Source: Arthrobacter sp.
Lineage (GTDB): Bacteria; Actinomycetota; Actinomycetes; Actinomycetales; Micrococcaceae
Assembly (NCBI RefSeq): GCF_031179385.1
Contig: NZ_JAPSHV010000017.1
Coordinates: 1-37,737 of the forward strand
Length of the DNA: 37,737 nucleotides
Direction of reading: 5' to 3'
A program made the position numbers and the translations under genes. Position 1 is the stretch's first letter. Every line of letters begins with the position of its first letter. Below, in pieces: positions 1 through 37,737 of the stretch. The notes under the pieces were generated by a model, which worked only from the letters and a program-made list of their open reading frames with translations, was not told the DNA's origin and made no database searches.

Positions 1-651
1 AGGCTGAAGGCCGAGGCTGAGGAACGGGCGCGGATCGAGAACGAACGGCGCGCAGCCGCAGCGGCGGAGGCCAACCGTCGTGCAGCAGCAGAAGCGGCAG
101 AGGCGAACCGGCGTGCTGCCGAAGCAGCAGCCGCAGCGAATCGTCCCAAACCCCCGCCCGTGGTGCCGAAACCAGTCGTCCCGCAGCCTGTGGCTCCCGT
201 CATTGTCCCGCCTCCGACGTCGAGCCCGTCCGCCTTCGGGTTGCGGGCTCCTGTCAGCGGACCGATTACGTCCGGATATGGGTGGCGTCCGACACCGCTG
301 GGAACAATCGATTTCAACGGTACCGGCGGGTACACTCACACGGGCATCGACTACGGCGTCGCGTGTGGAACTCCGCTGTATGCGCCCGCGGCCGGCGAAG
401 TCTGGTATGCGGACTCGAACGTGCTTCCGGGTGCGGGCAACCGGATCGTGTTGAGCCACGGCGTGGTCGGCGGAAACGCTCTGGCCACCAACTTCTACCA
501 CCTATCGAACTACGTGGTGGGTCCGGGCCAGCGCGTGAGCGCTGGGCAGCTGATCGGCTACACAGGTACCACCGGTAACTCCACCGGCTGCCACCTGCAC
601 TTCGAAACAGTACTCAACGGAAGCCTGGTCGACCCGATGGGCCTCCTCTAG
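1..651 (+). CDS. M23 (LytM-type) peptidase, 5' end outside window
   Basis: C-terminal part of a secreted or envelope-bound murein hydrolase; the open frame enters from base 1 without a start. The first ~45 residues are an Ala/Glu/Arg-rich coiled-coil tail (repeated EANRRAAAEA-like units), followed by a Pro/Val-rich linker (residues ~50-75) and an M23 domain. The zinc-site signatures are visible: H and D in THTGIDYG (around residue 115) and the HLH of GCHLHFE near the C-terminus. M23 enzymes cleave peptide cross-bridges of peptidoglycan, but coiled-coil M23 proteins encoded beside ftsEX often act in FtsX-controlled septal hydrolysis. In many actinobacteria ftsE-ftsX-M23-smpB is a conserved order, so ftsEX may lie just upstream; that is inference. 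The product ends 128 bp before smpB. Confidence 0.9.
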   Translation, partial: RLKAEAEERARIENERRAAAAAEANRRAAAEAAEANRRAAEAAAAANRPKPPPVVPKPVVPQPVAPVIVPPPTSSPSAFGLRAPVSGPITSGYGWRPTPLGTIDFNGTGGYTHTGIDYGVACGTPLYAPAAGEVWYADSNVLPGAGNRIVLSHGVVGGNALATNFYHLSNYVVGPGQRVSAGQLIGYTGTTGNSTGCHLHFETVLNGSLVDPMGLL

Positions 652-714
652 GACTGTCGGCGTGGCCCGGTTGGCGGCCGGACACCGCACGACACAATGA
701 GCTGATCGACGCCG

Positions 715-723
715 TAGACTAGA
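715..723 (+). promoter_or_regulatory. Putative -10 region of smpB promoter
   Basis: TAGACTAGA lies about 60 bp before the smpB start. TAGACT fits the actinobacterial housekeeping -10 pattern TAnnnT and recurs in front of several other genes in this window. The same nine bases occur before ssrA (1674-1682). No good -35 hexamer is visible at 16-18 bp spacing. Confidence 0.4.
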
Positions 724-779
724 ACGCACCGTCCGCATCTACGGACTGAAGCGCACCGCACTATTGAAGGAGTTGAACC

Positions 780-1253
780 GTGCCCAAGGAAAGTGGCCGT
801 CAGGTAGTGGCCACCAATCGGAAGGCCCGGCACGACTACCAGGTGCTGGATACCTATGAGGCGGGAATCGCCCTCCAGGGCACCGAGGTGAAATCCCTTC
901 GGGCGGGCCGCGCATCCCTGGTGGACGGGTTCGCCATCTTCTATAACGACGAGCTCTGGCTCGAGGGAATCCACATTCCCGAGTATTCGCAGGGAAGCTG
1001 GACCAACCACGCCGCGCGCCGTCGTCGTAAGCTGCTTCTGCACCGCGAAGAGCTGACAAGAATCTCGCACAAGATCCGGGAGAGTGGTTTCACCATCGTG
1101 CCGCTGCAGTTGTACTTCCTCAATGGGCGAGCAAAAGTGGAGATCGGCATCGCGCGCGGCAAGCGGGATTACGACAAGCGTCAGACCCTCCGCGAGCAAC
1201 AGGACAACCGTGAGGCGCAGCGCGCCATGCGAGAGCGGAACCTTGGCGCATGA
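780..1253 (+). CDS. smpB: SsrA-binding protein SmpB
   Basis: SmpB binds the tRNA-like domain of tmRNA and delivers it to the A site of stalled ribosomes in trans-translation. The 157-residue product has the family's usual length and landmarks: N-terminal VATNRKARHDY, the EVKSLR segment, the LHIPEY-like site (IHIPEYSQGSW), and the basic C-terminal tail (KRDYDKRQTLREQQDNREAQR) that enters the decoding centre. The start is GTG at 780, supported by GAAGGAG at 766-772 with 7 nt spacing. Its stop overlaps the next gene by 4 bp (ATGA). Its RNA partner ssrA is encoded about 490 bp downstream, so both parts of the rescue system are neighbours. Confidence 0.97.
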   Translation: MPKESGRQVVATNRKARHDYQVLDTYEAGIALQGTEVKSLRAGRASLVDGFAIFYNDELWLEGIHIPEYSQGSWTNHAARRRRKLLLHREELTRISHKIRESGFTIVPLQLYFLNGRAKVEIGIARGKRDYDKRQTLREQQDNREAQRAMRERNLGA

Positions 1254-1621
1254 GCGATGTCTTCTGGGACGCGCAGGAACCGGACGACGTTGAGGAAGGC
1301 TCGGAACTCAGGTATAAACGCCCCTGGTGGGTAACGGCAGGTGCTGTTGTAAACCTGCTGTTGCTGTTCGCCGTAGTTCCGGCGGGCTTTCTGGCCCTGA
1401 TACCGTTCTTCTTCTTGATCTACGTTTTTTTCGCGCAAATTCTCGTGTGGATTTCGCCGGTCCTGATCCTGCTGAATATCGCCGTCTTCTGGTGGAGCTT
1501 CCGGCGCAAACAGGCGGCGACGACGGCGCTGGCCGCTCTGGGCCTGGCTTTCGTGGCCGTTTCCTTTGTTGTGTTGATGATCTGGCAGTCGGAGATCGTC
1601 ATTCTCGGCATCAGGTTCTGA
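1250..1621 (+). CDS. Small integral membrane protein of unknown function
   Basis: A 123-residue protein whose ATG overlaps the smpB stop as ATGA, so translation is probably coupled. After an acidic N-terminus (about 20 residues, rich in D and E) there are three or four hydrophobic segments, at roughly residues 27-50, 52-80 and 90-118, with a short basic loop (SFRRKQ) between them. I recognise no family motif. The gene lies between smpB and ssrA, but nothing in the sequence ties it to ribosome rescue. Confidence 0.75.
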   Translation: MSDVFWDAQEPDDVEEGSELRYKRPWWVTAGAVVNLLLLFAVVPAGFLALIPFFFLIYVFFAQILVWISPVLILLNIAVFWWSFRRKQAATTALAALGLAFVAVSFVVLMIWQSEIVILGIRF

Positions 1622-1648
1622 CGGGACCTCCGGAACTCCACGTGTCGG

Positions 1649-1679
1649 GGAATGATTCCAGCGAAGGGTGCGTTAGACT
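1649..1679 (+). promoter_or_regulatory. SigR-type promoter of ssrA, overlapping a housekeeping -10
   Basis: GGAAT at 1649-1653 is followed by exactly 18 bases and GTT at 1672-1674, which is the consensus of SigR (Streptomyces)/SigH (mycobacteria). The last T also begins TAGACT (1674-1679), a housekeeping -10 candidate. The predicted transcript start is about 60 bp before the mature tmRNA 5' end, consistent with a precursor cut by RNase P. ssrA is a known SigR target in Streptomyces coelicolor, and sigR itself is in this window behind the same motif. Confidence 0.7.
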
Positions 1680-1739
1680 AGATAGCCCGGAGCAATTCGG
1701 GGAATCAGCGAGTGGTAACGCTGCTTGAAAATTGAACAC

Positions 1740-2106
1740 GGGGATGACAGGTTTCGACGATGTTAGTCGCGACAGGGGAAGCGGGCCGAGGATACAGAGT
1801 TATCTCGTAAACGCTCTCTGTAAAACAATAAGTGCCGAACAGAAGCGCACTGACTTCGCTCTCGCTGCCTAAGCAGCAGAGCTAGTCCGTCAGCCCGGGT
1901 ATGCTCTCGACCCGGTTCCTGGCGTCATTTAGAGGGCCACTGCTCTTGGTTTTCGTTGCAGGAACCAAGGGGACTCCTATGCAACTGAGCTCGGCAGCCA
2001 CTTGTTTGCATGATGGCTGGAGCTGAGAAAAACCGACGCAAACTGCGCCCGGAGAAGCCCTGACTAAACTGCATCGGACGCGGGTTCAATTCCCGCCATC
2101 TCCACT
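1740..2106 (+). ncRNA. ssrA: Transfer-messenger RNA (tmRNA)
   Basis: The 5' end GGGGATGACAGGTTTCGAC is the classic tmRNA start, and the 3' end carries the T-arm GGACGCGGGTTCAATTCCCG. The first seven bases (GGGGATG) pair with CATCTCC at 2097-2103, with one G-U pair, forming the acceptor stem. The 3' CCA is not encoded: the sequence after the discriminator A is CT. The internal reading frame (1834-1872) encodes a degradation tag ending ALAA. A strong terminator follows at once. The length of about 365 nt is normal. The exact 3' base is uncertain by 1-2 nt. Confidence 0.97.
1834..1872 (+). other. tmRNA tag-peptide reading frame
   Basis: Starting from the alanine resume codon GCC, the frame reads AEQKRTDFALAA and stops at TAA. 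The C-terminal FALAA is the usual signal for ClpXP-type proteolysis, and KRTDFALAA is typical of Arthrobacter-group tmRNAs. The preceding bases AAGT occupy the place of the conserved resume-site determinant. Confidence 0.9.
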
Positions 2107-2109
2107 GAC

Positions 2110-2135
2110 AAAGCCCCGGTTCGCCGGGGCTTTTT
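2110..2135 (+). terminator. Rho-independent terminator of ssrA
   Basis: A perfect stem GCCCCGG / CCGGGGC with a TTCG loop, preceded by AAA and followed by TTTTT, six bases after the tmRNA 3' end. Confidence 0.93.
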
Positions 2136-2256
2136 CGTTGCTCAGTTTTGCCCGGTGCAGACCCGCAAGTTACGCACACCTCTGTGGTTCGGGCTGCAGA
2201 GGTTCTGTACCGTTGATGAAAGTGCCACCTGCTCCCCACCTCTCAGGATTCTCTCT

Positions 2257-4437
2257 ATGCCTTTCCTGTCCCCGCGCTTTCATACCTTTCTACCCGCCGC
2301 CATCACGACGGCGGTGCTTGGCACCTTGCTCGCCGCGCCACCTGCCGGAGCTGCTCCCACCCCGCCGGGACAGGGCCTTACGGACGAGGTGGTTGCAGGC
2401 GCGTCCAGGGTGGACCCGGTCCCAACCGAATCCACCGACCGCTTCATCGTCAAGTTCGAAGGCGGTGCATCAGCCGCCTCGAACATCAAGGGCAACGCCT
2501 TCGGCCGCGTAGCCAAGGACCTGGGAATCTCCGTGAAGGAGGTGCGTCAGACAGTCAGCGGCGCCGTCGTTGTGGAAGCTGCCGGCGAGGTCCCGTCCCA
2601 GGGCGCTGACAGCGCGGTTGCGCTTTTGAACTCGCTTCCGGGGGTGGAGTACGCCGAGAAAGACGTGCTCATGCGCCCGCTCGCGGCCGTCAATGATGAA
2701 TATCAGGGGTTCCAGTGGAATCTCTTCAATGACTTCTCGGGTCTGCGCGTGTCTGCTGCATGGGACCGGTCAACGGGCGCAGGCCAAACGATCGCCATTC
2801 TGGACACGGGAATCACCGCGCACAATGACCTGTTGGACAACGTCCTGCCGGGATACGATTTCGTCGCTGACCCCGAGATCGCGGTCGACGATACTGGCCG
2901 CGATGCCGACCCAAGCGACCCGGGCGACGCTTGCCAGGACCCCGAACTAGGCGAAGCTGGCGCGTCCTCCTGGCACGGAACCCATGTGGCGGGCATCGCC
3001 GCGGCCAAGGGCAACAACGCTATCGGCATAGCAGGAGCAGCTCACGGCGCGAACCTTCTTCCAATCCGCGTTATGGGAGCCTGTGGCGGGGATCTTCTGG
3101 ATACGGTCGACGCGCTCACGTGGGCAGCGGGCGGCATGGTGAGCGGTGTTCCCGCCAATGCGAGCCCTGCCCGGATCATCAACCTGAGCCTGGGAAGCGA
3201 GGGTGCCTGCAGCCGCACCCTGCAGAACGCTATCGATTTTGCGGTGCAGCAGGGCTCTGTCGTCATCGCTGCGGCCGGCAACGAGTTCCAGCCCGCAGCG
3301 AACGTGATGCCGGCGAACTGCAGGAACGTGGTCACCGTAGGAGCCACCAGCAGGGCAGGCGACAGCGCCAGCTACAGCAACTATGGTCCCGAAGTGGACG
3401 TCAGCGCGCCGGGCGGAGACGGAAGTACCGGTAGCGAGAACATCCTGTCGACCTTCAACACCGGGATGACCACGCCCGGCACCGCAACTTACGCGTACAT
3501 GCAGGGCACATCCATGGCCGCCCCGCATGTCGCCGGGGTAGCGGCATTGATGCTTTCGATCAACCCGGCGCTGACTCCCGCACAGATTGAACAGATGCTA
3601 CGCGATTCCGCCCAGCCGTTTCCCGGCACGTGCGCCGGGGGCTGTGGTACCGGCATCGTCGACGCCACCGCCGCTGTTACCCTGGCCGCCGGCGTCAGCA
3701 GTTCGCCTTCTCTGCGCAGTTCCGCCGACGTCGTCGCTGCGGACTCCGGTGGCACTCTGTGGAACTATCCGTCGAACGGCAGGGGCGGTTTCCTGCAGCG
3801 CGAGAAAGTGGGTAGCGGATGGTCGTCGCTGAAGCAGGGTTTCGTCACTGACTGGAACTCCGACGGCGTCCTGGACATCATCGCCCAATGGAAGGACGGA
3901 CGACTAACGTTCTATGCCGGGCGGTACGACGGCGGATTCGCGACCGCGAGGTCAATCGGAACCGGATGGGGCGACTATTTCATAACCGTGGGAAAGTGGC
4001 GATCCTCAGATCGCTTCCCGGGCATTGTCGCCACCGATCCGAACGGCGCTCTCTGGTTCTACGCAAACGCCAGCGGCGGGGCGCTGAGCCCCCGGACGGG
4101 TATCGGTACAGGTTGGCGGGGACTGTACCTCACCATGACCGACTTCGACGGTGATGCGAGGATGGACATCCTTGCGAAGCGGGCTGACGGGAATCTGATT
4201 CAGTACCGGTCTGACGGAAGTGGGCGCTTTCTGGCAGAAGCGCGCAAGACCGTCGGAAGCGGCTGGCAGATCGCCGACTCCATGGCACCGACAACAGGGT
4301 TCACCGGAACGGGACAACAGGGTCTGATGACTCGGCTCACCGACGGATCACTTGCCTACTATCCATACGCGAGTGGAGGCTGGGGAGCGCGTTCCATCGT
4401 CGGCTCTGGTTGGGGCAGCTTCAACCTCTTCCGCTAA
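2257..4437 (+). CDS. Secreted subtilisin-like serine protease (S8) with C-terminal FG-GAP/VCBS-like repeats
   Basis: Extracellular endopeptidase of 726 residues when started at ATG 2257, which has AGGA at 2245-2248 and gives a proper signal peptide (hydrophobic core, probable cleavage near PAGAA, residues 30-33). The open frame extends 34 codons further upstream, but that part has no signal-peptide character. Residues ~60-138 resemble an inhibitor I9 propeptide. The S8 triad is visible: D183 (ILDTGI), H240 (WHGTHVAGI) and S419 (GTSMAAPHVAG). From about residue 480 to the end there are repeated units with GSGW, GTGW, DWNSDG and DFDGDARMD. These resemble FG-GAP/VCBS propeller-type repeats with Ca-binding-like loops and are probably used for binding or surface retention. 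It stands alone, downstream of ssrA. Confidence 0.92.
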   Translation: MPFLSPRFHTFLPAAITTAVLGTLLAAPPAGAAPTPPGQGLTDEVVAGASRVDPVPTESTDRFIVKFEGGASAASNIKGNAFGRVAKDLGISVKEVRQTVSGAVVVEAAGEVPSQGADSAVALLNSLPGVEYAEKDVLMRPLAAVNDEYQGFQWNLFNDFSGLRVSAAWDRSTGAGQTIAILDTGITAHNDLLDNVLPGYDFVADPEIAVDDTGRDADPSDPGDACQDPELGEAGASSWHGTHVAGIAAAKGNNAIGIAGAAHGANLLPIRVMGACGGDLLDTVDALTWAAGGMVSGVPANASPARIINLSLGSEGACSRTLQNAIDFAVQQGSVVIAAAGNEFQPAANVMPANCRNVVTVGATSRAGDSASYSNYGPEVDVSAPGGDGSTGSENILSTFNTGMTTPGTATYAYMQGTSMAAPHVAGVAALMLSINPALTPAQIEQMLRDSAQPFPGTCAGGCGTGIVDATAAVTLAAGVSSSPSLRSSADVVAADSGGTLWNYPSNGRGGFLQREKVGSGWSSLKQGFVTDWNSDGVLDIIAQWKDGRLTFYAGRYDGGFATARSIGTGWGDYFITVGKWRSSDRFPGIVATDPNGALWFYANASGGALSPRTGIGTGWRGLYLTMTDFDGDARMDILAKRADGNLIQYRSDGSGRFLAEARKTVGSGWQIADSMAPTTGFTGTGQQGLMTRLTDGSLAYYPYASGGWGARSIVGSGWGSFNLFR

Positions 4438-4467
4438 GCCTCCCACCGGCAGGCACGAGGACAAACG

Positions 4468-4473
4468 TAGACT
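4468..4473 (+). promoter_or_regulatory. -10 box for a probably leaderless transcript
   Basis: TAGACT ends 6 nt before a GTG at 4480, the spacing that would put the transcript start at the start codon. No Shine-Dalgarno sequence precedes that GTG. Confidence 0.45.
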
Positions 4474-4479
4474 GTGCGT

Positions 4480-4704
4480 GTGAGCTCGATGAATGACCGC
4501 CCGCCGTGGCTGCCGCCTTTGCCGCCGCCCCACCGCGGCCGGGCGTTGATCACGGTCGGGCTGGTGCTCGTCATCGCCACCTTTATCTACATCTTCGTGA
4601 TGAGCTATCTGGGCGGGACTCACACACTTTACACACTGCTTCCCCTCGCGGTCGGACTGATCTGCCTGATCGTGGGCCTTACTCGACGCAACGAAGGGCG
4701 GTAG
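4480..4704 (+). CDS. Small two-helix membrane protein, unknown function
   Basis: A 74-residue protein from GTG 4480. The in-frame GTG at 4474 and ATG at 4489 are alternatives; I prefer 4480 because of its distance from the TAGACT box. A Pro-rich N-terminus (PPWLPPLPPPHRGR) precedes two hydrophobic helices, at about residues 24-42 and 48-66, and a short basic tail (RRNEGR). It ends 31 bp before the GH13 gene and may be cotranscribed with it. No family is recognised. Similar short Pro-rich two-helix proteins are common in Micrococcaceae, but their role is not known to me. Confidence 0.65.
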   Translation: MSSMNDRPPWLPPLPPPHRGRALITVGLVLVIATFIYIFVMSYLGGTHTLYTLLPLAVGLICLIVGLTRRNEGR

Positions 4705-4735
4705 CTCCGACATGAACCGAGATCCGGAGGAAACA

Positions 4736-6439
4736 GTGAGTGAACCCGCATGGTGGACAGGTGCCGTTGTCTACCAGATCTACCCCCGCAGCTTCGCAGA
4801 CTCCAACGGGGACGGTATCGGCGACCTCCGTGGCATCATCAGCAAGCTCGACCACCTGGAGGAGCTTGGTATCGACGTTGTGTGGCTTTCGCCGATCTAC
4901 TCTTCACCGCAGCATGACAACGGTTACGACATCAGCGACTACCAACAGATCGACCCGACCTTCGGCACGCTTGAGCAATTCGACGAGCTCCTCGAAGGAG
5001 TGCACCAGCGCGGCATGAAGCTGGTCATGGACCTCGTGGTCAACCACACCTCCAGCGAACACCCGTGGTTCCGTGAGTCTTCGTCGTCGACCGATAATCC
5101 CAAACGCGACTGGTACTGGTGGCGGGATGCCCGGGAGGGTTTCGAGGCCGGCGAGAAAGGCGCCGAACCCACCAACTGGGGTTCAGCCTTCAGCGGCCCC
5201 AGCTGGACGCTGGACCCGACGACAGGTCAGTACTACCTCCATCTCTTCGCTCCCGAGCAGCCTGACCTGAACTGGGAGAACGCGCAGGTACGGCAGGCGG
5301 TCTACGCGATGATGAACTGGTGGCTGGACCGCGGGGTCGACGGCTTCCGGATGGATGTCATCAACTTCATCTCCAAGGATCCGGCGCTGCCCGACGGCCC
5401 GGTACAGCCTGGCAAGCTCTGGGGCGACGGCTCGCAGTATTACATCTCCGGTCCGCGCATCCACGAATACCTTCAGGAAATGCATCGTGAGGTTTTCGAC
5501 GGCCGCGAGGCGGAGCTGATCACGGTCGGCGAGATGCCCGGCGTCACCATCGACGAGGCGAAACTCTTCACCGATCCCACCCGACGTGAGGTGGACATGG
5601 TCTTCCAGTTCGAGCATGTCGGACTCGACTACGGACCAGGCGGCAAATGGGACTACAAGGGCCTGGACCTCAGGGATCTCAAAACCTCCTGGAACCGGTG
5701 GCAGAAGGGGTTGGCGCAGACGGGCTGGAACAGCCTGTACCTCAACAACCACGATCAGCCGCGCCTCGTCTCCCGTTTCGGCAACGACGGCGCGTTCCGC
5801 TACGAATCGGCCACGCTCTGGGCGGCGTTGCTCCACCTGCACCGGGGGACGCCGTATATCTACCAGGGCGAGGAAATCGGCATGACCAACGCGCCGTTCG
5901 AGACCGTCGAAGACTTCCGGGATATCGAATCGATCAACCACTTCTACGAGGCGACGGGCCCATTGCGCCACGAGCCTGAGGAAGTACTGCGCAATCTGCG
6001 GATCATGAGCCGGGACAACGCGCGCACACCGGTGCAATGGACCCCGGGTGTGCACGCAGGGTTCACGACCGGAACGCCGTGGATCGGAGTCAACCCGAAC
6101 CATGCTTCGATCAACGCCGAGTCGGACCGGGCGTCGAGCAGGTCTGTGTTCCGGTTCTACCAACAGCTCATCGAGCTGCGGCACAAGAACGAGACGGTTC
6201 GCCTGGGCAATTTCGCGATGCTGGCGGAGGACCATCCCACGCTTTACGCGTTCACGCGCACGCTTTCGGGGAGCAAGCTTCTGGTCGTCGGCAACGTCTC
6301 CGGTAGCGACCTCGCACTGCCCGATGACCCGTCGCTGAAGGACTCGTCGCTGAGCGGGTCGCTGGTCCTCGGAAACTACGACGGCGGGCTGACTCCCGAA
6401 CTGCGTCCCTGGGAAGTACGGGTCCTGCAGATGACCTGA
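4736..6439 (+). CDS. GH13 alpha-glucosidase, oligo-1,6-glucosidase-like
   Basis: A cytoplasmic glycoside hydrolase that releases glucose from the non-reducing ends of short alpha-glucans. I chose GTG 4736 because GGAGG at 4726-4730 sits 5 nt before it; an in-frame ATG at 4712 lies upstream of that Shine-Dalgarno sequence. The product has 567 residues, normal for the MalL/oligo-1,6-glucosidase group. The GH13 regions are intact: DLVVNHT (region I), nucleophile D207 in GFRMDVINF, acid/base E266 in TVGEMPG, and D340 in NNHDQPR. The residue after the nucleophile is Val208. In characterised relatives Val there goes with alpha-1,6 preference and Thr/Ala with alpha-1,4. No signal peptide is seen. 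There are no sugar transporter genes nearby to fix the substrate. Confidence 0.93.
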   Translation: MSEPAWWTGAVVYQIYPRSFADSNGDGIGDLRGIISKLDHLEELGIDVVWLSPIYSSPQHDNGYDISDYQQIDPTFGTLEQFDELLEGVHQRGMKLVMDLVVNHTSSEHPWFRESSSSTDNPKRDWYWWRDAREGFEAGEKGAEPTNWGSAFSGPSWTLDPTTGQYYLHLFAPEQPDLNWENAQVRQAVYAMMNWWLDRGVDGFRMDVINFISKDPALPDGPVQPGKLWGDGSQYYISGPRIHEYLQEMHREVFDGREAELITVGEMPGVTIDEAKLFTDPTRREVDMVFQFEHVGLDYGPGGKWDYKGLDLRDLKTSWNRWQKGLAQTGWNSLYLNNHDQPRLVSRFGNDGAFRYESATLWAALLHLHRGTPYIYQGEEIGMTNAPFETVEDFRDIESINHFYEATGPLRHEPEEVLRNLRIMSRDNARTPVQWTPGVHAGFTTGTPWIGVNPNHASINAESDRASSRSVFRFYQQLIELRHKNETVRLGNFAMLAEDHPTLYAFTRTLSGSKLLVVGNVSGSDLALPDDPSLKDSSLSGSLVLGNYDGGLTPELRPWEVRVLQMT

Positions 6440-6447
6440 TGCCGAGT

Positions 6448-6493
6448 GGCAGGACATACCCCTTCTCACCCCCGAAGAAGGGCAAGTCCTGCC
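6448..6493. terminator. Inverted repeat between convergent genes, probable bidirectional terminator
   Basis: GGCAGGAC (6448-6455) pairs with GTCCTGCC (6486-6493), and inside it CCCTTC (6460-6465) pairs with GAAGGG (6477-6482). It lies between the stops of the GH13 gene (+) and the carboxylate-amine ligase gene (-). There is no long T-run on either side. Confidence 0.6.
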
Positions 6494-6503
6494 AACTCAT
6501 GGA

Positions 6504-7604
6504 CTAGCGCTCGGCAATCAGCGTTTCGGCGTAAAGGTCGAGCAGTCCTGTCATGCCGCTGTGGTGCATCGCGCGCCGCTGCCGGACCGCACCGGTTCCC
6601 CGGTCCCAGACGGTCTTGAGCCCTGCGAGGACCCAGTTCGTGTCACCGGCTGCATCCAAAGCCGAGCCGGTGTACTCAAGGAGCCGGTCCATTTGTTCAC
6701 GGGCGGGCACCAGCTTGCCGCTGAGCGGATTGACGACGACGTCGCTCAGACCCTGCCGCGCCGCCTGCCACTGCGCTGCATCCAGCAACTCCGCGTCAGG
6801 GTCGGCGTACGGCTTTCCGGCTAGTGCGTCGTCGACCGCGGTGGTCACAAGACCGCGCACAAGCGCAGCGATCAACACCGAATCCTGCGCCTCGAGCTGT
6901 GAGTCCGCCGTGCGCACCTCAAGGGTGGGGTAGTGATCCGACAGCCGCGCCACCCACGTGAGGACTCCGCGGTCGATGATGACACCGGTGTCCACCAGTC
7001 GCTGGATACGACGTTCGTATTCCCCGGCGTCGGCGAAGACCGGCGGGCAGCCCTGCACCGGCCAGCGTCGGTAGTGCACGGTGCGCCAGCTTGCGAAACC
7101 GCTGTCGCGGTCGAGCCAGAACGGCGAATTGGTGCTGAGGGCCGTGATAATCGGCAGCCAGGGGCGGATGCGGTTCAGCGCCTGGACTCCGGTCTCCTTA
7201 TCGGGAACTCCCACGTGAACATGGAGCCCGTTGACGAACTGGTCAGCGACGATCCCGGGAGCGCTCGACTTCAGCTCGTAGTAGCGCTGTTTGTCCGTGA
7301 GCTGCGGGTATCCCTCCTCGATGCGGGGCGCCGTCGCCGAACCGCTCGCCCGTACCCCTGACTTCCTGGCCGCCGCTGAAAGCTGACGCCGGAAATTCAG
7401 CAGGGATTCCTCCGCTTCGGTAAGCGTCTCGCACACCGGCGTCGCAGTCTCGATCTGGCAGCTCAAAAGCTCCCGCTGTATATCTTCGGTACTGATGGAG
7501 TCGCCGGTCTCCAGAAGCGCCTGCACTTCCGTCGCATTGAATACGGGCAGGCCTGATTCCGGATGGAGCAGGAGATACTCTTCTTCGATACCCAGGGTGG
7601 TCAT
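6504..7604 (-). CDS. YbdK-type carboxylate-amine ligase (GCS2 family)
   Basis: A 366-residue ATP-grasp-like glutamate-cysteine ligase 2 family protein. Members of the YbdK group have weak gamma-glutamylcysteine ligase activity in vitro, and their physiological substrate is unsettled. The N-terminal TLGIEEEYLLL is the ATP/Mg site signature; NGLHVHVGVPD and the C-terminal VRQRRAMHHSGM segment are also typical. I chose ATG 7604 over the ATG six codons earlier because GAAAGG (7610-7615) lies 5 nt upstream and the family starts at this point. The gene is monocistronic, and it is convergent with the GH13 gene. Confidence 0.88.
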   Translation of the reverse strand: MTTLGIEEEYLLLHPESGLPVFNATEVQALLETGDSISTEDIQRELLSCQIETATPVCETLTEAEESLLNFRRQLSAAARKSGVRASGSATAPRIEEGYPQLTDKQRYYELKSSAPGIVADQFVNGLHVHVGVPDKETGVQALNRIRPWLPIITALSTNSPFWLDRDSGFASWRTVHYRRWPVQGCPPVFADAGEYERRIQRLVDTGVIIDRGVLTWVARLSDHYPTLEVRTADSQLEAQDSVLIAALVRGLVTTAVDDALAGKPYADPDAELLDAAQWQAARQGLSDVVVNPLSGKLVPAREQMDRLLEYTGSALDAAGDTNWVLAGLKTVWDRGTGAVRQRRAMHHSGMTGLLDLYAETLIAER

Positions 7605-7675
7605 GGGAGCCTTTCGATGCATCGACGGTTCGCACCCAGTCTAGGCAGGCCGCGTCGCGTCGAGGGACCGCACGG

Positions 7676-8074
7676 TCACAGAAGGCTCGCTCCGTGCAGC
7701 CCCAGCCACGCTGCTGTGAGACCACACACCAGATTTGCACTCACATGCACGACGGCGGCGCCCCGCCTCCCGCCCTGCCACAGCGAGGCAGCAGCGACCG
7801 AGAAGGTGCTGAACGTTGTCAGGCCACCGGCCAGCCCGGTTGCCCACACGGAGTACCAGAAAGGGTCGAGCGCAGAGCTCTGGAGCAGCCCCCACAGCAC
7901 GCCGATCGCACCGGATCCGAGAATGTTGACCACGAGGGTTCCCCCGGGGAAGGGGGGACGGGGCGGCACAGAGTGCCGTCGTCGTGCGCGGAGTGTTTCA
8001 AAAGACCTGTCGACGGCGAAGCGAACCAGAGCGCCGGCAGAGCCGGCAAGACCCACGACCAGCGCCGCGATCAT
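7676..8074 (-). CDS. crcB: Fluoride channel subunit FluC/CrcB (second of a pair)
   Basis: A 132-residue protein with four membrane helices that exports fluoride as part of a dual-topology dimer. The family signatures are present: GSAGALVRF near the N-terminus, NILGSGAIG in helix 2, and GLAGGLTTFSTFS in helix 3, whose Phe residues line the pore. The start is ATG 8074, which overlaps the stop of the preceding crcB by 4 bp (ATGA); a much longer frame upstream is the antisense shadow of that gene. Tandem crcB genes usually encode the two antiparallel halves of a heterodimer. It is the last gene of the manganese operon. Confidence 0.9.
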   Translation of the reverse strand: MIAALVVGLAGSAGALVRFAVDRSFETLRARRRHSVPPRPPFPGGTLVVNILGSGAIGVLWGLLQSSALDPFWYSVWATGLAGGLTTFSTFSVAAASLWQGGRRGAAVVHVSANLVCGLTAAWLGLHGASLL

Positions 8075-8472
8075 GCCGACTTCTTCCGCCCGAGAGCCAT
8101 CCCGGCGGCCGCTGCGGCCAGACCGAGCACCACGGAAACGCCGAGGTACGGCAGCAGGAGATCCGGTTGGATTACCCCGGTCAGGGTGATGGCCGAGAAG
8201 GTGGTGAAGGAGGCGATGAGGCCGGGCCCCACGGCGGCCTGCACCCATCGGGGGCTCCGCGCTCCTCCGGACCAACGGACGGTCAGCAGGCCCAGCAGGA
8301 AACTCCCGACCACGTTGATGGTGAGCGTGGTCCACGGGAACGAACCGGCCGGCTCTGGAAACAGCAGGCTCAGGAGGTACCGCCCTTCCGTTCCGGCGAA
8401 GCCGCCGGCGGCCACGGCAACCCAAACCTTCCAGCCGGCGCGGTCCGGTGCACCGGGTCGAGATGCAGTCAT
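8071..8472 (-). CDS. crcB: Fluoride channel subunit FluC/CrcB (first of a pair)
   Basis: A 133-residue CrcB family protein. It shows GGFAGTEGRYLLS (helix 1), TINVVGSFLLGLLTVRW (helix 2) and GLIASFTTFSAITLTG (helix 3). Its helix-3 motif is diverged (LIASFTTF instead of the usual GGLTTF seen in its partner), as expected if the pair has specialised into a heterodimer. Its ATG overlaps the mntR stop by 4 bp and its stop overlaps the second crcB by 4 bp, so all three are translationally coupled. I see no fluoride riboswitch; expression presumably follows the upstream manganese genes. Confidence 0.9.
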   Translation of the reverse strand: MTASRPGAPDRAGWKVWVAVAAGGFAGTEGRYLLSLLFPEPAGSFPWTTLTINVVGSFLLGLLTVRWSGGARSPRWVQAAVGPGLIASFTTFSAITLTGVIQPDLLLPYLGVSVVLGLAAAAAGMALGRKKSA

Positions 8473-9194
8473 CGCACCAAGCTACAGCCAGTGTGCTCGC
8501 CGACCGTTTCCACCCAGATCGCCCGGGTGAGTTCATCCCCGAGACTGAGCTCGCGCGCAGCACCGCCTGTGCCGACGCGCGCCTGAAGCGGACCTCCGAA
8601 GGGGGTACGCCCCACAACAGTCACGGCCGAGCCGATGCCGATGCCCTCGTCCGCCAGGAACCTCAGCAGCTGCGGATTCTCGTCACTGATTCTGGAGACG
8701 CGTCCGGAGTGCCCGTCGTCGAAGCTGCCGAGGGGGAGCGCGTCGGGAAGCGTGATGGACCCCTCGGCGGTGGGGATCGGGTCACCGTGGGGATCTATTG
8801 GAGGAAAACCGAGGCGGGCGTCCAGCCGGTTGATGAAAGTGTCGGAGACGGTGTGTTCGAGTAACTCGGCTTCGTCGTGTACCTCGTCCCAGCGGTAGCC
8901 GAGATCCTGGACCAGAAAGGTCTCGAGGAGCCTGTGCCGCCTGACCATGGCCAGCGCGAGACGTAGGCCGCTTGGCGTCAGCTCGACAGGCCGGTACGGC
9001 GTGTGATCCACCAAGCCAAGCTCCGCCAGCTTCCGGATCATCTCGGAGACGGAGGAGTTGGCCACTGACAGCCGGGCTGCCAGCCGTGAGGATGTCACCG
9101 GCTCGTCGTGCCACTCCGACAGTGCATAGATGGTCTTCACATAGTCCTGCACGCTGGAGGAGTCGCTGCCCGACGGGTTGGGCTTTGTCGCCAC
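8469..9194 (-). CDS. mntR: Manganese-responsive DtxR-family regulator, MntR type
   Basis: A 241-residue DtxR/MntR family repressor: winged helix (residues ~15-75), dimerisation/metal domain (~76-135) and a C-terminal FeoA/SH3-like domain (~160-235). The metal ligands point to manganese rather than iron. Asp17 in VQDYVKTIY corresponds to Asp8 of Bacillus MntR (Met10 in IdeR), and E110-x-x-E113-H114 corresponds to Glu99/Glu102/His103 of MntR, with Glu replacing the Cys102 of IdeR. The equivalent of MntR Glu11 is Lys20, so the second metal site may differ. The start is GTG 9194, one base after the permease stop. It presumably represses its own operon in response to Mn(II); no operator was identified. 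Confidence 0.88.
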   Translation of the reverse strand: MATKPNPSGSDSSSVQDYVKTIYALSEWHDEPVTSSRLAARLSVANSSVSEMIRKLAELGLVDHTPYRPVELTPSGLRLALAMVRRHRLLETFLVQDLGYRWDEVHDEAELLEHTVSDTFINRLDARLGFPPIDPHGDPIPTAEGSITLPDALPLGSFDDGHSGRVSRISDENPQLLRFLADEGIGIGSAVTVVGRTPFGGPLQARVGTGGAARELSLGDELTRAIWVETVGEHTGCSLVR

Positions 9195-9195
9195 G

Positions 9196-10077
9196 TCAGC
9201 CGGCCGTTCCAGCAGCGGAGCCGGCGCGCCGCCGTCGTCGTTGCCTCAGCTGATGGATGAGTCCGGTGCGCGGTGCTGCGAAGTACGCGACAGCGAAGGC
9301 AACCGCCTGCGCGAGTACCACGGACGCCCCGGTGGAAAGGTCGAGGTAGTAGCTGGCATAGACCCCCGCGACGGCGGCCGTGGTGGTGATCACGACGGCG
9401 AGGATCAGCATGCGGTCGAAGCTGCGTGACAGCAGGAACGCCGTCGCGCCGGGGGTGATGAGCATTGCCACCACGAGGATGATTCCGACGGCCTGTAGTC
9501 CTACCACGACACTGAGCGCAAGCAGCCCCAGCAGCAGCGCGCCCAGCGCTTTGGTGTTGAGCCCAATGACGTGGGCATGAGTCCGGTCGAACGCGAGCAG
9601 CGTGAGATCCCGCCGCTTGACCAGTACGATCGCGAGGGTCAGCGCACCGAGGATCAGCACCTGCCAGAGTTCACCGTCTGTGACTCCAAGAACGTTGCCG
9701 AAGAGGATATGCATGAGATCCACCTGGGACGGCGTTCGCGAGATGATGGCCAGGCCCACGGCGAACAGTGCCGTGAACACCACGCCGATGACCGTGTCCG
9801 ACTTCAGCTTCGTGGTCGACTTGACTGCCCCGATGAGGGCAACCGCTCCGGCGCCGAAGATGAAGGCGCCAATGGAAAACGGAACACCGACTATGTAGGC
9901 CAGGGCGACGCCGGGCAGCACAGCATGGGAGACGGCGTCGCCCATGAGCGACCAGCCCATCAGGATGAGCCAGCACGACAGGACGGACGCGACGACGGCG
10001 GCCGCAAGGGTCACGAGCAGTGCGCGGGTCAGGAATCCGTACTGAAGCGGCTCGAGCAGAAAGGTCAACGGGTCCAT
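9196..10077 (-). CDS. Manganese ABC transporter permease (MntB-like, ABC-3 family)
   Basis: A 293-residue inner-membrane permease of the Mn/Zn/Fe chelate uptake (ABC-3) family with about eight or nine hydrophobic segments. The conserved GDAVSHAVLPGVALAY (residues ~46-61), which couples to the ATPase, and the late LLITPGATAFLLSRSFDRML segment are typical. Its ATG at 10077 directly abuts the TAA of the ATPase gene (10078-10080). Metal assignment rests on the operon's binding protein and MntR. A basic tail (RRRRAG) ends the protein. Confidence 0.9.
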   Translation of the reverse strand: MDPLTFLLEPLQYGFLTRALLVTLAAAVVASVLSCWLILMGWSLMGDAVSHAVLPGVALAYIVGVPFSIGAFIFGAGAVALIGAVKSTTKLKSDTVIGVVFTALFAVGLAIISRTPSQVDLMHILFGNVLGVTDGELWQVLILGALTLAIVLVKRRDLTLLAFDRTHAHVIGLNTKALGALLLGLLALSVVVGLQAVGIILVVAMLITPGATAFLLSRSFDRMLILAVVITTTAAVAGVYASYYLDLSTGASVVLAQAVAFAVAYFAAPRTGLIHQLRQRRRRRAGSAAGTAG

Positions 10078-10860
10078 TTATGCTCCCGGAGCGGTAGGAG
10101 TAGTGACGGACGAAGTGCCGGCCGCGCCGAAAGCTCTCGCCAGATTGGCATGGGTGAGCACATCACTGGGCGTACCCTCGGCAAGGATGCGCTGATGAAG
10201 GAGGATGGCGCGGTCACAGAGGCGGGGTAGGCCCGCGAGGTCATGGGTGGAGATGAGCACGGTCCGGCCCTCACTCTTCAGTTCGTGAAGGAGCTCGACG
10301 ATGGTGGCCTCACTACTCTTGTCGACACCGGCGAAGGGTTCATCGAGGAGGAGGAGTTGCGCGTCCTGAGCGATGCCGCGCGCAACGAAAGCCCTCTTCT
10401 TTTGACCGCCGGATAGTTCGCCGATCTGGCGATTGCGCAGTTCGGTGAGGCCTACCCGCTGCAGTGCATCCTCCACGGCGGAGCGGTCGGCACGCGTGGG
10501 ATGCCTCAGCGGGCCCATGTGCGCGTAGCGGCCCATCATGACGACGTCGCCGACGGACACGGGGAAGCTCCAGTCCACGTCCTCGGACTGTGGAACATAG
10601 GCGACCAATCTGCCTTTCCTTGCGGCGGTGGACGTCTGGCCGAAAAGCGACAGAGAACCGTGCTGCGCGGTGACCAGCCCCATCAGGCACTTGAACAGCG
10701 TCGACTTCCCAGAGCCGTTCACCCCGATCAGGCCGCAGACCTGGGCACGGTCAAGGGTGAAGCTCACGCTGTCGAGGGCAGTGACATCGCCGTAGTGGAC
10801 ACTGAGGTGCTCGACGGCGATTGCTGGCTGGGTAGCGCCCGCAGCGTGTGAAAGGGTCAT
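10078..10860 (-). CDS. Manganese ABC transporter ATP-binding protein (MntA-like)
   Basis: A 260-residue ATPase that drives the permease encoded just downstream. Walker A is GVNGSGKST (residues ~42-50), the signature is LSGGQKKR, Walker B is LLLLDEPFAGVD, and the switch His lies in LISTHD. The Q-loop region YVPQSEDVDW is typical of Mn/Zn importers. The ATG at 10860 overlaps the stop of the binding-protein gene (ATGA). Confidence 0.93.
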   Translation of the reverse strand: MTLSHAAGATQPAIAVEHLSVHYGDVTALDSVSFTLDRAQVCGLIGVNGSGKSTLFKCLMGLVTAQHGSLSLFGQTSTAARKGRLVAYVPQSEDVDWSFPVSVGDVVMMGRYAHMGPLRHPTRADRSAVEDALQRVGLTELRNRQIGELSGGQKKRAFVARGIAQDAQLLLLDEPFAGVDKSSEATIVELLHELKSEGRTVLISTHDLAGLPRLCDRAILLHQRILAEGTPSDVLTHANLARAFGAAGTSSVTTPTAPGA

Positions 10861-11768
10861 GGGGCCAATCCTTCGACGATGAGATCGATGTCGTGCCGTA
10901 GGAGGTCAAGGAAGGTTGGCACAGGGCCGTCGGCCTCGGAGAGGGAGTCTACGTACAGCGGTCCAGCCAACGCGGCGCCGGTGCTCCGGGCCACCTGCTG
11001 CTGCGCCGAAGGGTTCACCGTGGACTCGCAGAAGACGGTCGGAACATCGTGCTCCTCGACAAAGGAGATGACGTCCTTGATTTGGCGTGGAGTACCCTCA
11101 TTGTCGGAATTGACCGGCCATATGAAGGCTTCCTCCAATCCGGCGTCGCGGGCGAGATAGGAGAAGGCGCCTTCGCAGGTGACCAGGGCGGGTGTTGCCG
11201 TACCGGTCTCAAAAGCCGACTGCAGTTCGGCAAGCAGGTTCTCAAGCTCCTGCTTCAGCATGTCGCCGTTCGCTTCGTAGTCCGCTGTGTGGGAGGGATC
11301 GAGGTCTGAGAGAGCGGCGACTATGTTGTTGACGTAAATCTGCGCTGCCTTCGGCGACATCCACGCGTGCGGGTTAGGCAGACCCTGGTAATCGCCGGAA
11401 CGGATATCGACAGGATCAACGCCCTCGGACAATACGACATGCGGCGCATCCACGGACACAACGAACCGCTCGAACCAGCGCTCAAGGCCCAGCCCGTTGT
11501 CGAGGATCAGATCGGCCTGCTGCGCGCTGATGAGGTCGGATGGTGTGGGTTCGTAGCCGTGGATCTCCGTGCCAACCTTGGTGATTGATTCCACGCGCAC
11601 GTGATTCCCGGCCACCGTGCGGGTAAGGTCGGCGAGCACCGAGAACGTAGTCAGGACGACCGGCCGCGGATCCTCGCCGGCTCCGGTTCGTTCCACCCGC
11701 GGTCCAGTACAGCCCGAGAGCAGAAGAACGGCGATCATTAGGAAAGCCGTAACCAAGAATTTCGGCAT
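10857..11768 (-). CDS. Manganese-binding lipoprotein of ABC importer (MntC/PsaA type)
   Basis: Substrate-binding protein of the importer, a 303-residue lipoprotein. I start it at ATG 11768, which gives a clean signal peptide with lipobox LLSGC and acylated C20; the open frame reaches further upstream through the antisense of the next gene. The four metal ligands match the Mn-type PsaA/MntC set: H70 (EIHGYEPTPSD), H134 (NPHAWMS), E199 (CEGAFSY) and D274 (YVDSLSE). Zinc-type proteins usually have His at the third position. It is first in an operon of six genes on the minus strand (binding protein, ATPase, permease, mntR, crcB, crcB). The Shine-Dalgarno sequence is poor. Confidence 0.92.
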   Translation of the reverse strand: MPKFLVTAFLMIAVLLLSGCTGPRVERTGAGEDPRPVVLTTFSVLADLTRTVAGNHVRVESITKVGTEIHGYEPTPSDLISAQQADLILDNGLGLERWFERFVVSVDAPHVVLSEGVDPVDIRSGDYQGLPNPHAWMSPKAAQIYVNNIVAALSDLDPSHTADYEANGDMLKQELENLLAELQSAFETGTATPALVTCEGAFSYLARDAGLEEAFIWPVNSDNEGTPRQIKDVISFVEEHDVPTVFCESTVNPSAQQQVARSTGAALAGPLYVDSLSEADGPVPTFLDLLRHDIDLIVEGLAP

Positions 11769-11807
11769 ACCGAAACCATAGCGCTGAGCGAGTGTTTTCG
11801 CCACCGC

Positions 11808-11844
11808 CCGCGGGGCGCCCCCTCGACAGCGACGCGCCCCGCGG
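11808..11844. repeat. Perfect 11-bp inverted repeat in divergent intergenic region
   Basis: CCGCGGGGCGC (11808-11818) and GCGCCCCGCGG (11834-11844) are exact reverse complements separated by 15 nt. They lie between the start of the manganese operon (minus) and a small unknown gene (plus). No T-run follows, so it is not a typical terminator; it could be a hairpin in one of the 5' leaders or a protein site. Confidence 0.7.
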
Positions 11845-11858
11845 TGCAAGGTGGCACC

Positions 11859-12176
11859 ATGGCTTTTTACGTTGAATACACCGTGTCGGCCGCTGCCGAT
11901 GAGAAGTTTGAGATGCCAGTCAGCGACGAGGAATCGGGTTACACAGTTCCACTCACTGAAACTGACGCGCCCGTAGTCACAGCGGGCGCGCTTCCCATCC
12001 GAAGCGGTGTCTTCGGCTCGTCGGCGGAGGAGGCTCGAAAGGCTGCCGAGGAAATCATTGCGCACAGCAAGGCGTCCGAAGCGAAACTGTATGAAGATGG
12101 TGACAACTCAGACCAGATGGGTGCCGGCACACTGATTGCAAGCTACGCCGAAGGTGTCGGCTGGACCGACCGTTAG
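11859..12176 (+). CDS. Hypothetical protein, 105 residues
   Basis: I start it at ATG 11859, with AAGGTGG at 11848-11854 just upstream. The product is soluble and acidic (no signal peptide or membrane helix), begins MAFYVEYTVSAAADEKF and has an Ala/Glu-rich probable helix at residues ~53-75 (SSAEEARKAAEEIIAHSKAS). The pattern of a short beta-rich start and one amphipathic helix suggests a small alpha/beta fold, but I recognise no family. It is divergent from the manganese operon across a 90-bp gap containing the inverted repeat. Confidence 0.7.
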   Translation: MAFYVEYTVSAAADEKFEMPVSDEESGYTVPLTETDAPVVTAGALPIRSGVFGSSAEEARKAAEEIIAHSKASEAKLYEDGDNSDQMGAGTLIASYAEGVGWTDR

Positions 12177-12201
12177 ACACCAACTATGAGGCACGGAACG
12201 T

Positions 12202-12238
12202 CTTCAGGATCGACACACAACTTCAGGATCAGCACACA
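12202..12238 (+). repeat. Tandem imperfect 18-bp direct repeat
   Basis: CTTCAGGATCGACACACA (12202-12219) is followed after one base by CTTCAGGATCAGCACACA (12221-12238), with two differences. It lies in the 77-bp gap before the small acidic ORF, ending 15 bp before its start, so it covers the place where a promoter or leader would be. Confidence 0.75.
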
Positions 12239-12253
12239 CGGAGGGTATGAGGG

Positions 12254-12418
12254 ATGAGCAACGAATCGCAGTATGAAGAAGAGCCGCGCCAGCACACCGA
12301 ACAGCCGGCGGAGGGGAAGCCCTCCCAGGATCCTGCTGATACGGGGATACACTCGCAGGACCCGGCTGAGGGCGCAGATACCGAATCGGAAACTTCTGAC
12401 GACTCAGGGCAAGACTAG
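12254..12418 (+). CDS. Small acidic, probably disordered protein (54 residues)
   Basis: ATG 12254 is preceded by a GGAGGG-containing stretch (around 12240). The product is very rich in Glu, Asp, Gln, Ser and Pro, has no hydrophobic segment and contains an internal duplication (PSQDPAD / HSQDPAE). Its TAG overlaps the stop of the convergent methyltransferase gene by a few bases. The frame is short, so the call rests on the Shine-Dalgarno sequence and on the Asp/Glu-biased composition. Function unknown. Confidence 0.5.
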   Translation: MSNESQYEEEPRQHTEQPAEGKPSQDPADTGIHSQDPAEGADTESETSDDSGQD

Positions 12419-13173
12419 AGGCGAGTGGCCCGCCAGCAGTAGGTCAAATACGGGAGCGGCAGCACGGCGTCGGCCTCGTGGCCGAGGTGGTCGTGAAGAT
12501 ACCAGCGCAGGTTCGACTCGACCTTCGCACGGACACCGGGAGAAGCGTTCTGGTAATAGCTGCGGGACCGGGCGAGTTCCACGATGTCCGGAACCCGAAT
12601 GGACTGCGCCCAGCCGACTACCTTCGATTCCGGTACCGAGAATCCGGGGCCGAGGGCAGGGCGATAGCTGGGTTTGAAGACATCGCCAGCGTGCATGATC
12701 CTCGAGAGCCGGTGCACCCAGGGCATGCTCACATCCAACTGGTTCCAGACCAGAGCGAAACTACCACCCGGGATGAGGATGCGCGCAGACTCGGCGCTCG
12801 CGGCAACAGGATCGCACCAGTGCCACGCCTGCGCGATGGTGACAAGGTCGACGCTCGCGGTATCGAGTCCGGTCGCCTCCGCAGTGCCCTCAGTCCTTCT
12901 GACATCGGGAAGGTGCTGGGCGAGGATTGAAAGCATGTCGTCAGAGGGATCGACTGCGGTCACGTCCGGGCAGCGCAGCGCCAGCTCCCGTGTGAACTTA
13001 CCGGTTCCCGCGCCGACGTCTGCGACGCGTTGTGTCCCCGCCGGCACCAACCAATCCACGGATGCAGCAGGGTAGCCGGGACGGACACGGTCATAGCGTT
13101 CACTGTCCTGCAGGTAGCTCCGCGCCATCTCACGACGGCGGTGCGCGGCGAGACGCGGACCTCCAACGCCCAT
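12415..13173 (-). CDS. Class I SAM-dependent methyltransferase
   Basis: A 252-residue protein with a Rossmann methyltransferase core. Motif I is VADVGAGTGKFT (residues ~49-60), the acidic end of strand 2 is VTAVDPSDDM, motif post-I follows with EGTAEATGL, and motif IV-like VDLVTIAQAWHWCD is characteristic of the Methyltransf_11 group that starts YDRVRPGYP. I chose ATG 13173, which has AGGAGT at 13181-13186; an ATG at 13128 is an alternative that would still keep the whole domain. The acceptor substrate cannot be told. Monocistronic, convergent with the small acidic ORF. Confidence 0.88.
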   Translation of the reverse strand: MGVGGPRLAAHRRREMARSYLQDSERYDRVRPGYPAASVDWLVPAGTQRVADVGAGTGKFTRELALRCPDVTAVDPSDDMLSILAQHLPDVRRTEGTAEATGLDTASVDLVTIAQAWHWCDPVAASAESARILIPGGSFALVWNQLDVSMPWVHRLSRIMHAGDVFKPSYRPALGPGFSVPESKVVGWAQSIRVPDIVELARSRSYYQNASPGVRAKVESNLRWYLHDHLGHEADAVLPLPYLTYCWRATRL

Positions 13174-13266
13174 GACGGCAACTCCTGGATTGACGGGTAC
13201 AGCCGGACGGCTACAGAACCCGTCAATTAAATCATCCGTCGGCAGTCCCGGTCCCGCTCGCGAATG

Positions 13267-14625
13267 TCAGTCGGTGGTGCAGGGGGCAGCCCCGGCCGTT
13301 CCGGGCGTATGTGGAGCCCAGTCGGGGAAGGCCCGTGTCTCCACTGCAGGCACCCAGCGTCCGGCGTCAACCACGTAGTCGGTTCCCAACCCGTTCCTGA
13401 TGAGCGAAGCGAGGCCTGCAAGCAGCCTGTCGACGTCGTCGTGCCGGGAGCCCAGGCCGAAGCTGGCGCGGAGTGATCCGGAGGGCAGGCCGAGACGCTT
13501 CAGCAACGGGTGCGCGCAGAACTTCCCGTCGCGAAGCCCCACGCCATGCTCAGCGGAAAGATATGCGGCGACGAGGCCGGCGTCGTAACCGTGAACTGAG
13601 AAGTTCACCACTCCTATCGCATCGGTGCTGTCCGAGAAGATACGGTGCACCGTCACGCCGGACAGGGCGGCAAGCCCTTCAATCAGAGCGTTCCGGAGAG
13701 CCGACTCGTGCGCGAGCCAGTCATCCGCATCGAGAGCCGCGAGGACTTCTGTCGCATGCGCGAGCGCTGCCGCGCCGAGGACATTCGGGGAGCCGCCCTC
13801 ATGCCGGGCTGGGCCGGTTGTCCAGGACACCGAATCAACCTTCACCGTTTTCACAGCTCCGCCACCGGCGAGGTGCGGCGTCCCGGCGTCGAGCCAGTCA
13901 GGCCTCCCAACCAGCACACCGGCTCCGAAGGGGGCGTACAGCTTGTGACCGGAGAAAACGACGTAGTCGATGCCATCCCTGACGAGGTCCAGCCGCCGGT
14001 GCGGGGCCAACTGGGCGGCGTCGACGACGATGCGCGCCCCGTGCTCATGCGCCACACGGGCGAGCCGGTCGATCGGCAGGATCTCCCCGGTGACGTTCGA
14101 GGCGCCCGTCACGGCGAGGAGACTCACCCGGCCCGACTCCAGTTCTTCCTCCAACGCAGTCAGCGTTCCTTCGATGGTCTCTGCTGCGACGATTCCGCGG
14201 TGAGGGCGGTCGAACCAGGGGAGGAGATTGGCGTGGTGTTCCAGGTCGAGGTAAAGAACCTCCCCGTCCACCGGTACGCAGCCTGCCAGGAGATTGAGGG
14301 AATCCGTGGTGTTGCGGGTGAAGATGACCGCGTCGTCTTCTCGGCCACCGACGAAGGTCCTGACCGTTCTCCGAGCGTTCTCATACAGAGACGTTGAAAT
14401 CTGCGAAGCGTATCCGGCACCCCGATGAACGCTCGCGTAGTAGGGAAGCACGCGCTGCACATAGTCATTTACCGACTGAAGCGCGGGCGTAGATGCTGCG
14501 TAATCCAGGTTGACGTAGCGAACCGTCGCGCCGTCAATCACCGGTGCCTGCAGTTCTGCGCCGAGAACTGCAGCAAGTGGTGCAGTGGTCAGCCCATCAA
14601 CGTCTTCGAGAAGTGCATTGGTCAC
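13267..14625 (-). CDS. Class V aminotransferase fold PLP enzyme, cysteine-desulfurase-like
   Basis: A 452-residue PLP enzyme related to SufS/NifS/CsdA cysteine desulfurases. Family landmarks: VNLDYAASTPA at the start, ASVHRGAGYAS, DLEHHANLLPW, VVDAAQLAPHRRLD, and the PLP lysine in FSGHKLYAPFGAG. The C-terminal region has FSVHGYDAG and the RASFGLGSRHDDVD segment typical of the group. The position of a catalytic Cys is uncertain: GLRDGKFCAHPLL is the best candidate. The start is GTG 14625 with only a weak upstream GGGG. Control by a SAM-IV-type leader and a Cys-containing upstream ORF points to a role in sulfur amino acid or persulfide metabolism rather than general Fe-S assembly; no suf genes are nearby. 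Confidence 0.85.
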   Translation of the reverse strand: MTNALLEDVDGLTTAPLAAVLGAELQAPVIDGATVRYVNLDYAASTPALQSVNDYVQRVLPYYASVHRGAGYASQISTSLYENARRTVRTFVGGREDDAVIFTRNTTDSLNLLAGCVPVDGEVLYLDLEHHANLLPWFDRPHRGIVAAETIEGTLTALEEELESGRVSLLAVTGASNVTGEILPIDRLARVAHEHGARIVVDAAQLAPHRRLDLVRDGIDYVVFSGHKLYAPFGAGVLVGRPDWLDAGTPHLAGGGAVKTVKVDSVSWTTGPARHEGGSPNVLGAAALAHATEVLAALDADDWLAHESALRNALIEGLAALSGVTVHRIFSDSTDAIGVVNFSVHGYDAGLVAAYLSAEHGVGLRDGKFCAHPLLKRLGLPSGSLRASFGLGSRHDDVDRLLAGLASLIRNGLGTDYVVDAGRWVPAVETRAFPDWAPHTPGTAGAAPCTTD

Positions 14626-14650
14626 AGGAATTTACCCCACAAATTCTCAT
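14597..14650 (-). CDS. Putative Cys-containing upstream ORF (leader peptide) in SAM-IV leader
   Basis: ATG 14650 follows GGTGGAG (14655-14661) and opens a 17-codon frame, MRICGVNSCDQCTSRR-like (three Cys), which ends at TGA 14597-14599. It overlaps the first 29 bases of the PLP enzyme gene in a different frame. Cysteine-rich upstream ORFs that control sulfur genes are known in actinobacteria. The reading frame, Shine-Dalgarno sequence and overlap are seen directly; the regulatory role is inference, and a frame this short could arise by chance. Confidence 0.4.
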   Translation of the reverse strand: MRICGVNSCDQCTSRRR

Positions 14651-14654
14651 GGGG
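14635..14654 (-). promoter_or_regulatory. Short hairpin that could sequester the ribosome site of the PLP gene
   Basis: On the minus strand CCCCA (14654-14650) can pair with TGGGG (14639-14635) across a 10-nt loop. The 3' arm holds the only purine-rich GGGG before GTG 14625, and the 5' arm includes the first base of the upstream ORF's ATG. It is therefore a candidate translational switch below the aptamer. Confidence 0.4.
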
Positions 14655-14703
14655 CTCCACCGAGGTTGGCCCCGCGCTTGCCGAACCAATTTTCTGGACG
14701 GCC

Positions 14704-14783
14704 TGGTCGTCACCCGGGGCACCCCACCGCGGAAGGAGGGTTGCCGGCCAGCAAACCGGGGTTTAGCGCTGGCACTCGTGACC
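14704..14783 (-). promoter_or_regulatory. SAM-IV riboswitch aptamer core
   Basis: Read on the minus strand, this begins GGTCACGAGTGCCAGCG, contains GCTGGCCGGCAACCCTCC and GCGGTGGGGTGCCCCGGG, and closes with TGACGACC. This is the conserved core of the SAM-IV riboswitch class found in actinobacteria. P1 (GGTC/GACC) and P2 (GCCAGC/GCTGGC) can be drawn directly, and GGCAACC plus GGTGGGGTGCC are the SAM-pocket elements. The 3' pseudoknot part probably extends beyond 14704 towards 14660. It should lower expression of the PLP enzyme gene when S-adenosylmethionine is abundant. The call is from remembered consensus, not a covariance-model hit. Confidence 0.85.
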
Positions 14784-14840
14784 TAGTAGTTCAGAATAGG
14801 GCAGTCCCGAATAAGATGCGGATTTTGTTACGCGGCGTTG

Positions 14841-15665
14841 TCAGGCGCCGGCGCCTTTCTGCAGGAGATCGTCCAGCGAGGGGTTGAGCATCTTCAGCAC
14901 ATCGTTGTGCAGAATGCTGTTGGTAGCCAGTGCGTTCCCGCCGAAGGGGCCGTCAGCACCTTCGAGTGATGTGAACCGCCCGCCGGCCTCCGTAACAATG
15001 GGCACCAACGCAGCCATGTCGTACAGATTCAATTCCGGTTCGCATGCGATGTCCACTGCACCCTCCGCGACCAGACAGTACGACCAGAAGTCGCCATAGG
15101 CGCGGGTACGCCAGACCGAGTCGGTGAGCGACATAAACTCGTCTAAGTTCCCGCGTTCCTTCCACCCGGTGAGGCTGGAATAGGAGAGGGAGGCGTCCTC
15201 CAGCCGGGAAACGCTCGAAACCCGCAGGCGGGTTGCTGCGGCAAGCGACTTGCCCATGAACGCACCGGTTCCGGTCGCCGCCCACCAGCGCTTGCCCAGG
15301 GCAGGAGCGCTGACGACGCCGACAACCGGACGACCCTCATCAACGAGGGCGATGAGGGTTGCCCACACCGGAACCCCTCGGACGAAGTTCTTGGTGCCGT
15401 CGATCGGGTCGATGATCCATCGCCGGGAGCCGGCGCCGCTGCTTCCGAATTCCTCACCGAGAACGGCGTCGCGGGGGCGGGCTCGCGACAATTGTCCGCG
15501 GATAGCTTCTTCGGCCGACTTGTCGGCATCCGTGACCGGAGTGAAGTCAGGCTTGGTTTCAACCGCCAGATCCAGTGCCTTGAACCTCGACATGGTCTGG
15601 TCGTCCACGGAGTCGGCCATTACATGGGCAAGGCGGAGGTCATCGTTGTAGCTCTGGAGGTTCAT
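14841..15665 (-). CDS. hisN: Histidinol-phosphatase, inositol monophosphatase family
   Basis: A Mg-dependent phosphatase of the IMPase fold; actinobacterial members of this branch at this locus act as histidinol-phosphate phosphatase (HisN), completing histidine synthesis. Metal-site motifs: LGEEFGSSG (E-E), [15 protein letters not shown] (the DPIDGT signature) and [17 protein letters not shown] towards the C-terminus. The aromatic [17 protein letters not shown] stretch is typical of HisN. I start it at ATG 15665 (274 residues); an upstream in-frame TTG at 15674 is less likely. An inositol- or fructose-bisphosphatase role is the alternative. It is downstream of aroA and rsgA on the same strand, but cspA and its terminator intervene. 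Confidence 0.85.
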
Positions 15666-15764
15666 ACCCTTCAACCTATATGGTCAGGGCTTCCAGATGC
15701 GCCAGGTCGGAACTGGCGCGCTGGCGTGGACATGGACGACTTTCAGAACCACGATCTTAAACGA

Positions 15765-15804
15765 AAGAAAGGCGCACCGGCCGATTGGCCGGTGCGCCTT
15801 TCTT
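15765..15804 (-). terminator. Strong rho-independent terminator of cspA
   Basis: An 18-bp perfect stem, AAGAAAGGCGCACCGGCC with its exact complement, around a 4-nt loop. On the minus strand the hairpin ends in TTTCTT, 15 bp after the cspA stop. It is nearly symmetrical and could also work on the plus strand. Confidence 0.9.
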
Positions 15805-15818
15805 GGAAGCTCTAAGCC

Positions 15819-16022
15819 TTAGAGAACGGAGATGTTCTCAGCCTGGGGGCCCTTGGGGCCCTGGGTGGTCTCGAAGCTGACCTTCTGGTTCTCCTCGAGC
15901 GAGCGGAAGCCGCCGGAGTTGATTGCGGAGAAGTGAGCGAAGACGTCAGCGCCGCCGTCATCAGGAGCGATGAATCCAAAGCCCTTTTCAGCGTTGAACC
16001 ACTTGACTGTACCTGTTGCCAT
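15819..16022 (-). CDS. cspA: Cold-shock protein, CspA family
   Basis: A 67-residue single cold-shock domain that binds single-stranded RNA and DNA and melts mRNA secondary structure. It starts [17 protein letters not shown] (RNP1 KGFGFI) and has RNP2 [14 protein letters not shown] lies about 8 nt before ATG 16022. The 5' leader is long, about 130 nt, as in other cold-shock genes. A strong terminator follows. The gene interrupts the rsgA-hisN order. Confidence 0.96.
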
Positions 16023-16161
16023 TTTTTTATTCCTTGAGTGTGAGGATCCCCCCGTACTTCGGGGTTCCCGTCGCGGTGTTCATTTCGCCTGCAAAAAAAG
16101 CTTTCGAACTCCGTAGAGAAATCAAGGCTTAACATTCGTGCGCAACACAACAACTTCCATC

Positions 16162-16189
16162 AGTCTAGCAGGCATTGGGCCGCTGTAAA
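16162..16189 (-). promoter_or_regulatory. Housekeeping promoter of cspA
   Basis: On the minus strand TTTACA (16189-16184), 16 bp and TAGACT (16167-16162) form a good primary-sigma promoter. The transcript would start near 16155, leaving an untranslated leader of about 130 nt. That leader contains a GC-rich hairpin (CCCCG with CGGGG around 16050-16065) and an A-rich stretch before the start codon. Confidence 0.65.
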
Positions 16190-16197
16190 CGCATTTC

Positions 16198-17319
16198 TTA
16201 TTGCAGGCCCAATTCCTTGGTTCCCTGGGTGGGTTCAATGCCGGCGCCGAGAAGCCGCCGAAGGGAAGCAAGGCGTACGGGGCCGGACTCTCCGGCTGCC
16301 CCGGAATCAACCCATCCGTCCAGTCCGCAATTGACCGCAGAGTCGTCGTGCCTGCACCCTCGTTCACATTCTCCCGTTCCGGGTGCGAGGTCAGGGAATG
16401 CAGCAAGGATGCGGTCGGCGTCGACGTGGGCGAGGCCGAAAGAGCGTATCCCGGGCGTGTCGATGATCCAGGTTCCGGGGGCCGAATCGGCGGCTTTCAG
16501 CGCGTACGCCGAAGATGAGGTGTGGCGTCCGCGGCCGGTCACCGCGTTCACGCCGCCGGTTGCACGATTCGCTCCAGTAAGGGCATTGACGAGCGTTGAC
16601 TTGCCCACGCCCGAGTGGCCCAGAAGCACGCTCACCCTACCGTCCAGAAGACCCTTCAAACGTGCCACCGCACCGGGCGCTAAGAGGGCGGATGTGCCGC
16701 TGGCCGAGGTTGTTGCCACGGCATCGGGGGTGGACGCGGTCTGGCTGGTGATGATCGGCAGGTCAAGGTGCTCGTAATTGGCCAGCAGTTCCGCAGGATC
16801 CTTCAGATCCGCCTTGGTGACGCAGAGCAGCGGCTGGATGCCGGCGTCGTACGCGGCGACCATGGCGCGGTCGATGAAACCGGTGCGGGGTTCCGGGTTG
16901 GCGGCCGCCACTACGATCACCAGCTGTTCAGCATTAGCAACCACCGCGCGTTCCACCGGGTCGGTGTCATCGGCGCTGCGGCGCAGGAGAGTCAGACGAT
17001 CCTGTATCCGCACCAGACGGGCCAGGGTGTCCGGCTCGCCGCTGACGTCTCCCACGAGGGAGACAAGGTCCCCGGCCACGACGGGGGAGCGGCGGAGTTC
17101 GCGTGCACGGGCAGCGATGACCACCCGCTCCGCCTCGGTGTCCTCGTCCACTATGGCTGTATACCGACCGCGGTCGACCGTGATGATGCGTCCTGTCACT
17201 GCATCGTCGTGGGCCGGGCGGTCTTTGGTGCGCGGACGGGAGCCCTTCTTGTTCGGCCTGATGCGTACGTCCGACTCATCCCAGGAGGAGGTCCCGCGCC
17301 GGGAACCGGCTGGTGTCAC
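16198..17319 (-). CDS. rsgA: Ribosome small-subunit maturation GTPase RsgA
   Basis: A circularly permuted GTPase that checks late 30S assembly. After a basic N-terminus (RIRPNKKGSRPRTKDRP) comes an OB fold (~40-110). The GTPase motifs then run in permuted order, G4 VTKADL, G1 GHSGVGKST, G3 DTPGIRSFGL, followed by a zinc knuckle with C-x4-C-H (CERGCRH) and a later Cys (VNCGL). I chose GTG 17319, which overlaps the aroA stop as GTGA. The open frame extends 14 codons into aroA, but the overlap-coupled start gives the N-terminus expected in this group (373 residues). It is cotranscribed with aroA. Confidence 0.93.
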   Translation of the reverse strand: MTPAGSRRGTSSWDESDVRIRPNKKGSRPRTKDRPAHDDAVTGRIITVDRGRYTAIVDEDTEAERVVIAARARELRRSPVVAGDLVSLVGDVSGEPDTLARLVRIQDRLTLLRRSADDTDPVERAVVANAEQLVIVVAAANPEPRTGFIDRAMVAAYDAGIQPLLCVTKADLKDPAELLANYEHLDLPIITSQTASTPDAVATTSASGTSALLAPGAVARLKGLLDGRVSVLLGHSGVGKSTLVNALTGANRATGGVNAVTGRGRHTSSSAYALKAADSAPGTWIIDTPGIRSFGLAHVDADRILAAFPDLAPGTGECERGCRHDDSAVNCGLDGWVDSGAAGESGPVRLASLRRLLGAGIEPTQGTKELGLQ

Positions 17320-18650
17320 CGCGAGCCGCTCGATTCGGCCGTGGCCGTCAGCGCTTCCCAAAGGGCAGGGAACTGCGGCATGGTCTTCCCGGTCGTGGCG
17401 ATGTTCTCGACCTCGACGCCTTCGACTGCAAGACCCAGGATCGCTCCAGCGGTGGCCATGCGGTGGTCATCATAGGTCTGGAAACGGCCGCCGTGGAGTG
17501 CGGCCGGACGGATGATCAGGCCGTCTTCGGTCTCTTCCGCGTCACCACCCAGACGCGTGATCTCGGCGACCAGCGCTGCCAGCCGGTCAGTTTCATGCCC
17601 ACGCAGGTGGGCGATGCCCGTCAGCAAGGACGGTGACTGGGCCAAAGCGCACAGTGCTGCGACGGTGGGTGCCAGCTCGCTCGTGTCAGCCAGTTCAGCG
17701 CCGCTGACCACTCCTGATCCGCGGACCACGAGGGTGGAATCGTCGGTCAGCTCGACCTCCGCGCCCAGCATCGGAAGGATGGTCCGCCATTTCTCGCCGA
17801 CCTGCGTGGTGTCTCGCGGCCAGTGCGGCATCCGGACGGTGCCCCCAGTTGCGACCGCGGCCGCAAGGAATGGTCCGGCGTTGGAGAGATCGGGTTCGAT
17901 CCGTACGTCGAATGCGCCGATGACTCCAGGCTCCACACGCCAGGAATTCGGGACGGAGTCATCCACGGTGACGCCGGCCTCACGCAGCACCCGAACCGTC
18001 ATGGCGATGTGGTCCAGGCTGGGAACCTTCGCGCCCGAATGCTGCAGGTGAAGGCCGTTGGTGAACCGGGCGCCGACGAGAAGCAGTGCCGAAACAAACT
18101 GCGACGAAGCGCTCGCGTCAATAACCAGCGGCCCGCCCTCAACCGCGCCGGAGCCGACGACGGTGAATGGGAGGGCGTCGTCGTCGTTCTCAAGCTGGAC
18201 ACCGAGGCCCCGGAGCGCGCTGATCACGGCACCCATCGGACGGCGACGCGCGTGGGGATCGCCGTCGAAGGCAGTCCGGCCGTGACGGAGCGCAGCCAGC
18301 GGAGGCACAAAGCGCATGACCGTGCCTGCCAGTCCGCAATCAACGCTTGCATCGCCCGACGCCCCATCGGGGATGGGGGTGACAAGAAGGTCCGGCCCGA
18401 AACTGCCGTCACCGTCGACCTCCTCGACACCGGCACCGAGCGACCGCAGCGCGGCGACCATCAGTTGCGAGTCCCGCGAATGCAGGGGAGCGCGCAGCCG
18501 GCTTGGTCCGTCGGCAAGCGCAGCGAGTATGAGGTACCTGTTGGTCAACGACTTTGAGCCGGGGACCTCAACGGTTGCATCGACGGGACCTTGTGCGTGG
18601 GGTGCAGGCCAGAATGACGTGGCCGATGGTGCAGCGGACAGCGCGTTCAT
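17316..18650 (-). CDS. aroA: 3-phosphoshikimate 1-carboxyvinyltransferase (EPSP synthase)
   Basis: Sixth step of the shikimate pathway: joins phosphoenolpyruvate to shikimate-3-phosphate. The 444-residue product has PGSKSLTNRYLILAALA (shikimate-phosphate/PEP site), CGLAGTVMRFVPPLA (PEP loop), FDGDPHARRRPMG, DLSNAGPFLAAA, and the C-terminal RGHETDRLAAL and YDDHRMA motifs. The last two carry catalytic-site residues. The start is ATG 18650, with AAGGGG very close upstream. Six base pairs separate it from the DoxX gene, and its stop overlaps rsgA, so doxX-aroA-rsgA form an operon. Confidence 0.97.
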   Translation of the reverse strand: MNALSAAPSATSFWPAPHAQGPVDATVEVPGSKSLTNRYLILAALADGPSRLRAPLHSRDSQLMVAALRSLGAGVEEVDGDGSFGPDLLVTPIPDGASGDASVDCGLAGTVMRFVPPLAALRHGRTAFDGDPHARRRPMGAVISALRGLGVQLENDDDALPFTVVGSGAVEGGPLVIDASASSQFVSALLLVGARFTNGLHLQHSGAKVPSLDHIAMTVRVLREAGVTVDDSVPNSWRVEPGVIGAFDVRIEPDLSNAGPFLAAAVATGGTVRMPHWPRDTTQVGEKWRTILPMLGAEVELTDDSTLVVRGSGVVSGAELADTSELAPTVAALCALAQSPSLLTGIAHLRGHETDRLAALVAEITRLGGDAEETEDGLIIRPAALHGGRFQTYDDHRMATAGAILGLAVEGVEVENIATTGKTMPQFPALWEALTATAESSGSR

Positions 18651-18655
18651 TCCCC

Positions 18656-19204
18656 TTAGCTGCCCGTGACTTCCGAGGCGGTCTTGCGCACAGCCTTCTC
18701 GGCCTTCCTGATGCCCTTCTTGGTGTCGTGAGTGAGCGCCAGGGCGTTACGACGGGCATCTTCGGCGAAGTGTTCCGCGCGCCAGGCCCAGCTCGGACGG
18801 CCGTTTGTGTCCACCGCTGCAAGCAGCACGGCACCGATCAAGGAGATGTTCTTGAGGAGCTGATTGCGCCGGTCCTTGCGCGCCTTCGCTGTGGAGGAGT
18901 CGGCATTGTTGAACTCGACGACGGCATTGAGGGTGGACGTACCGACCAGTATGACCGCCGAAAGTCGGGAGAAACGCCCGATTCCCAGCAGCACGGCAGC
19001 ACCGATATGTGCGGCGCCGAGTACCTTCGCTACGCGCTGTTCGTCGCTCGCCACCGATGCGGCGGAGGGCACCATCTTCGTGATGCGGTCCAGCGTGGGA
19101 CGGAGGGCGGTGGCCGCGGCGTCGGTGTTCCGGAGCCGGTCAAGGCCCGTCAGAACGAAGCTGCTGGCAAGCAATGGGCGGGCGAATACACGAACAAGGG
19201 TCAC
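18656..19204 (-). CDS. DoxX family membrane protein
   Basis: A 182-residue membrane protein starting at GTG 19204 with AGGAGG about 5 nt upstream. It shows the DoxX pattern: an N-terminal helix followed by SSFVLTGLDRLRN, then helices at ~60-78, 82-98 and 118-133. The C-terminal third is basic and hydrophilic (HDTKKGIRKAEKAVRKTASEV). DoxX relatives have been tied to thiol and oxidative stress in actinobacteria (for example in a complex with SodA and a thiosulfate sulfurtransferase in mycobacteria). Its position divergent from sigR fits that, but nothing in the protein itself proves it. First gene of the doxX-aroA-rsgA operon. Confidence 0.85.
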   Translation of the reverse strand: MTLVRVFARPLLASSFVLTGLDRLRNTDAAATALRPTLDRITKMVPSAASVASDEQRVAKVLGAAHIGAAVLLGIGRFSRLSAVILVGTSTLNAVVEFNNADSSTAKARKDRRNQLLKNISLIGAVLLAAVDTNGRPSWAWRAEHFAEDARRNALALTHDTKKGIRKAEKAVRKTASEVTGS

Positions 19205-19339
19205 AATGCCTCCTGGCTTCCAGCACCATCAAGGGCACCGGATCTACTCATGCGAACAAAGTCAGTTACAACCGTGGATGGATGAGTCTAGTTTTGCACC
19301 TTTAGCGCAACGAGGCGATCCAGTCCCGGGGCCTGCGAC

Positions 19340-19365
19340 GGAATATCCCACCCCGGCTTCTGGTT
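19340..19365 (+). promoter_or_regulatory. SigR-dependent autoregulatory promoter of sigR
   Basis: GGAAT (19340-19344), 18 bases and GTT (19363-19365) match the SigR/SigH consensus exactly. The transcript would start near 19372, about 40 nt before ATG 19412, whose Shine-Dalgarno sequence is GAGGAG at 19403-19408. Autoactivation through such a promoter is the established control of sigR in Streptomyces and of sigH in mycobacteria. Confidence 0.8.
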
Positions 19366-19411
19366 AGCGATAGGGAAGCCCGGATGAGGCAGCAGACGAT
19401 ACGAGGAGCAG

Positions 19412-20197
19412 ATGGGTACAGCGACATCGGTACGGGACCATTTTCCGCTTATCCAGGTGGACGCACCGGCACGGCCGGCGCCGCGCCGTCAGACCGTCGG
19501 ACGCGTAGACTTTGCAGCAATGAATACCACAGCCGCGGCGGGACCCACCCCGACCGAAGATGAGGAACTGGATCTGTCCACCGAGTCCGTTGCGGAACGG
19601 ACGGCGCGGTTCGAGCGGGACGCCATGCAGTACGTGGACCAGCTGTATTCGGCTGCCATGAGAATGGCTCGTAACCCCGCTGACGCGGAAGATCTGGTGC
19701 AGGAGGCCTACACCAAGGCTTTCTCCGCCTTCCATCAGTACAAGCCGGGAACCAACCTGAAGGCCTGGCTGTACCGGATTCTCACGAACACGTACATCAA
19801 CCTGTATCGCAAGCGGCAGCGGGAACCCCTGCAGTCGAATTCGGACACCATCGAGGACTGGCAGCTCGCGAAGGCAGCCGAGCATACCTCGTCAGGGCTG
19901 CGGTCGGCTGAGGTTGAAGCACTCGATCACCTCCCTGACTCGGACGTGAAGCAAGCTTTGCAGGCAATTCCGGAGGAGTTCCGCCTGGCGGTCTACTTCT
20001 CGGACGTCGAGGGTTTCGCGTACAAGGAAATCTCGGAAATCATGAACACCCCCATCGGCACCGTGATGTCACGGCTGCACCGCGGACGCAAGCTCCTCAG
20101 GGACCTGCTGTCCGAGTACGCGCACGAGCGCGGAATGGGCGGTTCGGCACGCGCTTCCACCGGAGATGGTGGAACTACACAGGAGAACGGAAAATGA
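19412..20197 (+). CDS. sigR: RNA polymerase sigma factor SigR (thiol-oxidative stress, ECF)
   Basis: An ECF sigma factor controlled by the zinc anti-sigma RsrA; directs transcription of thioredoxin, protease and other thiol-stress genes. Region 2 is seen in [23 protein letters not shown] plus [25 protein letters not shown], and region 4 in [47 protein letters not shown]. The long form from ATG 19412 has 261 residues. An internal ATG at 19520 gives 225 residues and has its own TAGACT box 8 nt upstream. In Streptomyces a long unstable SigR' isoform comes from the SigR-dependent promoter and a short stable one from a constitutive promoter; the arrangement here looks the same. The stop overlaps rsrA by 4 bp. 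Confidence 0.95.
19506..19511 (+). promoter_or_regulatory. -10 box of a probable internal promoter for the short SigR form
   Basis: TAGACT lies 8 nt before the internal in-frame ATG 19520. That ATG has no Shine-Dalgarno sequence, so the transcript would be leaderless or nearly so. No -35 element is evident 16-18 bp upstream. Confidence 0.5.
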
Positions 20198-20454
20198 GCG
20201 ACTGCCACAGCCTTGGCGACTGCGACGACTCACGCATCGAGCGGCTGTATGAGTACCTTGACGGGGCTCTCTCGCACGCTGACCTGGTCGAAATCAAGGA
20301 CCACCTTGAGGATTGCCCGGAGTGCGCCCAGGAACACGATCTTGAGTGCCTCATCCGGTCTGTAGTGAAGCGCTCCTGCACAGAGGTCGCGCCTGCGAAA
20401 CTGAAGTCGAACATTCTGGACCGGATCAGCCAGATCAAGACCGTCGACCACTAG
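20194..20454 (+). CDS. rsrA: Zinc-containing anti-sigma factor RsrA
   Basis: A redox-switched anti-sigma of the ZAS family that holds SigR inactive until disulfide formation releases zinc. The 86-residue product carries H37-x3-C41-x2-C44 (HLEDCPEC) at the same positions as in Streptomyces RsrA, plus Cys10, the probable partner of C44 in the trigger disulfide. Further Cys lie at 4, 52 and 62. It is entirely cytosolic, with no membrane helix. Its ATG overlaps the sigR stop (ATGA), so the two are made in a fixed ratio. A terminator follows 35 bp later. Confidence 0.95.
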
Positions 20455-20489
20455 CGTCATCTGCGCTCTGTTGATGGCCAGCCCCATAC

Positions 20490-20531
20490 AAACAGAAGAA
20501 CCCCCGTACGAGTACGGGGGTTCTTCTGTTT
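20490..20531. terminator. Bidirectional terminator between rsrA and bL37
   Basis: A perfect inverted repeat with 20-bp arms (AAACAGAAGAACCCCCGTAC and its complement) and a tiny centre. The outer A/T-rich ends give T-rich tails in both directions, so it can serve rsrA (+) and the convergent bL37 gene (-). Confidence 0.92.
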
Positions 20532-20546
20532 GCTTTGACTGTGATG

Positions 20547-20621
20547 TCAGGTGTTGGGGCGCTTACCGTGGTTAGCGCCGCCGCGCTTGCGATCACGGCG
20601 CTTGCGTGCACGCTTGCTCAT
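20547..20621 (-). CDS. Ribosomal protein bL37 (24 residues, AURKAIP1/COX24-like)
   Basis: A 24-residue, extremely basic protein starting MSKRARKRRDRKRGG and ending ANHGKRPNT. This matches the actinobacterial 50S protein bL37, often annotated as AURKAIP1/COX24-domain protein. ATG 20621 has a full Shine-Dalgarno sequence, AAGGAGG at 20626-20632, 4-6 nt upstream. A shared terminator lies just after its stop. The gene is below the length cut-off of most ORF callers; a 135-codon frame through it is only the upstream extension. It is convergent with rsrA. Confidence 0.88.
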   Translation of the reverse strand: MSKRARKRRDRKRGGANHGKRPNT

Positions 20622-20806
20622 GGCTGCCTCCTTACGTTGCCTATAGGGCTTTTGCCGATCGACCACATGGGTCCGGACTGCCCTCCAGTCTCCCACACCC
20701 GGACGCACTGAACCTAAACGGCCGGGGCAGTCGGCGGCTACCTGCTCGCACCGGTGCCTAGGATGGAACGGAATGATCCGAGCGACCCCGGAGCAAAGGA
20801 GCGCCG

Positions 20807-21778
20807 ATGCGCGCAGTGTACGCAGAGTCCCTGTCCGCCCAGTCCCCGCTTGACGGGTTGAGGGTGGGAGAGCTTCCCGAACCGAAGCATCCCGGAGAAT
20901 TCCGCAGGGTGCGTGTCCGGGCGTCCGCTCTGAACCACCACGATCTGTGGTCATTGCGGGGAGTGGGCCTCGGACAGGACAAGCTGCCGATGATCCTGGG
21001 CTGTGACGGCGCCGGAGTGGACGACGACGGTAATGAAGTCCTCATCCACAGCGTCATCTCTTCTCCCGACTGGCAGGGCGACGAGACGCTGGATCCCCGC
21101 CGCTCGCTCCTCTCAGAACTCCATCCAGGCACGATGGCCGATTACGTCTGGGTGCCGGCACGTAATCTGGTACCCAAACCGTCCGGTCTGAGCTTTGAGG
21201 AAGCAGCGTGCTTACCGACGTCCTGGCTCACCGCATACCGGATGCTGTTCACGACGTCGCCGGCCGCTCCGGGCTCCACCGTTCTGGTGCAGGGCGCGGG
21301 GGGAGGGGTCTCCACCGCGCTCATCCTGCTCGCCGGCGCGGCGGGCTACCGTGTGTGGGTGACCAGCCGCAGCGAGGCTAAACGTGAGCTGGCCCTGAAG
21401 TTGGGAGCGCACGACGCGTTCGACGCCGGTGCTCGCCTTCCGGAGCGCGTTGACGTCGTTTTCGATTCGGTCGGGGAAGCGACCTGGGCGCATTCGTTGA
21501 AGGCACTCAAGCCCGGTGGCGCCGTCGTCACCTGTGGCGCGACAAGCGGACCGAGTCCGTCGGCGGACCTCAACCGCGTTTTCTTCCTCCAGCTGCGGGT
21601 ACTGGGTTCAACGATGGGCTCCCGCGATGAGCTCCAGCGACTGGCGGAGTTTCTTGCCGTCACTGGCGTGCGACCCATCATCGATTCCGTGTACCCGCTG
21701 GAAGACGCGCGGACCGGATTCGAACGGATGGCCAAGGGTGAGGTTTTCGGAAAGGTCATTTTCAACCACGGGAACTGA
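20807..21778 (+). CDS. Zinc-independent quinone oxidoreductase-like MDR protein
   Basis: A 323-residue medium-chain dehydrogenase/reductase. Its Rossmann motif is VLVQGAGGGVSTALI (residues ~163-177). The position of the catalytic-zinc GHE motif reads GCDGAGV, the usual Cys ligand is replaced (ALNHHDLW), and no structural four-Cys lobe is present, so it should be a zinc-free NAD(P)H:quinone/enoyl reductase type. Start ATG 20807 with AAAGGAG shortly upstream. A TAGGAT -10 candidate lies at 20759. Quinone reductases are frequent SigR targets, but the GGAAT at 20770 lacks a GTT at the right distance. The substrate is unknown. Confidence 0.88.
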   Translation: MRAVYAESLSAQSPLDGLRVGELPEPKHPGEFRRVRVRASALNHHDLWSLRGVGLGQDKLPMILGCDGAGVDDDGNEVLIHSVISSPDWQGDETLDPRRSLLSELHPGTMADYVWVPARNLVPKPSGLSFEEAACLPTSWLTAYRMLFTTSPAAPGSTVLVQGAGGGVSTALILLAGAAGYRVWVTSRSEAKRELALKLGAHDAFDAGARLPERVDVVFDSVGEATWAHSLKALKPGGAVVTCGATSGPSPSADLNRVFFLQLRVLGSTMGSRDELQRLAEFLAVTGVRPIIDSVYPLEDARTGFERMAKGEVFGKVIFNHGN

Positions 21779-21802
21779 ACCGCGACTTTCCGAGGGGGAC
21801 GG

Positions 21803-22423
21803 CTACGGCCGCTGTTTCGATGAGAGCGACGCCCGGATTGATGCCTGTGCCTGGCGTAGGACTGTCACCACAGTTTCGGCGACGGCATCGCTGATTCCCT
21901 GCTCGGTCTCGGCGGCGTGTCTCCGCAGCTCCATGCGAACGTCGTCCCGGAACTGGTTGACGACCATTTCAAGTTCCTTCAGCGATCGCCGCTGGTCGGA
22001 ACGGCTGCTGTCCGCAGCCGCCTGCCGTCCGGACCGGCGCGCACTTTCGGCCGACGCCGCAAGGTCCGCCCGAAGGCCGCGCATGTTTGCCCGGATCTCC
22101 TCCCGCAGGCCATCTGCGAGCCGGCGTATTGACGCGGAGATGTCCTCCTCGATGTCAGCAAGCTCCCCGCGCCGTTCCGTTAGTTCGCGGCGCCCTTCTT
22201 CGGTAATGAGGTAGGTGGTTCGACGCCCCTGTGCCTGGGTTGACACCAAGCGCTCCGCCTCCAGCTTGGCCAGCCGCGGGTAGATAGTGCCTGCGCTGGG
22301 GGAGTAGGTCCCACCGAACCGGTCTTCAAGGGCCCGGATTATCTCGTATCCATGTTTGGGGCCGTCCTCAAGGAGTGCCAGCAGATAGAGACGCAGAGCG
22401 CCGTGGGCGAAGACAGGGGGCAC
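21803..22423 (-). CDS. PadR family transcriptional regulator
   Basis: A 206-residue regulator. Its N-terminal winged helix (residues ~5-85) has LRLYLLALLEDGPKHGYEIIRALEDRF and SPSAGTIYPRLAKLEAERLV, diagnostic of PadR proteins. A long charged, probably coiled-coil C-terminal region follows (residues ~90-200, ITEEGRRELTERRGELADIEEDIS and onward) for dimerisation. GTG 22423 shares its G with the TAG stop of the DUF4097 gene, so the two genes are tightly coupled. The likely operators lie upstream of that gene at 23301-23338, which suggests autoregulation. Confidence 0.92.
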   Translation of the reverse strand: MPPVFAHGALRLYLLALLEDGPKHGYEIIRALEDRFGGTYSPSAGTIYPRLAKLEAERLVSTQAQGRRTTYLITEEGRRELTERRGELADIEEDISASIRRLADGLREEIRANMRGLRADLAASAESARRSGRQAAADSSRSDQRRSLKELEMVVNQFRDDVRMELRRHAAETEQGISDAVAETVVTVLRQAQASIRASLSSKQRP

Positions 22424-23271
22424 TAGTGCCCACCGTCCTGTGCTTCGCCGGCACCCTGCTCGGCGGCTGCGTCCGGGGAACGATGGAAGATCGCCACATC
22501 ACCCGAAACAGAGTTGGCCCGCACCGTCAGGGTGGAGCCGGAGGAGCCCGGCTCGATGAACGTATTTTTCCCGTGACCGGTGAATTTTCGGTTGTTCACG
22601 GAGAGGGAGCCCGAAACGGTGGAGGCCGCGACGTCGACTCCGAGCGTCTGCGACAGCCGTACGACCAGGTCACCGGAAACGGTTCGCGCGGCCAGGTCCC
22701 GGGGCTCCCCCAGGAGGTCCAGGGTGACCGCCCCGCTGACGCTATTGGTGCGGATGCTTTCGCAGTAGCCCGAGGCTGTGACCTCACCCGAAACGGTCTT
22801 GATCACCAAATGCCCGGAGTGATGGCGCACGATGGCCTCCCCGCTGACGGTATTGACCGTCAGCCTTCCGGAGGTGTCATCGGCCATGATGGAACCGGAC
22901 ACGGTGTCGATGGATGTGTCCCGCGTACCGCACGCCAGTCCGTCGCCGCTGACAGTCCTCAGCGCAACAGAGGTTCCTTCGGGTACCGCGATGCTGATGA
23001 CGGCGGCTTCCTTCGGCTTGCCCAGAATTACCTGGCTCGTGACTCCCAGCCAACTCCGGGACGACCCGCTGAGGTGCGAGATTTCCAACGCGCCCCCGTT
23101 CAGGCGGACGTCGATGGGCTGCCCCTTGACGTCGGAGACCTCCACCCGGGTTGTCGGCTCATCATGCACCAGGATGTCAATGCGCCCGGCGATGATGCCC
23201 GCCTTCACGGACAGCACGTCATCGAACTCAAGGGTCTGAGGAGTTCCGATCTCCCAACGGTCCTGCTGCAT
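22423..23271 (-). CDS. DUF4097 beta-strand repeat protein
   Basis: A 282-residue protein made almost wholly of short beta-strand repeats. The tetrapeptide T/S-V-S-G recurs eight times (TVSGDG, TVSGSI, TVSGEA, TVSGEV, SVSGAV, TVSGDL, TVSGSL, SVSGDV), mostly at ~17-24-residue intervals, as in DUF4097 beta-helix adhesin-like folds. No signal peptide or membrane helix is seen, so it is probably cytoplasmic. ATG 23271 has GGAGC 6 nt upstream. In many Gram-positives DUF4097 genes are paired with PadR regulators of envelope-stress type. Its biochemical role is unknown. Confidence 0.88.
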   Translation of the reverse strand: MQQDRWEIGTPQTLEFDDVLSVKAGIIAGRIDILVHDEPTTRVEVSDVKGQPIDVRLNGGALEISHLSGSSRSWLGVTSQVILGKPKEAAVISIAVPEGTSVALRTVSGDGLACGTRDTSIDTVSGSIMADDTSGRLTVNTVSGEAIVRHHSGHLVIKTVSGEVTASGYCESIRTNSVSGAVTLDLLGEPRDLAARTVSGDLVVRLSQTLGVDVAASTVSGSLSVNNRKFTGHGKNTFIEPGSSGSTLTVRANSVSGDVAIFHRSPDAAAEQGAGEAQDGGH

Positions 23272-23300
23272 GGCTGCTCCTGGGGTATGGATAGAGGAAA

Positions 23301-23338
23301 AACGCGATATATCGCGTTAGCAACACGATATATCGCGT
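23301..23338. promoter_or_regulatory. Tandem palindromic operators, probable PadR sites
   Basis: AACGCGATATATCGCGTT (23301-23318) is a perfect 18-bp palindrome. ACACGATATATCGCGT (23323-23338) is a second copy with one mismatched pair. Their centres are 21 bp apart, i.e. two helical turns, so two dimers could bind on the same face. They lie 30-67 bp upstream of the DUF4097-padR start, where a promoter is expected. The AT-rich core stands out in this GC-rich region. Confidence 0.7.
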
Positions 23339-23386
23339 CTTCAGGTCCAGGCAAGGCAGCTGGGCACCTTTTTCTTAGAAGTGCCG

Positions 23387-23986
23387 TCAGAGCGGCGCTG
23401 GAATCTCCAGCCACTGGAACCAGCCTCGGTGCAGAACCAGCCACGCCATGAGCCCATAGCCCGCCTGACCGGGGCCGCCGCCGTTCGCCGCCAGATCGGA
23501 GCGCCACTGTTCATGCGCGTGCAGGGGAGTGAATGTATCCACGAAGACGTGTTTGCGGCGCGTGGTTACGTCCGCGAAGGCCGCGGAGAGATCGGCGAGA
23601 CGGCGGTTACGGTCAGAATCCAGTCCGGGCGGCGGACCGACAACCAGAACTTTGATGCTCATTTGCGCTGCACCGTCGAGAATGTTGGCAAGGTTCAAGC
23701 GACTGCGCGCGGTAGAGATATCGAGATCGAGGTCGCGATCGGAGAGCGCGATGACCAGCCGGTTCTCCGTGTGAGCCGAGAACCTCCGACCAGCTTCCTC
23801 CAGCCAGCGCGCAGCGAGCGCTTCGGTACCCTCACCGGGGGCTGCCAGGCTGAACGCTTCGAGCGTGGCATTGTCCGGGGTGGTACGCGCCAGGACACGG
23901 CCAATCCATCCCAGAGCACGGGGATCACCCAGACCCGCAAGGAGTTCGTCTCCCACTGCGGCAAGCCTTATTCTGCGCTGTTCCAC
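23387..23986 (-). CDS. SGNH/GDSL-hydrolase-like protein with substituted catalytic residues
   Basis: A 199-residue protein with the layout of an SGNH hydrolase: block I near the N-terminus in LAAVGDELLAGLGDPRALGW and block V near the C-terminus in DLAANGGGPGQAGYGLMAWLV. However, the GDS serine is replaced by Glu14 (GDEL). The G-x-N motif region reads ALSDRDLD, and the Asp-x-x-His dyad is replaced by Asn-Gly-Gly-Gly. The fold is likely kept while esterase chemistry is doubtful. No signal peptide is present. It follows kgd on the same strand after a hairpin, and ends close to the PadR operon's upstream region. Confidence 0.7.
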   Translation of the reverse strand: MEQRRIRLAAVGDELLAGLGDPRALGWIGRVLARTTPDNATLEAFSLAAPGEGTEALAARWLEEAGRRFSAHTENRLVIALSDRDLDLDISTARSRLNLANILDGAAQMSIKVLVVGPPPGLDSDRNRRLADLSAAFADVTTRRKHVFVDTFTPLHAHEQWRSDLAANGGGPGQAGYGLMAWLVLHRGWFQWLEIPAPL

Positions 23987-24060
23987 TTATCACCTCGGGT
24001 TTGCTGGTCGTGGTCGGTTCTCGATAGGGCAACAGGGCGCCCAACTGGTCCGGGAAACGC

Positions 24061-24095
24061 CAATGGGCAGGGTCTCCAACAGACCCTGCCCATTG
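24061..24095 (-). terminator. Hairpin downstream of kgd
   Basis: A perfect 15-bp stem (CAATGGGCAGGGTCT and its complement) with a 5-nt loop, 22 bp after the kgd stop. There is no clear T-tract on either strand, so it may stabilise the mRNA 3' end or be a weak terminator. Confidence 0.65.
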
Positions 24096-24117
24096 TACGT
24101 TCGGGCTTCAGGCTCGC

Positions 24118-27100
24118 TTAGCCGCGGTCGAATGCCTTCTTGATGAGAATTTCCTGCTCCACAGCGTGGTGCTTCGCCGATCCGGTTGCCGTCGAGGCCG
24201 AGGCCGGACGGGATGCCAGGCGAAGCGGGCGATCCAGATGCTCAGGGAGGTTGAGGCCAATGAATGGCCAGGGTCCCTGGTTGGCCGGTTCATCCTGTGC
24301 CCAGACCAATTCAGCGTTCGGGTACGCTGCGACGGCGGCCTTGATTTCTTCGACCGGAAGCGGTGCAAGCTGCTCAACGCGCAGGATAGCGGTTGAGGTG
24401 TCATTCGCCTTCTGGCGCGCGGCCGCGAGATCGTAGTAGAGACGGCCGGATACCAGGAGGACACGTGTGACATCCGCCGGGTTGAGGCCAGCGCTGTCTT
24501 CGATTACCGGCTTGAAGCTACCCTGCGTGAAGTCTTCGACGCTGCTTGCTGCCGCCTTGAGGCGCAACAATTGCTTCGGCGTGAAGATGATGAGCGGCTT
24601 ACGCGGGCGGCTGTAGGCCTGCCTCCGCAGCAAATGGAAGTGTGATGCAGCGCTGGTGGGGTTGGCGACCACCATGTTGTCTTCCGCACACATCTGCAGG
24701 AAACGCTCGATGCGGGCGGATGAGTGGTCGGGGCCCTGTCCTTCGTAACCATGCGGGAGCATGAGTACCAGTGACGAACGCTGTCCCCACTTCTGCTCAG
24801 CGGACGAGATGAACTCGTCAATGATGGTTTGCGCACCGTTCACGAAGTCGCCGAACTGCGCCTCCCAAAGCACCAGCGCGTCCGGCCGCTCAACGGAGTA
24901 CCCGTACTCGAAGCCCATCGCTGCATACTCCGACAGGAGGGAGTCGTAGATCCAGAACTTCGCCTGTCCCTCACTCAGCTCGCCAAGCGGCAGCCATTCA
25001 GTGCCGTTGGCGCGGTCGTGGAAGACCGCATGGCGCTGTACGAAGGTTCCGCGACGCGAATCCTGCCCGGCAAGCCGCACCGGCACGCCTTCCATGAGGA
25101 GGGAGCCGAAAGCCGCGATCTCGCCGAAGCCCCAGTCGATCCCCCCTTCGCGGGACATCTGCTCGCGCTTCTCGAGCAGCGCTTTCAGCTTGGGATGGAC
25201 TGTGAAGCCCTCCGGGAAGTTCAGGTGCGCCTTGCCGATGTGAGCCAGCGTCTCGGCGGTAATGGCCGTGCTCGCCGGGACTCCCACGCCGCTGTCCGCA
25301 CGCTGCGAGATCGGCCGCTCGATATTCGAGACGGCTGCTGCGTCCTTGGTAACCACCGGAATAGGCGAGGTTTGGGCAGCATGCGTTTCGGCGAAGACCC
25401 GCTCGAGCCGCTCCTGGTAATCGCGCAATGCCTGCTCGGCTTCTTCCTGGCTGATGTCACCGCGCCCAATCAGGGCCTCGGTGTACAGCTTGCGAACTGA
25501 GCGCTTGGCTTCGATCAGGTTGTACATCATCGGCTGGGTCATCGAGGGATCGTCGCCCTCATTGTGACCGCGCCTGCGGTAGCAGACCAAGTCGATGACA
25601 ACATCCTTGTTGAACCGCTGACGGAACTGGTACGCGAGCTGCGCCACGCGGACCACAGCTTCCGGATCATCTCCGTTCACGTGGAAGATCGGTGCCTGCA
25701 CCATCTTCGCCACGTCGGTGGAGTACACCGAGGACCGGGATGCGGTCGGTGAAGTCGTGAACCCGACCTGGTTATTCACGATGATGTGGATTGTTCCACC
25801 CGTACGGTACCCGCGCAGCTGGGAGAGATTCAGTGTTTCCGCCACGACACCCTGACCGGCGAAGGCCGCGTCGCCGTGAACCAGGATCGGAAGGACCGGG
25901 AAAGTGTCGCCCTGGTCCAGGCGGTCCTGCTTGGCCCGGACGATACCCTCAAGCACGGAGTCGACCGCCTCGAGGTGCGACGGGTTGGCGGCGAGGTAGA
26001 CCTTCGTCTCATTGCCGCTGTCGGAGGTGTAGGTGCCTTCAGTGCCGAGGTGGTACTTCACATCTCCCGAGCCCTGCACTGAGCGGGGGTCCTGAGTACC
26101 TTCGAACTCGCGGAAGACCTGGGCGTAAGTCTTGCCGGCGATGTTGGTGAGTACATTCAGGCGGCCGCGGTGAGCCATGCCGATGGCGACCTCGTCCAGT
26201 CCGTCGTCGGCCGCGTCCGAAAGGATGGCGTCCAGCAGCGGAATAAGCGACTCGCCGCCTTCCAGCGAGAACCGCTTCTGCCCGACGAACTTTGTCTGCA
26301 GGAAGGTCTCGAAAGCCTCTGCAGCGTTCAACCGGTGCAGGATACGCAGTTGTTCCTCACGGCTTGGCTTGGAGTACGGGTGTTCCAGCTCGTCCTGGAA
26401 CCATTGCCGTTCCTCCGGGTCCTGGATATGCATGTACTCGATGCCGGTGGTCCTGCAATAGGCATCACGCAGAACCCCGAGGATGGTCCGGAACTTGAGA
26501 GCAGGCTTTCCGCCGAACCCGCCGGTCGGCCATTCGCGGTCCAGGTCCCAGAGCGTCAGGCCGTGGGTACGGACGTCGAGGTCGGCGTGCTTGCGCTGCA
26601 CGTACTCCAGCGGGTTTGTGTCCGCCATGAGGTGGCCGCGCACCCGGTAGGCATGGATGAGCTGCTGGATCCGGGCCACCTTGTTGATCTCGTCCATCGG
26701 ATCAACCTGGATGTCCGCGCTCCAGCGCACGGGCTCGTAGGGGATACGCAGGGCTTCGAAGATTTCGTCGTAGAAGTTCTGCTCGCCCAGCAGGAGCTGG
26801 TGCACAATCCGCAGGAACTCTCCGCTGCCCGCACCCTGAATGACCCGGTGATCATAGGTGGAGGTGAGGGTGATGGTCTTGCTGATCGCATGTTGAGCCA
26901 GCGTCTTTTCGCTGGCGCCCTGGAAGGCTGCCGGGTACTCGAGGGCTCCCGCTCCGATGATGCAGGCCTGGCCCTTGGAGAGCCGGGGAACCGAATGTAC
27001 GGTGCCGATGCCGCCGGGGTTGGTAAGGGAGACAGTGGTGCCGGCGTAGTCGTCAGCGCCGAGCTTGCCTGCGCGGGCGCGCTTGACGAGGTCTTCGTAG

Positions 27101-27933
27101 GCATGCCAGAACTCGGAGAAGTTGAGTGTCTCCGCCTTCTTGATGTTTGGCACGACCAGGAGGCGCGTGCCGTCCGGCCTGGGCATGTCGATTGCGAGGC
27201 CGAAGTTCACGTGGGCGGGCTGTACCGCTGCCGGCTTGCCGTCGACCACGTCGTAGTACACGTTCTGCGAAGGGAACTGCGCGAGGGCTCGGATGATCGC
27301 GTAGCCGATGATGTGGGTGAACGAGACCTTGCCGCCCCGGGCACGCTCCAGATGGTTGTTGATGACCACGCGGTTGTCGATCAGCAGCTTCGCAGGAACA
27401 GCGCGAACGCTGGTGGCGGTGGGAACCGTCAGGCTGGCATCCATGTTCGTGGCGATCGCCTTGGCGGGGCCGCGAAGAACCGTGACGGTGTCTTCGTCCA
27501 TTTCCGGGTTCAGATCCGACTTCGGGAGCTGGGCCGGGATGGGAGCCTTCTCTGCCTTGGGCTCGGTCTTGGGTTCCGCCTTCGCGGCGGGCTTTGGCGC
27601 AGCCGCCGGCTTCGCAGTTTCCTTGGCGACAGGAGGAGTGCCTGTTTCCTGGGTTGCAGCAGGGGACTCGCCGGAAGCCTTGGGAGCATTTTGCTCAGTT
27701 GAGACGACGGGAAGCTCCCGTGTTGGGGGATGGGCTTCGGAACCAGCCGACCGCCCGGCCGCGTGCCGCCCATTGTCAGAACCGGTGTTCTCAGCCTCGA
27801 AGGATTCGAAAAGGCTCCACCACTTCTTGTCTACGGAGTTCCGGTCCTGCCGGAATTGCTCGTAGAGCTCATCCACAAGCCATTCATTTCCGCCGAATTC
27901 TTCCGGTAGACGGTGGTTGGGTTGTTGTGGCAC
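24118..27933 (-). CDS. kgd: Multifunctional 2-oxoglutarate dehydrogenase E1/E2 (Kgd/OdhA)
   Basis: A 1271-residue fusion typical of actinobacteria: a short N-terminal E1-type segment ([24 protein letters not shown]), a Pro/Ala/Lys-rich linker (~55-115), an E2 succinyltransferase core (~130-365, ending near [15 protein letters not shown]) and a full thiamine-diphosphate E1o (~400-1271). The last has [35 protein letters not shown] and the NNQVGFTT segment. No lipoyl domain is present, as is usual. It acts in the hybrid PDH/ODH supercomplex or as 2-oxoglutarate decarboxylase/carboligase. The start is GTG 27933; a TAGACT box lies ~85 bp upstream. A long plus-strand frame (26170-27702) is its antisense shadow. 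Confidence 0.97.
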
Positions 27934-28017
27934 TTGTTATACGCCCTCTTCCGTGAGTTGCCCTTGGCCCAAAAAAGGTTACGTCGGCGCTCGCCTGACC
28001 CTGTTGACCTGCACTTC

Positions 28018-28023
28018 AGTCTA
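28018..28023 (-). promoter_or_regulatory. Putative -10 box of kgd
   Basis: TAGACT on the minus strand, giving a transcript start near 28011 and a leader of about 78 nt. The best -35 candidate is a weak GGCTTG 17 bp upstream. The remaining ~130 bp to guaB1 contain TACACT (28120-28125), a candidate -10 for the divergent gene. Confidence 0.4.
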
Positions 28024-28136
28024 ATGACAGTTTCAGGCAACAAGCCAATCTCTACCGCTTCCTTGCGCTTATGTTCCGATCCGGTTCAGAAGCGGTCCGG
28101 ATCGGCCACAAAAACGGCATACACTCGCTTGTGTAA

Positions 28137-29606
<1,470 letters not shown>

Positions 29607-29670
29607 AACCGCGTCGGCCGCAGTGCTTGAAGCGCCGGCGGCCCTTCGGGTGCTGTAAACTGGAGATCTT

Positions 29671-29985
29671 ATGGACAGTTCCTCTAGGGGCCGGCCCATG
29701 GCGCGCACGCAGCGAGAGGCAACATCGACCCGATGTGCAGCGCAGCCATCCAGTGCCGGCAGACCCCGTTCACTTGCCCATCACTCAGCTTCCGCGCGTA
29801 CTGCCACAGGCGGTTCGCCTCGGGCTGGGCTTCCCAGTGCGGACGCCGGCGGCGATGCCGTCTGCGGTGACGCCGTCTCGGAGCCGTCTCAACCGGAGGA
29901 CTCCTCCGAGCCGACGGAACCTCCGAAACCCGTCCCGCCCGTTAGGTCCGCCACGCCGCTGACCGCCCCGGCGGTGATCGCGTAG
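29671..29985 (+). CDS. Doubtful ORF in the guaB1-CNNM gap
   Basis: A 104-codon frame starting at ATG 29671, with GGAGA 4 nt upstream and a TAAACT box just before it (around 29655). Its TAG shares a G with the GTG of the next gene (TAGTG), which would allow coupled translation. Against it: the product is low-complexity (Ser/Ala/Arg, then Pro/Glu/Ser), no family is recognised, and in the first half GC is not concentrated at this frame's third codon positions. The 378-bp gap may instead be an untranslated leader of the CNNM genes or hold a decayed gene. Confidence 0.3.
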   Translation: MDSSSRGRPMARTQREATSTRCAAQPSSAGRPRSLAHHSASARTATGGSPRAGLPSADAGGDAVCGDAVSEPSQPEDSSEPTEPPKPVPPVRSATPLTAPAVIA

Positions 29986-31334
29986 TGGAATGGCTCTATC
30001 TGGTTGCCGGTCTCCTGCTGATCCTCGGCACAGGCTTTTTCGTCGCAGTCGAATTCGCACTGGTCGCACTTGACCAGACGTACGTGCAGAGAGCGGTGGA
30101 CGAAGGCGACAAACGCGCGGAACCCCTGCTGAGGTGTTTGAAGTCGCTGTCGACCCAGCTGTCCAGCTGCCAGTTGGGCATCACGCTCACCACGCTGCTG
30201 ACCGGCTACGTCATGGAGCCCTCAGTGGGCCGGCTGCTGGAGACGCCCCTGGCCTCACTCGGTGTGCCGGATGCTGCAAGTGCATCCGTCTCCCTCGTCC
30301 TCGCCATGGTGTTGGCAACCCTGCTTTCGATGCTGATCGGCGAACTGGTGCCGAAGAACATGGCTATCGCGCTGCCTTTCAAGGTCGGCCGGACGCTGGC
30401 GCGTCCCCAGCTGATCTTCACCGCCATCTTCAAGCCCGCCATCGTCCTCCTCAACGGCTTCTCGAATCGTGTGCTTCACCTGTTCGGGCTCGAAGCGAAG
30501 GAGGAGATCTCGGGCGCACGAACTCCGTCTGAACTTTCCTCCCTGGTCCGACGGTCAGCTGAACTCGGCACGCTGGACCAGGGCACTGCCACGTTCCTGG
30601 CACGAACGTTCAGTTTCTCGGAGCGCACGGCAGCGGACGTGATGACGCCCCGTATCCGCATGGCAGCCGTCGAATCGGACCAGACGGTAGCCGACGTCGT
30701 TGATCTTGCACGCAGGACGGGCTATTCACGCTTTCCTCTCATCGGGGACTCACCCGATGACATCCGCGGGGTGGTGCACGTCAAAAAGGCGGTTGCCGTG
30801 CCGCGATCCAGGCGCGCAGAGCTGCCGGCCGGCACGATCATGACCGATGTCCTGCGCATCCCCGAGACTGTTCACCTTGACTCTCTGCTCAGCGAGCTCC
30901 GGGAAGCGAACCTGCAGCTTGCCGTCGTGCTGGATGAGTACGGTGGAACGGCAGGGGTCGTCACTCTTGAAGACCTGGTGGAGGAGATCGTTGGAGAAGT
31001 TGCCGACGAGCATGACAAGCTCAAGCCGGGCGTCCTGCAAAGTGCGGCCGGCAACTGGTTCTTCCCGGGGATCATGCGGCCGGATGAGGTCAGCGACCAG
31101 ATTCCCAACCTTGTGGTGCCTGACGAATCCGGTTATGAGACAGTCGGCGGCTTCATGATGTCCGTCCTCGGCCGGATCGCCGAGACAGGTGACCGCGTGG
31201 AGGTGTCCGGCGGAACTCTTGAGGTGGAACGTATGGACGGACGCAGGATCGACCGCATTAGTTTCCTTCCTGCAGAGCCGGAGGACGCCGGTCACTCCGG
31301 ATCCGGCCCAACTGCAGTGGGAGGTTCCCGATGA
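29985..31334 (+). CDS. CNNM/CorC family membrane protein (DUF21-CBS-CorC_HlyC)
   Basis: A 449-residue protein formerly called hemolysin-like. It has an N-terminal DUF21 domain with four hydrophobic segments (residues ~1-190: SCQLGITLTTLLTGYVMEP and MLIGELVPKNMAIALP are typical), a CBS pair (~215-335: DVMTPRIRMAAVESDQTVADVVDLA, LDEYGGTAGVVTLEDLVEEIVGE) and a C-terminal CorC_HlyC domain (~350-435). CNNM/CorC proteins mediate Mg2+ (possibly Co2+) efflux. The start is GTG 29985. Its stop overlaps the second paralogue by 4 bp. Confidence 0.92.
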   Translation: MEWLYLVAGLLLILGTGFFVAVEFALVALDQTYVQRAVDEGDKRAEPLLRCLKSLSTQLSSCQLGITLTTLLTGYVMEPSVGRLLETPLASLGVPDAASASVSLVLAMVLATLLSMLIGELVPKNMAIALPFKVGRTLARPQLIFTAIFKPAIVLLNGFSNRVLHLFGLEAKEEISGARTPSELSSLVRRSAELGTLDQGTATFLARTFSFSERTAADVMTPRIRMAAVESDQTVADVVDLARRTGYSRFPLIGDSPDDIRGVVHVKKAVAVPRSRRAELPAGTIMTDVLRIPETVHLDSLLSELREANLQLAVVLDEYGGTAGVVTLEDLVEEIVGEVADEHDKLKPGVLQSAAGNWFFPGIMRPDEVSDQIPNLVVPDESGYETVGGFMMSVLGRIAETGDRVEVSGGTLEVERMDGRRIDRISFLPAEPEDAGHSGSGPTAVGGSR

Positions 31335-32431
31335 GCGACTGGGCTGGAATTCTCTGGCTGGTCATCCTGCTGGTCGGCAACGCATTCTTCGTCGGCGCCG
31401 AGTTCGCGGTCATGAGTGCGCGTCGAAGCCAAATTGAGCCTCTCGCTGAACAAGGCCTGAAACGTGCCCGCACCACCCTCTGGGCAATGGAACACGTTTC
31501 GCTCATGCTCGCCTGTGCGCAACTCGGTATCACCGTCTGCTCCCTGCTGATCCTTCAGGTGGCAGAGCCCGCCATTCACCACCTGATGGTGGTCCCGCTC
31601 GAGGCGATCGGTCTGCCGGAAGCGCTGGCCGACGGCGTCGCATTCGGCATCGCGCTGGCCCTGGTAACCTTCCTGCACGTGACGTTCGGGGAGATGGTGC
31701 CGAAGAACATCTCGGTATCCGTCGCCGACAAGGCAGCACTGTTCCTCGCGCCGCCGCTCGTCATGGTGGCGCGCATCGTTCATCCCGTCATCTCTACCCT
31801 GAACTGGACCGCCAACCATATTCTGCGCGCACTGCGCATCGAGCCGAAGGACGAGGTCACTTCCTCCTTTACGCTCGAAGAAGTGCAGTCCATTGTGCAG
31901 GAATCGACGAGGCATGGTCTCGTGGACGACGACGCGGGGCTGATCAGCAGTGCACTGGAGTTCTCCGGACAAACGGCCGGAACCGTCATGGTGCCGCTGG
32001 ACGAGCTGGTTACGCTTCGTACCGATTCAACTCCTGAGGAATTCGAAAAAGCCGTTGGGCGCACGGGGTTCTCCCGTTTTGTCCTCGTGGATGAACACGA
32101 CAACCTCACGGGTTACATGCACCTCAAGGACGTCATGTCGATGCCGGAAGGCGCCTACTCGCGTCCTATCACGGAGAACAAGGTGCGGGCTCTGGCCAAC
32201 CTGAGCGTGGACGATGAGATCGAGGACGCGCTGGCAACAATGCAGCGCACCGGCTCCCACCTCGCCCGGGTAATGACCAGTGACGGGCAGGCGCGGGGCG
32301 TGCTCTTCCTGGAGGACGTTATCGAACAATTGGTGGGCGAGATCCGGGACGCTACGCAGAACCAGGGACTTCGGAGAACCGGAGAGTTCCTCCAGGACGG
32401 CGGAGACCTGCGAACCCGACCGGCACGCTAG
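31331..32431 (+). CDS. Second CNNM/CorC family membrane protein, lacking CorC_HlyC domain
   Basis: A 366-residue paralogue of the preceding protein. DUF21 spans residues ~1-185 (NAFFVGAEFAVMSARRSQIEP, CAQLGITVCSLLILQVAEP, FGEMVPKNISVSVADKA) and a CBS pair ~205-340 (TVMVPLDELVTLRTDSTPEEFEKAVG, RGVLFLEDVIEQLVGEIRDAT). It ends soon after the second CBS, so the C-terminal CorC_HlyC domain is missing, which is common for the second member of such pairs. ATG 31331 overlaps the upstream stop (ATGA). The pair may work as a heteromer. Confidence 0.9.
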   Translation: MSDWAGILWLVILLVGNAFFVGAEFAVMSARRSQIEPLAEQGLKRARTTLWAMEHVSLMLACAQLGITVCSLLILQVAEPAIHHLMVVPLEAIGLPEALADGVAFGIALALVTFLHVTFGEMVPKNISVSVADKAALFLAPPLVMVARIVHPVISTLNWTANHILRALRIEPKDEVTSSFTLEEVQSIVQESTRHGLVDDDAGLISSALEFSGQTAGTVMVPLDELVTLRTDSTPEEFEKAVGRTGFSRFVLVDEHDNLTGYMHLKDVMSMPEGAYSRPITENKVRALANLSVDDEIEDALATMQRTGSHLARVMTSDGQARGVLFLEDVIEQLVGEIRDATQNQGLRRTGEFLQDGGDLRTRPAR

Positions 32432-32496
32432 TCTCCGGTGAGGCAGCGGGGGTTCCCATCGGAGTATGGGGACCTCCGGCCGTCATGGCGGGAACG

Positions 32497-33285
32497 TCAG
32501 TCCCATCCTTGCTGAGGAGTGGCACAGGTATCCCGGAACACGTACTGCGAGGGTCGCTTGCGTTGACGGCTGGACCAGTCGATAGCAGGCCGGCGCTGCT
32601 TCTCGGGAAGGTAGCCGAGGCGGTAGACCGCCATCAGCTCAAGACCGTCCGGCACACCAAGAATGGCCTCAACCCGGCTCCAGTTCTCCGGAACTTCCAT
32701 CGGGAAGGAGACAAACTGGATGCCCATCCCGAGCTCCACGGTGGTCAGCCATACATTTTCCATCGCGGCGCCCATGCTGAAGACGGAATAGAAGCCGGAC
32801 AGTTCGCCTGGTCGATACTCGCTCCTGTCCAGCATGACGCCCAGTAGCAGCGGGGAGCCCGCAACGAGCTTTCTGTTTTCCTCGCCGAGGGTCTGGGGGA
32901 CGCGGAGCTTGTTCATCAGCGTCTGACCGGACGGAGTGAACACCTTCCTGGTGAATGGGCGGAGCAGCGCCGGAAGCTGGTCGAACAGCATGCCGTCCCT
33001 CCGCTCCTCCATCTCGGATTCGCTGAAGCGGAAATAGCGCTTGTAGCGCTCGAAGAACGTTCCCTCAGCCATGACCTGCGTCATGCTCTCGCCGCTGATG
33101 GCTGCAATCTTGCCGATGGTGTCCTGGTCCTCAACGAGGACAAAGCGCCATGGCTGGCTGTTCAGCTGTGACGGCGCAGCGCCGGCCACCTGCATCAGAA
33201 CCTTCTGGTGCTCTGTGCTCACGGGCTCGGACAGAAAGGGACCGTTCGTGGTCTTTCGGTTGAATACGACATCGAGGAATTCCAC
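32497..33285 (-). CDS. Nitroreductase family protein
   Basis: A 262-residue FMN-dependent nitroreductase-fold protein. The N-terminal [15 protein letters not shown] with the FMN-binding Arg-Lys, then [20 protein letters not shown], and the later [24 protein letters not shown] with [12 protein letters not shown] near the end are the usual family segments. The start is GTG 33285 with AGGA close upstream. A 20-bp gap separates it from the small membrane protein gene, so both are probably cotranscribed. The substrate is unknown. It is convergent with the CNNM pair across a 65-bp gap in which I see no clear terminator. Confidence 0.88.
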
Positions 33286-33306
33286 GGGTGTCCTAATGGT
33301 TGCGGT

Positions 33307-33645
33307 TCACGTTCGGAGTGCGACTATCAGGCTCAGAATATAGAACGGCAGCGGAACCAGCGCAGCCCAGATATGCCGGTAGGGGTGGCGTCGAGGCGAC
33401 CCGGCGTACGGCAGGGCGACCAGCGCCACCAGCGCTGGAATGAGGAACCACCCTGCCGTGCTGGAACTCCACCACAGGGAACTCAGCGCAACGAGGCCGA
33501 GGCTGAGGGTCGCGACATACAGCGCGTGATGGATCCAGTGGAATCCCTGCGAGTTGATCAACCCGGTCCGCACTGACGCGCCGAAAGCCGCGTTCGCGGC
33601 GTAGAGCCCAAAAGCCAGCGCGACGACGCCGGCTGCACCGTTCAT
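33307..33645 (-). CDS. Small membrane protein of unknown function
   Basis: A 112-residue protein from ATG 33645, with GGAGG about 9 nt upstream. It has four predicted hydrophobic segments, at roughly residues 4-22, 40-60, 64-82 and 92-110. The loop QGFHWIHHALYVATL carries three His, which could bind a metal or heme, but no known motif is recognised. It is the first gene before the nitroreductase, and divergent from the zinc transporter operon. Confidence 0.72.
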   Translation of the reverse strand: MNGAAGVVALAFGLYAANAAFGASVRTGLINSQGFHWIHHALYVATLSLGLVALSSLWWSSSTAGWFLIPALVALVALPYAGSPRRHPYRHIWAALVPLPFYILSLIVALRT

Positions 33646-33717
33646 GCTTCGGAACCTCCGCGGAGAAAGGGTCAGGAAGGATCATCGTCGCACCATTCCT
33701 ACGCCGCCGCACAAACT

Positions 33718-33730
33718 GCGAATGATTCGC
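33718..33730. promoter_or_regulatory. Zur-like box in front of the zinc transporter operon
   Basis: GCGAATGATTCGC is a 13-bp palindrome around a central G. With its flanks (AACTGCGAATGATTCGCGTT) it resembles actinobacterial Zur boxes (AAT-N-ATT core). It lies just before a -10 candidate TAGGTT (33734-33739), so a bound repressor would block the promoter. The presumed regulator gene zur is at the end of the same cluster. Confidence 0.65.
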
Positions 33731-33795
33731 GTTTAGGTTAGAGTTGACCTTGCCCTGATGGCCCGACCCTCTCCCCAAAAAGATCGAGGATACTC

Positions 33796-34785
33796 ATGCG
33801 CTCCGTTCTCGCGCGAACCACTGCGGTTCTCTCCGCTTCGGCCCTTCTGCCGCTGGCGTTGGCTGGCTGCGGCCAAAATGCCGATGGAACGGCCTCCGCC
33901 GAGGACGCGGGCACTCTTCAGGTGGTGACTTCCACGAACGTCTACGGGAACATAGTCGAATCCGTCGGCGGTGACCTCGTGGAAGTGACGGCGATCGTCG
34001 ACAGTTTGAGCCAGGATCCGCACTCCTACGAGGCGACGGTGCAGGACAAGCTCGCTGTATCGAAGGCTGACCTGCTGGTGGAAAACGGCGGCGGTTATGA
34101 CCCCTTCCTGCACACGCTCGCTGATTCGGTCAAGATGGATCATGAGTATGTATTGAGCGCCGTCGACATCGCGGGAGTAGCTGGCGGGGAAGAAGCCCAC
34201 GCCGGGGAAGAGGCCCACGCCGAGGAAGAGGCTCACGCCGAGGGTGAGCACGGGCACGGCTCCTTCAATGAACACGTCTGGTACAAGCTGGACGCCATGG
34301 CCGATCTTGCAGGCGCTGTGGCGGAGAAGCTGGCCGCACTCGATCCCGACAACGCGGAAACTTATGAGAGCAACGCTGCGACGTTCGAGAAGGACATCGC
34401 CGCGCTGCTTGAGGAGGCGCAGGCACTGGCTCGCGAGGCTGAAGGTAAGTCCGTTGCCGCTACTGAGCCGGTGCCTGCCTACCTCCTGGAGGCGGCGGGC
34501 CTTGAAGACGTTACCCCCGAGGATTACTCGGAGGCCATCGAGGAGGGCTCCGATGTTCCGGTGGCTGCCATGAGCGAGATGCAGCAACTCGTGGAAAGCG
34601 GCTCTGTTGCTTTCCTTGCCTACAACGAGCAGACCGAAGGCGCGCAGACGCAGGCGGTCCGCAGCTCCGCGGAGAGCGCCTCCGTGCCCGTGGTCAGCTT
34701 CACCGAGACGGTGCCGGACGACGCTGATTACATCTCCTGGATGACCACCAACATCCAGAACATCGCCGAAGCACTGAAGTCCTGA
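33796..34785 (+). CDS. Zinc ABC transporter substrate-binding lipoprotein
   Basis: A 329-residue cluster A-I metal-binding protein. It has a lipoprotein signal peptide with lipobox LALAGC (acylated C25). Metal ligands visible are H76 (DPHSYEAT) and H160 (NEHVWY). The third position, where ZnuA has His, is Glu224 (ATEPVPAYL). Between the two His sites is a charged His/Glu loop (residues ~132-155, repeated EEAHA units, then HGHG) typical of zinc-specific members and thought to collect zinc. The Zur-like box and neighbouring zur support zinc, although the Glu ligand is also found in manganese binders. First gene of the operon. Confidence 0.9.
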   Translation: MRSVLARTTAVLSASALLPLALAGCGQNADGTASAEDAGTLQVVTSTNVYGNIVESVGGDLVEVTAIVDSLSQDPHSYEATVQDKLAVSKADLLVENGGGYDPFLHTLADSVKMDHEYVLSAVDIAGVAGGEEAHAGEEAHAEEEAHAEGEHGHGSFNEHVWYKLDAMADLAGAVAEKLAALDPDNAETYESNAATFEKDIAALLEEAQALAREAEGKSVAATEPVPAYLLEAAGLEDVTPEDYSEAIEEGSDVPVAAMSEMQQLVESGSVAFLAYNEQTEGAQTQAVRSSAESASVPVVSFTETVPDDADYISWMTTNIQNIAEALKS

Positions 34786-34829
34786 CAGAATTGGCCAGTA
34801 CCCTCCCTTCCCAGTACCAAGGAGACCGC

Positions 34830-35654
34830 GTGGCCAACGACGGCGGTGCTGCAGCACGCCCCGTAGTCAGCCTGCGCTCAGCTTCACTTTCCTTCGGCCG
34901 TCGCACTCTGTGGCACGACCTGGACCTGGACATCCGGCCCGGGGAGTTTCTAGCGGTGCTGGGTCCGAATGGGTCGGGCAAGACCAGTCTTCTTCGGGTT
35001 CTTCTCGGCCTGCAGGACCTGGATTCGGGAACGGCCACGGTGAACGGCCACGCCCTGCACCGGGGAAGCCGTGCCTTCGGCTATATCCCGCAACAAAAGT
35101 CCTTCGCCGCCGAAACGCCACTTCGTGCCCGTGACCTGGTGGGGCTGGGAGTGGACGGACACCGTTGGGGCTTTCGCCGCGCGGGATCGGCGTACCGGCG
35201 AACCGTCGATGCACTCCTCGAAAAGGTGGGAGCGTCGTCGTACGCTGACGCCCCGGTCGGCCGATTGTCGGGCGGAGAGCAGCAGCGGCTCCGCGCCGCC
35301 CAGGCGCTCGCAACTGATCCGCAGGTGCTGCTCTGCGACGAACCGCTGCTTTCACTGGACCTGCACCACCAGCAGGCAGTGAGCCGGCTGATCAACGACC
35401 AATGCCGGGAGTACAACACCGCGGTGGTATTCGTGACCCATGAAATCAATCCCATCATTGAGTACGTGGACCGCGTTCTGTACCTTGCGGGCGGACGTTT
35501 CCGCGTGGGCACACCGAAGGAAGTTATGACCAGCGAAGTGCTGTCCGACCTCTACGACAGCAGGGTCGACGTGATTCACAACAACGGCCGCATCGTTGTG
35601 GTCGGTCTGCCTGACGCCACCACGCACCATCATGCCGAAGTTGCGCACCCGTGA
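34830..35654 (+). CDS. Zinc ABC transporter ATP-binding protein
   Basis: A 274-residue ATPase from GTG 34830, chosen for AAGGAG at 34819-34824; an in-frame TTG 13 codons earlier is less likely. Walker A is GPNGSGKTS, the signature is LSGGEQQR, Walker B is VLLCDEPLLSLD, and the switch His is in VFVTHEINP. The Q-loop region GYIPQQKSF fits metal importers. The C-terminus has a His cluster (TTHHHAEVAH) that may bind zinc. The ATP subunit pairs with the permease gene that overlaps its stop by 4 bp. Confidence 0.92.
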   Translation: MANDGGAAARPVVSLRSASLSFGRRTLWHDLDLDIRPGEFLAVLGPNGSGKTSLLRVLLGLQDLDSGTATVNGHALHRGSRAFGYIPQQKSFAAETPLRARDLVGLGVDGHRWGFRRAGSAYRRTVDALLEKVGASSYADAPVGRLSGGEQQRLRAAQALATDPQVLLCDEPLLSLDLHHQQAVSRLINDQCREYNTAVVFVTHEINPIIEYVDRVLYLAGGRFRVGTPKEVMTSEVLSDLYDSRVDVIHNNGRIVVVGLPDATTHHHAEVAHP

Positions 35655-36532
35655 ACCTCGAGGAAATGCTGAGGGCCATCTTCACCTTCGACAACTACGC
35701 CGAGCTGCTGCCCCTGGTGCAGAACTCGATCTGGGCCGGCGCCGTGCTGGGCCTGTTGGGCGGGCTAATCGGCACCTTCGTGATGATGCGGGACCTTGCC
35801 TTCGCGGTCCACGGGATTGCTGAACTCTCCTTCGCGGGTGCGGCGTTCGCCCTGCTCGTCGGCGCGAACGTTGTATACGGTTCCCTGGTCGGGTCCGTGA
35901 TTGCGGCGCTGCTGCTCGGGCTGATGGGCATTCGGGCACGGGACCGCAACTCGATCATCGGCGTCATCATGCCTTTCGGCCTCGGCCTGGGGATCCTGTT
36001 TCTGGCGCTCTACGAGGGCAGGGCCGCGAACAAATTCGGTTTGTTGACCGGACAGATTGTTTCTGTCGATCAGGTTCAGCTGACACTCCTGGCGGGATGC
36101 GCGGTGGTTGTCATGGCCGCACTCGGCGCAATCTGGCGCCCACTCACCTTCGCCAGTGTGGACCCGGACCTGGCTGAAGCCCGGGGCGTACCGGTCCGCG
36201 GGCTGTCGCTGGTGTTCATGTTCCTACTGGGAGTGTCGGTGGCGCTGTCCATTCAGGTGGTCGGCGCGCTGCTGGTGCTCGCGCTGCTCATTACCCCGGC
36301 CGCCGCAGCCCTGAAGGTTACGTCGTCGCCCCGCCTGGTCGTGTTGCTCAGTGTTGTGTTTGCGTGCACGTCAGTGGTGGGCGGAATCCTGCTGGCACTG
36401 GGGGGACGGATCCCGATCAGCCCCTACGTGACCACTATTTCCTTCGTGATCTACCTCGTGTGCAGGACCATCAACTGGCGACGCTCGAAAAAGGCGACGG
36501 CCTCGGAGTCGCGTGCGGTCCAGCCCGCCTAG
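35651..36532 (+). CDS. Zinc ABC transporter permease (ZnuB-like, ABC-3 family)
   Basis: A 293-residue inner-membrane permease with about eight hydrophobic segments. The family segments MMRDLAFAVHGIAELSFAGAAFA (coupling region) and LLITPAAAALKVTSSPRLVVLL are visible. GTG 35651 overlaps the ATPase stop (GTGA). It ends 12 bp from the stop of the convergent zur gene, with no obvious terminator between them. Confidence 0.92.
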   Translation: MNLEEMLRAIFTFDNYAELLPLVQNSIWAGAVLGLLGGLIGTFVMMRDLAFAVHGIAELSFAGAAFALLVGANVVYGSLVGSVIAALLLGLMGIRARDRNSIIGVIMPFGLGLGILFLALYEGRAANKFGLLTGQIVSVDQVQLTLLAGCAVVVMAALGAIWRPLTFASVDPDLAEARGVPVRGLSLVFMFLLGVSVALSIQVVGALLVLALLITPAAAALKVTSSPRLVVLLSVVFACTSVVGGILLALGGRIPISPYVTTISFVIYLVCRTINWRRSKKATASESRAVQPA

Positions 36533-36544
36533 TTCGCCCGGTTC

Positions 36545-36976
36545 CTAGTCCTTCGCGGCAGTGCACTCCGGGCATAGTCCGTAAATCTCGACTGTGTGGG
36601 CTACATCGGTGTAGCCGTACTCCCGTGCCATCCGTGCCGCCCACTGCTCAACGGCCGGAGCCTCGATCTCCACGGCCCTTCCGCACTTGCGGCACAGCAG
36701 GTGATGGTGGTGGTGCTCGACTGCGCAGCGGCGGTACACGGCCTCGCCCTCGCCGTTCCGCAGGACGTCCACGAGGCCGTCGTCGGCCATCGACTGCAGG
36801 ATTCTGTAGGTCGTGGCGAGGGAGACCGACTCACCGCGTTCATGAAGTTTCCGGTACAGCTCCTGTGTGCTTACGAAGTCGTCGAGCTCATCGAGGGTAG
36901 CGCCGACGGCCCGGCGCTGCTTGGTCACGCGTTGTTCCGGTCCTTTGCGGACCGGCTGTGCTGCCTCCGATGACAT
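36545..36976 (-). CDS. zur: Zinc uptake regulator Zur (Fur family)
   Basis: A 143-residue Fur-family repressor. The winged helix covers residues ~15-80 (TKQRRAVGATLDELDDFVSTQELYRKL, SLATTYRILQSMADDGLV). The regulatory site includes YRRCAVEHHHHHLLC, and the structural zinc site is C95-x2-C98 (CRKC) with C135-x2-C138 (CPEC). His-rich HHHHH precedes the first Cys pair. Convergent location with the zinc importer and a Zur-like box before that importer identify it as Zur rather than Fur or PerR. ATG 36976. Confidence 0.9.
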   Translation of the reverse strand: MSSEAAQPVRKGPEQRVTKQRRAVGATLDELDDFVSTQELYRKLHERGESVSLATTYRILQSMADDGLVDVLRNGEGEAVYRRCAVEHHHHHLLCRKCGRAVEIEAPAVEQWAARMAREYGYTDVAHTVEIYGLCPECTAAKD

Positions 36977-37081
36977 GCCTGGCTGGTCACCTTCCTGTCC
37001 TCGATTCGACCCGCGTCAAGGGTAGCACCGGGGTGGCGGCAACCCCGCGGCGCCGCCGCTGACAGGCTGCACCGACGGCGG

Positions 37082-37087
37082 TAGTCT
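37082..37087 (+). promoter_or_regulatory. -10 box for a probably leaderless MBL-fold gene
   Basis: TAGTCT ends 6 nt before ATG 37094, so transcription would begin at the start codon. No Shine-Dalgarno sequence lies in between. The rest of the 117-bp gap from zur is GC-rich with no other recognisable element. Confidence 0.45.
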
Positions 37088-37093
37088 GGGCGG

Positions 37094-37737
37094 ATGTTGA
37101 TGACGAAGTTCACTCATGCGTGCGTCCGGCTGGAGAAGGATGGTTCCGCCCTCGTGCTGGATCCAGGCAACTTCTCGGAGGTCGAAGAGGCCGTTGCCGG
37201 AGCGGCAGCGATCCTCATCACTCATGAACATGCGGACCACTTCGACGTCGGTAGGATCGCTGAGTCGATGCGATCTGATCCCTCACTGGAGGTTCATGCG
37301 CCGGCTGGTGTCGCGTCGCAGTTGACGGAGGCGCTGGGAGATGACGGCGGGGCGCGCGTTCACGCCGTGGATCCTGAGAGCAGCTACACCATCGCAGGCT
37401 TTGACGTGAGAACCTTCGGCGGGCAGCACGCGCTCATTCATCCGCACATCCCGGTGGTGAAAAACATCGGATACCTGATCGATGACAACCTCTACCACCC
37501 GGGTGATTCTTTCATCGTCCCGCACGGCGTCCAGGTGAATACGCTGCTTGTGCCGGTCCACGCTCCCTGGTCAAAGACCGCCGAAGTCATCGACTTCGTC
37601 ACGGCCGTCCGCGCGCCGCGGGCACACCAGATCCATGATGCGCTGCTGAACGAAACGGGCCTTGCGATGGTCGAAGGCCATGTTGCCCGCCTGGGGAAGC
37701 ACTACGGCACTGACTTCGAACATCTCGAGCCGCGCCA
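37094..37737 (+). CDS. Metallo-beta-lactamase-fold hydrolase, 3' end outside window
   Basis: At least 214 residues of an MBL-superfamily protein whose frame is still open at the window edge. Visible metal-site parts are ITHEHADHFDV (HxHxDH, residues ~42-50), GGQHALIHPHIPVVKN (second His site) and LYHPGDSF (Asp ligand). The small size and the pattern resemble the UPF0173/UlaG-like zinc or manganese hydrolases (lactonase or phosphodiesterase-like). The substrate cannot be told. It starts MLMTKFTHACVRLEKDG at ATG 37094; ATG at 37100 is an alternative. Confidence 0.88.
   Translation, partial: MLMTKFTHACVRLEKDGSALVLDPGNFSEVEEAVAGAAAILITHEHADHFDVGRIAESMRSDPSLEVHAPAGVASQLTEALGDDGGARVHAVDPESSYTIAGFDVRTFGGQHALIHPHIPVVKNIGYLIDDNLYHPGDSFIVPHGVQVNTLLVPVHAPWSKTAEVIDFVTAVRAPRAHQIHDALLNETGLAMVEGHVARLGKHYGTDFEHLEPR

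Follow-up and report, generated by a model that had tools for sequence, protein, structure and literature searches.

A SAM-IV riboswitch with a probable shared masking platform before a SufS-like gene in Arthrobacter, and a short cysteine frame that is most likely its by-product

The leader of an aminotransferase class V gene on an Arthrobacter contig raises the question of whether one signal or two control the gene. A first-pass annotation of the window (the whole stretch of 37,737 nucleotides that was analysed) had read in this leader a SAM-IV core, followed by a 17-codon frame with three Cys codons and a hairpin covering the ribosome-binding site of the gene, and had suggested that two signals might be integrated here, S-adenosylmethionine (SAM) through the aptamer and cysteine supply through translation of the short frame.

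The aptamer itself leaves little doubt. A cmscan search against Rfam matched the SAM-IV model (RF00634) over its entire length, positions 1-116 of 116, with 113.7 bits (E 1.8e-20; the gathering cut-off is 38 bits), so that the SAM-IV core of the first-pass annotation holds under a covariance model; SAM-I in its place was rejected, the reported Rfam match being SAM-IV. As is characteristic of the class, the element lies in the 5' leader of a sulfur- or methionine-related gene, 43 bases separating its 3' end from the GTG start, and it presumably binds SAM, judging from this match. Behind the aptamer the leader reads, in order, GCGGGGCC, GGTGGAG, CCCC, the ATG of the short frame (14650), TGTGGGG and the GTG start of the gene (14625). 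Passages of the structural report on SAM-IV (PMC6890682) describe a pseudoknot, PK-2, that joins the side of the P3 loop to the 3' end of the aptamer, and we infer from sequence complementarity that its strands in the window are those listed in Table 1. The last two G of the tail CGCGG are also the first bases of a downstream hairpin, here called hairpin A. Among the 85 leaders compared, the tail reads CAAGCGCGG in 84 and CAAGCGCGA in one, and the CGCG core is invariant in both the P3 loop and the tail (85/85), so that covariation is impossible there. The fifth pair of PK-2 is a standard one in 77 of the 85 (C-G in 31, T-G in 45, T-A in 1) and an A-G mismatch in the other 8; since in these the last G of the tail stands opposite an A of the P3 loop, PK-2 and hairpin A overlap there by only one base.

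The gene encodes a protein of 452 residues of the aminotransferase class V family (Aminotran_5), for which the best NCBIfam model is SufS, with 271 bits against a cut-off of 475. By this score, which is under the cut-off, it is a relative of SufS and no called member, and the earlier label "cysteine-desulfurase-like" is a fair one. The GTG start is backed by a like start context in same-genus relatives; a longer protein beginning within the short frame was rejected, the two frames being different. A Shine-Dalgarno-like GTGGGG is found in 7 of the 9 same-genus leaders, its first base 12-15 nt from the start codon. Downstream, after a gap of 93 bases, follows a methyltransferase-like gene that may be co-transcribed and under the same SAM-IV control. 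Such a gene lies downstream in 66 of 89 loci and hisN upstream in 65 of 89, within the stretches examined, and neither neighbour was seen in Rhodococcus, Nocardia and other more distant loci among the 89. Elsewhere in the window, a tmRNA gene on the plus strand (1740-2107) gives a full Rfam match of 167.4 bits.

Table 1. Positions, in window numbering, of the leader elements and of the genes that follow them
Feature	Positions	Strand	Basis
SAM-IV aptamer (Rfam RF00634)	14669..14783	-	cmscan full-model match
CCGCG, P3 loop, proposed 5' strand of PK-2	14728..14732	-	complementary to 14676-14672
CGCGG, aptamer 3' tail, proposed 3' strand of PK-2	14672..14676	-	complementary to 14732-14728
Hairpin A (anti-masking), GGGGC 14673-14669 / GCCCC 14655-14651	14651..14673	-	fold and covarying relatives
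Hairpin B (masking), CCCCA 14654-14650 / TGGGG 14639-14635	14635..14654	-	covers Shine-Dalgarno
17-codon out-of-frame ORF, 3 Cys, MRICGVNSCDQCTSRRR	14597..14650	-	judged chance frame
GTGGGG, Shine-Dalgarno-like site of Aminotran_5 gene	14635..14640	-	shared motif
Aminotransferase class V / SufS-like PLP enzyme gene, GTG start	13267..14625	-	Pfam PF00266 3.7e-81
Class I SAM-dependent methyltransferase-like gene	12415..13173	-	Pfam Methyltransf_11 1.2e-17

The pairing of aptamer and gene recurs among relatives. An Aminotran_5 gene at E 1e-60 or better was found in 9 of the 38 genus genomes searched, that of the window included, and all nine orthologs are preceded by a SAM-IV match over the gathering score. 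The same holds for 78 of 80 named loci, which are the best of 589 confirmed candidates and comprise nearer relatives only; SAM-IV was absent, among these 80, at L095 (Cryobacterium) and L099 (Glaciihabitans). The statistics below refer to the 85 leaders, out of 89 loci, in which a regular-expression search located the aptamer; L098 and L114, whose SAM-IV was added by cmscan, are excluded from them. The start codon of each leader was taken as the most upstream in-frame start after the aptamer, apart from 21 loci in which it was chosen by hand and L102 and L108, where it was set by motif look-up.

Several observations on SAM-IV elements were made alongside. The other 29 of the 38 genus genomes carry no Aminotran_5 gene at E 1e-60, and SAM-IV is present in all 38; at many of the same-genus loci inspected (L003-L011 and others), the aptamer is followed by an ORF whose beginning, as judged by eye, presumably resembles that of an O-acetylhomoserine sulfhydrylase. 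The genome of the window contains a second SAM-IV, the sole other match found (L002:350-475, minus strand, contig C48, 72.5 bits), preceding a short ORF (343-2, minus) that runs off the contig and that we take, from a motif seen by eye, to be rhodanese-like; both copies found in this genome thus appear, on inspection, to precede sulfur-related genes. In Nocardia carnea (L117) a SAM-I element (S box; 2062-2151, minus) and a SAM-IV (2316-2430, plus) stand back to back with 164 bases between them. Two records labelled as Sporosarcina beigongshangi and as an Acidobacteria MAG (L075, L089) carry an Arthrobacter-like cluster of rsgA, hisN, SAM-IV, Aminotran_5 gene and methyltransferase gene, and are possibly mislabelled or contaminated.

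How the aptamer might act on the gene depends on the bases between them, in which two hairpins compete for the same C run. The CCCCA/TGGGG hairpin that the first-pass annotation had placed over the gene's GGGG (hairpin B) is present in the sequence, and its stem recurs in relatives in altered form, as CCTC/GAGG, TCCC/GGGA, CCCTTG/CAAGGG and CCCTG/TGGGG. Over the 85 leaders the masking stem has a mean score of 3.72, compared to 2.86 for shuffled linkers, and reaches at least 4 in 40 of the 85 against 15.6% of the shuffles; in this scoring the window's own 3' arm was wrongly placed by the automatic rule, and for the energy and tail-blocking tests it was fixed manually as GCCCC. With a predicted -7.3 kcal/mol, the window's masking hairpin is more stable than those of its eight same-genus relatives (-3.4 to -6.3). 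The aptamer and the masking hairpin exceed what chance would give.

Hairpin A was sought in the 85 leaders by a rule under which the two G of the tail pair with C and then with C or T, so that its first two pairs are imposed by the search and provide no evidence. The next five pairs are standard in 79/85, 79/85, 82/84, 79/82 and 71/81 leaders, and most of these positions show several kinds of pair. When the 5' arms were exchanged among the 80 distinct leaders and then re-anchored, the mean score fell from 5.89 for a leader's own arm to 4.72 (sd 0.11), the top of 500 re-deals being 5.02; the window itself is among the three poorest of the 80. A cruder rule that fixed the 3' arm by position only gave weak covariation (0.679 vs 0.633, highest re-deal 0.707). 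This rule seemingly picks the wrong CC within TCCC runs, and the arm-swap control was used instead. In the window, the energy of hairpin A is -9.0 kcal/mol for the bare 5-bp stem and -11.6 for the local minimum fold; as separate pieces, hairpins A and B are similarly stable (-12.8 and -12.3 kcal/mol). By sequence comparison, the competing pairings around the shared CC are thus backed, as would be required of an expression platform.

Given what was obtained here, namely the aptamer, its near-constant place before the gene in relatives and the comparative support for both hairpins, we consider it very likely that this is an ordinary SAM-IV riboswitch, which in the presence of ample SAM represses translation of the SufS-like aminotransferase class V gene. 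With SAM bound, the aptamer 3' tail CGCGG would be kept in PK-2 and could not pair with the downstream CC(CC), which would then be free to pair with the GGGG Shine-Dalgarno of the gene and block ribosome binding. When SAM is scarce, the last two G of the tail, together with the bases that follow, would form hairpin A with the CC, leaving the Shine-Dalgarno free. The direction of control and the role of the tail as switching strand are the probable reading of this arrangement, and the way in which the pseudoknot would lead to release of the CC is proposed from the SAM-IV structure as described in passages of PMC6890682. According to the same passages the SAM-IV fold alters little upon ligand binding, so that the ligand would act through stabilising the fold.

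Folding predictions bear out one part of this scheme. With the tail blocked, the mean probability of pairing between the CC and the Shine-Dalgarno region over the 85 leaders was 0.676, up from 0.317, compared to a rise from 0.047 to 0.222 in the shuffled-linker control, and the rise exceeded 0.2 in 51 of the 85 leaders versus 30% of the shuffles. The accessibility of the Shine-Dalgarno itself behaved no better than in controls, with a mean probability of being unpaired of 0.307 with the tail free and 0.282 with it blocked (shuffled 0.325 and 0.330); it dropped by more than 0.2 in 6/85 and by more than 0.05 in 29/85, and rose by more than 0.05 in 17/85. In the tail-blocking test a drop in accessibility of more than 0.2 was seen in 19/85 leaders against 29% of shuffles, some of the shuffles yielding no value. 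For the window, toggling was not predicted, the masking hairpin being closed in both states with probabilities of 1.00 and 1.00; as hairpin B is present in both predicted folds, tail free and tail blocked, the case for its toggling in the window is one of analogy and of co-transcriptional folding, during which hairpin A would form ahead of hairpin B. A two-state energy comparison favoured the shuffles, with flips in 11% of leaders and 32% of shuffles, and this test is ill-posed since B and the inner part of A are compatible with one another. Pseudoknot-free folding of the whole leader omits the aptamer structure and was therefore given no weight.

The remaining part of the question concerns the short frame. 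The elements noted in the first pass are all there, on the minus strand (no strand had been named): 17 codons, three of them Cys, a GGTGGAG at 14661-14655, 4 bases upstream of the ATG, and an overlap of 29 bases with the start of the gene. The GGTGGAG sits in the variable loop of hairpin A, the ATG begins inside the masking arm of hairpin B, the first Cys codon comes from the TGT within the Shine-Dalgarno TGTGGGG, and the second and third correspond to TGT and TGC in TGTGACCAATGC, the start of the gene in another frame. None of the eight same-genus orthologs, all of which have the aptamer, carries an overlapping ATG frame with a Cys codon, which is the outcome that the first-pass annotation had itself named in advance as refuting; the nearest counterpart is a GTG frame with two Cys, MGLCHEQCRP, in L119. 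Where the window has its ATG, the six closest aligned relatives have TGA, TGA, AAA, TGA, TGA and TGA, and one column earlier TTG, TTG, AAA, CTG, CTG and CTG. From GTGGGG to the start codon the window counts 15 nt and these relatives count 14, 13, 12, 14, 14 and 13, which puts Cys 1 out of frame with Cys 2-3 in five of the six; the sixth, L120, keeps them in frame and has AAA at the place of the ATG.

To put the cysteine content in proportion, 241 mechanically called genes served as background; in 40 of them the start is spanned by an out-of-frame ATG frame no longer than 40 codons, and frames of this length with at least three Cys occur in 2 of the 241 from ATG and in 8 from any start codon. 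The gene caller was crude, in that it misses GGGG-type Shine-Dalgarno sites and missed the 14625 start of the window's gene, and orthologs were kept in. Among the 85 orthologous leaders, 19 have an overlapping frame with at least three Cys when any start and any length are allowed, 6 of these from ATG, window included. A frame this short and this dense in Cys is hence uncommon but not extraordinary, and not clearly above chance, and judged from the sequence it is most likely a chance by-product of the masking arm, the Shine-Dalgarno and the gene start. A start codon and Shine-Dalgarno read in another frame can mimic a cysteine leader peptide, which is a trap for scans for Cys codons near starts.

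It remains to weigh this reading, in which SAM alone is sensed, against accounts that give the frame a function. That SAM acts through the aptamer while cysteine acts through ribosome stalling on the 17-codon frame, opening or covering the start, could draw on the ATG, the plausible GGTGGAG and the three Cys in 17 codons, on a Cys density matched by only 2 of the 241 background genes, on Cys-rich leader peptides that precede cys genes in Actinobacteria (in passages of PMC1262725 and PMC9031893), and on the precedent of a riboswitch combined with an upstream ORF (passages of PMC11260477). Against it stand the absence of the ATG in the six closest aligned relatives with the broken Cys frame in five, the position of the GGTGGAG within the variable loop of hairpin A, and the scattered Cys codons, compared to the near-stop run of the leader peptides in the relevant passages of PMC1262725. 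A terminator-like hairpin, moreover, was not found within 14500-14900, for which reason a Cys attenuator with terminator was also rejected. We hold this two-input account to be exceedingly improbable; of the integration of signals first proposed, SAM sensing with site masking is supported by the model match and the comparison, and the cysteine part, its frame being unconserved, is not. Nearly as improbable is it that the frame, translated at all times and insensitive to cysteine, couples or dampens translation of the gene. Upstream ORFs with effects of this kind, independent of amino acid sensing, are described beside M. tuberculosis B12 riboswitches in passages of PMC11260477, but the frame has no counterpart in any of the eight same-genus orthologs, its ATG begins within hairpin B, and its stop lies 29 bases beyond the gene start, compared to the 4-base AUGA overlap of ppe2 in the same source. 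One could also speculate that the frame is a young one, translated in a single lineage, in which a change in the masking arm made the ATG and translation opens an unusually stable hairpin, adding a second, translation-dependent and possibly cysteine-dependent input. As a species-specific addition it would be invisible to conservation tests, and we likewise give it a very slight chance.

A different objection concerns the level of control rather than the number of signals. SAM might act mainly by ending transcripts prematurely within the leader, through Rho or in other ways, with the hairpins only assisting. In passages of PMC8269248, the premature-transcript ratio of a SAM-IV aminotransferase class V gene of S. 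clavuligerus is among the most extreme, and this premature transcript hints at a transcriptional or processing step. Yet the window leader has no terminator-like site and no T run after hairpin A, the partner of the shared CC is the Shine-Dalgarno, and premature ends could also stem from processing of untranslated message; a mainly transcriptional mechanism is in our view unlikely. Repression of translation through masking of the Shine-Dalgarno is thus retained as the preferred reading.

By the tests run, the window is to be classed as a SAM-IV riboswitch and not as a Cys leader-peptide attenuator, as far as sequence allows. The actinobacterial Cys leader peptides resemble it in that a short frame containing Cys codons precedes a sulfur-related gene, and candidates in Mycobacterium, Propionibacterium and Bifidobacterium have Cys-codon runs near the stop, alignable in Mycobacterium (passages of PMC1262725; Cys-rich leader peptides in Actinobacteria are also ascribed to Canestrari et al. 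2020, as cited in passages of PMC9031893), whereas the window has three scattered and unconserved Cys with no two adjacent in MRICGVNSCDQCTSRRR. In the B12 riboswitches of M. tuberculosis at metE and ppe2, passages of PMC11260477 report that translation of the upstream ORF is shown and matters; the ppe2 leader, like the window, combines a riboswitch with a short ORF that is not in the reading frame of the gene, but the M. tuberculosis ORFs are translated and the window frame is an unconserved one predicted from sequence. The first-pass annotation knew of no such combination of control types, a novelty that this case weakens: even if the window frame were functional, its kind would not be wholly new, riboswitch plus functional upstream ORF being known for B12. 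SAM-IV together with a Cys upstream ORF was not found in the passages of the literature searched.

The closest known systems are those of the SAM-IV class itself, with which the window shares the full 116-position match and complementarity between the 3' tail and the P3 loop (as in passages of PMC6890682); it shows no class-defining difference, its masking hairpin being predicted to be more stable than those of same-genus relatives. Pairing of SAM-IV with a cysteine desulfurase-like gene is already in print for Streptomyces, a genus other than that of the window: by published annotation SAM-IV lies in front of S. lividans SLIV_26975, a "cysteine desulfurase" (passages of PMC8079986), and a SAM-IV leader is predicted for S. 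clavuligerus CRV15_21540, an aminotransferase class V gene and the one with the premature transcript (passages of PMC8269248). To these the window adds a clear example, from an actinobacterium, of SAM-IV in front of a SufS-like gene, and its 85 relatives outline a compact shared expression platform, in which the GG of the tail is followed by the CC and then by the Shine-Dalgarno.
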